Virus record (IMG/VR): IMGVR_UViG_3300036761_000155
Coordinates: 1-46,254 of that record
Source of the DNA: a virus
Reading direction: 5' to 3' (one strand)
DNA: 46,254 nt
Shown: positions 1-46,254 of the stretch, piece after piece
How the letters are laid out: the number at the start of each line of letters is the position of its first letter
Numbering within the stretch: the first letter of the stretch is position 1
The notes under the pieces: generated by a model
Database searches by the model: none
The model's input: only the letters and a program-made list of their open reading frames with translations
What the model was told of the DNA's origin: nothing
Made by a program: the position numbers and the translations under genes

Positions 1-736
1 CTATCTTCGGTGCTCTGTTCGTGATGATCGTACCGATTTCGCCGTACTTCCCTTTATGGCCCTTGCGCTGTTTCACTGTCGGTTGCCACTGGAGTTCAAC
101 ACGGGCAAAGTCCATGGGATACGCAACTCCGCCGATCTCCAAGTCCACCTGACCGGCAAGTTCTGCCGTCTCGGCGTTCGCGAATGATGTTGCAGTCACC
201 GGCGACATTGCACCGGTCACTGTATCGTAGTACCGACCGGAAATCGTCATTGCGACTTTCCACAACCCGCCTGCGTCCGAGCTCATGATGAAGCCCACCT
301 TGCAGTCAACGGCCTTGTATATCAGGCCGTCAAAGTAATGCCACACCGACAGCAGTGTGCCATTGTTCGACACCGGCTTGTACTCTGCCAGCGTCGGTGT
401 CTTGGTCGTGCATACCAAGTCTGCTGCTTCGAGCAGGTTTCTGAACGGCGTGCTGGGGGCGTGATATTTCTCCATCAGTGCCGTACTGATCGGAAGCACA
501 ATGTCCACCGATGCGGTCGCTGAGTAGTGCCGGGGGCCGGGCCTTGCGGGCAACGGCGTGTGCGCGCCGCGAGCATTGCCGCTTCTCTCCAACGTCTCGC
601 CTTCGATCTTGGGGGGCGACACTTCATACGCCTCCAAGAGTTCTCCGGCTATGGGCACGTTCACTCCGGGCCATGCGTATACGCCTGCCCCTGATTGTTT
701 CTTCACATACAACTGCTGTAGTGCTGTCAGTCTCAT
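1..736 (-). CDS. Phage tail tube-like protein, 3' end cut by window edge
   Basis: The reading frame opens with ATG at 734-736 and stays open for 245 codons to the left window edge, so the C-terminus is missing. An ACCGGAGA ribosome-binding site sits about 7 bases upstream. The N-terminal half carries a segment of the form GVNVPIAGELLEAYEVSPP and a charged loop around ETLERSGNARG; this style is familiar from long-tailed phage tail tube or major tail proteins. It is the last gene before the edge in a leftward head-to-tail gene order, where a tail tube gene is expected. The family assignment rests on general resemblance and position. Confidence 0.6.
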   Translation of the reverse strand, partial: MRLTALQQLYVKKQSGAGVYAWPGVNVPIAGELLEAYEVSPPKIEGETLERSGNARGAHTPLPARPGPRHYSATASVDIVLPISTALMEKYHAPSTPFRNLLEAADLVCTTKTPTLAEYKPVSNNGTLLSVWHYFDGLIYKAVDCKVGFIMSSDAGGLWKVAMTISGRYYDTVTGAMSPVTATSFANAETAELAGQVDLEIGGVAYPMDFARVELQWQPTVKQRKGHKGKYGEIGTIITNRAPKI

Positions 737-788
737 CGTCGTCTCCGGTGTCGTTATTCTGTTCGTGTGAATCGTGGACTCGCGCCCG

Positions 789-974
789 TCATTTCACTGT
801 GTAGTTTTTCGCCTTGAAGTGCGCCACCTGATTCCGTGGTACCATGACCTCCACCCCTTGGGTCGTGAGCATGGCCACATTCGTTGCCTCGCTGGTAGGC
901 GACTCTGCTTTCAAAGCATCTGTTTCACGCGCCGGGGCGATTGACTGCTCCGGTTTCCTTGTGCTGTTCTTCAT
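789..974 (-). CDS. Small phage protein between head-completion and tail genes
   Basis: This is a 61-residue protein starting with ATG at 974, preceded by a GGAG site. It overlaps the end of the upstream gene by 50 bases. The N-terminal two thirds are polar and low in hydrophobics. The C-terminus (VMVPRNQVAHFKAKNYTVK) looks like a short conserved tail found on small phage proteins near the tail-tube gene. No function is recognised. Its position between head-tail joining genes and the tail tube suggests a role in tail assembly, which is inference from order only. Confidence 0.55.
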   Translation of the reverse strand: MKNSTRKPEQSIAPARETDALKAESPTSEATNVAMLTTQGVEVMVPRNQVAHFKAKNYTVK

Positions 975-1413
975 TGACTTGCTCCATCGTTGTTCGATAT
1001 GTTACTGCTACAGAAAGTGTCACGCGATAGTAGTTGCCTTCGCGCTCGGTGTCGGGTTCAACCACTGCGGTCGCCTCCTTCAATCCTAAGCCTAAGTCCG
1101 GGGGCCTGTTTTTCCACGCCCACCACCACAGCCAGTGCAGCAGGCAATCTGCTTCGTGCTCGAGAAGTGCCTGCCAGTTCGTGGACTTCTTCACCTGATC
1201 CATGCTGGGCACATGTTTGAGTATCACGAGCTTCACGAGCCGTTTCACTATGCCGGTGCGGGTCATGTTGACTGGCCCGTCCGTCTCGATCAGGAAAGTG
1301 TTATGCCATGCCTTGGCCGACACTTCGCGCTGCTTAGTGATGCGCTGGGGCTTGTGGTAACCTGCCAGCATCGCAATCGAGCCCAGCATCTCATGCACTA
1401 CCATGTACGTCAT
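925..1413 (-). CDS. Putative head-tail joining or tail-completion protein
   Basis: The frame extends upstream to 1458, but ATG at 1411-1413 has a GGTGGAG ribosome-binding site 8 bases away, so the shorter 162-residue form is preferred. The protein has a Trp-rich stretch (LLHWLWWWAWKNRP) near residue 100 and a beta-rich end (YYRVTLSVAVTYRT). That end is a plausible tail-terminator-like strand pattern. The family was not recognised. It sits between the gpG-like morphogenesis gene and the tail-tube-like gene, the usual place for tail completion proteins. Confidence 0.5.
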   Translation of the reverse strand: MTYMVVHEMLGSIAMLAGYHKPQRITKQREVSAKAWHNTFLIETDGPVNMTRTGIVKRLVKLVILKHVPSMDQVKKSTNWQALLEHEADCLLHWLWWWAWKNRPPDLGLGLKEATAVVEPDTEREGNYYRVTLSVAVTYRTTMEQVNEEQHKETGAVNRPGA

Positions 1414-1492
1414 GGCCGTAGCTCCACCGCGAGCATGGCTAAGGGCACGCCGAGGCATGCCCTATTCGTCCCGATGTCGTATAAGCTGGTAC

Positions 1493-2095
1493 TCATACCT
1501 TGCCGCCCCATGATTTCTTGACCCTACGCACCGCTGCGTCGAATGACTGTTTCACGCGCTTCTTGAACACCCGATCAAACTCCTCTGTCGTGTAGCTGAA
1601 AAACGGCCTGAGCACTTTCTTCTTGCCACTGCCTAACCGGTCGTGGATATAGGCAACGTCGTTCGTTGTCATCGTCGGCGTGGCCCGGTACATCTTTGTC
1701 ACTCGTGACCGCGCAATGTTGGTGGCCTTCTGTTTCCCTACGCCTCCTTTCCATGACTTGCGAATGATGCGTGCATTCTTGCTCTTTGTGGAGCGTGTGT
1801 CCTCGCCATAACGCCTGTCCTTGATGAATATCTGGACATGGTTCATCGCCATCTTTCGATGGCTGATATGGTCGCGCATCATGCCGGTCGCATACAGGGG
1901 CACCCGTGGCCTGTCCAAGCCGCGCCGCTCCTTTGATCGGATTGTCTTTGCCGCAAGTGGTGGCTGCACTTCTCCCTGCTCGATCTTCTTGCGAATCAAC
2001 GCCGCGAGGTCGCCTGCTACCGCCATGAGCGTTGGAGTGCAATCGAGCTTCGACCAGTTGATCGACGGGAAAATCACTGCCTTGCTTTTGCCCAT
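1493..2095 (-). CDS. Virion morphogenesis (gpG-like) protein, putative
   Basis: ATG at 2093-2095 overlaps the upstream stop as TGATG and has a GAGGAGG site, so it is chosen over the in-frame GTG one codon earlier. The 200-residue product is strongly basic. It contains a long Arg/Lys-rich middle, a short aromatic segment (LRPFFSYTTEEFDRVF) and a basic tail ending VRRVKKSWGGKV. The composition, size and position after a MuF-like gene resemble phage virion morphogenesis or tail completion proteins of the Mu gpG type. This is based on resemblance and context; no signature motif is decisive. Confidence 0.5.
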   Translation of the reverse strand: MGKSKAVIFPSINWSKLDCTPTLMAVAGDLAALIRKKIEQGEVQPPLAAKTIRSKERRGLDRPRVPLYATGMMRDHISHRKMAMNHVQIFIKDRRYGEDTRSTKSKNARIIRKSWKGGVGKQKATNIARSRVTKMYRATPTMTTNDVAYIHDRLGSGKKKVLRPFFSYTTEEFDRVFKKRVKQSFDAAVRRVKKSWGGKV

Positions 2096-2580
2096 CACGC
2101 CTCCTCTTCTTCGGAAGCGAGATTCGCCGGGCCTTCACCTTGCTCTACCTGATCGGGTACCCAGTAACAGTAGCAGCGTTCTCCGCATTCATTGGTGCCG
2201 TGCGTGGCCTCGAATTCTTCGAGCGACATTTCAGTGCCATGAAGTTCTGCACACCCGTCACATACATTGTCGCCGCCTGTGCTCATCCATGTGCCCATTG
2301 CGCTGCCGTCACCGCCAGCCAGTTCACGGGCCGTGTCTACCGCTATGATGGTCGTGCTGGCTTGCACTGCGCTGTCCACTGCACCTTTGGCCAGTTCGGC
2401 GAATGGCCCACGGCCAATGTCATCCATCGCGTCAATGTTGTCTATGATCTCTTGCTCGGTGACGCCTGAGTCGAGCCATGATTCAACTTGGCTGTCGAAT
2501 GACTGAGCCGCGCCTGACGCTTTGGCCTTGATGTCCAGTTCCATCCGGTCTACCGCCGCACCGCTCTTGTCCTTAGCCAT
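2095..2580 (-). CDS. Minor head protein with MuF-like C-terminal motif
   Basis: This is a 161-residue acidic protein. The C-terminal third has the pattern W-(S/T)-T-G-G-D-N-V-C-D-G-C, then HGTEMSLEEFEATHG and ECGERCYCYW. That order of Asp, Cys pairs and His matches the end of SPP1 gp7/Mu F head morphogenesis proteins, where it forms a small metal-binding fold. The family is usually longer and fused to a helical N-terminus. The helical part may be the next gene upstream, which overlaps it by 8 bases. It probably acts with the portal during capsid assembly. Confidence 0.6.
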   Translation of the reverse strand: MAKDKSGAAVDRMELDIKAKASGAAQSFDSQVESWLDSGVTEQEIIDNIDAMDDIGRGPFAELAKGAVDSAVQASTTIIAVDTARELAGGDGSAMGTWMSTGGDNVCDGCAELHGTEMSLEEFEATHGTNECGERCYCYWVPDQVEQGEGPANLASEEEEA

Positions 2581-2980
2581 TGGTCACCACCTGTTTGATC
2601 GCTGCCGACAGTGATGCTGCAATGGCCTTGCTTTTCTTCTCGATGCCGACGTTGCGTACCGCCTTGGCCATGTCTGCTGCCACGTTCTCAAGGTAGTGAT
2701 TCATGCCGCCGATCACTCTACTTGACCGCAGCAGATACATGGCCACACGTTTCACATTCAATGTCATGTGACCGTCACTCAGCATTGTCTTCGAGAGCCA
2801 TTGGCGAAACTCGTTGCCGTCTCTCGCCGCGCTCATACGCGCAAGCACGAGAAGCCTGCCGCTTGCCGACTTTCTCACACGCTGAACGGCTGTCGCGAGT
2901 TCGACTCTCAAATCGCGCTGCGCCTGATACGCCACCTTGCGCGCCTTGTTCATGAGCTTTGCTTGATCCCGTGTAACCAT
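2573..2980 (-). CDS. Basic helical protein, possible partner half of the minor head protein
   Basis: This is a 135-residue, helix-rich, basic protein (opening MVTRDQAKLMNKARKVAYQ). It overlaps the MuF-like gene by 8 bases, which suggests translational coupling. No catalytic motif is visible. Because MuF-type proteins normally combine a helical N-terminal region with a Cys/His C-terminal region, this gene plus the next may represent a split form of one protein. That is inference; an alternative is an independent head-completion protein. Confidence 0.5.
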   Translation of the reverse strand: MVTRDQAKLMNKARKVAYQAQRDLRVELATAVQRVRKSASGRLLVLARMSAARDGNEFRQWLSKTMLSDGHMTLNVKRVAMYLLRSSRVIGGMNHYLENVAADMAKAVRNVGIEKKSKAIAASLSAAIKQVVTNG

Positions 2981-2993
2981 GACACACCTGCGG

Positions 2994-3185
2994 TCAGTCC
3001 TCGATCATGTGGACAACCCTGTCGGCAATACGATTGCATATCTCGTGACAGATCGGAAGGTCTCCGCTCTCATCGCGAATGCAACATGCTATGTTTGCCA
3101 CCCATGACTGCCTGTAATCCGGGTCAGCCTTGAACGCATCCCGCATTGCTTGCCTGGCCTCTGCCACTGTGACTTTCTTTTTCAT
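2994..3185 (-). CDS. Small phage protein of unknown function
   Basis: The open frame extends to 3296, but ATG at 3183-3185 follows an AGGAGA site and gives a compact 63-residue protein opening MKKKVTVAEARQAMRDAFK. It has the pattern DPDYRQSWVANIACCIRDE, followed by CHEICNRIADRVV. Short proteins with a similar 'ADPD.RQ..VANIA..I.D' line are common in phage genomes without known function. It lies between head genes but may not be structural. Confidence 0.55.
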   Translation of the reverse strand: MKKKVTVAEARQAMRDAFKADPDYRQSWVANIACCIRDESGDLPICHEICNRIADRVVHMIED

Positions 3186-3205
3186 CGTTCTTTCTCCTGT
3201 TTGTG

Positions 3206-3916
3206 TTATCGTGTGAACTGTAGCGAGTTCATGGGTTCGTGTTCTGTTGCAGGCTCGAAGTATACAAAGTCCAGTGCATTCACCTTCGCTTCCCACTCCT
3301 TGTCAGCAAGATCCCGCTTCTCCGCGTACACGCTATCATCTGTGCGCTGCAACATAAACAGTACCAGCCGCAATGCACCCCACTTGATCGCCGCGTCCGC
3401 GCCGCGCCAGCCGTCTGGAATGTATATGGCCTTGTGGACTAACTCGTTCTCACGGGCACGGTCTAACGCCTCCTCGACCACTTCGACCACTGGGCACATG
3501 CCGGGCATATGGTACACTTCTTCATATGCGTCCAGTATCTGTGGTGCGAAGCCGCCTGCCTGATATTGCACATTGCCGCGAGCCGCGAGAGTAAACGACA
3601 TCGAAGGCTTGCCCGCGTCCTGCTCTATGACCATGGAAGTGTTAGTCAGAACGGTCTTGACATGATAGAAGCCGATGCCAAATAGAATCACCAGCGTGCC
3701 GGGCTTCGCTGCTGCGCCGTGACCGCGCTGGTGCTTGAAATTGCCTTGCGCGCTTGTCAGGGTTGCCGTCGTGCCGTCTGTGGCCACGTCCGACAATACC
3801 CCGTCACGACCTCTGCCATCCTTTGGCCAACTGTCCGCAAGTGCAGCAAGTTCCGACTCGAACTCGGGGCAGATACGGCGCAGGTCATCGTCGCCTACGT
3901 GGATTCGCAACGCCAT
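3206..3916 (-). CDS. Head module protein, putative head-tail adaptor
   Basis: ATG at 3914-3916 is chosen because the frame from 3958 has a basic unrelated leader and overlaps the upstream gene. The 236-residue product begins with an acidic helix pattern (LRIHVGDDDLRRICPEFE) and has a short hydrophobic strand (TLVILFGIGFYHVKTVL) near the middle. The C-terminal half is helical. It follows the capsid genes by one gene. The family is not recognised; the placement suits a connector or adaptor. Confidence 0.45.
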   Translation of the reverse strand: MALRIHVGDDDLRRICPEFESELAALADSWPKDGRGRDGVLSDVATDGTTATLTSAQGNFKHQRGHGAAAKPGTLVILFGIGFYHVKTVLTNTSMVIEQDAGKPSMSFTLAARGNVQYQAGGFAPQILDAYEEVYHMPGMCPVVEVVEEALDRARENELVHKAIYIPDGWRGADAAIKWGALRLVLFMLQRTDDSVYAEKRDLADKEWEAKVNALDFVYFEPATEHEPMNSLQFTR

Positions 3917-3938
3917 GCTACCGCCTGTTGTTCGGAGA

Positions 3939-4337
3939 TTATTCTGCCGGTGCGTCAACGCACGGCACGGCGGTCATGTTGTGACGCTGCCGTGACTTCA
4001 CGATGGCTTTCTTCTGTCCTGACACCGGGTCAACAAAAACCTCGGTATAAGGCTCGGTCGCGTTCTTCATCGCGTCGTACACTGAGTAGGTCACCTTCGT
4101 CTGGACATCGTAGGGCACATTCGTCTTGATCGTGTTCACGATCATCTGGATCCCACTGAGCTTTGCGCCCTGCGGTCTGCCTACCATCACCATCATAAAG
4201 TCGGGATGTCCGATCGGCGCGACGGCTGTCTGTGCCGTGGCCGGTGCTTGTGTGACGCCGTCGCTGGGAGCCGGGGCTTGTGCGACTGTGCCTTCGTCTG
4301 TAGTGCCTTGCGTCTGTGCTGTCTTTTTCGTGCTCAT
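3939..4337 (-). CDS. Small protein after the capsid gene with Ala/Pro/Thr-rich N-terminus
   Basis: This is a 132-residue protein. Residues 1-42 are rich in Ala, Thr, Gln and Pro and probably disordered. The remainder has a folded pattern with MMVMVGRPQGAKLSGIQMI and YDVQTKVTYSVYDAM. It ends just before the putative adaptor gene. A hairpin (4357-4376) lies upstream. No family is recognised. The position two genes after the major capsid protein makes a capsid-associated or decoration role possible but unproven. Confidence 0.45.
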   Translation of the reverse strand: MSTKKTAQTQGTTDEGTVAQAPAPSDGVTQAPATAQTAVAPIGHPDFMMVMVGRPQGAKLSGIQMIVNTIKTNVPYDVQTKVTYSVYDAMKNATEPYTEVFVDPVSGQKKAIVKSRQRHNMTAVPCVDAPAE

Positions 4338-4356
4338 TCTGTTCTCCGGTTCTGTA

Positions 4357-4376
4357 GGGCGGTCAAGCGACCGCCC
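4357..4376 (-). other. Intergenic RNA hairpin, 8-bp stem
   Basis: GGGCGGTC at 4357-4364 pairs perfectly with GACCGCCC at 4369-4376 around a 4-base loop. It lies between the exported-protein gene and the next gene. No T-run follows on the minus strand, so it is not a standard intrinsic terminator. It could be an mRNA stability or processing element. Confidence 0.55.
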
Positions 4377-4406
4377 ACAATTATCACCTACTGCCTGCTC
4401 TCCTTG

Positions 4407-4841
4407 CTACTGAATCTTGATCCACCCGCTTGTCTTGCCGGTGACATTGAACCACCAGTTGGACGTGCCCGCAGTCGTCGAGTTCGTGATGACCGCAATG
4501 CGGTACGCCACACCTCCGGGAGTCGCAATCGGCCACAGGGTAGTATCCCACTTCGTCGGAATGAAAGCGGAGTTCTGAACCACGTTGGTCACGGCGTTGG
4601 TCTTTGACATGTCATCCAGAATCCTCACCACGATCTGGGTCGTGACCGCAGAGGGGTCGGGCCATGCCAGTACCGCAATGGCCGGTACCGCGTCCTGCAC
4701 GCCACGCAAGCCTGCGCTGGCGAACACGCCGCCCTTGTATGACACCGCGCCCACGTCGTTCGAGAGCGTAGTCTGAGACCATGCAGCAAGGCTCATCAGC
4801 ATTGCTACCACGCACAGCAGTAGAATCATTGTCGTTTTCAT
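4407..4841 (-). CDS. Exported protein encoded next to the major capsid gene
   Basis: ATG at 4839-4841 with an AGGA site gives a 144-residue protein. Residues 1-23 form a typical Sec signal peptide: Lys at 2, then a hydrophobic core ILLLCVVAMLMSLAA, then WSQ. The mature part is beta-rich with Thr/Asn-rich stretches (SKTNAVTNVVQNSA) and a Trp-containing end (TSNWWFNVTGKTSGWIKI). It sits directly after the capsid gene, behind a 13-bp hairpin. A signal peptide on a gene in the capsid operon is unusual. Decoration of the virion, host surface binding, or superinfection exclusion are all possible. Confidence 0.5.
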   Translation of the reverse strand: MKTTMILLLCVVAMLMSLAAWSQTTLSNDVGAVSYKGGVFASAGLRGVQDAVPAIAVLAWPDPSAVTTQIVVRILDDMSKTNAVTNVVQNSAFIPTKWDTTLWPIATPGGVAYRIAVITNSTTAGTSNWWFNVTGKTSGWIKIQ

Positions 4842-4869
4842 CGGAATGTCCTCGTCTTTCTTTTGGGAT

Positions 4870-4905
4870 GCTGGGCCGGGTGAATGAATATCCACCCGGC
4901 CCAGC
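4870..4905 (-). terminator. Strong hairpin after the major capsid gene
   Basis: GCTGGGCCGGGTG (4870-4882) pairs perfectly over 13 bp with 4893-4905 across a 10-base loop. It lies about 25 bases past the capsid stop on the minus strand. The sequence after it on that strand is A-rich rather than a T-run, so full intrinsic termination is doubtful. Partial termination or protection of the capsid mRNA 3' end would fit a need for excess capsid protein. Confidence 0.5.
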
Positions 4906-4928
4906 GGTATTGTTTCTCCGCGTCGTGG

Positions 4929-5936
4929 CTACACCTTTGCCGCCACTTCCAGCCGACTCATGAAGGCGTCGTTCAGAATCTTGCACGTGTACAGGGCGAC
5001 CCAGCCCACTGAGCTGTAGCGATTCAGTGCGCCGCCCACCTGCTCGGGCGTCTTGATTATCATGCCCGTGTTGACGCTGTTCTCCAGCGGGGCGGTGCCG
5101 AATGCTTCGCGACCAAGTGCGAGAACCAGATACACATCCGCTTGCGCGCCGGTCTTGCTGCGCAGTGTGCCACCGGCTACGCCGCCCGCGTCGGGAATGA
5201 CTGCGGCATTCGTGGTTTCGATGAATCGCAGCAAGCCGTAGCTACCGAACTCGCCGGGCATGAGCGTGGTGTTCCCAGCGTAATTGCGCACGGGCACATA
5301 TCCCGCGCCGTTCGCGCCGATGGCCTCAATCGCGGGCTTCAGGTGCGAATGCACGATGCAGGGGAAGCACGGCATGATCGGCTCTGCCACGGAGTCGAGC
5401 GAACTGGGCACAAACTCCGTGAGCGGACGTGCAAGACCCGTGGCGAGGTTCATCAAGAGCCGGTCGAGGTCTTGATAGGTCACGGTCGTTTTCACGTCCA
5501 CACGAGCGGCGACGTTGTTCGCATAGACCACGGAATTGCCACCCACGATCTTGTCGCGGGTCACGAGGTCAAGCGAGACGCCCATCTGCTCGCCGAATGC
5601 GTCCACCATGGAATTGAGAACCACGTCCTGCTCGGTGACAGACTTGAGACTCGATGTCTCCGTGTAGTCGCCAAACTCTTCGAGCTCGGCATCCACGTTC
5701 GTCTTGTCCCAGTTCTGTCCGGGCGGGTTCACGCCTTCAACGAGCGGAGTCGTTGCGGGCTTCAGCGATTCGACGCGCACCCAGCGCACGATGCTGCCCA
5801 TGTTCGGCATGAGATTGCCGCGCCGACCAAACAGGCCATGCACGAGATTCGGCACTGCACGGATCAGCAATGCGCGGTCGAAAAACTCCTCAACTGCATT
5901 GGGCACTTGTGCCCCGGTATTACCAAGCGTTACCAT
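4929..5936 (-). CDS. Major capsid protein (HK97 fold, N4 gp56-like)
   Basis: This is a 335-residue protein with ATG at 5936. The N-terminus has FFDRALLIRAVPNLVHGLFG and GSIVRWVRVESLKPATTPL followed by EGVNP. The middle has DLVTRDKIVGGNSVVYANN, and the end YSSVGWVALYTCKILNDAF. This series (helix, 'R...l.pa.TpL.EG..P', 'GD..e.s..l', then a 'vGWka' end) is the layout of the N4-gp56 family of major capsid proteins. It follows a scaffold gene, as expected. The HK97 fold is family knowledge rather than something directly visible. Confidence 0.8.
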   Translation of the reverse strand: MVTLGNTGAQVPNAVEEFFDRALLIRAVPNLVHGLFGRRGNLMPNMGSIVRWVRVESLKPATTPLVEGVNPPGQNWDKTNVDAELEEFGDYTETSSLKSVTEQDVVLNSMVDAFGEQMGVSLDLVTRDKIVGGNSVVYANNVAARVDVKTTVTYQDLDRLLMNLATGLARPLTEFVPSSLDSVAEPIMPCFPCIVHSHLKPAIEAIGANGAGYVPVRNYAGNTTLMPGEFGSYGLLRFIETTNAAVIPDAGGVAGGTLRSKTGAQADVYLVLALGREAFGTAPLENSVNTGMIIKTPEQVGGALNRYSSVGWVALYTCKILNDAFMSRLEVAAKV

Positions 5937-5974
5937 TTGAGTCTCCTTGTGCTACCAAGGTAGCAATTTTATTG

Positions 5975-6673
5975 TTAGTGAACACCCATTGCAGCGCGGC
6001 GCGCCGCAAGCTCCTTGGCCGTCATCGTTCGATTCGGGCCGGGGGCTGAACCACCACCAGCGGGGTTCTGGGATTGCTCACTCTGTTGTGTCTTTACTTG
6101 AAACGCCGGAACGCCAATCGTGCGCAGGTCATTGAATGTTTCAACATTCTTCTGCATCTGCTCGACGGTCAATTCCTTGCCCGCTTCGGGCGCGACAAAC
6201 TTCGATGCAAACGTCGCCTTGTGTTCGGGCACTGCGAGAATCGCGGCCAGATGCTTTGAGACCTCGCCGTACTTGGTTTTCACCGTCTCGGCTTCTCTCG
6301 TCTCGTATGCCGTGAGCTTCTGCTTCATCGGCTCGAATTGCTTCTGGTATGTTTCATTCTCTTGTGCCAACTTCTGCAACCGTTCGTCTGCGGCGGTCGT
6401 CATCAGTTTCACCCTGTCCTGCTCTGCGAATTGATCGCGGCGCATTCCAGTCACTTTCTCCAACAGGGCGGTCGCTGATTCCCTCACGGCTTTCGCTTCT
6501 TCCCTGACTGTGTGCAACTCACCCTGCGTTTCCTCGCGGGTGAATAGATCACCTTCAGGCATAAGCGCGGCTACTGCGGACACGCAGGCTCCTGCCTGTG
6601 CATCATCCAGTGTCAACCCTGCGGCCTTCAGGACGCCGGGCAACTTGCCTTTGACTGATTCAAACTTGAACAT
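5975..6673 (-). CDS. Capsid scaffolding protein
   Basis: This is a 232-residue protein, mostly charged coiled coil from about residue 45 to 140 (TREETQGELHTVREEAKAV, then ERLQKLAQENETYQKQ). The C-terminus is proline/glycine-rich (NPAGGGSAPGPNRTMTAKE) and basic. This is the usual build of a phage scaffold: a long helical rod with a basic capsid-binding end. It lies immediately upstream of the major capsid gene and downstream of promoter 6719-6748, which would drive both. Confidence 0.75.
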   Translation of the reverse strand: MFKFESVKGKLPGVLKAAGLTLDDAQAGACVSAVAALMPEGDLFTREETQGELHTVREEAKAVRESATALLEKVTGMRRDQFAEQDRVKLMTTAADERLQKLAQENETYQKQFEPMKQKLTAYETREAETVKTKYGEVSKHLAAILAVPEHKATFASKFVAPEAGKELTVEQMQKNVETFNDLRTIGVPAFQVKTQQSEQSQNPAGGGSAPGPNRTMTAKELAARRAAMGVH

Positions 6674-6718
6674 TTCATCTCTCCTTGTTGTGAAACGGTT
6701 TCAACCGCGTCGGCTACC

Positions 6719-6748
6719 AGTATACCATACTTCACTACGATTTGTCAA
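6719..6748 (-). promoter_or_regulatory. Promoter for the scaffold/capsid operon
   Basis: On the minus strand TTGACA (6743-6748) is followed after 18 bp by TATACT (6719-6724), preceded by TGG, giving an extended -10. It lies about 50 bases upstream of the scaffold start. It isolates capsid expression from the terminase/portal transcript, which should stop at the terminators at 7053-7089 and 6791-6828. Confidence 0.8.
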
Positions 6749-6790
6749 GTTCTCTCCTATGCAGCCTCGCACACACGTCCCCACATCGAG

Positions 6791-6828
6791 GGGAAAAGAG
6801 AACGCCCCGACTTTCGCCGGGGCGTTCT
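6791..6828 (-). terminator. Intrinsic terminator
   Basis: AGAACGCCCCG (6799-6809) pairs with 6818-6828 as an 11-bp GC-rich stem around an 8-base loop. On the minus strand it is followed by CTTTTCCCC. It ends the transcript started by the promoter at 6974-7002 and lies just upstream of the capsid promoter. Confidence 0.8.
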
Positions 6829-6967
6829 GAAAGGTGCCGTGGGGGTAGGAATCCTCACGGCGGGGCAGTATAACGGTTGCTCTGAATCTCTCCTGCTTTC
6901 GTCTGTCCGCTTCCCGGCTTCAGCCGTTCAATGGACATCCTTGCAGGTGCAGAATCAGCCACACCGC
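6793..6967 (-). ncRNA. Putative structured small RNA B (about 175 nt)
   Basis: A consensus promoter at 6974-7002 should start transcription near 6967, and an intrinsic terminator ends it near 6793. No credible reading frame lies between. The RNA can form a nested fold: 6943-6947 with 6892-6896 (CCTGC/GCAGG), 6933-6936 with 6905-6908 (GTCC/GGAC), and 6923-6926 with 6915-6918 (CGGC/GCCG) closed by a TGAA tetraloop. A further CCGTG/CACGG hairpin precedes the terminator. Function is unknown. Trans-acting sRNA or a cis antitermination element are both possible. Confidence 0.6.
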
Positions 6968-6973
6968 TGCACT

Positions 6974-7002
6974 ATAATACCATTTCCTTGCGTGGATGTC
7001 AA
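6974..7002 (-). promoter_or_regulatory. Promoter of small RNA B
   Basis: TTGACA (6997-7002) and TATTAT (6974-6979) are separated by 17 bp on the minus strand, with TGG before the -10 (extended -10). It lies just downstream of terminator 7053-7089, so it is a separate start rather than part of the portal transcript. Confidence 0.8.
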
Positions 7003-7052
7003 CTCTGTGACAATAAGCTGGCCTACATACACCGCATTGCCATGTCGAGGGG

Positions 7053-7089
7053 AAAAAAAGAAGCCCGACGCTATCAACATCGGGCTTCT
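7053..7089 (-). terminator. Strong intrinsic terminator
   Basis: AGAAGCCCGA (7059-7068) pairs with 7080-7089 as a perfect 10-bp stem with an 11-base loop. It is followed on the minus strand by a run of seven or more T (7059-7053) and then CCCC. This is the best terminator on the minus strand and ends both the small RNA A unit and any portal read-through. Confidence 0.9.
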
Positions 7090-7123
7090 GAACTGTAGTA
7101 GGATGCAGGTTGCCAACATCCAA
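7053..7123 (-). ncRNA. Putative small RNA A (about 70 nt)
   Basis: A perfect consensus promoter (7130-7159) would start RNA near 7123, and the terminator at 7053-7089 ends it about 70 bases later. The body begins GGTTCGTTGGATG and contains a GGATG/CATCC hairpin before the terminator stem. No open frame fits. Such promoter-to-terminator spacing is the usual signature of an independent small RNA. It lies between portal and scaffold genes. Confidence 0.65.
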
Positions 7124-7129
7124 CGAACC

Positions 7130-7159
7130 ATTATACCATATTGCACTGCCGGTTGTCAA
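7130..7159 (-). promoter_or_regulatory. Consensus promoter of small RNA A
   Basis: Minus-strand TTGACA (7154-7159), 18-bp spacer, TATAAT (7130-7135), with TGG immediately upstream of the -10. Both hexamers match the sigma-70 consensus exactly. It begins about 80 bases past the portal stop codon. Confidence 0.85.
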
Positions 7160-7239
7160 GTAAAGGGCCACAAGGCTACCGGAATGTACCGTCCTGCCCC
7201 TGTGGCCTACTATCTGCCATGCCCTAATGGTTTGTACCC

Positions 7240-8841
7240 TTACGGCGTTGCCTCCTCGTCTGTGGGGCTATCCTCGTCTTCAGTCACTGCTGGTTCTGGC
7301 CTCGGTATGAATGATGCGCCGGTACCGTACACGCTTGCATCTGTTCGAGCCGCTGACCGCTTCGTTGTTTCCGATTGAATGTCATCGGCCAACTGCTGGG
7401 CTTCTTCTTCATCGAGGTCTGGATTCTCGGCCATCAGGAATTGCGCCACTGTGGCAAGACCGGCTTCAAGTTTCCATCTCCAGTACTCGCGCTGCTCTGC
7501 ATCCATGCCTTTCTTCGTCACGTCTGCGAAGTCCACCCGCAGCTTGGCAGAGTTCGCGGCTGGTGGTATACGATCTTCCTCCGGGTACCCCTCAAACCCT
7601 GCGCCCGATGGTGCAAGACCTGATGCGTACTGTATCGTCCGGGCAAGTGTGCGCTCCTTCCTTGTGTACTGAGCCGCCTCAGTCGATTGCCGTTCATCGA
7701 GATTGTCTGCGCGAAGTCGAATGGCGACACCTGATTCTGGTGACGCACTGATCTGAAACGCATTGTCACCCATGTCCATACAGGTGCCGAGCAACCGCAA
7801 TTTCTCGCGAAGCACGTCAATGACTTGTGCGAGCACAACCGTGTAGTCGAGCAAGCCCATGGTGCCACCCGCGCCCACATTCGCTACCCGTGTGAATCCT
7901 CCCTCCATCTGCCGGGCCTGTTGTGTCACGCCTGTGCCTGATCCTTGTAGCGAAGCCGCTTTCCACGCTTGCTTGAATGTCGAGTATTTCAATTGACCGT
8001 TCAAGTATGACAACCATACGCACGCCTCAATGGTGGCCTCGATCAGAACCTCATCCAGATTTTCGCGCCAGAACGTCGTCCACCGTGGCTCGTCGTGGAA
8101 GTCAATAAACGGTGCGAACATGCCTGTCCCGTCATATGAGTTCACCTGTGCATTGAGCGGGGCGTACTTATTCGGTTCACTGTACGCGAGCTTGCCGCCC
8201 TTGTCAAACACCTTGTGCATAGTTGCATCCATGTAGTGCCACGCCATGTCCAGTGCCGTGTTGCCTTGGAAGGCCGGGGTCTGCGTTCTGCTCGTGAACC
8301 ATATCACCCCTACAACAATGCGCGGGTCGTCTTTGTCCTGTATTACGTCGCACATATCGCGGGTCATGGGGAAAAGCACATGGCCCCTTGCCGTGTAGCT
8401 GTAGCGCAGAATGCAGTCATGGCACAGCACGGTCATGCGCTGAACCGTTCTGAGAATCTGGTTCGCATCGCACTTGTCCAGAATCGACGCGTAAACGTCA
8501 CTCGTTTCGTCATCGTATATCGTGCGACGTTTCGTCTCCTCATCGCGTACCGGTTCATCCAACATCCATCTCCGTGATACGCCCGCATTGTACAAGGTCG
8601 CTATCGCGTTCACCACATACTTGGCCACGTTCATTGTCCTGCTTGACAGGCGCACCAGTTCATCAGCCTCGTCACGCACTGAGAACATTTGCCTGATCCG
8701 CAGTTCAACTTGCTTCTGCAACATGCCGTCATATAACTCTTTCCTGATTTCGATGGTTCGCTTTTGCGACTTCTCGAATTCAACACGAGCCCGCATGATG
8801 CTTTCCCGTATCACATCTTCACTGACCGTTTGCCACAACAT
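7240..8841 (-). CDS. Portal protein
   Basis: This is a 533-residue protein. The N-terminal third is helical and charged (RIRQMFSVRDEADELVRL). The middle has 'SPEVARMG'-free portal-style segments such as KYVVNAIATLYNAGVSRRW and NTALDMAWHYMDATMHKVF. The C-terminus is highly acidic (TEDEDSPTDEEATP). Length, acidic tail and position directly downstream of the large terminase gene support a portal forming the head vertex ring through which DNA is packaged. It is divergent, so the assignment leans on context. Confidence 0.7.
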   Translation of the reverse strand: MLWQTVSEDVIRESIMRARVEFEKSQKRTIEIRKELYDGMLQKQVELRIRQMFSVRDEADELVRLSSRTMNVAKYVVNAIATLYNAGVSRRWMLDEPVRDEETKRRTIYDDETSDVYASILDKCDANQILRTVQRMTVLCHDCILRYSYTARGHVLFPMTRDMCDVIQDKDDPRIVVGVIWFTSRTQTPAFQGNTALDMAWHYMDATMHKVFDKGGKLAYSEPNKYAPLNAQVNSYDGTGMFAPFIDFHDEPRWTTFWRENLDEVLIEATIEACVWLSYLNGQLKYSTFKQAWKAASLQGSGTGVTQQARQMEGGFTRVANVGAGGTMGLLDYTVVLAQVIDVLREKLRLLGTCMDMGDNAFQISASPESGVAIRLRADNLDERQSTEAAQYTRKERTLARTIQYASGLAPSGAGFEGYPEEDRIPPAANSAKLRVDFADVTKKGMDAEQREYWRWKLEAGLATVAQFLMAENPDLDEEEAQQLADDIQSETTKRSAARTDASVYGTGASFIPRPEPAVTEDEDSPTDEEATP

Positions 8842-8854
8842 GATCGTTCCTTGT

Positions 8855-10171
8855 TTACGCAGCCACCGACTGCATTATTGACTGCACCTTATACGATACG
8901 CGATAGTCGTTCGCGTCCGCATGGTGCGGGTCATACTTCTTCTTGTCGAGTTGCTTTGTGCCCTTTGCGAATACCGCGCTCTTGTAGTCGCGAATCGTGT
9001 ACGTGCAACGCGGGTGAATGAACATGTGCCGCTCGCCCATGTGACTGAGTAGTTCTGCGTTCGTACAGTTCACCCGCGCCCGATGCGTGGGGTTCGGCTC
9101 GATCTGCAATTCCATCGCATTCGTGCCCCACTCCTTTTCTACTGCTGCCAGCACTTCTGTGAAGTCTGTCTCATCTGACTTCGTGCTCTGTGCAGTACCA
9201 CTGTAGTCTCCGGTTATCAGGATCGGGCCTGGATGGCCCTTGCCGACCCTGCCGTACCGTCTCACAAACTCTTTTGCTGCGTCCCGTGTACTCGTTCCGT
9301 CAATGTGTATCTCATCCACCACATGCGTGTCTGCCCAGTTGAATGATGTCGATCCTGCGAGCAGTAAAGCCCTTGGCTCGTGCTGGACATTCCACGACAT
9401 AGGTGCGCGATTGAAATCGCAGCATAGCACGAGGGGCAATGCCTTGTTGAATTCGGCCTTCGTGTTTACGTTCTCTTTCTCATTGAAGCTGGTATATGCT
9501 GCCGTACCAGTGAGTATCACGAATTCACCTTCGAGATACGCACGCGCCAATATCGGGTCATATGTACGCCGCATCACGTCAATGACTTCCGGTGGGCAGA
9601 ACGGATTCGCTACTGTCGGCACCTGTACCCAACTCACGTCCTCACGTCCTTCTGTCACCAGCAAGTCATATCCCCAGTTCAATTCCTCCGGTGTGCCTGC
9701 CAGCATCAACTCAAGCATGGTGCTGCGCGGGTCGCGCACTCGTGACAGCATGATATTGAACACAAACCGCTTCTGCATGAACGGTTCATCTATCGCAGCC
9801 CATCCAAGTGTCGGGCCAGCAAGGTAGTCAGGGAGCGCGCCTGATTGAATCCAGATAGTCACTCCCAGTATAACGAATGCGAGCGGGGAGCTTTTCATCA
9901 GCCGCCAATGTACGTTTTCGATCAGCCCGCATGCTGCCAGTGCAGTCTTCATTGTGGGGATCACTGACTTCTTTGCCTGTGGCATCGAGGGCGAAGTGAT
10001 CGCGCCGTATATCCCCGGAATAATATGGCTATGCACGTAGGCGAACTCAATTGCCCGCAGGCATATCGCATATGTCTTGCCTGAAGTGTAGCCGCCCACA
10101 ATGGCCTTTATGAATGTGGGAAGCATGATGGCCTGATATTGCGCAGGAAGATACATGAATTCTATCTTCAT
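8855..10171 (-). CDS. Terminase large subunit
   Basis: ATG at 10169-10171 starts just after the small-subunit stop, giving 438 residues; the longer frame to 10324 would overlap the small subunit. Walker A is GGYTSGKT at about residues 26-33 and the Walker B region is LGWAAIDEP. The C-terminal RNase H-like nuclease shows CCDFNRAPMSW, GDYSGT and the last acidic residue in HHADANDYR. It pumps DNA into the capsid through the portal, and the order small terminase, large terminase, portal is canonical. Confidence 0.9.
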   Translation of the reverse strand: MKIEFMYLPAQYQAIMLPTFIKAIVGGYTSGKTYAICLRAIEFAYVHSHIIPGIYGAITSPSMPQAKKSVIPTMKTALAACGLIENVHWRLMKSSPLAFVILGVTIWIQSGALPDYLAGPTLGWAAIDEPFMQKRFVFNIMLSRVRDPRSTMLELMLAGTPEELNWGYDLLVTEGREDVSWVQVPTVANPFCPPEVIDVMRRTYDPILARAYLEGEFVILTGTAAYTSFNEKENVNTKAEFNKALPLVLCCDFNRAPMSWNVQHEPRALLLAGSTSFNWADTHVVDEIHIDGTSTRDAAKEFVRRYGRVGKGHPGPILITGDYSGTAQSTKSDETDFTEVLAAVEKEWGTNAMELQIEPNPTHRARVNCTNAELLSHMGERHMFIHPRCTYTIRDYKSAVFAKGTKQLDKKKYDPHHADANDYRVSYKVQSIMQSVAA

Positions 10172-10178
10172 TCCGGGC

Positions 10179-10859
10179 CTATGTCTTGGGCTGTTTTGGC
10201 TTGGGCAGGTGAACTTCGAACTTGTCGCGCTTTTCATCGGCCACATCGACAATAGCACGTGTTGCGCTGATCGGCATGTCTGGCGTACACGGATAGGAAA
10301 CATCGTCACCCATTTCTTTCGCAATCTGCGCCAGTATCTCGCGGGCTTGTTCTATGTTAGGACCCCTAATTGTCTCTACCTTGCGCTGAGCCATAAGGCC
10401 ATCTTTCGCCTTGTAAAACTCAATGCGCGTTTCCTTTTGTGGCTCCATGCACAGTTTGTACATTTCCTCAAGACGCATGATACGAATTGTCTTGTTGGCG
10501 CACGCAACATGCTTTCGTGGGAAGTCTTCGATTGCTTTGCGCATCTCCATGATCTTCGTGTAGTACTTGCACTTGGCTGTTGGCGTGCCGTACTGGTCTC
10601 TGGGGAATGCCGCTGATACACGTTTGACCCACCAATGCTTTCGAGCCTCTTCGCTCATACCAGTGGGGTAGGTCTGGAACTCTTGCATGCTCGCCATTAC
10701 AATGCTACTCAGCTTCACCCCGCGCCATGCCGCAATATCATTGCAAATGAACTCAGTGTGTTCCTCTGTCAACCAGTTCACCTTTCTCGGCCTCTCATGC
10801 GCGTTCGTGCGCGCGCGCGGAGTCCCGGATATTCCTTTGGTTTCATTCATTTTGGTCAT
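10179..10859 (-). CDS. Terminase small subunit, putative
   Basis: This is a 226-residue protein with a basic N-terminus (PRARTNAHERPRKVNWLTEE) and a helical DNA-binding-like region (EEHTEFICNDIAAWRGVKL). The C-terminus is Lys/Pro-rich. It sits immediately before the large subunit with an 8-base gap. The family is not certain from sequence, so the name rests mainly on position, size and basic character. It would recognise the packaging site and load the large subunit. Confidence 0.6.
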   Translation of the reverse strand: MTKMNETKGISGTPRARTNAHERPRKVNWLTEEHTEFICNDIAAWRGVKLSSIVMASMQEFQTYPTGMSEEARKHWWVKRVSAAFPRDQYGTPTAKCKYYTKIMEMRKAIEDFPRKHVACANKTIRIMRLEEMYKLCMEPQKETRIEFYKAKDGLMAQRKVETIRGPNIEQAREILAQIAKEMGDDVSYPCTPDMPISATRAIVDVADEKRDKFEVHLPKPKQPKT

Positions 10860-11001
10860 TGCGCTTCGCTACCCGGCTCATAACATATGCGAGCTTCAGT
10901 TTTGCACGTTGTATCCATGGCCAATATGTAGGTTCATGCTCATACAACTTGCGCGCACGAGGTATGAACTCAACCTCTGTATTGCGTGGTTTGCAACGCA
11001 T
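10843..11001 (-). CDS. Small basic protein overlapping the methyltransferase 3' end
   Basis: The frame ends at 10843, inside the first codons of the small terminase, and begins at ATG 10999-11001 (52 residues) or GTG 11029-11031 (62 residues). No strong ribosome-binding site separates the choices. It overlaps the end of the methyltransferase gene. The product is basic (EFIPRARKLYEHEPTYWPW, then QRAKLKLAYVMSRVAKRND). It fills the space between two clear genes with coupling on both sides, which is the main support. Function is unknown. Confidence 0.45.
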   Translation of the reverse strand: MRCKPRNTEVEFIPRARKLYEHEPTYWPWIQRAKLKLAYVMSRVAKRNDQNE

Positions 11002-12388
11002 ACTCGTACTTGGTCTTTGTTCTTCTCTCACCGATTGCGTTCATTGGCTTATCTGCTTTAACCAATATCCCGTCGCGTATGGCAATGGCTATGTGTTTCA
11101 TCATCAATGGCGGCACGCTGTTTCCGAGACGTTCCCATTGCTGCGAATACGACCCCGTGAGTATGAAGTCATTCGGGAAGGCGCATATCCGTTTCAGTTC
11201 CGCGATGGTGAACTTGCGAACTACTGTTCCTCTTGCCCCGAATGAATCATCACTCGTTACAAACTTGCACGGCTTTTCATCCTGTTTATGCACTTTGTAA
11301 TGATTCTTGCTACTACAAGTGATTGTATCGCTGGGGCGTTTGCCGTCATTGACACGGACGGCAAACGCCCCAGCAGTATCATGCACAACTTTCCCTGTTT
11401 CCGGCAGCGCGTCACGTACACTGTACTGGTACGTCAACGGCTTCGGGTGGCACGGGTCAAGGTTCAAGTCTTCGCGCACCCCGACAAAGATTGTCCTCTG
11501 TCGAATCTGCGGAACTCCCAGCCATTGCGCGTCACACACGCGACACACTACGAGGTACCCGCTGGCCTTCATGTCACGCAGTATGTCGAGGAACATTCCC
11601 TTGCACGTACCCTTGACAAGTCCGCTGACGTTCTCGGCCACAAACACCTTGGGCTTCAATCCACGCAACAGGCGGATGTACTGCGAGAAGAGGGTCTCGT
11701 TGCACTGGCTGGCCCCATGCTCGTATTTTTTCTTGTGGCCCCATCCCTTCTCGCGCTTGCCTGCCGTGCTGAATGCCTGGCAAGGCGGGGAGCCGTCGAG
11801 CAAGTCCAGTTCTCCCACGGCAAGCCCTGTTGCACCCAGGATGTCCCGTGGCTGCACAACCTTGATGTCGCGACAGTCAAGGTGGCAGTCCTTGGTCATG
11901 TTAGCTCTGTAGCTGTTCTGCGCTGCGGGTACGAACTCATTCGCCCACACCACGCGGAATCCAGCCATGCGGTAGCCAAGGCACGACCCACCGCACCCGC
12001 TGAACGTGCTGGCAACCTTGAACCCGTTCCACTTGATGGCGTTTATTTCAGCCATTGAAGGCACTCGGTAAAGAGGCTTGCAAGTGTTCTGCCTGCTGCC
12101 TGCTGCCTGCTGCCTGCTGCCTGCTGCATTATCATTCTGCATTGTGTTGCCGTGATTGTCGGTGATGGAATGTCGGTACATTCCGTTGTTCTGAACCCGC
12201 CGTTCTCGTGAAATACTTTCATCATGTCTCCCTGTTCCCTGTTCCCTGTTCCCTGTGATCCACCATTGTGCGTGGCCGACACCGCCAATTCCATCAGCCA
12301 TGATGCTGGGACACGGTTGTGTGTTCAAGTCAATCACGTTGTGGCCGCGCGACAACTGTATCCCGAAACGTTTCAAGTGTAATTTCAC
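10970..12388 (-). CDS. C5 cytosine DNA methyltransferase with N-terminal repeat tracts
   Basis: GTG at 12386-12388 overlaps the ParB-like gene stop as GTGA; an upstream GTG at 12415 is also in frame. The 472-residue product has motif I STFSGCGG (about 127-134), the catalytic DGSPPCQAF (Cys near 203), ENVSGLV, the QRTIFVGVRED segment, a recognition-like RPSDTITC, and the terminal LGNSVPP. It transfers methyl groups to cytosine C5. The first 110 residues hold another recognition-like motif (CPSIMADGIGG) and two 7-bp repeat tracts encoding GNREQGT- and AAGSRQQ-type repeats, where slippage would shift the frame. It may protect phage DNA from restriction. Confidence 0.85.
   Translation of the reverse strand: MKLHLKRFGIQLSRGHNVIDLNTQPCPSIMADGIGGVGHAQWWITGNREQGTGRHDESISRERRVQNNGMYRHSITDNHGNTMQNDNAAGSRQQAAGSRQNTCKPLYRVPSMAEINAIKWNGFKVASTFSGCGGSCLGYRMAGFRVVWANEFVPAAQNSYRANMTKDCHLDCRDIKVVQPRDILGATGLAVGELDLLDGSPPCQAFSTAGKREKGWGHKKKYEHGASQCNETLFSQYIRLLRGLKPKVFVAENVSGLVKGTCKGMFLDILRDMKASGYLVVCRVCDAQWLGVPQIRQRTIFVGVREDLNLDPCHPKPLTYQYSVRDALPETGKVVHDTAGAFAVRVNDGKRPSDTITCSSKNHYKVHKQDEKPCKFVTSDDSFGARGTVVRKFTIAELKRICAFPNDFILTGSYSQQWERLGNSVPPLMMKHIAIAIRDGILVKADKPMNAIGERRTKTKYEYALQTTQYRG
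12089..12127. repeat. Heptanucleotide tandem repeat, tract 2
   Basis: CTGCCTG repeats five full times plus four bases, all perfect, inside the N-terminal coding region of the C5 methyltransferase just before its conserved catalytic domain. Seven is not a multiple of three, so each gain or loss of a unit shifts the frame. Confidence 0.95.
12230..12256. repeat. Heptanucleotide tandem repeat, tract 1
   Basis: CCCTGTT repeats three full times plus six bases, all perfect, about 100 bases upstream (in gene order) of tract 2 within the same methyltransferase. It is a different sequence from tract 2 but has the same 7-bp period. Confidence 0.95.
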
Positions 12389-13020
12389 TTTCCGCCGCTC
12401 CACTTGTATCCGCACTTCGGGCAGGTGTGCTCAGTGTCAATAGTCTCGTCAACCTTGCTGAACTCGTCCGGGCCTTTCCCACCGTCGCCTTCATTAGCGA
12501 ATACGGCAGAGAACTTCTCCGCATCAAAGTCCGGAAGGTCGTAGCACGGCAGCGCCGAGAAGTCAATCTCGTTCGCGATCATGAACTCATTCAGCCCGTC
12601 GTCGCTCACCTTGCCGAACTGGGACACGGCGGCGAGAATCAGCCGCGCAGCATGCCGCTTGTGCCGGCACTCCACCCAGACCACGGGCAGGGCGTCAACC
12701 TTGCGGCCTGCCGCGTCCGTGAGCGTGGCACCTTCTGCTATTGCCTGTGCAACAACTTTGTGCCGCTGGTGCCCGTCTATGACGCCGTGGGGTTTCCCTT
12801 TCAAACGCGCCACGGTCAACGGGAATGAGAACCCGTCCTTCACCATCAATGCCAGCAGTTTTCCGTAGTTTTCGCTGGACAGTTCCTTCAAATTGCCTTG
12901 CAGTCCAAGAATCTTGTTCAGCGGCATGGTATCCGCTCCTGTACAGTTTGTGCGGATAATAACTGGACTTAGTTGCTTATCCACTTTCACTTTGGCTGGA
13001 CTGCCAACTTTCTTTTTCAT
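12385..13020 (-). CDS. ParB/sulfiredoxin-fold protein with C-terminal zinc ribbon
   Basis: This is a 211-residue protein. It has GVIDGHQRHKVV (about residues 100-111), the ParB-like nuclease-domain signature 'G.i.GH.R', preceded by a LNKILGLQGN segment. The C-terminus carries CPKCGYKW after an acidic linker; only one CxxC pair is present. Phages often place a ParB-like gene directly before a DNA methyltransferase, as here (4-base overlap). It may bind DNA and assist modification or transcription control. It is not evidence for plasmid partition on its own. Confidence 0.75.
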   Translation of the reverse strand: MKKKVGSPAKVKVDKQLSPVIIRTNCTGADTMPLNKILGLQGNLKELSSENYGKLLALMVKDGFSFPLTVARLKGKPHGVIDGHQRHKVVAQAIAEGATLTDAAGRKVDALPVVWVECRHKRHAARLILAAVSQFGKVSDDGLNEFMIANEIDFSALPCYDLPDFDAEKFSAVFANEGDGGKGPDEFSKVDETIDTEHTCPKCGYKWSGGK

Positions 13021-13047
13021 GGTTTTTGGTTGGTTGTTGTGTTAGAA

Positions 13048-13860
13048 TCAAGTTGTTGGATGTTCGCCATCCACACGTTCCACCCATCTCACTGTCCATA
13101 GGTCGCTACACAAGTCACGATCCTCGATATACTCGAAGGGCATCCAACAGTCGCCCTTGTCGCCCCACTTCTCCGACCATGAGCCACGCACATGGTATTG
13201 TCCCCGCTGGGTCTTGTACCCACGTATAAGCTGCGCGTGGCCTCCTTCCTGCTTCTCCTTCTTGAGATCGGGCATTGGCACGTCGCCGGTCTTGGCCACC
13301 TCGTTCGACAAGAATGAAGTGTACAATGCTGCGCCGAAGATAATGGGCCACCCTTCTGCAAGGCATTGCATTATGGCGTTGCGAATCTGCGGCACGCGCT
13401 CATACCGCAATACCTGATGCCGTATCGCATGATTGTAGCAGTCGAGATATGGTCGCTTGAATACCATCGTCTCAACATAGGGCCATTCTGTTTCGGGCAC
13501 GAGTCCGAGCCGGGCTGCTACCTTGATCGCGTCCCGTATTCGACATCCACTGTCTACCATTACGGTGCCCTCAATGGCCCGTGTATTGAAGTAACCGAAT
13601 AGCCTTGACGGTAGCCATGCCTTCTCCTTGCCCTCCCACTGCCTGAGCATGTCTATCTGCGCCGCAATGGCCAGTGCATTCCACACGCATGATCCTACCC
13701 GTAGCTGAGTGAGTACCGGGGGGCATTTGATTGTCACCGAGTCAGGCACTTCTACTGGTGCGGTGCATGAGTAAACGAGGTCGCGCTTGTCTGGCACGTC
13801 TGGTTGCCAGCCAAACACCAAGTCCTTGACCATCAGTTCGTGCAAAGTGGAAATGCTCAT
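13048..13860 (-). CDS. Papain-like C1 family cysteine peptidase homologue
   Basis: This is a 270-residue protein. The oxyanion Gln and catalytic Cys occur in TQLRVGSCVWNALA (Gln52, Cys58), and the catalytic His in EGGHAQLIRGY (His208). The last motif, normally N-S-W-G, reads VRGSWSEKWGDKG, so the orienting Asn is replaced by Gly226. No signal peptide is seen, so it is probably cytoplasmic. It sits between the deazaguanine operon and the ParB-like gene. It could process phage or host proteins, or act without full catalytic power. Confidence 0.8.
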   Translation of the reverse strand: MSISTLHELMVKDLVFGWQPDVPDKRDLVYSCTAPVEVPDSVTIKCPPVLTQLRVGSCVWNALAIAAQIDMLRQWEGKEKAWLPSRLFGYFNTRAIEGTVMVDSGCRIRDAIKVAARLGLVPETEWPYVETMVFKRPYLDCYNHAIRHQVLRYERVPQIRNAIMQCLAEGWPIIFGAALYTSFLSNEVAKTGDVPMPDLKKEKQEGGHAQLIRGYKTQRGQYHVRGSWSEKWGDKGDCWMPFEYIEDRDLCSDLWTVRWVERVDGEHPTT

Positions 13861-13887
13861 CTTCGTCTCCGTTCACTGTTATCTGAT

Positions 13888-14454
13888 CTACGTTCTGGCC
13901 GCTTGCAGGAATTCAGAACGCACGACACCATCCGACAAGAATATGCCGCGCAAGGTCTGGGTCACTGCTAATGTGTGCGCCTGTTTCACACCCCGTGCCG
14001 TCATGCACATATGACGTGCCGAGATAATCACGCCCGCGCCCACAGGGTCAATCGCTGTGCATAGTGCGTCTGCTATCTGTACCGTCATGCGCTCTTGAAT
14101 CTGTAGCCGCGCCGCGAATGCGTGTACCAGCCGGGGTAGTTTCGACAAGCCCACAATGCGCAGGTTCGGAATATAGCCGATCGTTACCGTGCCGACGAAT
14201 GGGAGCATGTAATGCTCACACAGTGATACAAAGTCGATGCTCTCCACCAGCACCATCGAGTTATACCCAGATGCATCGAAAGTGCGATTCAGAATTCGAG
14301 CCGGGTCTGCTGAGTAGCCTTCGAGCATTTCTTCATATGCTCTTGCTACTCTGTCCGGTGTGTCGATCAACCCTTCCCTATTCGGGTCGTCATAGCATTC
14401 GAGTAAAGACCGTATCGCTTGCTTTACCACAGCCTGTTTTTCTTGGTTTGTCAT
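13888..14454 (-). CDS. folE: GTP cyclohydrolase I
   Basis: ATG at 14452-14454 overlaps the radical SAM stop as ATGA and gives 188 residues. Conserved segments are DTPDRVARAYEEMLEGY, the zinc/active-site SLCEHYMLPFVG, the GLSKLPRLVHAFAARLQIQER line, and SARHMCMTARGVKQ. These match the whole of FolE. It converts GTP to dihydroneopterin triphosphate, the first step toward 7-deazaguanines. It is the last gene of the operon with QueD and QueE, so the job is likely deazaguanine rather than folate supply. Confidence 0.95.
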   Translation of the reverse strand: MTNQEKQAVVKQAIRSLLECYDDPNREGLIDTPDRVARAYEEMLEGYSADPARILNRTFDASGYNSMVLVESIDFVSLCEHYMLPFVGTVTIGYIPNLRIVGLSKLPRLVHAFAARLQIQERMTVQIADALCTAIDPVGAGVIISARHMCMTARGVKQAHTLAVTQTLRGIFLSDGVVRSEFLQAART

Positions 14455-15761
14455 TTCGTGTCCTTGGCGTCGGTTATTATGCCGAGCTTCGCAGCTTGTG
14501 CCATGAGAGCGTAGGCCGTATGATTGTCTCCGCAAAGGTCACGCACTGTCCAATTACCATCGCACGCATCGAGAAGGTCTGTGCCTTGCGACATTGAGCC
14601 ATACAGGTTCACCCACTTGTGTTCATCCTCCGTGTACAGTCTGTTCTGTACCGGGATGCAAGAATCGAATGCGTTGCCAACATAAGACGGTCTTAGCCGC
14701 AGGGGCGTGCCGGGAAGCATCCTGCCGTGCCCAAGGGCCGCTTCGTAGCCGTTCGTCATAGGATATGGCTGGTAGAATTGACCAAGACCGCCTACCGATG
14801 ATTGAGTGCGCAGGCGTGGCAATAGGTCATCCCACGCCGTGCCGTGGTCGCGATAGAAGTCTCCGCTCATGTTCAGTGTGCTGATCGTCTCCATCGGGAA
14901 AAGTGAAACGGACAACCAGAACGTCTTGAGACCGCTCGCGAGTATCGCGCCCATGCTCTGCTTCTTGTTGAGCACTTCTGGGGACACTGCTTCGAGTCCG
15001 ATTTCAGTTAGCCAGTGGCCAGCGTTCTCAAGCTGCCCTACCGTGACACCGCTTTCGAGTGCCTTTGACACACTGATGCTGTCAGCAAGAGCAATCCACA
15101 TAAGCCCCTTGCCGTCCAAGTGCCGTATGATGTCATTGAAGTGGGGATGCGCATAGAAGTTTTCGTCCTCGAAATGCAGGTTCACTTTCATCTCGATTGC
15201 TTCGTCAATCACCCGCAGGCATTCCGCAAGGGGGCGAACGCCTTTGCCGTACCACGGGCCGCTCACGTAGCAATAGGGGCAGTTCCTTGTACAGCCTAAC
15301 GACATGAACACAGGCAAGAAGGGTCGTGCGTCGTGGCACTTGACATGGCTGTCGATGGTCGCGTACCCTCGTCTGAAGGCTCCCAACTGCTCATGGAATT
15401 TCCATACACCTGTCAGAATGTCCACGGGCAGTTCGTTTGGCTTGAGAAAGTTCAAGCCCGGTGCGAATGGCCCGTACCCTACAAAGTGCAACGTGCGCAT
15501 GCTGGCCTTGTAGTGCCGACTGAGTTCGAGAGCCGCTTCTATCTGTGGTGCGCTGGACACATCGACAAAAATGTTCGAGCCCATTGGCGCATTGTCAATC
15601 ACGTCGCAGGCGTTGTCGAATGTACAATCCTCATGCAGTGCCGGGACATGACCGGCAGCACGCAACGCTGAGTATAGCCAGTATGGCATGTAGCAAATGC
15701 TGGCGCGTACCTGCTCCCATGTAGCCAACTGGATTATGATTGTCTGGTTGTTCAAGTTCAT
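14451..15761 (-). CDS. Radical SAM enzyme in the 7-deazaguanine operon
   Basis: This is a 436-residue protein. The 4Fe-4S motif is SLGCTRNCPYCYVSG near residue 155 (CxxxCxxC), followed by HFEDENFYAHP and a TIM-barrel-like region with GLEAVSPEVLNKK. The first 130 residues resemble the nucleotide-like fold seen before radical SAM domains in the B12-binding class (YMPYWLYSALRAAGHVPAL), but the DxHxxG cobalamin ligand motif is absent. The C-terminus adds a winged-helix-like piece. It is flanked by QueE/QueD upstream and FolE downstream, so it probably modifies a deazaguanine product or its DNA form. The substrate is unknown. Confidence 0.75.
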   Translation of the reverse strand: MNLNNQTIIIQLATWEQVRASICYMPYWLYSALRAAGHVPALHEDCTFDNACDVIDNAPMGSNIFVDVSSAPQIEAALELSRHYKASMRTLHFVGYGPFAPGLNFLKPNELPVDILTGVWKFHEQLGAFRRGYATIDSHVKCHDARPFLPVFMSLGCTRNCPYCYVSGPWYGKGVRPLAECLRVIDEAIEMKVNLHFEDENFYAHPHFNDIIRHLDGKGLMWIALADSISVSKALESGVTVGQLENAGHWLTEIGLEAVSPEVLNKKQSMGAILASGLKTFWLSVSLFPMETISTLNMSGDFYRDHGTAWDDLLPRLRTQSSVGGLGQFYQPYPMTNGYEAALGHGRMLPGTPLRLRPSYVGNAFDSCIPVQNRLYTEDEHKWVNLYGSMSQGTDLLDACDGNWTVRDLCGDNHTAYALMAQAAKLGIITDAKDTK

Positions 15762-15774
15762 GTGGGCCTCCTCG

Positions 15775-15903
15775 TCATGCTGCCGTTACTGAATGCGAAG
15801 CCTTTTGCCGTTCGCTGGTATACCGTCGCGCATTGTCGTCTGTGGTCATCACATAGCATGGCCGTATGAACGTGCATGCAACGCTACTCTGTGCCATTCG
15901 CAT
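15775..15903 (-). CDS. Possible 42-residue small protein
   Basis: A short frame fills the 158-base gap between the T-fold gene stop (15920) and the radical SAM start (15761). ATG lies at 15901-15903 and the stop at 15775. The product opens MRMAQSSVACTFIRPCYVM and is basic at the end. The ribosome-binding site is weak and no family is recognised. The gap may instead be untranslated. Confidence 0.25.
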   Translation of the reverse strand: MRMAQSSVACTFIRPCYVMTTDDNARRYTSERQKASHSVTAA

Positions 15904-15919
15904 TTTTTCGTTTCCGATT

Positions 15920-16291
15920 TCACTGCCGCGCTGCGCAGTCGGCTGACCATATGGCACCGTTTTCGTTATCTTCGAGCACTGCCACTTGAATGCAGCGAAA
16001 CATCGTACCCAGTGAACGTGCCATCATTTCGCAGCTATTCGTCGTGGGTCGCTTGCAGTACAATGCCTGTGCTGCCTTCTCCATCTGCTCTTTCAACTCA
16101 ATGAATTCGACTGCTCGGTCGTCATGCGATACGCCTTTCGTGACTGATACGTGAAACACATGCCGATGCGGATGCTGTAGAATTGAGTTCCGGGGCGCGC
16201 CCGGCCAGTAATGCACTGCTGCGAATTGAAACTTCACAATGATGACCATCGTGCCCGACTGCACGGCTGGCGTGTCCTTGGTGGCCTTCAT
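15920..16291 (-). CDS. Second T-fold (QueD/PTPS-like) protein
   Basis: ATG at 16289-16291 overlaps the QueE stop as ATGA, giving 123 residues. It has KFQFAAVHYWPGAP, then LQHPHRHVFHVSV and SHDDRAVEFIELKEQM, then SCEMMARSLGTMF and AVLEDNENGAIW. The His spacing (HYW, HPHRHVFH) is that of the zinc-binding triad of 6-pyruvoyl/6-carboxy tetrahydropterin synthases, and the acidic tail parallels QueD. The catalytic Cys of true QueD is not obvious. It may be a diverged paralogue with a new substrate in the same pathway. Confidence 0.6.
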   Translation of the reverse strand: MKATKDTPAVQSGTMVIIVKFQFAAVHYWPGAPRNSILQHPHRHVFHVSVTKGVSHDDRAVEFIELKEQMEKAAQALYCKRPTTNSCEMMARSLGTMFRCIQVAVLEDNENGAIWSADCAARQ

Positions 16292-16911
16292 CGAATGCCT
16301 ATCATCTTGTGACATTGAAGCGATAGCCGCCAGTGCGGATGCAACTGGAGCCATTCGAGGCACATAGGCAAGCTCATTTCGATGCCCGTCTGTTTCGACC
16401 ATAGTGGCTGAATGAAACGGTGCCGCGCAAGCCTGTGGTCGTATTCTGCTGGCTGGTGCTCGATGCCGGGGCCGTATACGATCTTCAATTCGTCCGCATT
16501 GCGTAAAGTGTATCCGGGCGACTTCGGTGAACATGTCACCCACGGGTCTACGTGGTGAATGAGTTCATCAGGCATGTCGATGGTGCCATTCGTTTCGATT
16601 GACTGATGCACCCATCCCATGTCATGCAGCATCACTGCCGCGATTGCCAGTCGTGATGCTTGCAGCAATGGCTCGCCGCCAGTCCATATGATCCGCTTCA
16701 CCTTGAAGCCGTGATGCAATTCCATGGCAAGCTCTTTGGGAGTCAACCGCATTGTCTCCTTGTGGTTCGTGTCACACCACGGGCATGACATGTTGCACCC
16801 GGCCATGCGGATGAACACCGCAGGCGTTCCCACGAGCATGCCTTCCCCTTGTATGCTCTGAAACACCTCCGCAATCGACAACACGCTTTCGTCTGTGCTG
16901 GGGATGTCCAT
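16288..16911 (-). CDS. queE: 7-carboxy-7-deazaguanine synthase
   Basis: This is a 207-residue protein with ATG at 16911 and a GGAGAC site. It begins with EVFQSIQGEGMLVGTPAVF (substrate-binding QGEG), then the radical SAM motif AGCNMSCPWCDTNHKE (CxxxCxxC), IIWTGGEPLLQ, and ETNGTIDMPDEL, then CSPKSPG. These match QueE through most of its length. It turns 6-carboxytetrahydropterin into CDG using SAM and an Fe-S cluster. It is second in the operon after queD. Confidence 0.93.
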   Translation of the reverse strand: MDIPSTDESVLSIAEVFQSIQGEGMLVGTPAVFIRMAGCNMSCPWCDTNHKETMRLTPKELAMELHHGFKVKRIIWTGGEPLLQASRLAIAAVMLHDMGWVHQSIETNGTIDMPDELIHHVDPWVTCSPKSPGYTLRNADELKIVYGPGIEHQPAEYDHRLARHRFIQPLWSKQTGIEMSLPMCLEWLQLHPHWRLSLQCHKMIGIR

Positions 16912-16924
16912 GGTCGTCTCCGGT

Positions 16925-17311
16925 TCAGTTCTGCACGTACATGCGTTCCTTGCCGACTTTCACCGCTGGGTAGTACTCAGCCGTACTGCCTTTCGTCTCG
17001 GTGACAGTCACGCAGTTCACCTGCGCCCGCGTCGAGCTTATGACTTCGCTCACAGCGGCAGCAATGTAGCAGGCAATGCGTTCGGCGGTCGGCTGTTTCA
17101 ACGTGTCGTTCAACGTCTTGTGGTCGAGCCCACGTACCACGTCACGCAGCAGCGCAAAGTCCACGACCATGCCGTGTGCGTCGAGGGCGTCTGCTACCAC
17201 TGAGATTTCTACTTTCCAGTTGTGTCCGTGCATGCGTGCGCACGGTGAATCACCGGGCAAGGTCAACTGGTGCGCCGCTGCAATACGAGTTTTCATTACT
17301 ACTCGGTACAT
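16925..17311 (-). CDS. queD: 6-carboxy-5,6,7,8-tetrahydropterin synthase
   Basis: This is a 128-residue protein with ATG at 17311 preceded by AGGAGA. It shows TRIAAAHQL, the catalytic Cys with zinc ligands in SPCARMHGHNWKVEI, the VVDFALLRDVV line with LDHKTLND, PTAERIACYIA and VTVTETKGSTAEY. These are all QueD hallmarks, at the usual length. It acts on dihydroneopterin triphosphate made by FolE. It is the first gene behind the divergent promoter at 17362-17390. Confidence 0.94.
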   Translation of the reverse strand: MYRVVMKTRIAAAHQLTLPGDSPCARMHGHNWKVEISVVADALDAHGMVVDFALLRDVVRGLDHKTLNDTLKQPTAERIACYIAAAVSEVISSTRAQVNCVTVTETKGSTAEYYPAVKVGKERMYVQN

Positions 17312-17361
17312 GTTGTTCTCCTGCTGTCGTTACGCCCGCGATTCATCACGGGCAATGCCCT

Positions 17362-17390
17362 ATTGTACCATGTTGACAATTCCTTGTCAA
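17362..17390 (-). promoter_or_regulatory. Promoter of the deazaguanine operon
   Basis: Minus-strand TTGACA (17385-17390), 17-bp spacer, TACAAT (17362-17367), with TGG before the -10. It lies about 50 bases upstream of queD. Its -35 half is buried in the spacer of the plus-strand promoter at 17373-17401. Confidence 0.8.
17373..17390. promoter_or_regulatory. Inverted repeat shared by two divergent promoters
   Basis: TTGACAA (17373-17379) and TTGTCAA (17384-17390) form a perfect 7-bp inverted repeat with a 4-base centre. Each arm is the -35 box of one promoter and lies inside the spacer of the other, so two polymerases cannot bind together. It could also be an operator for a dimeric regulator. 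Confidence 0.8.
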
Positions 17391-17401
17391 GTTGCTATAA
17401 T
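17373..17401 (+). promoter_or_regulatory. Consensus promoter of plus-strand small RNA C
   Basis: TTGACA (17373-17378), 17-bp spacer, TATAAT (17396-17401), with TGC before the -10 (extended -10). Both hexamers are perfect. It is the only convincing plus-strand promoter seen in the window. Confidence 0.88.
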
Positions 17402-17407
17402 GGAAAT

Positions 17408-17473
17408 CGTTCTCGCAGCTCTCCTGCTGTGGGGGGCTGGCAGGGTCGGTCCACCTGTCCAGCCCTTTTTTTT
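17408..17473 (+). ncRNA. Putative small RNA C, plus strand (about 66 nt)
   Basis: Transcription from the perfect promoter at 17373-17401 should start near 17408 and end at the terminator at 17434-17473. The body is about 25 bases plus the terminator stem, with a CAGC...GCTG-type potential pairing near 17416-17428. No coding frame fits. It is divergent from the queD operon and shares overlapping promoter DNA with it, so activity of the two should be linked. Confidence 0.7.
17434..17473 (+). terminator. Intrinsic terminator of small RNA C
   Basis: GGGCTGG (17434-17440) pairs with CCAGCCC (17459-17465), extended inside by CAGG/CCTG with one bulge, and is followed directly by eight T (17466-17473). 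Orientation is plus strand only. Confidence 0.92.
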
Positions 17474-17569
17474 GCCCCTTGGTACGACGGTCGCGCTCTG
17501 CTGATCTTTTGCCTTTGTGCTCCTACTTGCCCCCGTGTGCGCCTGCATGCACCACGGATTACCAGCAAC
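17474..17569. other. Short non-coding gap
   Basis: These 96 bases separate the small RNA C terminator from the 3' end of the winged-helix-like gene. I see no promoter, terminator or credible frame in it. Confidence 0.5.
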
Positions 17570-17809
17570 TCATCTTGTGCTCGATGCGAACCATAATGTA
17601 CGCTTGGTCGTGCTCATGTATTGACAACGCACGAGACCGAGAGCGGCCATGCGCTTCATCAGCGCGCCAGCGGGCCGACAATATGACTGCCAATGCACAT
17701 ACCGCCTTCCCCACAGCCTGTCCCCTATAGTGGCAAGGGTCAAGCCCGTATTGTTGAACCGCTTGAATACATCGAGAGCTTCATCCATCACTGGCGTCCG
17801 CTGATTCAT
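17570..17809 (-). CDS. Small winged-helix-like protein
   Basis: This is a 79-residue protein whose ATG overlaps the stop of the Spo11-like gene as ATGA. It has ALDVFKRFNNTGLTLATIG, a Trp/Arg-rich turn, then ALMKRMAALGLVRCQYMS. This helix-turn-helix-strand order is typical of small winged-helix DNA-binding domains. Coupling suggests it works with the upstream TOPRIM protein. DNA binding is inferred from pattern only. Confidence 0.55.
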   Translation of the reverse strand: MNQRTPVMDEALDVFKRFNNTGLTLATIGDRLWGRRYVHWQSYCRPAGALMKRMAALGLVRCQYMSTTKRTLWFASSTR

Positions 17810-18696
17810 TCTTTCTCCTTGGCGTCCATTACGTCGGCAATCCTTTCGAGCGCGTCGCGACCATTGTCCTCAATGTCTTGGTACGTGCGCCACGGATCGG
17901 GGTCACACAGTTTATCAATTGCATACCGCACCAGTTCGACAATCAACGCTGGTTCAAGTGCATCCAATTCCCATGATGATTCACCGTGCGTTTCAATGTA
18001 TGCCTTGAAGCGTGAGTCGGTGCATTTCGCCGGGTTCGGTGGCAGCTTGTGCTTTTTGATCTGGTCACGATTCAAAGCGAGCCTGAGTACCTTGACTTTA
18101 CACCGAAAAGTCTGTAGCCGGTCAGTCACGTCACGGGTCATGTCCAAGCCGCTCGGATCATGGTCACCTAAGTACAGAACCACGGCGCATTGTCCTTGCG
18201 ATTCGTATTGCCGCATGCGTTGCGCGCTCAACCACATTTCGGATTGTGAAGTATATCCACGGCAAGACAAGTATGGCACATCGAGTTCGTTGCACACTGG
18301 TGCAATGACGCCCGCGAGCGCTTCTTTCTCAATCCACACTTCTGGCCTGTAGGTCTGCTCTTGCCATTTGTCAACATGGTATTGCCGTGCGCAGGCACGT
18401 ACCATCTGCGAAGGCGATTCCCAGTGAGACAGTTTTTCAACTGCCCGAGTCCGATCCTCGATAGCGTACCAGTCAATCATCCCTGCCATGCGACCATCGT
18501 TTACGATTGAACCCAGTCTCTTGTATGATTGCATGGAGTTCTCCATCAGTCCACGGGCAATAAACTGGTAGTATAGCTGCCGTAGGGTCAACACGAATCC
18601 TTGAGCCGAGTATACTTTGATAATGGCGTTCGCACACTTTATCAGTGACAATGAAGTGCTCGAAAATGTTTTTTTCGTATACGCTATGACCGACAT
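17806..18696 (-). CDS. Stand-alone Spo11/Topo VI subunit A-like TOPRIM protein
   Basis: ATG at 18694-18696 with a GGAGGG site gives 296 residues. Near residue 40 it has VLTLRQLYYQFIARGL, matching the winged-helix catalytic Tyr region ('R..YY') of Spo11/Topo VI A. It also has RLGSIVNDGRMAGMIDW. The TOPRIM domain shows EVWIEKEALAGVI (Glu) and VVLYLGDHDPSGLDM (DxD). Later DALEPALIVELVRYAI is conserved in phage relatives. No GHKL (Topo VI B-like) gene is seen in the window, so it acts alone or with a host or out-of-window partner. DNA cleavage is possible but unproven. Confidence 0.75.
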   Translation of the reverse strand: MSVIAYTKKTFSSTSLSLIKCANAIIKVYSAQGFVLTLRQLYYQFIARGLMENSMQSYKRLGSIVNDGRMAGMIDWYAIEDRTRAVEKLSHWESPSQMVRACARQYHVDKWQEQTYRPEVWIEKEALAGVIAPVCNELDVPYLSCRGYTSQSEMWLSAQRMRQYESQGQCAVVLYLGDHDPSGLDMTRDVTDRLQTFRCKVKVLRLALNRDQIKKHKLPPNPAKCTDSRFKAYIETHGESSWELDALEPALIVELVRYAIDKLCDPDPWRTYQDIEDNGRDALERIADVMDAKEKE

Positions 18697-18896
18697 GATC
18701 CCTCCGCTGTTTTCATTGTGATGCGTTTCATCTTCACGTCCTTGCCTTTCTTCTCGCAAAAACTCGATACGACTTTCTTGTCAGTATGCCGTATGACTAT
18801 AACGCCTCAAGCGGGGCACTTGAAATGTACACCGATGTTCCGTGCGGCCTGCTTCGCCTCTGCGCGAACCTGTGCGACTGTTTTCTTTTGCTTCAT
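18684..18896 (-). pseudogene. Small zinc-ribbon-like gene interrupted by an in-frame UGA
   Basis: ATG at 18894-18896 starts one base after the DUF4942 stop. It reads 29 codons opening MKQKKTVAQVRAEAKQAAR and ending HFKCPA, then meets TGA at 18807-18809. The same frame stays open for 40 more codons (GVIVIRHTDKKVVSSFCEKK, then GKDVKMKRI) to TAG at 18684. If the UGA replaces a Cys codon, the site reads CPxC, a usual zinc-ribbon or redox pair. Simple decay, a sequence error, or recoding are all possible. Alternatively only a 29-residue peptide is made. Confidence 0.4.
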
Positions 18897-18897
18897 G

Positions 18898-19839
18898 CTA
18901 CTCCTGTTCGTCCGTTTGTTGTCCGGTCTCGTTTCTGAATTCGTCGTTCGCTTCCGTCTGGCCGTGAGTAGAATCCTCACCGCAGTGCAATTGATGCGCC
19001 CCTGCCATTCGATTCCATTTGGCTACAAGGTCGGCCCGCAGGAAGGTCAAGTGCATGTGGCCGTTGCGGTACCACCTGATGTCATAGTAGTCGGTGGTCG
19101 CGTGCATCTCACGGCCATTGCGTTCGTCGTTCTTCTTTTCTACCGCGTCAACGATTGTACCCCAGAACGTCTTGGGGATTCCAATGCCGTCGAGTAGGCA
19201 CAGGGCGGTGTCGATATTCCGCAATCGGTGCTTTCGGTCATGGTGAATTTCCATGCCACCGCAGTACCGGGGCCGCATCATGTGTGTGAGAATAACCTTT
19301 CTACCTACAGCGAAACGGTCGTTCGTTGTGTACCCCTTCGGGCGCGGCCTGCAAGTATCATATGCTTCCTCCACAACATGTTTAGCGAATTCGGGGAAGC
19401 GACGCACGAGTCCTTGCATGGTGGCAAAGACATTGTGGCTCGTGAGTGCTGGAAGTGATTCGTTCACAAGAGCGTTATGCCATTCAGCGAATTGCTGTTC
19501 GGTCATCACGTCCCGCAACCGTAGCTTGTCACCTACAGAATTCCACGCCGCCGCAATCACTTTCTTGCGCACCTTCTTGATTTCGGATTCGTCGGTGCTG
19601 ATTGAATGCGCCCTCGAATGCACATTCGAGTACAGCACGCCCACCCGTGACAAATCCCATCCGGGCAACGTATTCAACAGGGCTTGCGCATCGGTCAACA
19701 ATGTGTAGCCGTGCTCAATCTGCCGTAGGGCGCGCTGCACCGTCTCCACAAGCGTTTCCACATCGCAGTATGCCACGGGCATAGCCGCGTCATCTTGGGT
19801 ACGCATCTCCTCATCATGTGTTCTCATCTCCTCGTTCAT
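18898..19839 (-). CDS. DUF4942 domain protein
   Basis: This is a 313-residue protein. The C-terminal half has FAVGRKVILTHMMRPRYCGG, LRNIDTALCLLDGIGIPK, and the strongly typical DYYDIRWYRNGHMHLTFLR followed by ADLVAKWNRMAG. This is the DUF4942 end, found in phages, plasmids and some methyltransferase fusions. No methyltransferase motif is present here. The end (after about 285) is polar and Glu/Gln-rich. The N-terminus repeats EEMRT twice. Function is unknown. Confidence 0.75.
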   Translation of the reverse strand: MNEEMRTHDEEMRTQDDAAMPVAYCDVETLVETVQRALRQIEHGYTLLTDAQALLNTLPGWDLSRVGVLYSNVHSRAHSISTDESEIKKVRKKVIAAAWNSVGDKLRLRDVMTEQQFAEWHNALVNESLPALTSHNVFATMQGLVRRFPEFAKHVVEEAYDTCRPRPKGYTTNDRFAVGRKVILTHMMRPRYCGGMEIHHDRKHRLRNIDTALCLLDGIGIPKTFWGTIVDAVEKKNDERNGREMHATTDYYDIRWYRNGHMHLTFLRADLVAKWNRMAGAHQLHCGEDSTHGQTEANDEFRNETGQQTDEQE

Positions 19840-19854
19840 GTGTCTCCTGTTGTG

Positions 19855-20601
19855 CTACACCTTGCTCGGTGTCCAGTGATAATATGGCCTTACGAATGCG
19901 CCACGTCGTGCGATTGTTGTCCTAAAGTTCGTGATGCAATGCTTGATAGCATTGTCATGCGTGCGAGACAAGTATGGCGATTCCTGCATTCGGCACCAGC
20001 CCTTTTCGCCGAATAGCCATTCGCTGCCTTGGTAGTACATACCCGACACGTACCCTATACACCACACGTCCCACTTCAACCCTGACGGGCCTGAGTGCGT
20101 GGCATGCTCCCCTCGCGTATCTGTAGCAACGTACAGCCAACCGGGTAGCGTGTCGTAAATGGTTTGCGTGAATTTTACCTTCACATACCCATGCGGATCG
20201 TGAATGTGGGCGTCGTCATCGTCCTCCTGCGCCCGTGTACTCCAACAGCGTTTACAGGCGTCCGGTGCGACACCACTACGGACAGCCTCGCTTTCTGATT
20301 CCGGCCTGTCGGTTGCGTTGCGTGGTTCGTCAATCAGTATGCGTCCGCAGTTCATGCACTTGTCGTGTTCGTGTTTCATTGTGTCTCCATTGGTTCTTGA
20401 ATTGAGTTCCGTTGCTTCATTCTCGCATGACGTGCAGTACCATGCTTTTGTTTCCCTGCGCCTTGACCACTGATGCGGTAGCCGCTGGTACACAGTACCG
20501 GACTGCCGCACGTCGAGCCATATCTTGCACTTCCGATACCGCCTACAGTATCGGCAGTGTTCATCGCGAAGCGAATCCACGATTGCCTGCACGTCATCCA
20601 T
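19855..20601 (-). CDS. Cys-rich protein, apparent fusion of two small genes
   Basis: The frame encodes 248 residues. The first 74 have two CxxC-type pairs (HCRYCRRYRKC and WYCTSC). An internal ATG at 20377-20379 has its own GGAGAC site at ordinary distance and begins MKHEHDKCMNCGRILIDEP, with a further CKRCW. The C-terminal part is aromatic-rich with WDVWCIGYVSGMYYQGSEW. No stop lies between the two parts, so either a fusion protein or two nested products are made. Zinc binding is likely; the role is unknown. Confidence 0.55.
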   Translation of the reverse strand: MDDVQAIVDSLRDEHCRYCRRYRKCKIWLDVRQSGTVYQRLPHQWSRRRETKAWYCTSCENEATELNSRTNGDTMKHEHDKCMNCGRILIDEPRNATDRPESESEAVRSGVAPDACKRCWSTRAQEDDDDAHIHDPHGYVKVKFTQTIYDTLPGWLYVATDTRGEHATHSGPSGLKWDVWCIGYVSGMYYQGSEWLFGEKGWCRMQESPYLSRTHDNAIKHCITNFRTTIARRGAFVRPYYHWTPSKV

Positions 20602-21193
20602 TGTGATGTCTCCCGGATGATACCGACGCCAGATATTTTCGCGCTTGCTTCTCGTTCGCCATGCGTATCGCGAATGCTTCCCGCTCCCACGGTTTCAAGG
20701 GGATGATGCCGAGAAAGTAAAACAAGTCATCTTCTTCCTCGAATTGTGGCGACGGCCTGCCTTCCTTTATGAGTATTCCATCGACTGACTTGTACCCCAT
20801 GCTCACCCATTTACCGGCCAGACAGTGATGCCAGAAGTCTGCCGGGCCTGTACGCATTGCTACGGTCGTAGCCCAGTTCTCACGCTGTGCCATGAATAGG
20901 TCAACCTTCGCCGCAGTCGCGTTCAATTGAAGCTGCACGTACCTGCCTGTGGCTACATCGCCTTTCACCACGGTACCGCATGCGTGTACGGTCTCAATGT
21001 ACTGCCGTGACCGCATCATCTTGTACCCTACCAAGTCAGGCACTTCCTCTTGCCGGGGGATGCAGACTATTTCAATGTCCTTCGGGTCTTTCTTTCCGCG
21101 CCGAATGCTCCCGGCAATCATGCAACGGTTCGGTTCGCAATGGGGAGCGAGAAGGGCGAGAAGGTTCTGCGCTTGGTCACTGAGATTATTCAT
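20594..21193 (-). CDS. PolX-like nucleotidyltransferase
   Basis: ATG at 21191-21193 overlaps the MazG-like stop by 8 bases and gives 199 residues. The nucleotidyltransferase core shows CMIAGSIRRGKKDPKDIEIV (GS with the DxE/D pair) near residues 25-45 and AAKVDLFM for the third carboxylate. This matches the DNA polymerase beta-type palm, and the thumb-like end has a GYKSVDGILIKEG strand. It is much shorter than a full PolX, lacking the N-terminal 8-kDa domain. It probably adds nucleotides to DNA ends in repair, or modifies another substrate. Confidence 0.7.
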   Translation of the reverse strand: MNNLSDQAQNLLALLAPHCEPNRCMIAGSIRRGKKDPKDIEIVCIPRQEEVPDLVGYKMMRSRQYIETVHACGTVVKGDVATGRYVQLQLNATAAKVDLFMAQRENWATTVAMRTGPADFWHHCLAGKWVSMGYKSVDGILIKEGRPSPQFEEEDDLFYFLGIIPLKPWEREAFAIRMANEKQARKYLASVSSGRHHNG

Positions 21194-21524
21194 GGCTGGC
21201 CTCGATTGTTGCCGGTTGTGACAGTTCTGGGAGCTTGTAGCCACCCATTCCTATCAAGATGCGTAGTGCCATTGCGCCCGCTTGAATGGCCTCCTCGGCA
21301 ACGTGCGCCCATCCTTCGTCTCGTTCATCCTGCGTCTTGGCCTTGTACGTTATGTCGAGCGCGGCTTGCAATGTCTCACCCGCCTCCTCGGCCAGAATGG
21401 CCGCAGCATGTATCACGTCGTCGGGCCATTTCGGGTGCAGCAAGCTCGCTCGTTTCCACTCTTTCACGATGCGAGTCAGTGCATTCAATGCAAACTGTTC
21501 TTGAACCTGTTCTTCGATTGTCAT
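21186..21524 (-). CDS. MazG-like nucleotide pyrophosphohydrolase
   Basis: This is a 112-residue all-helical protein. It has HPKWPDDVIHAAAILAEEA followed by GETLQAALD (EExxE metal motif), then HVAEEAIQAGAMALRIL (second acidic pair). These are the MazG-type metal-binding helices. It would hydrolyse NTPs or dNTPs to monophosphates and shape the nucleotide pool during infection. It is coupled to both neighbours by overlaps. Confidence 0.65.
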   Translation of the reverse strand: MTIEEQVQEQFALNALTRIVKEWKRASLLHPKWPDDVIHAAAILAEEAGETLQAALDITYKAKTQDERDEGWAHVAEEAIQAGAMALRILIGMGGYKLPELSQPATIEASHE

Positions 21525-21772
21525 TTCGACCTCCGTTTGTTACGTGCGGTTCGCTTCACATCCTCTGACCATACGCGGGCTTTCATCATCAGCATCGCAT
21601 TCGCCAGCGTCTGAGCGTTGCCGATTTCACGATCACCTTGGTATATGGTGAACGGTGCGACGCCGTTTATTCTCGGCATGCGTTTATATACCCAGACTTG
21701 ATTCGAGCCTGTACCGGCGGTTGCCATTGGCATGAGTACCGTTTTCTGTGCCTTGTGCGTTGTCTTGCTCAT
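21521..21772 (-). CDS. Small basic phage protein
   Basis: ATG at 21770-21772 overlaps the upstream stop as ATGA, so the 83-residue form is chosen over the longer frame. The middle has WVYKRMPRINGVAPFTIYQ, then a helix ending in RTARNKRRSK. The pattern resembles a small single-domain phage accessory protein. No function is recognised. Confidence 0.5.
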   Translation of the reverse strand: MSKTTHKAQKTVLMPMATAGTGSNQVWVYKRMPRINGVAPFTIYQGDREIGNAQTLANAMLMMKARVWSEDVKRTARNKRRSK

Positions 21773-22245
21773 AGCACGATCCTCCACCACAGAGGCAACA
21801 GCCACCGCCACGGGCCGTACTGGCGAATGTAGTACTCGCGCCGCCATGCCTTCAAGTCGCCTACGAGTTCACGCGCTTTGCCTGATTGAACTGTCTCTGC
21901 AATCGTTGCCACTGTGGTGACAAAGGTCTGGTTCATCATCACCACGCCGGGATCCGGCAGAGCGGTCGCGACAATCGCAATGCACTCGGGAAGTCGCTTG
22001 CCGGTCACACGGCGAAGGGCCTTCGCATGCAGTACCGCGTCCACACTGCCCAGATACGTCAACGCGGCCATGTTCGCTTTCGCTGTGTCGCCGTACCACG
22101 CAGTCAACGCATGAGCTACGTCTTGCATGAACTGGTACGTCATATGCGGGCGCATATCCATCGCTCGTGCTGTTACATCAGCCACTCTCATCTGTGCTGC
22201 AACATTCTCCCGCTCGATCTTTTCTGATTCTTGTTCTGGTTTCAT
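21769..22245 (-). CDS. Helical protein with hydrophobic C-terminal anchor
   Basis: ATG at 22243-22245 follows AAGGAGA. The 158-residue product is charged and helical up to about residue 140, then ends in YIRQYGPWRWLLPLWWRIVL, a Trp-rich hydrophobic tail that could insert in a membrane. It opens MKPEQESEKIERENVAAQM. No family is recognised. A C-terminal anchored cytoplasmic protein is one possibility. Confidence 0.5.
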   Translation of the reverse strand: MKPEQESEKIERENVAAQMRVADVTARAMDMRPHMTYQFMQDVAHALTAWYGDTAKANMAALTYLGSVDAVLHAKALRRVTGKRLPECIAIVATALPDPGVVMMNQTFVTTVATIAETVQSGKARELVGDLKAWRREYYIRQYGPWRWLLPLWWRIVL

Positions 22246-22259
22246 CGGTTCTCCTTGTG

Positions 22260-22835
22260 TTATAGAATCCACTGCTTCACTTCTTGGCTTTCGTAATACT
22301 CGTCAATCGCTTTCTGGTCTGCGGGGCACATGGCCATGAGCCGCTTCATCACATGCGAAGATGGCACTCCATTACGTGCCGCCATGTTCACTATGTCTGT
22401 CGCGGTTATCTTTCCTCCTTTGGCTGCGCGCAGTTCGTCCTCCAGTGCCTTCTCATCGAATGTCCCTGTCACGGGCCTAAGATGCTGGTGCGCGAACAAT
22501 ATCCTTTGTACGCCAACTATGCGCGCCTGTACTCCGCGTATACGCTGCGCCAGCCTGTCCGCGTAGGCTGTCAACTCGCGGTCGCTCGTTGTGAACATGT
22601 AGCCTTGATCCGACGCCACTATCGGAATGCCCTTGCACTCCACGGCAATAGCAATGGCCCTTCGCATCTTTGGCTCAGTGTTTCCGCTGTGACAGTCCAT
22701 GGTCTCGGCCAACTGGCGTGACGTGAACCACGTATCCGGGTTCGCTTTCAAGAAGTCCACAACAGCTTTCAAGACCTCATCTATCTTGGTGGTAGCGACC
22801 GGCACCATCGAATGCACATCGAGTTCATTTCTCAT
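22260..22835 (-). CDS. Winged-helix DNA-binding-like protein
   Basis: This is a 191-residue protein. Residues 20-80 read as helix, then FTSRQLAETMDCHSGNTEPK and MRRAIAIAVECKGIPIVASD, then GYMFTTSDRELTAYADRL. This is the winged-helix layout with a 'gyv.a.d..el..y...l..r' C-terminal line seen in phage and bacterial regulators. The last third is a separate helical region. It may control early genes or replication. Confidence 0.55.
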   Translation of the reverse strand: MRNELDVHSMVPVATTKIDEVLKAVVDFLKANPDTWFTSRQLAETMDCHSGNTEPKMRRAIAIAVECKGIPIVASDQGYMFTTSDRELTAYADRLAQRIRGVQARIVGVQRILFAHQHLRPVTGTFDEKALEDELRAAKGGKITATDIVNMAARNGVPSSHVMKRLMAMCPADQKAIDEYYESQEVKQWIL

Positions 22836-23035
22836 CGATTGCCTCCTGTGTTGCGTTCGCGATTGAGTAAAGCGCGCACTCTGAATATACGCCTGATGAT
22901 CTGCTCGTGGCTTTTTGGGTCGTGGTGCGATTGAAGCATGGACAGCCGCTCACGCCGCAGCCTCTCCAGTTCATCATAAAGCTGTTGTGCGGTCATGTTC
23001 TCAAGCGGGGCTTGTGCATCTTCGGGCGTGTTCAT
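22832..23035 (-). CDS. Small charged coiled-coil protein
   Basis: This is a 67-residue protein coupled by ATGA overlaps at both ends. Residues 14-60 are a continuous Arg/Glu/Leu helix (LYDELERLRRERLSMLQSH, IIRRIFRVRALLNRER). No family is recognised. It could be a protein-protein adaptor. Confidence 0.5.
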   Translation of the reverse strand: MNTPEDAQAPLENMTAQQLYDELERLRRERLSMLQSHHDPKSHEQIIRRIFRVRALLNRERNTGGNR

Positions 23036-23649
23036 TGCGCCACCTGTGCTACATAGGCCGCATTCTTTTTCGCTTGCCGCTTGTCGAATTCATACAAGCG
23101 GACAACCACGCGCTCATAGTACCTGCGCTGCCTGTAGCTGCTGCCGCCATGGTACCGTCCTACGCGGGCGAGATAATCAATGTCTGTCATGCCTATCGGC
23201 TCGTCGCGCTCGCATACATAATGCAGATACAATGTGCCTAACCGGTCATTGACTTCTGGTTCGGCCAATAGCGCAGGTCTGTTCGCCACTACTATGTATT
23301 CTGTGCCGGTTATCAAATTGAGCTTGTACAGTTGTGCTGCCGCGCTCAATGTGACACCCAGCCTGCCGTATGACTTCCCATCATCATGTACGCCAATGTC
23401 CTTGTTGTGACTTTCGGCCAGTGCTACGCCGAGCTTGGCGCGCTCGAATGACTGCTGCGAAACTGATTTCACTTCTGGTTCTGGATTGTTCGTTGTCATG
23501 GTCTCCTTGTGGGTCATTGAAGGTTCTGGCCACTGCATCGTGGCCGATTGTTTGTTCTCCGTGTTTGCTGTCTCCTTGATATGCGAAACGCCGAGCGTGA
23601 TTGCCACGGCGCAAAGTGCTGCTATCAACATCCAGTGTGCGATTCTCAT
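23032..23649 (-). CDS. Lysozyme-like (SLT-type) exported or anchored protein
   Basis: This is a 205-residue protein. Residues 5-22 form a hydrophobic N-terminal segment (WMLIAALCAVAITLGV) after an Arg, acting as signal or anchor. The domain has VALAESHNKDIGVHDDG, with Glu in the catalytic position, KSYGRLGVTLSAAAQ (S.G..Q.t-like, with Gln replaced), and ARVGRYHGGSSYRQRRYYERV. This matches the soluble lytic transglycosylase layout. It may degrade peptidoglycan for lysis. It is encoded far from the putative holins. Confidence 0.55.
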   Translation of the reverse strand: MRIAHWMLIAALCAVAITLGVSHIKETANTENKQSATMQWPEPSMTHKETMTTNNPEPEVKSVSQQSFERAKLGVALAESHNKDIGVHDDGKSYGRLGVTLSAAAQLYKLNLITGTEYIVVANRPALLAEPEVNDRLGTLYLHYVCERDEPIGMTDIDYLARVGRYHGGSSYRQRRYYERVVVRLYEFDKRQAKKNAAYVAQVAQ

Positions 23650-24179
23650 CGTTGTTCTCCTGTGGGTTGTGTTGTCAGTCGTTTCCTTTGTCGGTACGCC
23701 TTCATGTACGCCTTCTGGTACGCCTTGTACTCGGCGGTCTGTCTGTACGCCTTCCGGTACGCCTTGCGCTCGGCGGTCTGGTGGTACGCCTTGCGCTCGG
23801 CGGTCTGGTTGTACGCCTTCTGGTACGCATTGTACTCGGCGGTCTGTCTGTACGCCTTCTGGTACGCCTTCTTGTACGCCTTGTCCTCGGCGGTCTGTCT
23901 GTACGCCTTCTGGTACGCCTTGCCCTCGGCGGTCTGTCTGTACGCCTTCTGGTACGCCTTGTACTCGGCGGTCTGTCTGTACGCCTTCTGGTATGCCTTC
24001 TGGTACGCCTTGTACTCGGCGGTCTGGTGGTACGCCTTCTGGTACGCCTTGTACTCTTCTGGGTGCGCGTTTACCCGCTGTGATTTCAGTTCTCTTTCCG
24101 ACGGGACTTCCGTGAACAGGCCAGCCATGCGCATGTACGCAAGTTCGTATTCTTCTCTTATCACTCGCTGCCTGTTCAC
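23646..24179 (-). CDS. KAYQ/KAYRQTAE tandem-repeat protein
   Basis: This is a 177-residue protein. After a 40-residue leader (MNRQRVIREEYELAYMRMAG), residues 42-160 are tandem modules of KAYQ (4 residues) and KAYRQTAEY (9 residues), usually joined as 13-residue blocks, with small changes (KAYHQTAER, KAYNQTAE). The tail is basic (YRQRKRLTTQPT). It would form a long, basic, Tyr-rich helix. Similar Tyr/Lys/Gln repeat proteins occur in phages near HNH-type genes, but no HNH motif is present. Nucleic acid binding is a guess. Confidence 0.6.
   Translation of the reverse strand: MNRQRVIREEYELAYMRMAGLFTEVPSERELKSQRVNAHPEEYKAYQKAYHQTAEYKAYQKAYQKAYRQTAEYKAYQKAYRQTAEGKAYQKAYRQTAEDKAYKKAYQKAYRQTAEYNAYQKAYNQTAERKAYHQTAERKAYRKAYRQTAEYKAYQKAYMKAYRQRKRLTTQPTGEQR
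23697..24057. repeat. Modular 12-bp and 27-bp tandem DNA repeats
   Basis: The DNA under the KAYQ protein is built from 12-bp and 27-bp units, often as 39-bp blocks, for about 360 bases. All units are multiples of three, so changes in copy number keep the reading frame. The repeats are nearly identical at nucleotide level, pointing to recent expansion. Confidence 0.85.
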
Positions 24180-24212
24180 GGTGTCCCCTTACTTCTTGGT
24201 CTTGTTACTTCG

Positions 24213-24887
24213 TTAGAACTTCGATGCAGTCTTTACATGCCGGGCAAGTATGCCCTTCTTGTACACGACAAGTGCCGCCTTCAGTTCGTTGCCACTCAGT
24301 CGCACTGTGCCACCTTTTGCGATAGTGACAAGACACTCCTTTGCGTCCCAACTGATCGAGGCTCCTTCTGTTCCTTTTTTCTTGACCGCTGTGGCTGGTG
24401 TACTTGTTACCGTCGCTGCGGCTTGTTCCGCTACCGATCGCACCTTCTTCCCGCTTGCGTCGAACACCCTGTCCGCTTGCGCCGATGTCAGCGCCAGTAC
24501 TCGTATACGCCTATGCGTCCGCGACTTTGGCTCATACACATCCACTTCCTTTTCCGGCACTGTGTATGTCTTTTGCATCGCTGCGGGCAATGCTGATAGC
24601 TGTCTGTAACACGGCAACCGCTCGGGGATCAGTGCCATGCTTGCATCCAGCAATCCTGCCGCTATCTTCACCGCCTTGTCAAACCATGCACCCGGCCATC
24701 TTACAATACGCGGGTCGTTCCTAACCTCCTTTTTCCCGGCGTCGTCAAGCATGCTGTATGCTGATGCGAATGAACTGAACTTCTCGACAAACACATCTTT
24801 TGCCAGAAGCACTTCGCATGCCATGATTATTGTCTTTTCGACATTTCCCGACGGTACTATTGTAACCGCTGTTTCTGTTTTCTTCAT
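24213..24887 (-). CDS. Protein of unknown function
   Basis: ATG at 24885-24887 follows AGGAGA, giving 224 residues; the longer frame would run through the RuvC-like gene. It opens MKKTETAVTIVPSG. The first 110 residues are helical with a WPGAWFDKAVKIAAGLLDAS segment. Residues 150-190 are Ala/Thr/Lys-rich and probably flexible. The end forms a small beta-rich unit (GTVRLSGNELKAALVVYKK). No family is recognised. It follows the RuvC-like gene by 50 bases. Confidence 0.5.
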   Translation of the reverse strand: MKKTETAVTIVPSGNVEKTIIMACEVLLAKDVFVEKFSSFASAYSMLDDAGKKEVRNDPRIVRWPGAWFDKAVKIAAGLLDASMALIPERLPCYRQLSALPAAMQKTYTVPEKEVDVYEPKSRTHRRIRVLALTSAQADRVFDASGKKVRSVAEQAAATVTSTPATAVKKKGTEGASISWDAKECLVTIAKGGTVRLSGNELKAALVVYKKGILARHVKTASKF

Positions 24888-24937
24888 CGCTGTCTCCTGT
24901 TGTTTTGTTGTTGTTGCTATGCACACATTGTGCATGG

Positions 24938-25534
24938 TTAGTTGAATGGATTGTCTTCTGTGTCCGCAAACATCTCTCCGCGTGCGTCGTCGGCGCGCTT
25001 CATCGTGAGCATTGCCAGATACGCAATGCACACACCAACAGCCTGCCACGCATGCCCTGTCACGCCGTACAATGGGCCGGGCCATTTCTTGGTGCCCACT
25101 TGCTCTGTCGTGCCGCCACCGGTCTTTCTGAACATTGCCAAGACCGCTTGCCGTACCGCGCCGTCTTTCTTTGCCCCTAACAACATTCGCACCTTGCTAC
25201 GAGTCAGCATCACGACTTTCCCGCCGTACACCGATGCGGTATGCTGTGCGGCCTCCTTGAACTGCCCTATCCATCGAGCGGTGTCCAACAGCGCATGTCC
25301 GCAGGGCACGCCGGTCGCTTGCATGTCCTCGATCACAATCACTGCTGGCCTGAGTATCGCAACCCGATCTCTAAGCCACGCAATCACGTCCGTGTTATCG
25401 GAATCGACCGATGCTTCGATGAAGCGTTCTACATTGAACGGGTCGCGCAGCAATACGATACCACTGTGTCGTTGTCCCGGATCGATACCGATCCATGATT
25501 CGTATACTGCCTTTTCACTCTGTTCATCGCTCAT
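24938..25534 (-). CDS. RuvC-like Holliday junction resolvase
   Basis: This is a 198-residue protein. The RNase H fold is marked by SWIGIDPGQRHSGIVLL (first Asp near residue 18), PAVIVIEDMQATG (Glu), and HAWQAVGVCIAYLAML (last acidic position replaced by Gln/Ala at 'HAWQA' where RuvC has H.aDA). The order and spacing are those of phage RuvC-like resolvases. It would cut branched DNA before packaging. The apparent loss of the final Asp is worth checking. Confidence 0.75.
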   Translation of the reverse strand: MSDEQSEKAVYESWIGIDPGQRHSGIVLLRDPFNVERFIEASVDSDNTDVIAWLRDRVAILRPAVIVIEDMQATGVPCGHALLDTARWIGQFKEAAQHTASVYGGKVVMLTRSKVRMLLGAKKDGAVRQAVLAMFRKTGGGTTEQVGTKKWPGPLYGVTGHAWQAVGVCIAYLAMLTMKRADDARGEMFADTEDNPFN

Positions 25535-25547
25535 GGTTCTCCTTAGT

Positions 25548-25571
25548 GGGGCGGGGGCCTCCCCCCGCCCC
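25548..25571 (-). other. GC-rich intergenic hairpin
   Basis: GGGGCGGGGG (25548-25557) pairs with CCCCCGCCCC (25562-25571) around four bases, just upstream of the RuvC-like start and downstream of the preceding gene. There is no T-run on the minus strand, so it is not a clear terminator. Confidence 0.55.
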
Positions 25572-25613
25572 TTGGTGGTTCGTCAATGGGGCGTCCTTGC
25601 CCTTGGTGCCCTT

Positions 25614-26312
25614 CTACTCCTTCTCGGGGGCCTTGGGGCTTGCCGGGGCACTCGTCGCCTTTGGCAAGGCATTGGCCGGTGCTGCCGGGGCCTTCGGTGC
25701 TGTGGGCGTGGCGGGAGCCTTCGGGGGCTTGAATGATGTCGCTGGCTTTTTGGCCGGTGACTTCTTTTCCGTGGCCTTGGGTGGCGGGAGCTTCGCCGCT
25801 GAAGCCTTGCCCTTCTCGGCACCTTCCGACGTGGCGGCACCGATGCTGCCATTCGTTGTCTTGCCGGTCGTGAAAAGATCATCGTTTGCACGTTCACCAT
25901 CCAGATACGCTTCCGCTTCTTCCTGCACCGCCTCGGCGAGCTTGACATCGTTTTCGGTACACCGCACAACCGCCGCTGCGATTGACATCGCCATCGGTGT
26001 CTTTATCAGCACCAGCCTGCCGCCGTTGCCTTCGCCCAGTTGCTTCACGACATGAATCGAGAATGCGAGTTCGTCGCCTATGGTGTCGTAATGGATCGCC
26101 CGGACGCTACAGTTCGCGCCATACGCCTTTTCGAGTTCGAGAAGTCGCAACGCGGTACCGAGCATTCCTTGCATCGCCTTCTTCAGTGACGGGGTCGGGT
26201 GCTCGATTGACTTCAAAGTGTGCGTCTCCCACACATCCGCGTCGGTCGCCTGCATCCACTCCACCTGCACCATCTTCGGTTCGACCCTCACCATCGTGAT
26301 CTTTCTTTTCAT
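25614..26312 (-). CDS. Phage protein with Lys/Ala/Pro-rich tail
   Basis: This is a 232-residue protein. The first 130 residues look folded, with a beta-rich opening (KRKITMVRVEPKMVQVEWM) and helix (SLKKAMQGMLGTALRLLEL). The last 70 residues are almost only Lys, Ala, Pro and Thr (PPKAPATPTAPKAPAAPAN) and must be disordered. It lies between a replisome-organiser-like gene and the resolvase. A single-strand DNA or annealing-type accessory role would suit but is not shown. Confidence 0.5.
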   Translation of the reverse strand: MKRKITMVRVEPKMVQVEWMQATDADVWETHTLKSIEHPTPSLKKAMQGMLGTALRLLELEKAYGANCSVRAIHYDTIGDELAFSIHVVKQLGEGNGGRLVLIKTPMAMSIAAAVVRCTENDVKLAEAVQEEAEAYLDGERANDDLFTTGKTTNGSIGAATSEGAEKGKASAAKLPPPKATEKKSPAKKPATSFKPPKAPATPTAPKAPAAPANALPKATSAPASPKAPEKE

Positions 26313-26363
26313 CTTGTCTCCTTCTGTTGTTTGATATTGCAGTTTAGCACATTGCTTCCCTGC

Positions 26364-27029
26364 CTACTTGAAAAAGCTGCCTGCGGCCTCGGCTTGTTGT
26401 ATCGGTGTCAGTTTCACGCTCGCTGCCGCTTTCCTTGTGCCGCGTTCTTCGCTGGTGAATAGTCCAGTCCACCCGCTGTCCATACTGCGCTTCAGCATTT
26501 CGACCGCAGCCGATTGCCCGCGCTCGCGAAACTCCTGCACCAGTTTTCCTATCTGGCCCTTTTGTGTTGTCGGTGGCATTGGCTTGCGAAGTTCTTTTGT
26601 TCTGTACTCTCGCCATTCCTCCCACTTCGATACGATCTCATCTATCACTGACAGTTCCGCAGGCAACGGAATGATGTCTGTGCGCGTCCGCTTCAACGAG
26701 TCGCGTTTCTTCTTCGATGCAGTTTCTTCCTTCACCATGCGCCGTACTGTCACGGTATACGTGGCGTCAATTTCGTACACCACATCACCTAACGATGGCT
26801 TGCCCGCGCACCGTTCGCCTATGACGGTCAACAGGGCATGAGTATCGGAGTCGCTGCCAGTACCCATGATGGCTGTCATGCCTGCCACTGTGTCATGCAC
26901 TACGCCCCTTGGTTCGCTTGTGTGTGCTGCAATGCAAATCCTGAGCCATGCGCCGCATACATCTGGCCGGTACCGTCTCGTGTCTCTCTCCCAGTCTTGC
27001 ACATCGAGAATGAATTCATTTCGTGTCAT
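26364..27029 (-). CDS. Replisome organiser-like protein
   Basis: This is a 221-residue protein. The N-terminus has DWERDTRRYRPDVCGAWLRI, close to the 'Y..dt..ls....GAy..Ll' opening of DUF1376-type phage replication proteins. The C-terminus has SKWEEWREYRTKELRKPMPP then QIGKLVQEFRERG, a motif seen near the end of phage replication/DnaT-like proteins. It probably recruits helicase to the origin. It overlaps the SF1 helicase gene by 14 bases. Confidence 0.55.
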   Translation of the reverse strand: MTRNEFILDVQDWERDTRRYRPDVCGAWLRICIAAHTSEPRGVVHDTVAGMTAIMGTGSDSDTHALLTVIGERCAGKPSLGDVVYEIDATYTVTVRRMVKEETASKKKRDSLKRTRTDIIPLPAELSVIDEIVSKWEEWREYRTKELRKPMPPTTQKGQIGKLVQEFRERGQSAAVEMLKRSMDSGWTGLFTSEERGTRKAAASVKLTPIQQAEAAGSFFK

Positions 27030-28794
27030 GGTCGTCTCCTATGCCCATCTCGTCAATGAATGATGACCGCGCCCGCTTCGTGCCCACGTTGTCTAAGTAC
27101 ACCACGTCGGCATGCGTCACTATTACAGTGTGAATTGCTCTCGTGATTGCGACAAAAAACAATCGACGTTCTTCGCTTTCATCCTCGGCTGACCGATGCG
27201 GAAAGTGGCCTTGCTCAAGACCGATCACAACCACATACAGGAATTCCTTGCCCTTCGCGCTGTGGATTGTGCCGACATGAACACCGGTCACCTCTGCGTC
27301 ATTGTCCGCAAAGTCAATCCGATCTATCCAGTTCAACAAGTGCGACGGTTCGGTCAACCTGTACATAGCTGACAACGCTTGCAACGACTTCACAACCGCT
27401 CGGTGCTGCAATGTGTTGAAAGTTTCGTCTGCCCACTGGAGTATCTGCTTCACAGTCTCATTCCACGGCGTTGACCCTTCAATGTCTGGGTGCTTGTAGG
27501 TCGCCCTCCATTCTTCAAACATCGACCGGCCACATGAAGCTGCCCTCATCCTGAGCGTGTTCATTTCATCATCGGACACATGCAATGCGTGCCGTATGCG
27601 TATGAATGAGAGTGCGTCACGCTGGTTCACTGCAAGCCGCAACATCGAGAGCACTTGCTTTCCTTCCCGCGTTGCGTACATGCTTGCCCGCTCACCGACG
27701 AATGTCATTTGCACTGAGTCCGCAGCCAGCCGGGCCGCTGTTTCTGTTACCCTCCATCGTGTACGTGACAATATCGCAATCTGATCCGGGCTCGTGCCTG
27801 ATGCAATCCACCTTTGAATCTGTTCCGACACCTTCTGCGCTTCCTGCATTGAATCCTCATGCCCGCGCACAATGACTTCACCGCCCATTGCGACAAGTGT
27901 ATCGAACGGCCTGTCCTCGTCTGGCCAGTTGTGTTGAATCAACTTCTGCGCGCACGCTGCAATACTTTTCGCGCACCGATACGAATCACCGAGCCGACAT
28001 GTCACGCTGGTTTCGTCTGACCATTGATTCATGGCAAGAGCATTTGCGCCGCGCCAGCCGTATATGCTTTGATCCTCGTCACCAACAAGCACAAGGCTTC
28101 GGTTCAAGTTGCTGTGGCCTGCAATCATTTTCACGGCATCGAATTGTATCGAGTCCATGTCCTGCGCCTCGTCTACTATGACATGCCGCCACTTGTTCAT
28201 TGCCCACTGCGTCACTGGTTCTTCTGGGTCTGACAGCTTCGCGGTCACTTCCTTCATCATGCCGCAGAAGTCTACGGCATTCATCTCCTCAAGCCACCGC
28301 TGATATTCAATCAAGAGCCGCCCTTCTACTTCGTCTACGGTGCGCACGCATGTACGGCTTTCAATCGCATGTCGTATCTGGCCCGGTCTCATTCTTACCC
28401 TGTACATCAGATTGAGTTCGCTGCACACGTCGTATGTATCCACCTCATCGTATACGGTCATCCCTGTTCTTCGACCGAATGCTGACGGGAATGCCTTCAT
28501 GATCGTATAGGCCCATGAGTGCAACGTGCAACATGTTATCAAGTGCGATACTAACTTGTCGCATATTGACGCAATGCGCGTTTTCATTTCGATGCCCGCC
28601 GACCGGGTGAACGTCAACACGAGAATGCTGGAAGCTGACACGCCGTTCGTCACCAAGTTCTTGACAAGTGCAGCTACAGTAAGAGTCTTGCCGGTTCCGG
28701 GCCCCGCTGATATAACCCTGCTCTGTGCCATGTGTCTTACGGCGTCACTCTGCGCTGTACTCAAACAGTTCACATACTTTCCTCTCACGTTCAT
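27016..28794 (-). CDS. UvrD/PcrA-like superfamily 1 DNA helicase
   Basis: ATG at 28792-28794 overlaps the upstream stop as ATGA and gives 592 residues. Motifs in order: Q motif LSTAQSDAVR, Walker A SAGPGTGKT (near 31-37), Ia ILVLTFTRSAG, Walker B HVIVDEAQDMD, III LVGDEDQSIYGWRGA, IV AILSRTRW, V VGTIHSAKGKEF, VI RLFFVAITRA. All are intact. It should unwind DNA 3' to 5' in replication or repair. Confidence 0.93.
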   Translation of the reverse strand: MNVRGKYVNCLSTAQSDAVRHMAQSRVISAGPGTGKTLTVAALVKNLVTNGVSASSILVLTFTRSAGIEMKTRIASICDKLVSHLITCCTLHSWAYTIMKAFPSAFGRRTGMTVYDEVDTYDVCSELNLMYRVRMRPGQIRHAIESRTCVRTVDEVEGRLLIEYQRWLEEMNAVDFCGMMKEVTAKLSDPEEPVTQWAMNKWRHVIVDEAQDMDSIQFDAVKMIAGHSNLNRSLVLVGDEDQSIYGWRGANALAMNQWSDETSVTCRLGDSYRCAKSIAACAQKLIQHNWPDEDRPFDTLVAMGGEVIVRGHEDSMQEAQKVSEQIQRWIASGTSPDQIAILSRTRWRVTETAARLAADSVQMTFVGERASMYATREGKQVLSMLRLAVNQRDALSFIRIRHALHVSDDEMNTLRMRAASCGRSMFEEWRATYKHPDIEGSTPWNETVKQILQWADETFNTLQHRAVVKSLQALSAMYRLTEPSHLLNWIDRIDFADNDAEVTGVHVGTIHSAKGKEFLYVVVIGLEQGHFPHRSAEDESEERRLFFVAITRAIHTVIVTHADVVYLDNVGTKRARSSFIDEMGIGDDHDTK

Positions 28795-29150
28795 ACGAGC
28801 CTCCGTCTGTATGATGCAATTATCCTCTCCATCTCTGCCGCGTAGTATTCTTCCTGTGTGCCCGGCTTGCCCTCCTGCTCCCACACGCGAAACAGTACAT
28901 CACGGAGCCGTTGCGACCGCGACTTTATGTCTGGCTTCGCTACCTTGGGCAGTTTCACGATGTCGCCCGCGTCCTTACAGAAAGCAAGCACCCCGAATTC
29001 ACGGTGCAGTGAAGCCATGGCCAGTTTCGCATGGTGGTTCAATTCTTGCGTTTCAAACTGGACATGCACACACCCGTCTACTCGCCACGTCAGCGAATGT
29101 AGCAAGGCTTCGCAAGTGAATCCGTTCGGGTTGCCAAGTATATCAGCCAT
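28791..29150 (-). CDS. Phage protein of unknown function
   Basis: ATG at 29148-29150 has an AAGGGA site, giving 119 residues; the frame to 29195 is less likely. It has TCEALLHSLTWRVDGCVHVQ, a HHAKLAMASLHREFGVL helix, and a basic end (KSRSQRLRDVLFRVWEQEG). It is coupled to the helicase gene. No family is recognised. Confidence 0.5.
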   Translation of the reverse strand: MADILGNPNGFTCEALLHSLTWRVDGCVHVQFETQELNHHAKLAMASLHREFGVLAFCKDAGDIVKLPKVAKPDIKSRSQRLRDVLFRVWEQEGKPGTQEEYYAAEMERIIASYRRRLV

Positions 29151-29174
29151 ATGATTGTCCCTTGTGGGGGCATC

Positions 29175-29194
29175 TGGGGGCGTTGCCGCCCCCA
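29175..29194 (-). other. Intergenic hairpin
   Basis: TGGGGGCG (29175-29182) pairs with CGCCCCCA (29187-29194) around a 4-base loop, between the Rad50-like gene and the next gene. No T-run follows on the minus strand. Confidence 0.5.
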
Positions 29195-29207
29195 TTGTGC
29201 CCGTTGT

Positions 29208-31064
29208 TTACATGTACACCACGGTCACGTCTTTCGATTCGATGTCCGGGCCTCCCAAGTGGCACGTCGCATACAGGCCTTGCACTCCGTAGGCTTTCAG
29301 CATCACTGACATGGCTGTCAAAAATGGATTGACCGCCTCGTCACTCACTTCCGCTATGTCGTCCATCAGGATAGCCTCCTTTGCGGTGCCCGCTGCCAGC
29401 CGGTGACTGAGTACTGCGCATCCGACTATGTTGCGAACCACAACGCGCTCTGTACCGCCCATGGTATGATACAGCACTGAGCCTGATTCGCGAATGACGC
29501 TGAACCTCATCTTGCCGCCCGTGTATGCAAGTTGAAACTCGCCCATATGTTCAAGTGATGTCGTGGTAGCCTTGATCTTCGTCAACGTCTGATTGCAGGC
29601 GGTTATGAATGGCAATGTCGCCGACTGCACCAACTCTGCCCACACACAGTCAAGAGCCTCCGATACTGCCGTCATAACGGCGCGCTTCTTCTTCTGGGTA
29701 CCGGCCACCGCCCGGCACTGCTCTAACCGCGTGGTGCGGATTCCGCGCTCGGTTGCGATGTCTAAGTCGGACTTCAGTGTCTTTTCAGCCGCCTCTCGCG
29801 CTCCTTCTTGGCGAGTCAACTCGGTCACGTCTGCCGGTTGCCGCGATTCCTTGACCGTCTCCTTGTGTGCAACCACTTTGCCCTGCTCGGTTGCCAGTGC
29901 CTTTTCTGCTGCGAGTAGTTTCCGTTGCGCTGATTTCAACTCACCGCGCACGTTGTCATCCTCGGTCGCGTCGGTGATGATACCGGCGATTGCTTTTTTG
30001 CACTTGGCACAGAGCACGTCGCTGGATTGAACCGCTTTCAATGCCTGCAATCCTTCGGCGGTGACGGCCTGCTCCTTCTTCATCTTGCGCTCGATTGCCG
30101 TCACGGCCTTCTTTGCTTCGACCACTGCGGTTTCGGCCTCGGTGACTTTGTTCTGCTGATCTCCGAGGTCGATTGTCTGCTGCTTTGCCTTCTCGATGAT
30201 TTCTTTCTCGGCCTTGATCTGGTTTCGCAGAGTCAACAGCGCATCGTGATTGCTGTCGTATTCGAGTTTCAATTCGGGCAGTGATCGGGTCGTTGCTCGT
30301 GCTTCCGATTGCCACTTTCCGATGCTCTCGATTTCAGCATTCATCTGTCGCATGGTGCCATAGGCTTCCGTTGATAGCTGCGCTGCCTTCTTACTCCACT
30401 CGCTCAACTGGTAGCACACGTCCGACACCTTCGGTGACGTGAACACGTACTCATTCATGGTCAAGAAGTCGAGCGGTACCACTGCCAGTTCTTCATTCGA
30501 TTGCCGCAGCTTTACGATGGCTGGCGACACCAAATCCGCTGGTAGCGAATCCCATGTGCCTTTTGGCGCGCCGGTTACCTTTTCGAGTACCGCCATGACG
30601 GCCTTTCTCTGTACGTCTTTCACGTCCGTCTCGCACTCTGCGGCCACGACTTTGGCGACGGCCTCGAAGTCGGTCAACGTGCGCGTGTCAAACACGCAGT
30701 CTCCGACAACCCTGTTCATCACGTCTTGAGTCGCCTCAACCGTTTGCGTGTCCGCAGTTGTGAAGGCGTGGGTCATTCGCTGCCTTCCGCTATACGAGCG
30801 GATGAACTCGATGCCGCCTTCTGTGGCGTCGTTCTTGAAGATGCCTTTCACGGACATGTTTTCGGTGCCGATGGCCATGTAGGGCAGTACCCCTGCATTG
30901 CCGCGAGCATCCGATCTGTCCACGCACCCAAGAAGCAAGCGAACCGAATCCAGCACCGAGGTCTTGCCTTTGTTTGCGTGGCCGAGTAGAATCGTGCAGC
31001 CCGAAAGCTCTACTACTCGCGCCACAATGTTCTTCACATTACTGATGGTCAATTTCGTCAACAT
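29208..31064 (-). CDS. Rad50/SbcC-like SMC-family ATPase
   Basis: ATG at 31062-31064 follows AGGAGA, giving 618 residues. Walker A is LLGHANKGKTS (about 27-36). A coiled coil runs from about 240 to 460 and is broken by a CAKC zinc-hook (about 352-355). The signature motif is reduced to MGGTERVVVRN, and Walker B is AILMDDIAEVSD, with Asp where Glu is common. The layout is Rad50-like but short. No Mre11-type nuclease was recognised next to it. It likely acts in recombination or DNA end handling. Confidence 0.8.
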   Translation of the reverse strand: MLTKLTISNVKNIVARVVELSGCTILLGHANKGKTSVLDSVRLLLGCVDRSDARGNAGVLPYMAIGTENMSVKGIFKNDATEGGIEFIRSYSGRQRMTHAFTTADTQTVEATQDVMNRVVGDCVFDTRTLTDFEAVAKVVAAECETDVKDVQRKAVMAVLEKVTGAPKGTWDSLPADLVSPAIVKLRQSNEELAVVPLDFLTMNEYVFTSPKVSDVCYQLSEWSKKAAQLSTEAYGTMRQMNAEIESIGKWQSEARATTRSLPELKLEYDSNHDALLTLRNQIKAEKEIIEKAKQQTIDLGDQQNKVTEAETAVVEAKKAVTAIERKMKKEQAVTAEGLQALKAVQSSDVLCAKCKKAIAGIITDATEDDNVRGELKSAQRKLLAAEKALATEQGKVVAHKETVKESRQPADVTELTRQEGAREAAEKTLKSDLDIATERGIRTTRLEQCRAVAGTQKKKRAVMTAVSEALDCVWAELVQSATLPFITACNQTLTKIKATTTSLEHMGEFQLAYTGGKMRFSVIRESGSVLYHTMGGTERVVVRNIVGCAVLSHRLAAGTAKEAILMDDIAEVSDEAVNPFLTAMSVMLKAYGVQGLYATCHLGGPDIESKDVTVVYM

Positions 31065-31090
31065 ATTGTTCTCCTGCTGTCTGCATGTTA

Positions 31091-31615
31091 TCAACAACTG
31101 ATTCCTGACAGTGCATCCTGTAGCTCTGTCAACACTTCTTCGCACTTCTCTTGCTTTTGTTCGTCGGTCATTTCCTCCTCATTGTCATAGGTGCAATCCA
31201 CACTCTCCAAAGCGTCCGCAGCTTCCTGCACCGAATCTGCGCGCTCTTGAAGCAACTGGCCGGTATCACCTTCTTGTAGCCCTTCAGGCATGTTGTCATG
31301 CTTCTCTTGCAGTTCGCTGGCCAAGTCCTCCAGCGCGCTTTGTACGTCGTCACGTTCTGTTTCGATGTCCTCCATGGTCACGTTATCTGAATGCTGGAAT
31401 GATGATTCTTGCAGTCCAAGTACCGTGCTCAAGAATTCGGATCGAGTCAGTTCGCTCGGCTTCGGATAGCACTCGGTCTTGTTGCAACGGATTGAACGTC
31501 CGCAGTTCTTGAACTGCCACCACACGTAGGCTGCGCCAATGGCGATAGGCGCGCCACACTTCGGGCAGGTGCCCTGATCCTTCCGGGTCTTGTGTACTTT
31601 GGTGACTCTTGGCAT
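31091..31615 (-). CDS. Zinc-ribbon phage protein
   Basis: This is a 174-residue protein. The N-terminal 55 residues hold TCPKCGAPIAIGAAYVWWQF and SIRCNKTECYPKPSELTRSE, a four-Cys zinc ribbon of a type common in phages. The rest is an acidic helical rod (EDIETERDDVQSALEDLAS; then more of the same). It lies just upstream of the Rad50-like gene and may assist it. Zinc binding is inferred from the Cys pattern. Confidence 0.65.
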   Translation of the reverse strand: MPRVTKVHKTRKDQGTCPKCGAPIAIGAAYVWWQFKNCGRSIRCNKTECYPKPSELTRSEFLSTVLGLQESSFQHSDNVTMEDIETERDDVQSALEDLASELQEKHDNMPEGLQEGDTGQLLQERADSVQEAADALESVDCTYDNEEEMTDEQKQEKCEEVLTELQDALSGISC

Positions 31616-31651
31616 ATCTCTCCTTGTGGGCCGTTATAGGTGAATTCGATC

Positions 31652-31891
31652 TTACAGCATCCCGCCGTCGCCACCGGGGGCACTGTCACCGCTCTCTTTC
31701 TTCTCCTTCTGCGCAATGCACAAAGTGAAGTCGGGTTGCTTGTCGGTCTGTTTGTTGTTCTTGAATATGAACACAGTCACACCCGGTAACAGTGTGCCGC
31801 TCATCATGTTCTCGCCTTTGCGCGTCTTGCCTTGCCACAGGCCGCATATCCGTATCAAGCCCGATTCGTTTTGATTCCTGTCATCACTCAT
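31652..31891 (-). CDS. Small phage protein, DUF736-like
   Basis: This is a 79-residue protein with RICGLWQGKTRKGENMMSG, then PGVTVFIFKNNKQTDKQPD and FTLCIAQKEKK. The 'GlW...trkGe..lsG.l......vfkN..k....Pdf.l.ia' line is widespread in phages and resembles DUF736-type small beta proteins. Function is unknown. Confidence 0.6.
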   Translation of the reverse strand: MSDDRNQNESGLIRICGLWQGKTRKGENMMSGTLLPGVTVFIFKNNKQTDKQPDFTLCIAQKEKKESGDSAPGGDGGML

Positions 31892-31909
31892 GTTCGTCTC
31901 CTTTGTTGT

Positions 31910-33145
31910 TTACTTCTTCACCTGCGATGCTTGCAACTGAGCAAGTATCTCTCTCAACACTGCTACCGGCTGTTGCGCAATCGGTGCGTACTTTTTTTGG
32001 ATCGACTGCGCCGCTTCTACTGATACGCCGAAAAAGAGTTCGCTGTCGATTGACCGTATCAGTTCTGCCGCTTCTTGATTCGATTCTTGTCTCTGACTCG
32101 TTGTCCCGTTGCTGTCAGTGGATTCCGTGGGGGCTAACGGGTCACCAGTGCTCTCGCCTTCTTCGGCTTCTTCAATCGCTTCGAGTTCTTTTGCTGTGTC
32201 GTTACTGAGTGCGGAGCCGTGGGGGATTTCGTTGCCGACAATCATCGAGAATGTGGCGACTTGCGCATCGAGTGCGTCAAGCGAACCGTTCGCAATGGCG
32301 ACAAGTTTTTTCTGCACGTCCCGCGCATCGGTCACGGTATCTGGATAATAGCCCTCCATCACCACGGTGGCTACGTCGTTCTTGTAGTCGTACAGTCTGG
32401 TCACGTCCATCGTCACCCCCGGCATGAATGTGCGAATGATATTCCGCTCCCAGTGAGTCCGGGCGTACCGATCTGCTATCGTACGCACGTTCTGCGTCTG
32501 ACCAAGCCTGTACATCACGTCCTTTGAACGCAAGTCAATCCATACACCACTTGCTTCATCGAGTGGATAGAATGACCAGCACTCGGCATTCTTCTGAGCG
32601 GGGAACATGCCTGCCTTCGTGCCCATCCTTGCCACTTCTGGTGAGCTTGATGCCAATAGAATCAACTGATACATCAGGCGAGCCCGTATGTCATATCTCA
32701 GCACGAGATTGTGTACCGCTACACTGCCGCCTGTGTAGCCAATGGCTGATCCTTTTACAGTCACACAATCAAGCGGTGCTGGTGGTGCTGGTTCACAAAG
32801 TATATCGGGCGATTGTACGGGCATGACCCGTGTGACTTCGTTCAACCTCCGGTAGCCGTCCGCTGAGATCATTATGACCTTTTTCCTCCTGATCTCAACT
32901 TCAACCAGCGTCTTGTCCTTTTGGTGCAGGTCAACCTCCGCACGCTGCCAGCGCATCAGTCCATCCCGTGACAGTATGAACGCTGATTGACCGGTCACCT
33001 TTGTGCAGTTCACCAGTGGCTTAGACTTCAGTGCCAGCGGTTTCAGTTTCGGTGCCGGTGGTTTTGGTGCCGGTGGTTTCACTTTCGGTGCCGCTGGTGC
33101 TGGTGCGTGTTTCTTCTTCGCTGCTTTTGTTCTCGCTTTTTTCAT
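31910..33145 (-). CDS. Unknown 411-residue protein with Lys/Pro/Ala N-terminal tail
   Basis: Residues 1-45 are Lys/Ala/Pro repeats of the PKVKPPAPKPPAPK type. Residues 46-310 look folded: SAFILSRDGLMRWQRAEVDL, VAVHNLVLRYDIRARLMYQ, and GVTMDVTRLYDYKNDVATVV. Then there is an acidic Ser/Thr/Asn-rich linker and a final helix (SIQKKYAPIAQQPVAVLRE). No family is recognised. It lies in the replication/recombination module between the helicase loader and the Rad50-like gene. Confidence 0.55.
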   Translation of the reverse strand: MKKARTKAAKKKHAPAPAAPKVKPPAPKPPAPKLKPLALKSKPLVNCTKVTGQSAFILSRDGLMRWQRAEVDLHQKDKTLVEVEIRRKKVIMISADGYRRLNEVTRVMPVQSPDILCEPAPPAPLDCVTVKGSAIGYTGGSVAVHNLVLRYDIRARLMYQLILLASSSPEVARMGTKAGMFPAQKNAECWSFYPLDEASGVWIDLRSKDVMYRLGQTQNVRTIADRYARTHWERNIIRTFMPGVTMDVTRLYDYKNDVATVVMEGYYPDTVTDARDVQKKLVAIANGSLDALDAQVATFSMIVGNEIPHGSALSNDTAKELEAIEEAEEGESTGDPLAPTESTDSNGTTSQRQESNQEAAELIRSIDSELFFGVSVEAAQSIQKKYAPIAQQPVAVLREILAQLQASQVKK

Positions 33146-33152
33146 CTCTCTC

Positions 33153-33875
33153 CTATGGTTGTTTATTGTTCATACGTGGCCTATAGTCCGGGCCTGATAG
33201 CTCTACAATCTGCATTGCCGACAGTCGAGAGTATACACCGCTGATGACGTGGCTGTGCTCGAGACCTAACGCATATTCCGCTTGCTTCTGTGTCACGTTC
33301 GTGGTGACAATGGTCGGCGTTCTACGGGCGACTCTGATGTCGAGAATGTCATACAGGATTTCCGCGCTTGTTTTCGTTGCGCGTTTCCACATATCGTCCA
33401 CGACCAGTACATTGCAGTTCTTATACTGCCTGCGCGCTTCGTGGTTCATATCACAGTGCCGTATCCAGCATCCGGTCAACTGGTGCATTATCACGTCGCG
33501 AAGTAATGCACGAGCAAGGTGCGTTTTGCCGCAGCCGTTGCCTTGACTGTACAGCACAAGACCAAGTGCTTTATGTTCGAGTATTGAGACAACCATGCCG
33601 CGTGCAGCATCGAGGGCTGACTGAGTACCCGCTGCTGGGATGAATGACTCAAAGGTCGCACCCGTGTACATTCCTGCAATGCCAGCTTCGACCATTCGCA
33701 GTGAAGCTTGTTCACTTTGTTCGACACGAATCCGGTCGTTCAACGCTTGCTCTGCGTGGCCGCAAGGGTAATCAAGAATGCTGTAGCCTAACGCTGTTTG
33801 TATAACCACTGTGGATTGTTCACACACTGGACATATAGGCAATACAGTATTGTCTCTTACAATGTACTTAAACAT
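33153..33875 (-). CDS. DnaC-like helicase loader ATPase
   Basis: ATG at 33873-33875 gives 240 residues; the frame upstream runs through the iteron DNA and is not used. The N-terminus has a possible zinc site (ICPVCEQSTV, YPCGHAEQ). Walker A is YSQGNGCGKTHLARAL (about 112-118), Walker B NVLVVDDMWKR, and sensor I is PTIVTTNV. This is the DnaC/IstB AAA+ layout. It would load a DnaB-type helicase at the origin. Confidence 0.85.
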   Translation of the reverse strand: MFKYIVRDNTVLPICPVCEQSTVVIQTALGYSILDYPCGHAEQALNDRIRVEQSEQASLRMVEAGIAGMYTGATFESFIPAAGTQSALDAARGMVVSILEHKALGLVLYSQGNGCGKTHLARALLRDVIMHQLTGCWIRHCDMNHEARRQYKNCNVLVVDDMWKRATKTSAEILYDILDIRVARRTPTIVTTNVTQKQAEYALGLEHSHVISGVYSRLSAMQIVELSGPDYRPRMNNKQP

Positions 33876-33904
33876 AAAGATATACAAGAGTAGCTGCGGG
33901 GCAG

Positions 33905-33959
33905 GTGTGAAATGCTTCTGCAATGCAAATGAAATGCTCTTGCAATGCTTTTGCAATGC
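33905..33959. repeat. Five tandem 11-bp iterons
   Basis: Five 11-bp units start at 33905, 33916, 33927, 33938 and 33949, all ending in AATGC with the form NNNTGMAATGC. Spacing is exactly 11 bp, about one helical turn, so the sites face the same side of DNA. They lie 30 bp upstream of the helicase-loader start, next to an AT-rich stretch (33840-33895). A replication-initiator or repressor binding array is likely. Confidence 0.8.
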
Positions 33960-33969
33960 CCGTCCTGCT

Positions 33970-34000
33970 CAGTGGTGCGCCCGCGACATGTCTGCGGGCA
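33970..34000 (-). other. Weak hairpin between regulator gene and iterons
   Basis: A GCCCGC/GCGGGC stem of 6 bp lies within this stretch between the helix-turn-helix gene and the iterons. No T-run is present. The rest of the 33876-34031 gap shows only the iterons and AT-rich DNA. Confidence 0.35.
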
Positions 34001-34031
34001 CCTACACCTGACGTTCTGTTCATCCGTGGTG

Positions 34032-34316
34032 TCATGTACGCTTACGATTCTTGATCGATTCTGCGCGGCGAATGAGTTCATCCACGGCCTTGCTTGCCAT
34101 CTCAATTCTGCCGCCGTTCATACTGATATAATGCCTGAGCTTGTGCGCTATCGCTGAATTCGTAGGCCAGTCACCTACGCAGCGCGGCCCGAGCATCTTG
34201 TTCAGTGTCGGAACTGACACACCGATGTCGAGTGCGGCGAGCGTGCGGGGGAGACCTTTTCGCTTCACGATCTTTGCCAGCGTCTTGACTTCTGCTTCTG
34301 ATACTGTCACATACAT
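34032..34316 (-). CDS. Helix-turn-helix DNA-binding protein
   Basis: This is a 94-residue protein. After VSEAEVKTLAKIVKRKGLPR, the segment TLAALDIGVSVPTLNKMLG fits the two helices of a helix-turn-helix, with the recognition helix at VSVPTLNKML. A long C-terminal helix (ASKAVDELIRRAESIKNRK) follows. It lies directly upstream of the 11-bp iterons and is a candidate to bind them. Confidence 0.65.
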   Translation of the reverse strand: MYVTVSEAEVKTLAKIVKRKGLPRTLAALDIGVSVPTLNKMLGPRCVGDWPTNSAIAHKLRHYISMNGGRIEMASKAVDELIRRAESIKNRKRT

Positions 34317-34341
34317 GGCCTTGTCCTTGTCTTGTTGTTAT

Positions 34342-34370
34342 GCCGGGGCTGGCTACGTGCCAGCCCCGGC
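34342..34370 (-). other. Perfect 12-bp intergenic hairpin
   Basis: GCCGGGGCTGGC (34342-34353) pairs perfectly with 34359-34370 around a 5-base loop, between the DUF932 gene and the helix-turn-helix gene. No T-run follows on the minus strand, so it may slow rather than end transcription. Confidence 0.6.
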
Positions 34371-34395
34371 TGTCGTTGTGCCCTTGTGGGCCATC

Positions 34396-35403
34396 CTACA
34401 CGCAGTGAAGTGGGGTCTGGCTACAGTTGAGAATGTCATGGGCAATGGACATGCTCTTTTCCTTGACCAACCGCCCTGAGCCAAAGAGCGCGCTTTCTGC
34501 CTTCCCGGCGTCGCCACCGGGGCCACCGCGCTTGTAGTCTACCCACTCGGCGACACCGTTGACCCATGACCACAGAGTGCGACCGTCGTTGCCTTTGCCC
34601 CTGTACGTGGTGTCCATTACGCTGTTGACCATGTTCAGCGTCTTGGTGCTGACCAGCGTCGCGTCCCGGATGTCCTTTACGGTCGGGGAGATGTCAAACA
34701 GGGTGCGGGTCGCGTTCATGTGGTTCTCTCGATCCATCGGCGTGTCGAGCATCGCCCGTATCATGTCGTGCGCCGATTCTTGTTCGCGGGCTACGATGCC
34801 GAGCAACCGGTGCGATTCGGCCAGTGCCTGATGCGCGTTGCTTGTGTGTCGGATTGTCACCGACTTCTCCTTTCCCTCAAGTGCAAAGGTCAACGTATTG
34901 TTGCACACAACCCTGATGGCTGTAAACTTCGCAGTCAGCGACCGCTTGCCGTCGTGGGAGTTCGATAGCAACAAGTATGATCCGACCGCGTCGCCGGGCA
35001 CCCCTATGTCTTGGGGGAGCTTCGCCATGAGCCACACCGTCTCTCCTTTCCCCAGTGCGCCCGCTGTCTGATACATGGCCTCACCCGCGCCGGTGATCGC
35101 ATCGAAAAAGCTGAACGCTTCGCAGTTCTGGACAATGGAGTATCTGTCCGACACAAGCCCCAGCGGGGTCATGTTGTCCATGCGCACCGTTGCGTACCGA
35201 TCAGGCACCGGTACCATTGCAGTGGGGCTCACTGCTGTGTACACTGGACACTTCTCCACTGAGTACCCAAGTCCTGCCTTGGATATACACTCTTGCGCGG
35301 TCATGCCCTCTCCCTCCACATGCTGACCGAGCTTGTGCCACGGAGTATTGCCAACATAGGCCATACTCGCGATTCCGTTTACTATGCAAAGATTGTGACT
35401 CAT
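34396..35403 (-). CDS. DUF932 phage/plasmid-like protein
   Basis: This is a 335-residue protein. It opens MSHNLCIVNGIASMAYVG with TPWHKLGQHV, typical of the TIGR03299/DUF932 family. It then has YSIVQNCEAFSFFDAITG, GETVWLMAKLP, and RVVCNNTLTFAL ('r.VC.NtL...l'). The end has ALFGSGRLVKEKSMSIAHD. It is full length for the family. Its molecular function is unknown; it is common in phages and mobile plasmids. Confidence 0.85.
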   Translation of the reverse strand: MSHNLCIVNGIASMAYVGNTPWHKLGQHVEGEGMTAQECISKAGLGYSVEKCPVYTAVSPTAMVPVPDRYATVRMDNMTPLGLVSDRYSIVQNCEAFSFFDAITGAGEAMYQTAGALGKGETVWLMAKLPQDIGVPGDAVGSYLLLSNSHDGKRSLTAKFTAIRVVCNNTLTFALEGKEKSVTIRHTSNAHQALAESHRLLGIVAREQESAHDMIRAMLDTPMDRENHMNATRTLFDISPTVKDIRDATLVSTKTLNMVNSVMDTTYRGKGNDGRTLWSWVNGVAEWVDYKRGGPGGDAGKAESALFGSGRLVKEKSMSIAHDILNCSQTPLHCV

Positions 35404-35594
35404 ATCGACCTCCTGTACGCCTTACGCGTGATGATTGTCCGCTTCTGCTGTGGTACGTCGCGGCCTGTCCGCAACGCTTGTCTGACCGACTGCTTCTCCT
35501 GCTTTGTTATCGCTATCATTGTCTCACCTGTGGTGATAGTTATGGTGGCTACAGGCTTCCCTATAAGCCCCTGTTGTGTTGCTTGTGGTGTCAA
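35400..35594 (-). CDS. Small Thr/Ile-rich protein
   Basis: This is a 64-residue protein whose start codon is TTG overlapping the upstream stop as TTGA and whose stop overlaps the DUF932 start as ATGA. It is rich in Thr, Ile, Gln and Arg (PVATITITTGETMIAITKQ). No family is recognised. Tight coupling on both sides is the main support. Confidence 0.5.
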   Translation of the reverse strand: MTPQATQQGLIGKPVATITITTGETMIAITKQEKQSVRQALRTGRDVPQQKRTIITRKAYRRSI

Positions 35595-36496
35595 TACTTG
35601 TACGGTGACCGCTCCCGCTTTATGCCTACCGTACCGTGTCCCTCGGGGCTGACATTCAGACCGCCGTCGTTTGTGCGGATGGTCAATGCGAACTGGTGCA
35701 AGTCCACGTCGATTGTGAATGCCCTACGATCAAGACCCGCGCTCAATTGTATCTCGAATCCGTTCGTGCTTGAATCAACGATCTTGAGAATGCCTAACTC
35801 GTGTAGTATGTTGGCTACGGCGTTTCCCTTGTGCTCGCCCTTATATAGTTCGCGCCTCTTGTCCTTGTAGCCGTTGACCGTCTCCGCAGCCCGTGCCCGC
35901 TGCATCAGGTTCGTATGGTCGAGCGTCACGTACAATTCGCAAGTAGTCTCATCTCCGTCCGTTGACATGAAATCGAAAATGCTTTCGGGATTGTCAACGA
36001 TGCGGGAAATTTTGCAGAACCGGTCGTGGCGTACATTGTGCAGCCTCCGCAGTGCTTCCGACTTTTCGCACGCGGTGGTCTGTGTTGAGCCTGTCGGGAT
36101 GATTGTACCCCTCCAGCACCAAATTGTGCAGCATTCGTTTGTCGTGATACACGTCATATCCAATTCGGTCATTGACTCGGTGATCGTGTCCAACAGCTTA
36201 TTGTACTCTGCCCTGCTACGTTCGCACCGAGCACTGATGGTCTGAATATACGCTTCGTGCGCGGCCTGCTCACGCTTTTTGTTTGTGAGACGCACGTCCT
36301 CGTCATACGCCTGCTGCTCGGCAAGTGCTAACTCCGCAATGCGCTTCTTCTCCTGCATCTTGGCCGCTCTCCGATCGGCCTTCTGTTCTTCCCGTATACG
36401 GAAGATTGTACGCTGTTGCTGGCTGACCGTCTCCATTGGTTCGTGGATGCTGGTGGCTGCTTCCTGCGGTGCTGCGGTCTGTGTGTCTGTCGTCAT
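35591..36496 (-). CDS. Phage protein with N-terminal coiled coil
   Basis: ATG at 36494-36496 has a GGAGA site; the frame upstream runs into the leader and promoter and is not used. The 301-residue product has an Ala/Gln/Glu helix (RTIFRIREEQKADRRAAKM, then KRIAELALAEQQAYDEDVR) for its first 130 residues, then a globular part with CTIWCWRGTIIPTG and FDFMSTDGDETTCELYV. No family is recognised. It is the first gene after promoter 36582-36610. Confidence 0.5.
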   Translation of the reverse strand: MTTDTQTAAPQEAATSIHEPMETVSQQQRTIFRIREEQKADRRAAKMQEKKRIAELALAEQQAYDEDVRLTNKKREQAAHEAYIQTISARCERSRAEYNKLLDTITESMTELDMTCITTNECCTIWCWRGTIIPTGSTQTTACEKSEALRRLHNVRHDRFCKISRIVDNPESIFDFMSTDGDETTCELYVTLDHTNLMQRARAAETVNGYKDKRRELYKGEHKGNAVANILHELGILKIVDSSTNGFEIQLSAGLDRRAFTIDVDLHQFALTIRTNDGGLNVSPEGHGTVGIKRERSPYKY

Positions 36497-36625
36497 CGTC
36501 GTTCTCCTGCCCCCTGTGGGGGCCTTGTTATTGCCCCTTGTGGGGCTTTGTGTTTCGGGGCCTATTGGCCTCAACACCACTATTATAGCAACTTGTATAG
36601 TAAATGTCAACTCCTGCCCTTTTTT
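36496..36625 (-). repeat. Duplicated promoter-leader block, copy 1
   Basis: This block and 38618-38745 share the promoter, the first RNA bases (TAGTGGTGTTGAGG), a GGCC-AATA-GGCC hairpin, and two hairpins of the CCCCC-ACA-GGGGG type before the ribosome-binding site. The downstream genes are unrelated. Confidence 0.8.
36582..36610 (-). promoter_or_regulatory. Promoter of the 36.5 kb unit
   Basis: Minus-strand TTGACA (36605-36610), 17-bp spacer, TATAAT (36582-36587), with TGC before the -10. The leader of about 85 bases is highly structured before the start at 36496. Confidence 0.88.
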
Positions 36626-36631
36626 CCCCGT

Positions 36632-36928
36632 TCATTTCGTTGAGACCGTGATGGACATTGAGGTCGTGCCTGCCGATGCCACGCGATGCCGTGGAGTCGT
36701 TTTGCGCGATGCGCTGGCCAAACGTTCTGCGTCACCCGTGTATCGTACATGCGGATTGCCTTCTCCAAAGCGTTTCATAAACTGCGCGCCTTGAAGTGTC
36801 TTGAACGGGCCGATCACCATCACAAATGTGTCTCCGTGCGTTGTGCGTGTCGGTGTCGTTTCTGACCGGAACACAGCACGGCTACGGTCGGCCTTGACAC
36901 CTACGTATATCTGTTCGTTTGTTTTCAT
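36632..36928 (-). CDS. Small phage protein of unknown function
   Basis: ATG at 36926-36928 overlaps the upstream stop as ATGA, giving 98 residues; the longer frame overlaps the previous gene. It opens MKTNEQIYVGVKADRSRAV, has FVMVIGPFKTLQGAQFMKRF and a Ser/Thr/Arg-rich end. The 'GPF.T..GA..M...g.gNP' line occurs in small phage proteins of unknown role. Confidence 0.5.
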   Translation of the reverse strand: MKTNEQIYVGVKADRSRAVFRSETTPTRTTHGDTFVMVIGPFKTLQGAQFMKRFGEGNPHVRYTGDAERLASASRKTTPRHRVASAGTTSMSITVSTK

Positions 36929-37152
36929 TTCAACTCCATGTACCATTGATCTTTCAACTGGGCCAGTTCGTCGTGCGTAGCAACGTCGGGAATGCTGGGT
37001 ACCGTGCCGCGCTTGACCTCGAATGACTTGCGGTACTCGTGGCCGTCCTCTCCACGGTATGCGACAATGTACATATCGCATCGCCTGCGCTCGTCTCTGA
37101 AGCTACGCGCCCCTTCTACTACTCGCACTACCTGCATCTTGTACAGCTTCAT
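36925..37152 (-). CDS. Small phage protein of unknown function
   Basis: This is a 75-residue protein with a beta-rich, basic opening (MKLYKMQVVRVVEGARSFR) and YIVAYRGEDGHEYRKSFEV. It is coupled to the next gene by ATGA. No family is recognised. Confidence 0.5.
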   Translation of the reverse strand: MKLYKMQVVRVVEGARSFRDERRRCDMYIVAYRGEDGHEYRKSFEVKRGTVPSIPDVATHDELAQLKDQWYMELK

Positions 37153-37209
37153 TTCTGTCTCCGGTTACGGTGCAAGGGGAAAGTACCTACCCTCCCCTAC
37201 ACCGATTCG

Positions 37210-37377
37210 TTATACGATGTCGAACACGTAGTCTGGTTCGAGTCCGAAACTGTCCTGCAAAACGTCATCCGGGTCGGCTCCTTCTCTGACTTCGCGCCGG
37301 GCTTCAGCAATGGCTGCATCGGCTTCAGCTTCAGTCATCCTGTCCCGCTCAATGAGCACGTCCCTCAAGTGGTTCAT
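37210..37377 (-). CDS. Small acidic helical phage protein
   Basis: ATG at 37375-37377 gives 55 residues and overlaps the upstream region by coupling. The sequence MTEAEADAAIAEARREVRE, followed by DPDDVLQDSFGLEPDYVFDI, follows a line common in small phage proteins ('mteeEAd..i.ea+eev..G.dpe.vL...fgLEpDY'). Function is unknown. Confidence 0.6.
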   Translation of the reverse strand: MNHLRDVLIERDRMTEAEADAAIAEARREVREGADPDDVLQDSFGLEPDYVFDIV

Positions 37378-37378
37378 C

Positions 37379-37711
37379 TTAGTTCTGCGCAGTGTGCTTT
37401 GCATCTTGGTTCTCCTGTGTTAGTGTTGACTGTATCTTGAGTATGCAACGGGCAACTATCATCGCAGTGAATTTGCTGGGATGAACGCTGCCTATCACTA
37501 CGGCGTCCCGTGTCATCTTGTACTCCTCGTCTACGGTGTCGGTCACGTTCAACGCGGCCTTGAGTTCTTCCTTTATGACGTGCGTTGCTACGGCTGCATG
37601 ATCCTTCAGTTTCGCGCCCATGGTGTCCACTACGGCCTTCATTACCGCGTTGCACAGGCTTGTTACTGAGTCATCGCTTCGCATGGCGTCAATCGTTCTC
37701 GTCGTCTGCAT
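37379..37711 (-). CDS. Small helical protein
   Basis: This is a 110-residue, mostly helical protein (SLCNAVMKAVVDTMGAKLK; HVIKEELKAALNVTDTVDE). No family is recognised. Its start overlaps the previous gene by 23 bases, and it precedes the small acidic gene without a gap. Confidence 0.5.
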   Translation of the reverse strand: MQTTRTIDAMRSDDSVTSLCNAVMKAVVDTMGAKLKDHAAVATHVIKEELKAALNVTDTVDEEYKMTRDAVVIGSVHPSKFTAMIVARCILKIQSTLTQENQDAKHTAQN

Positions 37712-37910
37712 GTTGTCTCCTTGGTGAAATGTTCGGGCAACCTGTCTCGTGACAAGCCTTGCCCATGATGATTACCACTTCGCATTGACTGCAACCGACG
37801 CGCATATACCACCGGGCATTTACGCGCTGGAGTGCGCTCTTGTCGAATCCATTGGCCTTATATCGTTCGATTGCTTCCTCCAACTGCTCTATCCTTTTCT
37901 TATGAGTCAT
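37689..37910 (-). CDS. Small Cys-containing phage protein
   Basis: This is a 73-residue protein. An Lys/Glu helix (KKRIEQLEEAIERYKANGF) is followed by MRVGCSQCEVVIIMGKACHE and TGCPN. The 'mgkACHEtGCPn' end is seen in other small phage proteins and suggests a zinc site with CxxC plus Cys/His. Function is unknown. Confidence 0.6.
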   Translation of the reverse strand: MTHKKRIEQLEEAIERYKANGFDKSALQRVNARWYMRVGCSQCEVVIIMGKACHETGCPNISPRRQHADDEND

Positions 37911-37928
37911 CTGGTTCTCCTTTCTGTG

Positions 37929-37962
37929 GGGCCGGGGAAGCTGCTGCCTTCCCCTGTGGCCC
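37929..37962 (-). other. Two-part intergenic hairpin
   Basis: GGGGAAG (37934-37940) pairs with CTTCCCC (37948-37954), and outside it GGGCC (37929-37933) pairs with GGCCC (37958-37962). It lies between the 206-residue protein gene and the next small gene. No T-run. Confidence 0.5.
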
Positions 37963-37997
37963 GTTGTTCGTTTGTGGTGAATGAGTACCCTGCTCGA

Positions 37998-38618
37998 TCA
38001 GTCGTTCATTACGATTATCGTGCGCGAGGCGTTCTCATTATTGTATATGGTGGTAATGTCGGTAGCCGCGGCCTGTGTGAACGTCTCAAGAATGTCCTCG
38101 TCTTGATTGACAAGCAGGAAGCGCACCGGCCACGTATTTCGGTCAACTGGGAACCGGATGTCGCTGGCGTCAACTATCACTGCCGTGCCACGGTAGGCAC
38201 CGACCTCAAGAGCCATTGAGTACACGCGAAACGTCTGCGGCTTTGGCGACGCCGCAGTCGGTGTCACTGGTGCCACGTATATCCGCGCATTGGTGCTGTA
38301 CACCTTGAAGTCCGATGCCCATTGAGAATGCGAGCGCGTCGTCTTCAGAAAAACAACCATGTCCGCTGGCTGGTTGCCGCAGTATGCAGCATCCGACTCG
38401 TGAATGTTACCGGCCAGATACTGATCCGCAATGCGCTGGCAAAGGGCTGTGTCGTGTTGCGCGTCCGTTACCATATGCAAGCCGACATTGTACCACCGGC
38501 CTTCACCACGGTGAATGTAGCAGTATAGGTGACCCGCTGGGGCTACCACCACTGCTCTGCGGCTACTGTCACTTGGGATATGCTTTGCTACTGCTGCTGT
38601 CGTTGTCGCTGTTCTCAT
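37998..38618 (-). CDS. Phage protein of unknown function
   Basis: ATG at 38616-38618 follows AAGGAGA, giving 206 residues; the frame upstream is leader DNA. It has HLYCYIHRGEGRWYNVGLHM, RIADQYLAGNIHESDAAYC, and a beta-rich second half (TFRVYSMALEVGAYRGTAV, RFLLVNQDEDILETFTQ). No family is recognised. It is the first gene of the unit driven by promoter 38707-38735. Confidence 0.5.
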   Translation of the reverse strand: MRTATTTAAVAKHIPSDSSRRAVVVAPAGHLYCYIHRGEGRWYNVGLHMVTDAQHDTALCQRIADQYLAGNIHESDAAYCGNQPADMVVFLKTTRSHSQWASDFKVYSTNARIYVAPVTPTAASPKPQTFRVYSMALEVGAYRGTAVIVDASDIRFPVDRNTWPVRFLLVNQDEDILETFTQAAATDITTIYNNENASRTIIVMND

Positions 38619-38745
38619 CTTCGCTCTCCTTCGCCCCCTGTGGGGGCCTTTGTTATCGTCCCCCTGTGGGGACTGGGTTCTGGGGCCTATTGGCCTCAAC
38701 ACCACTATTATAGCAACTTCTATAGCGAATGTCAAGTCTGGCTGA
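38618..38745 (-). repeat. Duplicated promoter-leader block, copy 2
   Basis: Copy of the block at 36496-36625, with near-identical sequence from the promoter through the GGCC-AATA-GGCC element and the CCCCC-ACA-GGGGG hairpins. Differences cluster in loops and spacer, as expected if structure is kept. Confidence 0.8.
38707..38735 (-). promoter_or_regulatory. Promoter of the 38.6 kb unit
   Basis: Minus-strand TTGACA (38730-38735), 17-bp spacer, TATAAT (38707-38712), with TGC before the -10. It lies about 110 bases past the terminator of the late operon. Confidence 0.88.
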
Positions 38746-38843
38746 TTCTGGCTGTTTCACTGGCCCTACGACCTCCATGTATACTGGACAATGCTACCTG
38801 ACGTTTACCCGTGGCCGTCGTGCTTTTTCCCCGGAAAATGCAA

Positions 38844-38869
38844 CGGGCACGGATTTTCACCCGTGCCCG
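38844..38869 (-). terminator. Terminator at the end of the late operon
   Basis: CGGGCACGG (38844-38852) pairs with CCGTGCCCG (38861-38869) around an 8-base loop, followed on the minus strand by TTGCATTTTCC. It lies 34 bases past the last membrane-protein gene and before the next promoter. The remaining DNA from 38745 to 38843 shows nothing else. Confidence 0.7.
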
Positions 38870-38902
38870 CTGAGTATACGACCGCGATGCTTTTCCTGAG
38901 TC

Positions 38903-39133
38903 TTACAACTCGGTCGGGATGTTGTTCACGGCGTTCGTGATGTCGGTCTCGTGAATGATGATCTGGTTCGTGATCTGGTCACGGGCACCGATGATATACT
39001 CGGCCACCGATGGCCACTTGCGTGATGCTGCAAGAGCAATCGCAAGCGTGATCGCAATCAGCCATGGCACGATCTTTTTCTGCAACCACCGCTTCACATA
39101 TGGAGCGGCCTTTTTCAGTATCACTTCCCACAT
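38903..39133 (-). CDS. Small single-span membrane protein
   Basis: This is a 76-residue protein. A basic segment (VKRWLQKKIVP) precedes one membrane span (WLIAITLAIALAASRKWP, about 24-40), then a polar helix to the end (INNTEL-type, Asn/Ile/Thr-rich). It closes the late operon after two lipoproteins and another membrane protein. A holin- or spanin-related role is possible from position. Confidence 0.5.
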   Translation of the reverse strand: MWEVILKKAAPYVKRWLQKKIVPWLIAITLAIALAASRKWPSVAEYIIGARDQITNQIIIHETDITNAVNNIPTEL

Positions 39134-39140
39134 ACATCTC

Positions 39141-39449
39141 CTATCGTTTCCTGTTACGAATCTTGCTCACGATCCTTTCAGCGACCCATTCGCTCACAAT
39201 GGTCGTGGCAAACACTTTGTACCACATGCCCAGCGATTTCGAGTACATCATTTCCATGACTGCGCTCGCGCACAACGTCATGCAAAGAATGAATACGCAC
39301 GCGGGCCTCACGTATGCACGTACATCATCTTCTGATGCCGCTGTCCACTCGCTGAGAGCTTGCAACGATTCGGGCTTGTCGGCTGGCATGGTCGTGCATT
39401 GCTTTCCGACATGCGAGCCATACTTCGGTTCGAGCCTGTCATCACTCAT
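39141..39449 (-). CDS. Putative holin-like membrane protein
   Basis: This is a 102-residue protein with ATG overlapping the upstream stop as ATGA. The first 48 residues are polar. Two hydrophobic segments follow: ACVFILCMTLCASAVMEMM and YKVFATTIVSEWVA, ending in a basic tail (RIVSKIRNRKR). Size and charged tail resemble class II or III holins, but no family motif is present. Confidence 0.5.
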   Translation of the reverse strand: MSDDRLEPKYGSHVGKQCTTMPADKPESLQALSEWTAASEDDVRAYVRPACVFILCMTLCASAVMEMMYSKSLGMWYKVFATTIVSEWVAERIVSKIRNRKR

Positions 39450-39739
39450 GGCCGTGCCATAGTCACGGAATGATACACTATGCTACCCACGTCCCACGGT
39501 AGCAGTATCGTGTCGGTGGTCGCTGTCACTGGAATATCGGCCACCAGCGGCACCAGCCACCAGCGTGAAACGCCGTACTCTTGATCGTAAACGTATGGCA
39601 CGAGTCCGACTTCTGCCACCGTGGGCTGATACACCGAATCCACGATGCCGTCTAACCGGGCCGATACCCCTAACGCTGTCCCGCATCCTTGCAGCAGCAT
39701 CAGGCACAACATGCACGCAATCGTCGCTATCGTTTTCAC
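39446..39739 (-). CDS. YceK-like (DUF1375) lipoprotein
   Basis: This is a 97-residue protein. The signal peptide ends in a lipobox LLQGCGT (Cys at about 19). The C-terminal part has LVADIPVTATTDTILLPWDV, which matches the 'DLP.S...DTllLPiDi' signature of the YceK/DUF1375 family. It should sit in the outer or inner membrane as a lipoprotein. In phage it may act as part of lysis, as an outer-membrane spanin partner, or in surface exclusion. Confidence 0.7.
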   Translation of the reverse strand: MKTIATIACMLCLMLLQGCGTALGVSARLDGIVDSVYQPTVAEVGLVPYVYDQEYGVSRWWLVPLVADIPVTATTDTILLPWDVGSIVYHSVTMARP

Positions 39740-39747
39740 GGTTCTCC

Positions 39748-40608
39748 TTATGGTAGTCTGTCAATCAGTACAGCCCTATGATCGGGCCGAATTTTCCACG
39801 TCACTGTCATCATCGGAGACCGGGGCGGTGACTGCCGCCACGAGTCCGTATCTTCTGACCGCAGAAAGTCCGCGACCGTCTGCCGCAGTTCGTTCGCAAG
39901 GTGCAGTGCCTTGCCCTGTGGGCTGTCAATCTTCGAGCACGGTTCATAGGCCCGGCCTATCACATCGATTGCCCGTTGCGAGAATACCGACAACCCATCT
40001 GTATGCAATGTACCGTATCCACCGTGAGAGTAGTCACAGCAGTCGGCGAAAGCAATCTGCCGTGCGGAACATGCTGCGATCACGGCCACATTGTCCATCC
40101 CGGCGAACGCCTTCTGACAGGCAACGTCCGATTCTTGCGCCATGTCCTCATCGAACACGTCACCCACGGTCTTTGGTACGCCGGGCAGTCGTTTCTTGAA
40201 TCCGCTGGCCTTCTTCGTCGCCCGACCGGCGAAGCATGCGTCCATGAGTATCGTTACCGCGCCACACCGCTTCTGCAATGGGGCAATGATCTGCTCTACA
40301 TACTGATCGAGCGGGATGCAGTTCTCCTTGTTCCCTAACCACAAGTACCACGTCTTCTTGTCCCGCGACAAAAGCCCATGATGCGAATGATGCAGGATGG
40401 CATTGGCGCTGCCGTACAGCCTGTCTTTCGCAATCACAATCGACTGCATGGTCACCACGTCGCCAGTCAATACATCGGCCTGATATTGCCGCTCCTTGTA
40501 CAAACGGCACATCGCCAGTACATCTTGGCGACATGCTGGCAACGGGCACTCCACTGATTCTGGGCCTACACCTAACACCCGGATGTCGGTTCGTGTTGTG
40601 CTTTTCAT
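39748..40608 (-). CDS. Caspase-like (peptidase C14) protein
   Basis: ATG at 40606-40608 overlaps the upstream stop as ATGA; the frame from 40701 is rejected. The 286-residue product has strand-forming RVLGVGPES, the His motif NAILHHSHHGLLS (catalytic His at about 77, where caspases read SGHG), and the Cys motif VTILMDACFAGRA (Cys at about 125, canonical DSCHSG). It then has NVAVIAACSARQIAFAD and GLSVFSQRAIDVIG, the usual p10-like end. It has no signal peptide. It lies among lipoprotein and membrane genes of the lysis region. Confidence 0.75.
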   Translation of the reverse strand: MKSTTRTDIRVLGVGPESVECPLPACRQDVLAMCRLYKERQYQADVLTGDVVTMQSIVIAKDRLYGSANAILHHSHHGLLSRDKKTWYLWLGNKENCIPLDQYVEQIIAPLQKRCGAVTILMDACFAGRATKKASGFKKRLPGVPKTVGDVFDEDMAQESDVACQKAFAGMDNVAVIAACSARQIAFADCCDYSHGGYGTLHTDGLSVFSQRAIDVIGRAYEPCSKIDSPQGKALHLANELRQTVADFLRSEDTDSWRQSPPRSPMMTVTWKIRPDHRAVLIDRLP

Positions 40609-41138
40609 AGCTTGTTGCCTGCCCCACCGGCCACCTGCCCGATGAATGACATGATACCGCTTGCAGTGTTCCACATGCCGCCAAACAGTGAACCGAGCCA
40701 ATCGCTGTTGCTTGTCTTTACCCGCATCACGATCTTGCCGGTTCGGGGATCATACGTCACTTCCCTCTCGATGTCTGCCGGGCCTTTACAGCATACCGTG
40801 CCTACAGTGAGAAGGCGAACCACGTCCGCTGCTGGATTCTGGTCATCCTCCATGAAGCCGTCTGCCGGGTCTTGTACATCTGGGTCAATCGTGGCCATGA
40901 GCCGGGCTTCCTTCGCCTGTAGCTGCCGATCTCTGCCACATAGGGCTGGTAATGCGCGTTCGACCGTGTTCGTCGTTTCTACAGGGTACTCGATCCACTG
41001 GGCACTCGACGTGGCCTTTGTCAATGCCGAGCATCCGCAGAAGCATAGCAAGCTCATGGCTGCTATGACCGACGCGGTGCATAGGCGGGGGGGGCGGTTA
41101 TTGGTCATGCACTGTGGGGATGTTTCGTTCGTGGTCAT
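40605..41138 (-). CDS. Probable lipoprotein
   Basis: ATG at 41138 has a GAGG site. The 177-residue product has a polar leader, then a hydrophobic segment ASVIAAMSLLCFCGCSALT, with a lipobox-like FCGC (Cys at about 36). The mature part has EREVTYDPRTGKIVMRVKTS and a glycine-rich hydrophobic end (FGGMWNTASGIMSFIGQV). No family is recognised. It is coupled to the caspase-like gene. Confidence 0.6.
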   Translation of the reverse strand: MTTNETSPQCMTNNRPPRLCTASVIAAMSLLCFCGCSALTKATSSAQWIEYPVETTNTVERALPALCGRDRQLQAKEARLMATIDPDVQDPADGFMEDDQNPAADVVRLLTVGTVCCKGPADIEREVTYDPRTGKIVMRVKTSNSDWLGSLFGGMWNTASGIMSFIGQVAGGAGNKL

Positions 41139-41145
41139 AGCAGCC

Positions 41146-41508
41146 TCATTTCTGAAGTGATTTCACGTCGCTGGACACAATCAGATTCTTCAATGCCAAT
41201 ACCTGCGCAGCCATCTCGCGTACCTGCCTGTCACTGTGGCTTTCGATATATACTGCACTGAGTAGCAACGCCGCGATTATCCCTACCCCTACGGCCTTGA
41301 CTGTTTTCCAGTCGCGCCGCTGTTTCACAAGCATGCCTATGACAGTATTCGCATACACGCTTGAGTCGATGTCCAGTGGATTGTCAGGCACGCCTAACAC
41401 CTTGGCGATTCTGTCCACGCGCTCAACCAATGGTGCATGCTCAATGCACACCGTGCTTTCCACTTCGCATTGTTGTCTATCGTTCGACATCATGGTCTCC
41501 GTCGTCAT
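41146..41508 (-). CDS. Single-span membrane protein
   Basis: This is a 120-residue protein. The start could be 41508 or ATG 41490, which has GGAGA close by. After a polar, acidic N-terminus (about 70 residues) a span TVKAVGVGIIAALLLSAVYI follows, then a helix (REMAAQVLALKNLIVSSDV) that would lie outside the membrane. Size and topology suit an inner-membrane spanin-like protein, but this is inference. Confidence 0.55.
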   Translation of the reverse strand: MTTETMMSNDRQQCEVESTVCIEHAPLVERVDRIAKVLGVPDNPLDIDSSVYANTVIGMLVKQRRDWKTVKAVGVGIIAALLLSAVYIESHSDRQVREMAAQVLALKNLIVSSDVKSLQK

Positions 41509-41511
41509 GCG

Positions 41512-42006
41512 TTATAGTCCTCCACCTTGAACCTCAACATGCTTGAGCGTCATGCCAATTTTCATGAGCCGGTCAAACAGTTCCTTGACCGTGTTTGTCT
41601 GATGCCATCCTAATTGTTCACCGGTCATCTGTGACAGTGCGACGGTATCAGCAGTTCCTATCGTCACGGGCTGCGGTTCATAACTGTACGCAGTCACATC
41701 ATTTGTGCTCACCACTGACCGCACGACCATCGAGTCCGTGTAGAATGTGTTCGTGACCGATCCCTCCACGTATAAGTTAGTCACTGCATTCTTCACAAAG
41801 CACATCTCGTTATTCGTCGTCACCACATCGCGAATCACATACGCACTTTGCTGCCATACTTCGCATGCGAACGCCGGGGCAAATGCGATCTTGAATGACA
41901 GCATGGTCATGCTGTTCGGCTGCGGTACGCCGCCTATCTGGTACTCGGCAAGTACCGAGCTTGCCACAATCATCATCACTGCTGATAGCAAAGACATTGT
42001 CTTCAT
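41512..42006 (-). CDS. Exported virion-associated protein
   Basis: This is a 164-residue protein with GGGAGA before ATG 42006. The signal peptide is MKTMSLLSAVMMIVASSVLA, with likely cleavage before EYQ. The mature part shares the Asn/Thr/Ser style of the fibre (VVTTNNEMCFVKNAVTNLY, GSVTNTFYTDSM). It directly follows the fibre gene with a 9-base gap. It may be a fibre partner or tip protein. Confidence 0.55.
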   Translation of the reverse strand: MKTMSLLSAVMMIVASSVLAEYQIGGVPQPNSMTMLSFKIAFAPAFACEVWQQSAYVIRDVVTTNNEMCFVKNAVTNLYVEGSVTNTFYTDSMVVRSVVSTNDVTAYSYEPQPVTIGTADTVALSQMTGEQLGWHQTNTVKELFDRLMKIGMTLKHVEVQGGGL

Positions 42007-42015
42007 GAGTCTCCC

Positions 42016-45000
42016 TTACTTTTTTTCGACCACGAGTGAACATGGTCCAAAGGTTATCGTTTTTGCATTGGTAGTGAACTGTCTAACATATATGCCGACA
42101 TGCGTATTCGCATTCATTGGCGTTACACCTTCAATGGCAATCTGCATCGGCGCATTAGGATTCACGAATCGTTTCGAGAATTGCGGTATGTACACGTCGC
42201 CGATGAATACCGCGAGTTCGTAGTCGACCACGCTTGATGAAGTGTCGAGCATGAAATTGCCGGATATTCTATATATGCCTTGTTTCTTTGGTTGCAGTTG
42301 TGCAATGAACTGGTAGGTCGGTACATTCGTAGGCGGGTACATCTGCATCCACGTTTCATCCGCTGGAGTCTTCTCCCATCCTGTATGCGCGTACTCGTGA
42401 AAGTTCGTAAACAAAATCCATACGCCGTTTGCAGGCAATGAATACGTGACACCGTCGGAAAGCATGCCTGTGCGCCATAGGTTAGCGTATACATACAGAT
42501 TGCTAAAGATATGGTACTGGTTCATATCCATGTTGCCTGTCATTGGCAATAAACCATCGCGCCTCAAGTATGTCGAATTCACGAATGGCCGTTCTACTTC
42601 AACAGTGTAGTTCACATTCACCACATCGTTACTGTGTTGCGAACCACTTTCGGGATTGCCTACGTGCAGTGGCGCGAGCTTCCCGGATGCGCTTGACGCC
42701 GCGTTCGTGAACACCGCCATGCCACCGCCGGGCACAATAGCGGACGCTGGATCGTACACATTGGCGATTGAGTATCGAGACACATTGTCCAAGAACACTA
42801 TCGACGGGCCGGTCATCGCAGGCGAATCGGCCAACAGTGTCACCTTGTTCGTGGCCGTGTCGGCGTTTCCTGTTCTTGCCGTGACAGCCTTCGCGTATAG
42901 TGGTGCATAGGTGAATGCAATTGCCGCATCAGGCGCGTAACCATACCCGGTCATAGATAGAAGGTGCAACCCGTCATTGTACCTGTTGACTATGGACACA
43001 ATGCTACCCAGTGTATACATGTCCAAATAAGGGCCTGCGCCCATCAATACCTGATCGGCCTTGAGCCTGACATTCTGATTCATCGTCGGATTCGTAACCA
43101 TCAATCCTCTTGCGAATGACGTTTTCAATTCTATGCTGTTCGTGAGCACATTATAATTCACCGCGCAGAAGCCCTTCTTGTTCTCGATGCCTTCGTCTGC
43201 GTCTGCTACATACAGCCGTGCATATGCACTGCCATATACTTTTCCACTGCCGGTTTTCACGCTCAAGCCTTGACCGTACTTTCCTACTAAGGTCACAGTC
43301 TCCCCCCAGTTGTCCCAGTCAATATACGGGCCGCATCCGAATGTCGCGCCGTCCGTCGTGCCCAGCCATAGATTCATACTCGGGTGCGCTATGTTTGTCA
43401 AGCCTAAGTTCGTGAACCATGCCGTACCGCCGCTGGACAATTTGGAAGCAGTAGCGAGTTGCACTTCGTTTGTCACGCAACGATAGTTCATGAGGCAATC
43501 GCCTTTTCTATTCCATGATCCTTCATCCGCGTCTGCCGCATACACTCTGCACAAGCCTGTATATTCAGTCAAGGTCTTTCCCAGTCCGTTCATGAATATC
43601 AAGCCCATACCTGATCTGCTGGCAATCGAGAAGTTATTGCCCCACACATTGAAGTCCATCCATGACCCGTTGCCTGATGTCGTATACGTGCTGCCCAGTC
43701 GCAAGCTCACCATGTCTTGAGCATAGTTCGTTATCGTGAATGTGCCATCCACACTTTCACCCACTGATGTTATTCTGTTTGACAAATCCGTCTCTACCCA
43801 TGATGCCCGATTCGATTCGGCGACTATCTGGTTCGACAAGCTGCCATCTATCCAAGCCGTGAGATTCGATATAGCAACAATCTGGTTCGATAGACTTCCA
43901 TCTACCCATGCTGTCGTGTTCGATAGTCCGACTACCTGATTCGACAAGCTGGTCTCCACCCATGCGGCCCTGTTCGATTCGGCTACTACCTGATTCGATA
44001 TGCTGCCGTCTACTATCGCGAACGCATTCGATACTGCAATGATCTGATTCGATAAACTTCCGTCCACCCTTGAAAGCATGTTCGACAATGCGACAATTTG
44101 ATTCGATACTGATGTCTCTACCCATGCAGCCCTATTCGATTCTGCCACAACCTGATTCGATATGCTACCGTCCACCCATGATGTCCGGTTCGATAGTGCA
44201 ATTACCTGATTCGATATGCTTGTGTCCACTACCGCCATTGTATTCGACAATGCTGCCAACTGATTCGAGACCGAGCCGATCTGATTCGATAGACTTGTTT
44301 CTACCCACGAGGCACGGTTCGATTCCGATACGATCTGATTCGATATGCTGCCGTCTATCCACGCCATTGTATTCGACAATGCGCTCACCTGATTCGATAC
44401 CGCTACCGTCTGATTCGACAGTGATGCCTCCACCACAGAAGCACGATTGCTTTCAGCGAGTATCTGATTCGAGAGCGAATGCGTAATGCCCGCATAGGTG
44501 CCGGACACCGCCACGATTGTATTCGATAGCGTGCCTTCAGTCCATGATGCTCTGTTCGATTCTATTATCACCATGTTCGATACGCCACCAATAGCAGTCG
44601 TGAACTCGTTCGACAAGAATGTTTCAACCCATGCCGCTCGGTTGCTTTCGGCCACAACCTGATTCGATACGCTGCCGTCTACAAGCGCGCACGTATTTGA
44701 CACCGATACGATCTGGTTCGACATGTATGTCTCCACCCACGAGGCGCGATTGCTTTCGGCCACAACCTGATTCGACAAACTACCGTCAACGAGCGCGCAG
44801 CTATTCGATAGAGCGACTATCTGATTCGACACGTTCGCCTCGACCCATGAAGCGCGGTTGCTTTCCGCTACCACTTGATTCGATATGCTGCCTGATACGA
44901 GCGCGGCACCGTTCGACACGGCAACGATCTGGTTCGACAAGCTCGTCTCCACAGTCGTTGCTCGATTCGATTCAGCCGACGTGCTGGTTGTCGATGCTTG

Positions 45001-45168
45001 TGCAGCCATGTTTGTCAGTGGTGCGAATGCTATTTCATTCGTCGTCCACCGAGACACCATCCTGATCTGCGCGCCGTCAATCTTGCTGCCTTTCTGGATG
45101 TCGTACACACCCGCGAAAGCTGCGCCGACAAGGCTACTGGCCATTAGGCATAAACATAATCCACGCAT
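42016..45168 (-). CDS. Tail fibre with signal peptide and 18-residue coil repeats
   Basis: The frame begins at 45210, but GGGGAGGA lies just before ATG 45166-45168, so the 1050-residue form is chosen. It starts MRGLCLCLMASSLVGAAFA, a signal peptide cut before GVY. About 22 repeats of 18 residues follow (form SNQVVAESNRASWVETSL), with two 25-residue variants, making a coiled-coil shaft to about residue 480. Then come two duplicated beta domains (VYAADADEG and LYVADADEG), a fibre motif (LLPMTGNMDMNQYHIFSNL) and a C-terminal jelly-roll-like tip (YRISGNFMLDTSSSVVDYE). It binds the host surface. Confidence 0.8.
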   Translation of the reverse strand: MRGLCLCLMASSLVGAAFAGVYDIQKGSKIDGAQIRMVSRWTTNEIAFAPLTNMAAQASTTSTSAESNRATTVETSLSNQIVAVSNGAALVSGSISNQVVAESNRASWVEANVSNQIVALSNSCALVDGSLSNQVVAESNRASWVETYMSNQIVSVSNTCALVDGSVSNQVVAESNRAAWVETFLSNEFTTAIGGVSNMVIIESNRASWTEGTLSNTIVAVSGTYAGITHSLSNQILAESNRASVVEASLSNQTVAVSNQVSALSNTMAWIDGSISNQIVSESNRASWVETSLSNQIGSVSNQLAALSNTMAVVDTSISNQVIALSNRTSWVDGSISNQVVAESNRAAWVETSVSNQIVALSNMLSRVDGSLSNQIIAVSNAFAIVDGSISNQVVAESNRAAWVETSLSNQVVGLSNTTAWVDGSLSNQIVAISNLTAWIDGSLSNQIVAESNRASWVETDLSNRITSVGESVDGTFTITNYAQDMVSLRLGSTYTTSGNGSWMDFNVWGNNFSIASRSGMGLIFMNGLGKTLTEYTGLCRVYAADADEGSWNRKGDCLMNYRCVTNEVQLATASKLSSGGTAWFTNLGLTNIAHPSMNLWLGTTDGATFGCGPYIDWDNWGETVTLVGKYGQGLSVKTGSGKVYGSAYARLYVADADEGIENKKGFCAVNYNVLTNSIELKTSFARGLMVTNPTMNQNVRLKADQVLMGAGPYLDMYTLGSIVSIVNRYNDGLHLLSMTGYGYAPDAAIAFTYAPLYAKAVTARTGNADTATNKVTLLADSPAMTGPSIVFLDNVSRYSIANVYDPASAIVPGGGMAVFTNAASSASGKLAPLHVGNPESGSQHSNDVVNVNYTVEVERPFVNSTYLRRDGLLPMTGNMDMNQYHIFSNLYVYANLWRTGMLSDGVTYSLPANGVWILFTNFHEYAHTGWEKTPADETWMQMYPPTNVPTYQFIAQLQPKKQGIYRISGNFMLDTSSSVVDYELAVFIGDVYIPQFSKRFVNPNAPMQIAIEGVTPMNANTHVGIYVRQFTTNAKTITFGPCSLVVEKK
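43760..44975. repeat. 54-bp tandem repeat region in the fibre gene
   Basis: About 22 units of 54 bp encode the 18-residue SN repeats, with two units extended by 21 bp. Individual copies differ, so the region is an old repeat rather than a fresh expansion. Confidence 0.8.
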
Positions 45169-45835
45169 AAACGTCCTCCCCTTCATAAGTTGAACCAACT
45201 TCATTGACATTCCAGCGAATTATCGAGCCCGCTGGTAATGCAATCGAAACTTCTTCCTCCGGGATCATTGTAGTGCCGTCCGTCAATGTCAACACGTTCA
45301 TCGAGGGCACGCCGTCCACGGTCATCTCTACTTCACAATCACTGCCTTCTGGGGCCTTCTTGCTGCCTCCAGCAAGCAATGTAACTACACCGCCGCCCGC
45401 TGGTACTCTGTAGGCCATACTACTCAAGAGTTCGCCCACCACAGGCAACCCTTCCGACATGAAGTATATCGGGTATGGCGCGGTCGCAATCGGCACCACT
45501 GTCTGCGCTGTGTCCGGTTCATCCATGACGTTTACCATGAATGACCCATACTTCGTGATTGAACCATCGGAACATGACCAGAACACATCAAGATACACCA
45601 CGGTCGTTTGTGGTGACATGTACCCTACAGGCACTACAATGGTCACTTCGTTGTTTTCAATAGGTGCCGCTGAAGCGTAAATCTTGCCACCCATTGTACG
45701 CCAGTACATTGAGTACATCACCAACAGAGCATTGTCGGGCTTCACGCCTGCGCCGTCAAGTGCGGATATAACTTCCGTCCACACGCGGCCGCGCGCGGGC
45801 GAGAATGCGCCTGCAATCTGCTGTACGTTTATCAT
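45134..45835 (-). CDS. Virion protein of unknown function
   Basis: This is a 233-residue, beta-rich protein. It opens MINVQQIAGAFSPARGRVW, has TIVVPVGYMSPQTTVVYLD and a repeated acidic loop style, and ends IRWNVNEVGSTYEGEDVYAW. The start overlaps the upstream stop as ATGA, and the fibre start lies within its last 35 bases. The pattern and place suit an upper-baseplate or fibre-attachment protein. No family is recognised. Confidence 0.5.
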   Translation of the reverse strand: MINVQQIAGAFSPARGRVWTEVISALDGAGVKPDNALLVMYSMYWRTMGGKIYASAAPIENNEVTIVVPVGYMSPQTTVVYLDVFWSCSDGSITKYGSFMVNVMDEPDTAQTVVPIATAPYPIYFMSEGLPVVGELLSSMAYRVPAGGGVVTLLAGGSKKAPEGSDCEVEMTVDGVPSMNVLTLTDGTTMIPEEEVSIALPAGSIIRWNVNEVGSTYEGEDVYAWIMFMPNGQ

Positions 45836-46254
45836 GATACGCCTCCGCGTTTACCTGTTTTACGCGCATATGCTGCGCTGGATATTTCAACTCGTTTCGC
45901 GTCAATGAACTCTGAGCTTTGCGTGGTCAATGCCAGTTTCGTGCCTGATATAGAATGAGTCACCGATGCAATGTCGATCACGAGTCCACGCAACTCAGGA
46001 TCGAACACGAGTTCGCATCGGTCTCCGGGCAGTATGTCTGGTCTGTTTGTTCGCAATGGTAGTTCGCCTGCCACTATCGGTACGCTCATCTGTTTGTGCA
46101 GCGAGCGCACTATGTCACCCATTTCATTCGTCAAGTCTTGGTCGCTATCTGTGCCTCCATTTACGATCCCGAAATCTTCATCAATGAAGCCTGCGTCCGC
46201 ATCTATTCCGTAATGGTCATACAACCAGCCTTGTTGACTCAATTCGCTTGTGAA
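45832..46254 (-). CDS. Tail protein, 5' end cut by window edge
   Basis: The frame is open to the right window edge (FTSEL before the TTG at 46242), so the true start is outside. The 140 visible residues include VPIAGELPLRTNRPDILPGD, RCELVFDPELRGLVIDIAS, and SGTKLALTTQSSEFIDAKR. The 'pGd...l..dp...v..v.H.is.......t' line is typical of hub or baseplate proteins in siphophage tails. It precedes the fibre genes. Confidence 0.5.
   Translation of the reverse strand, partial: FTSELSQQGWLYDHYGIDADAGFIDEDFGIVNGGTDSDQDLTNEMGDIVRSLHKQMSVPIVAGELPLRTNRPDILPGDRCELVFDPELRGLVIDIASVTHSISGTKLALTTQSSEFIDAKRVEISSAAYARKTGKRGGVS

Follow-up and report, generated by a model that had tools for sequence, protein, structure and literature searches.

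That bacteria vary surface and methyltransferase genes in phase by means of repeats is textbook knowledge. Can a phage use the same device on its own DNA modification enzyme and, if so, what would the repeats switch? The question is raised by a 46,254-base virus record (IMG/VR IMGVR_UViG_3300036761_000155; "the window" below means this whole stretch), whose genes lie mainly on the minus strand. An initial annotation had proposed that one of them, a C5 methyltransferase gene with two different heptanucleotide tracts near its 5' end, is a candidate for phase-variable phage modification.

Two heptanucleotide tracts in a ParB-associated C5 methyltransferase gene

The product of this minus-strand gene matches PF00145 in Pfam (E=2.1e-53), and the C5 methyltransferase motifs FSGCGG (I), PPCQ (IV), ENV (VI) and QxRxR (VIII) were aligned, with a TRD before motif IX; its assignment as a C5-cytosine DNA methyltransferase is sound. 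The mechanically called ORF (10970-12415) starts at a GTG, 12415, that still belongs to the ParB-like gene next upstream. Translation probably begins at GTG 12388, in a GTGA that overlaps the TGA stop of the ParB-like gene; most relatives with a module begin in a -1 overlap of this kind (ATGA or GTGA) with the ParB-like stop, and we infer translational coupling of the methyltransferase to the ParB-like gene. From GTG 12388 the frame is open across both tracts into the methyltransferase, as the initial annotation had it, and this start, at the ParB-like stop, disposes of its caveat that the gene might begin after the tracts, for example at 12055. The core shared with phage relatives begins at about 12079-12055, near KPLYRVPSMAEIN, 329 nt from the ParB-like stop. 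The ORF upstream of this core is homologous to the extensions of relatives, and the tracts therefore lie in N-terminal coding sequence (Table 1).

Table 1. Features of the methyltransferase locus in window coordinates.
Feature	Position	Strand	Remarks
ParB-like protein gene, C-terminal CPKCGYKWSGGK	12385..13020	-	PHROGs 498/620; directly upstream of the methyltransferase
Present-state ORF: s1, tract A, out-of-frame s2, tract B, C5 methyltransferase core	10970..12388	-	472 aa, GTG 12388
Module s1 (VKLHLKRFGIQLSRGHNVIDLNTQPCPSIMADGIGGVGHAQWWI), TRD-like, in frame with core	12257..12388	-	tblastn to relatives' extensions and alignment
Tract A	12229-12256	-	4 perfect 7-nt units, ACAGGGA on gene strand; directly 3' of s1; TRF: TCCCTGT x4.0, 100% matches
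Module s2 (MMKVFHENGGFRTTECTDIPSPTITATQCRMIM...), TRD-like, intact, at present in a different frame	12128..12225	-	module HMM
Tract B	12089-12127	-	5.6 perfect 7-nt units, GCAGCAG on gene strand; between s2 and core; TRF: CTGCCTG x5.6, 100% matches
Catalytic core (KPLYRVPSMAEIN...): C5 methyltransferase motifs, internal TRD, motif X GNSVPP (Asn)	10970..12079	-	conserved

The TRF matches confirm both perfect tracts, and the measured gap of 101 bp agrees with the spacing of about 100 bp given earlier. The second tract had been described as 3.9 copies from 12230; it is indeed a perfect 7-nt repeat, but starts at 12229 and holds 4.0 copies. The unit types on the gene strand are AACAGGG in tract A and AGCAGGC in tract B. 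Nowhere else in the 46,254-base window is there a copy of the tract B unit, nor a further exact copy of that of tract A, for which a single two-mismatch match was found at 42527. When the 330-bp region was dinucleotide-shuffled 500 times, no shuffle contained a 7-bp tract of at least 20 nt; the initial annotation had judged two such tracts unlikely by chance. As in phase-variable genes, the repeats are tandem, lie in coding sequence and have a unit length that is no multiple of three. At its end tract A provides AGGGAG, a Shine-Dalgarno-like sequence, upstream of ATG 12225, forming AGGGAGACATGATG ahead of the s2 start. The window also contains long in-frame coding repeats with periods of 39-129 bp at 23705-24051, and others with periods of 54/108/162 bp at 43790-44941, inside a 1064-aa ORF.

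The tracts adjoin two TRD-like modules

The end of s1 coincides exactly with the start of tract A, and the end of s2 with the start of tract B. Module s1 gave tblastn matches to the N-terminal extensions of relatives (L128, L130, L141, L142, L144 and others). Module s2 lies in an ORF that runs from ATG 12225 through tract B to TAA 12043. It was recognised by the module HMM alone (20.4 bits, E=1.8e-4, with the database size set to 10,000 for all E-values of this model), from whose training set it is absent; nothing convincing was found in Pfam and PHROGs, and all tblastn matches of s2 alone to phage and plasmid sequences had E>1. At E<1e-3 the module HMM matched 43 of 101 sequences (internal TRD regions and s2), but none of 303 shuffles and none of 99 catalytic parts. 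The internal TRD of the window enzyme is short (85 aa) and matches the model weakly (8.3 bits). In an AlphaFold2 model of the L128 protein (mean pLDDT 77.9) the module comprises three beta strands, predicted with low to moderate confidence. These comparisons show that s1 and s2 resemble, in sequence, the enzyme's own target-recognition (TRD) elements.

Enzyme family and predicted product

Among solved structures the best match is SpCmoX (PDB 8yf3, E=4.6e-55, against 3.8e-23 for the runner-up), a DNA cytosine C5-carboxymethyltransferase, and many CmoX contigs encode a ParB-like neighbour (PMC12783734). Its relation to SpCmoX above other solved C5 enzymes, together with the adjacent ParB-like gene, places the window enzyme, on homology, in a broad CmoX-like ParB-associated family. 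The Cx-SAM specificity of SpCmoX involves a motif X Arg, R350, which binds the Cx-SAM carboxylate and in whose place HhaI has Asn (PMC12783734). The window enzyme has Asn here (GNSVPP), not Arg. Among the relatives, motif X has Arg in 94 and Asn in 30, and CmoA, the Cx-SAM synthase, is encoded in the locus of 80 of the 94 Arg-type enzymes and of 0 of the 30 Asn-type (Fisher 2e-18). A search for CmoA gave no match in the window, which has no end repeats that we could find and may be incomplete. Given the Asn-type motif X and no CmoA match in the window, ordinary 5mC is the predicted product. On the tree of catalytic parts one branch divides the Asn type from the rest, and the Arg/Asn split (relatives L122-L360) is a sign of one Cx-SAM/SAM cofactor change. 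The methyltransferase of Erwinia phage Y3 (L125:3139-5268; 709 aa) carries, at its catalytic SPPC motif, a long insert; this has VVHNC at its end and looks like an intein.

Modules are gained, lost and exchanged at one boundary

As a single-protein query against viral contigs, the window enzyme found no close relative, and relatives were collected through family-level alignments. About a third of them have N-terminal modules of the s1/s2 kind. Across the 119 loci in which a ParB tail was found (window included), the gap from ParB to core is shorter than 60 nt in 63 and longer in 56, and the longer-gap loci mostly hold a short in-frame module, for example MILHCKKFGIRESQGMEQTDLDTNPAPAIMAQGLNGVGHGQYWIE ahead of NKPPYRVPLMSEI. 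Close relatives may lack a module, have one or have another in its stead, with the change at the same boundary: between the flanks ...AAATG^ and ^AAACCTCC, L159 and L171 are module-free, L146 has one type of module, and L165 and L181 have another. Similarly, L155 is without the module of L156 and L160, the remaining sequence being 92-95% identical. The module is fused to the core in L127, L128, L143, L146, L148, L151, L158, L160 and L181, and is out of frame in L156, L163, L165, L167, L176 and L271, as also in L133, at a G7 run; the out-of-frame modules mostly have their own frame intact. L166 is in frame across the tract, with a stop codon inside the module. In a further set of relatives (L255, L265, L340, L343, L353, L354 and L356), many of them verrucomicrobial MAG loci, a separate 83-aa ORF overlaps the ParB-like stop, unfused to the methyltransferase.

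The closest relative, L206 (82-95% nt identity over shared stretches), offers no comparison of tract lengths, since the whole ParB-methyltransferase cassette is replaced there (window 10255-13076, L206 4434-8083). The replacement genes encode QueC, a queuine tRNA-ribosyltransferase-like (possibly DpdA-like) protein and two ParB-like proteins. The window retains GTP cyclohydrolase I, radical SAM and PTPS (QueD-like) genes at 13888-17311, and tblastn of the window with QueC gave no match. It looks as if cytosine methylation had taken the place of 7-deazaguanine modification.

Frame-shifting repeats recur at the same place in relatives

Repeats were counted with fixed thresholds, triplet-divisible periods included. 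The 260 nt before the core of 135 distinct relatives contain 22 non-triplet repeats in 33.8 kb (0.65 per kb), compared with 32 in 745 kb (0.043 per kb) elsewhere in the same loci, a 15-fold enrichment of frame-shifting repeats; triplet-period repeats number 0 in this region and 14 elsewhere in the loci. When sequences were grouped into clusters of 80% nt identity, repeats were present in 13 of the 78, with 0.87 expected (p about 1e-11). In dinucleotide shuffles, which retain the GG content of the tracts, the number of repeats averaged 4.9 and never exceeded 10, compared with the 22 observed; some poly-G runs overlap the Gly-rich codons of the module. The repeats of relatives are of several kinds (G8-10, C9, (GCAA)5 and (CAGA)6 to (CAGA)28), and on the tree of catalytic parts, whose rows do not include the CAGA loci, repeat presence changes at least 14 times. 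Both enzyme types have them, with 15 Arg loci (all with CmoA) and 7 Asn loci in addition to the window, so that carboxymethylation would also be phase-variable if the model set out below is right.

Two pairs of close relatives differ in tract length and, as in phase-variable genes, in whether the module is in or out of frame. L156 (G10) is out of frame and L160 (G9) is fused, their modules being otherwise identical in the aligned part; L165 (G9) is out of frame and L181 (G8) is fused, this pair also having a few substitutions. As contigs are consensus sequences, these are differences in tract length between close relatives, not switching within a population.

No heptamer repeats occur in any other member of the methyltransferase family that we found. 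Tracts of the AACAGGG heptamer were present in 107 viral-contig stretches (L002-L108), unrelated to the methyltransferase gene, and may mark other slippage-prone phage genes; this unit made up 113 of the 168 heptamer tracts tallied. These heptamer-bearing contigs gave only distant C5 enzyme matches, and none has both heptamers together.

A predicted switch between module-enzyme fusions

The unit length of seven is not divisible by three, and each unit change shifts the frame, as the annotation had it. Frame arithmetic covered the nine phase combinations of tracts A and B. In the present phase s1 is joined to the core in a predicted protein of 472 aa, with s2 read out of frame as about 40 frame-shifted residues between the two. 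One combination gives s1, s2 and core in 465 aa. The third phase of tract B gives s2 and core in 413 aa from ATG 12225, and all other combinations terminate 50-112 aa after GTG 12388.

As the tracts flank two TRD-like modules, the predicted outcome of slippage is a set of alternative fusions and off states. In our model, translation would start at GTG 12388, coupled to the ParB-like gene, and the gain or loss of one 7-nt unit would move the reading frame by one position. Whether s1 reads into s2 would depend on the length of tract A, and whether the incoming frame reads into the core on that of tract B. At the present lengths a frame-shifted s2 would link s1 to the core; changed lengths would yield s1 with s2 and core, s2 with core, or short peptides without a full enzyme, the s2-core protein being made from ATG 12225 with the end of tract A as its ribosome site. 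Since s1 and s2 resemble DNA-reading TRD elements, such a switch would probably alter the sites methylated, or the efficiency of methylation, besides turning the enzyme off. With tracts of only 4.0 and 5.6 units, both short, slippage rates may be low.

We judge it likely that slipped-strand phase variation at the module seams decides whether, and which, module joins the enzyme, switching specificity as well as off states; for this phage we infer the slippage, the activity of the fusions, the change of specificity and its benefit. The proposal of phase-variable phage modification thus stands as the best reading, given the non-triplet repeats of relatives and their differences in tract length and frame, and is amended in one respect: the predicted outcome is not only on or off, and includes fusions of module and enzyme.

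A simple on/off switch, in which the tracts only decide if a working methyltransferase is made and the modules are dispensable linkers, is a rather unlikely account. It is the usual mode for bacterial mod genes (PMC4525171). Most phase combinations do end at 50-112 aa, and the window has no ATG just before the conserved KPLYRVP, so that out-of-frame states may yield no full enzyme. However, an ATG stands just ahead of the core (MNKPPYRVP...) in many relatives, where the core could be made in any phase; moreover, conserved TRD-like modules that are exchanged between close relatives are unlike dispensable linkers, and two modules, each followed by its own tract, fit choice better.

It is less probable still that the heptamers are neutral, having grown without switching in a tolerant spacer between ParB and methyltransferase, with the enzyme starting at about 12055 or at an unusual start nearby. 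AACAGGG heptamers are generally common in phage contigs, as tallied above, and in module-free related phages the core begins right after the ParB-like stop. Against this, s1 and s2 are conserved homologs, the region is enriched across relatives in frame-shifting repeats and devoid of triplet-period ones, and a start at 12055 would lose the nearly invariant K-P-x-Y-x-x-P stretch. That the purine-rich AGGGA units act as variable ribosome-binding sites for s2 or the enzyme, their copy number setting the level of expression and not the protein, is very improbable: tract A does end in a sequence of this kind before the s2 start, but neither tract B (GCAGGCA) nor the (CAGA)n, (GCAA)n and poly-C tracts of relatives resemble ribosome sites, and all periods shift the frame. 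An artefact of assembly or sequencing, which can collapse short repeats in virus records such as those of IMG/VR, deserves next to no credence, as the two tracts, each without a mismatch, stand at the borders of modules and do not interrupt the frame, and repeats recur at the same place in many contigs with different record numbers.

Beyond this phage, the switching of modules by slippage may quite possibly be a general habit of a widespread phage family, in which repeats would attach and detach N-terminal TRD-like modules on both SAM- and Cx-SAM-type (5cxmC-type) enzymes and so render the specificity of modification or hypermodification phase-variable. The two-tract, two-module layout of the window is the most elaborate form among the loci compared, with three fusion products and off states possible. 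If the model holds, a single clonal phage stock would be an epigenetic mixture, presenting differently marked genomes to the host as a hedge against its restriction. Because the repeats mark the joints of TRD-like modules that can be exchanged, and carboxymethylcytosine is also among the products of this enzyme family, the diversification of phage modification specificity can be put to a direct test in a single gene with naturally occurring phase variants.

Comparison with known systems

The principle has precedents in phase-variable bacterial methyltransferases and in neuO of CUS-3; repeat-joined TRD-like modules on a phage C5 enzyme do not appear in the literature searched. That search, of full texts (with most subscription papers and all bioRxiv preprints outside its coverage), returned neither phase-variable phage C5 enzymes nor such modules. 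Cyanobacterial-type STRR heptanucleotides occur as many dispersed, mostly intergenic genome copies, whereas the window has two tracts only, both in an open coding frame.

SpCmoX is the best sequence and fold match and shares the adjacent ParB-like gene, but the window enzyme has Asn for its Cx-SAM-binding Arg, and the window gave no CmoA match. The terms phase variation, TRD, target recognition and frameshift are absent from the main text of the SpCmoX paper (PMC12783734).

Among the closest known systems are modA of Haemophilus influenzae, modM of Moraxella catarrhalis and others, DNA methyltransferase genes described as switching randomly on and off (PMC4525171, PMC6902483). They are of the same gene class and share the random switching, but are bacterial N6-adenine systems of the on/off kind, whereas here the enzyme is a phage C5-cytosine methyltransferase with repeats at the seams of its TRD-like N-terminal modules. 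The neuO gene of prophage CUS-3 in E. coli K1 has an AAGACTC heptanucleotide tract in its 5' coding region and varies in phase by slippage (PMC13001214). Like the window gene, it is phage-carried with a heptanucleotide repeat in the 5' coding region; unlike it, neuO encodes an O-acetyltransferase that changes the host capsule and has one tract, where the window has a DNA modification enzyme, here a methyltransferase, with two modules and two tracts of different units (AACAGGG and AGCAGGC).

In phase-variable bacterial methyltransferases of the modA and modM kind, switching proceeds through repeat slippage in the coding region. The multispecific C5 methyltransferases of SP-beta-group Bacillus phages carry several TRDs, always present, one after another in the stretch from motif VIII to motif IX. 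The window enzyme is likewise a phage C5 enzyme; its internal TRD is short (85 aa) and only a weak match to the module HMM, and the additional TRD-like s1 and s2 are N-terminal and joined through the tracts.

Follow-up and report, generated by a model that had tools for sequence, protein, structure and literature searches.

To our knowledge, few regulatory RNAs have been described in phages beyond the classical temperate models. The c4 RNA is processed out of the same transcript as its target, and the sar RNA is encoded beside and against its target region. In bacteria, small RNAs with a C-rich loop complementary to the Shine-Dalgarno sequence (anti-SD loop) include the alphaproteobacterial mmgR/AbcR/cuckoo type, Listeria LhrC and S. 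aureus RNAIII. The c4 antisense RNA of phages P1 and P7 prevents translation of a phage mRNA through loops that are complementary to its ribosome-binding region (PMC12197685); c4 controls an antirepressor and immunity. The sar RNA of P22 is 68/69 nt long, is its own transcript, and pairs with and represses the ant mRNA; the OOP RNA of lambda is a terminated RNA of 77 nt that runs opposite to the main direction of transcription (PMC12197685). A literature search for regulatory RNAs of 7-deazaguanine-type phages found none.

The stretch of DNA analyzed here (the window), a virus record 46,254 bases long, represents only part of a phage genome. A second IMG/VR contig from the same phage (99.9% identical) bridges both window ends via approximately 6 kb of extra sequence. 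This segment (L101:8657-14676) is absent from the window and runs from its end at 46254 to its start at position 1. It displays big minus-strand frames (831, 336 and 194 aa) and has no strong promoter.

The unit described at positions 17373-17473, a putative small RNA (sRNA) gene, is confirmed, with a promoter, a terminator and a non-coding body. The promoter (17373-17401, plus strand) is of the sigma-70 type, TTGACA-17-TATAAT, with 12 of 12 positions matching, an extended TGC 5′ of the -10 box and a spacer that ends in CAAGTTGC. The terminator (17434-17473, plus strand) is intrinsic; its hairpin at 17434-17465 has an 11-bp stem with one bulge and is followed by T8 at 17466-17473. The RNA (17408-17473, plus strand) has a predicted start 7 nt past the -10 box and extends to the end of the T run. 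The perfect promoter, the terminator with eight T and the 66-nt length given in the preliminary description are all borne out. Perfect promoters number four in the window, where 0.015 per genome is expected from 200 first-order Markov sequences, and there are two units with a promoter plus a strong terminator. The same type of simulation (200 sequences) gives an expectation of 0.01 per genome for promoters of at least 11/12 that have a T6 run no more than 150 nt away.

The sRNA had also been described as free of open reading frames. The sole frame, of 34 aa, has its ATG at position 17400, i.e. within the -10 box and before the RNA start, and this ATG is missing from the related phage; a protein-coding reading was rejected on these grounds. 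An attenuator of a plus-strand gene was likewise rejected, as there is no plus-strand gene downstream. The sRNA has, in common with phage trans-acting antisense sRNAs, its own promoter and an intrinsic terminator without a coding frame. The recognizable protein genes of the phage are all on the minus strand. As far as tested, the sRNA is the sole plus-strand unit, i.e. its promoter is the single plus-strand promoter of at least 11/12 in the window and the approximately 6 kb found outside the window on the second contig contributes none. Ten of the longer plus-strand frames were searched and show no PHROG match. Rfam 15 at the gathering threshold gives no match in the window (the best sub-threshold match is sX14, 13.9 bits vs. 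80), and no tRNA or tmRNA was found.

The predicted fold of the sRNA consists of two hairpins, an anti-SD hairpin (hairpin 1) followed by the terminator hairpin, with an energy z of -4.7 relative to dinucleotide shuffles. Hairpin 1 (17412-17433, plus strand) has 8 bp and a 6-nt anti-SD loop, UCUCCU. The locus is spanned by a contig of a related phage, L098 (17.2 kb), in which all 22 bases of hairpin 1 are identical. The identity extends over a 34-nt block (17408-17441, 34/34) that starts exactly at the predicted RNA start. For contrast, identity with L098 is 74% at queD third codon positions, 69% in the terminator stem-loop and 42% past the terminator. All 11 terminator pairs hold in L098, one of them through a compensatory A-U to G-C change. 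Since local identity with L098 is mosaic, e.g. there is an identical run of 235 nt in queD/queE, the length of the identical run is by itself no proof; the sRNA flanks have however diverged between the two phages. Structure and seed are both conserved, in these two phages only. Taken with the strong promoter and terminator and the absence of a frame, structure and conservation in a second phage give good support to the small RNA gene that had been proposed.

Searches of IMG/VR with three patterns (the exact core, promoter plus core, and a loose promoter plus anti-SD) gave L098 as the sole relative contig. A scan of a genome collection found no further relatives and there was no DNA match among 50,697 phage records. 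No other unit of sRNA-like architecture with a perfect promoter is present among the retrieved loci scanned, and 25-kb parts of Achromobacter phage JWF and Pseudomonas phage Quinobequin-P09 contain no promoter of at least 11/12. A terminase scan aimed at the host gave no match.

The sRNA overlaps no gene; its position is intergenic, between 17311 and 17570. On the minus strand, queD (16925-17311; 6-carboxytetrahydropterin synthase family, PF01242, E 1.4e-26; phrog_2389) is the first gene of the operon divergent from the sRNA. A minus-strand sigma-70 promoter at 17390-17362, TTGACA-17-TACAAT (11/12), should drive queD. The preliminary placement of the sRNA as divergent from the 7-deazaguanine operon is correct. 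Its promoter overlaps that of queD through the -35 boxes, and for this reason the two should exclude each other, with polymerase on one promoter at a time. The palindrome TTGACAATTCCTTGTCAA at 17373-17390 was considered as a repressor operator and rejected; it merely results from the overlap of the two -35 boxes, and in L098 it is imperfect.

The promoter pair itself might be what is under selection. It would then regulate queD by competition, and the RNA would be a by-product whose terminator merely halts stray plus-strand transcription. The overlap of 18 bp and the presence of both promoters in L098 are consistent with this, however hairpin 1, for which such a scheme has no need, is the best kept part (34/34 bases) and the explanation appears improbable. 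A short, strong transcript from an intergenic gap, with a topoisomerase-like gene nearby, would also suit a replication primer RNA or an origin element, but the GC-skew has no turn at 17.4 kb and a repeat scan shows no iterons there, which makes this a very remote prospect.

A cis-acting role has somewhat more in its favor. Transcripts of the upstream minus-strand genes (17809-17570 and beyond) would read into queD with no terminator between them, and there is no minus-strand terminator T run between 17600 and 17300. The RNA is perfectly antisense to such read-through and the convergent geometry is like that of lambda OOP. The RNA could be a boundary element that separates the two gene blocks, either by RNase III cleavage or by a collision block. 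This by itself leaves the anti-SD loop and the match to distant leaders (see below) unexplained, and the terminator loop, which is likewise antisense, is free to vary. We regard a cis-antisense role as possible but doubtful.

Promoters of at least 11/12 number seven in the window vs. 0.25 expected (200 first-order Markov sequences). They fall into two groups by the end of the spacer, CAAGTTGC or GAAGTTGC in the promoters of the sRNA, 36610 and 38735 vs. ...ATGG in those of queD, 7159, 7002 and 6748; the spacer end CAAGTTGC is common to the sRNA, 36610 and 38735 promoters. Among the other strong promoters, the AAGTTGCTATAAT core of the sRNA promoter is present only in front of the genes that start at 36496 and 38618. 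Judging from gene order, the sRNA/36610/38735 group may be early and the ...ATGG group later.

Two promoters of the ...ATGG group belong to further non-coding units on the minus strand. The unit at 7159-7053 has a TTGACA-18-TATAAT promoter; its RNA of about 71 nt (fold z -5.6) has a 5′ hairpin and ends in a 14-bp terminator plus T7. The unit at 7002-6791 has a TTGACA-17-TATTAT promoter and a strongly structured RNA of about 177 nt (z -5.15), which ends in a GC-rich hairpin plus TCTTTT and has no Rfam match. It contains AGCAGGAGAG, which is complementary to the sRNA over 10 nt and has no start codon behind it. Both units are missing in L098 (7126-6751), where the 7159 promoter region joins the 6748 promoter region directly. 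This junction suggests gain or loss of the RNA units through recombination between promoters. Repeat arrays are found within genes, i.e. a 54-nt array at 43757-44937 in a 1064-aa gene (42016-45210, minus strand) and a 12/39-nt array at 23626-24090 in the gene ending at 23646.

Possible targets were sought with RNAduplex, by comparing sRNA positions 17410-17436 with all 45-nt stretches on either strand. Once self matches are set aside, the leaders of 38618 and 36496 are the top two, and both share the sRNA promoter class. These leaders are paralogous and are therefore not two independent hits. The first target predicted is the promoter and structured leader with SD at 36496-36610 (minus strand, TTGACA..CAAGTTGCTATAAT; gene 35591-36496); the second is the promoter and paralogous leader at 38618-38735 (minus strand; gene 37998-38618). 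The corresponding 124-nt promoter-leader modules (36490-36613 and 38615-38738, minus strand) are 74% identical and display three GC hairpins. The genes behind them have no family match, and a search for relatives of the 36496 protein found none. Both predicted main targets are located outside the region covered by the L098 contig.

The predicted pairing spans the 5′ arm of the leader hairpin (CCCCCACAG) and the SD (AGGAGA), and it reaches bases at the start codon. When sRNA positions 17408-17436 are compared with 49 gene starts, the best value is -40.5 kcal/mol, which is matched by 1 of 300 dinucleotide shuffles and by 8 of 300 when the anti-SD core is kept. The 36496 leader and the sRNA antisense strand are co-linear and 27 of 32 positions are identical, with one 4-nt gap and with the SD and start region included. 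The antisense strand looks as if it were derived from an inverted copy of a 36496-type leader. The best alignment score is equaled in 30/2000 and, with the SD core kept, in 146/2000 shuffles; the latter figure shows that the complementarity is partly plain anti-SD. Genome-wide, translation starts account for four (36496, 38618, 31064 and 17311) of the five best distinct sites. The queD ribosome-binding site ACAGCAGGAGA (17317-17327, minus strand; present in L098) is a perfect 11-nt complement of sRNA positions 17420-17430, and the ribosome-binding site of the gene starting at 31064 (31070-31080, minus strand) is a second perfect 11-nt complement.

The order of targets changes once the folding of both partners is counted. 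It becomes 33145, 38618, 37711 ... 31064, 36496, queD, with 38618 second, 36496 eighth and queD ninth of the 49 starts. The specific targets are for this reason best treated as hypothetical, with moderate support for the target set. Target prediction on phage genes, as advised in the preliminary description, did bring out the leaders of 36496 and 38618 in the duplex scan. The suggested role in DNA modification gains a little from the queD ribosome-binding site, however the 36496 and 38618 leaders score better.

The loop resembles the 3′ end of 16S rRNA and fits a general SD sequence. The sRNA could accordingly cut translation of many host messages during takeover, and gene starts as a class do pair better with it than random stretches (median -4.6 vs. 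-1.6 kcal/mol). But phage mRNAs use the same SD, and within the phage the best non-self partners are particular leaders whose pairing is extended and co-linear and which share a promoter. An action on host mRNAs in general is thus unlikely.

The explanation we prefer, and to which we give about an even chance, is that of a co-expressed antisense sRNA that keeps a few phage mRNAs from initiating translation. From the DNA elements, their conservation, the predicted folds and the complementarity we infer its transcription, timing, pairing and blocking action. A host-type sigma-70 promoter would give rise to a 66-nt untranslated RNA in which the 5′ hairpin exposes the anti-SD loop, with the terminator and its U tail behind it. 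The UCUCCU loop would pair with AGGAGA of particular phage mRNAs, and pairing would extend into the flanks (GCUGUGGGGG and GUUCUC, one on each side) across the leader, the ribosome-binding site and the start codon. Initiation of translation would then be blocked. The mRNAs starting at 36496 and 38618 are the likeliest targets, ahead of queD and the 31064 gene as weaker candidates. As the promoters are of the same class, the 36496 and 38618 mRNAs should be made simultaneously with the sRNA. If it works as proposed, this would be a compact example of an RNA, similar to an inverted copy of the leaders of its targets and sharing their promoter, that acts as a feed-forward shut-off.

The sRNA/queD locus may in addition work as a switch where the right-hand gene block meets the queD-to-capsid block. 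In a bolder and rather doubtful version the switch is self-timed, i.e. a single promoter class would fire two operons and, at the queD-to-capsid border, the antisense RNA that stops translation of those operons, while the sRNA promoter keeps the overlapping queD promoter closed. If this is true, one short RNA gene would determine both when one set of genes ends and when another begins.

The sRNA appears to belong to the general kind of phage antisense sRNA, with no Rfam family, and confidence in the target set is moderate. It resembles the bacterial sRNAs with a C-rich anti-SD loop in having a hairpin loop with an anti-SD motif and an intrinsic terminator, but there is no sequence match (Rfam suhB/mmgR, 12.5 bits vs. 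a cutoff of 41). As in c4, a phage antisense RNA is predicted to offer a loop to a ribosome-binding region. Unlike c4, it has its own promoter and terminator; as a plus-strand unit with no downstream plus-strand gene, not cut from the leader of its target, it was rejected as c4-type, and neither ant nor immunity genes were seen. OOP is also a terminated unit against the main direction of transcription, however OOP overlaps the gene it silences, cII, and a cis antisense of the OOP type was rejected since the sRNA has no overlap with a target gene. The sRNA is similar to sar in its size and in being, by prediction, its own transcript, whereas its best predicted targets are 19-21 kb distant. Thus in size and design it resembles c4, sar and OOP.
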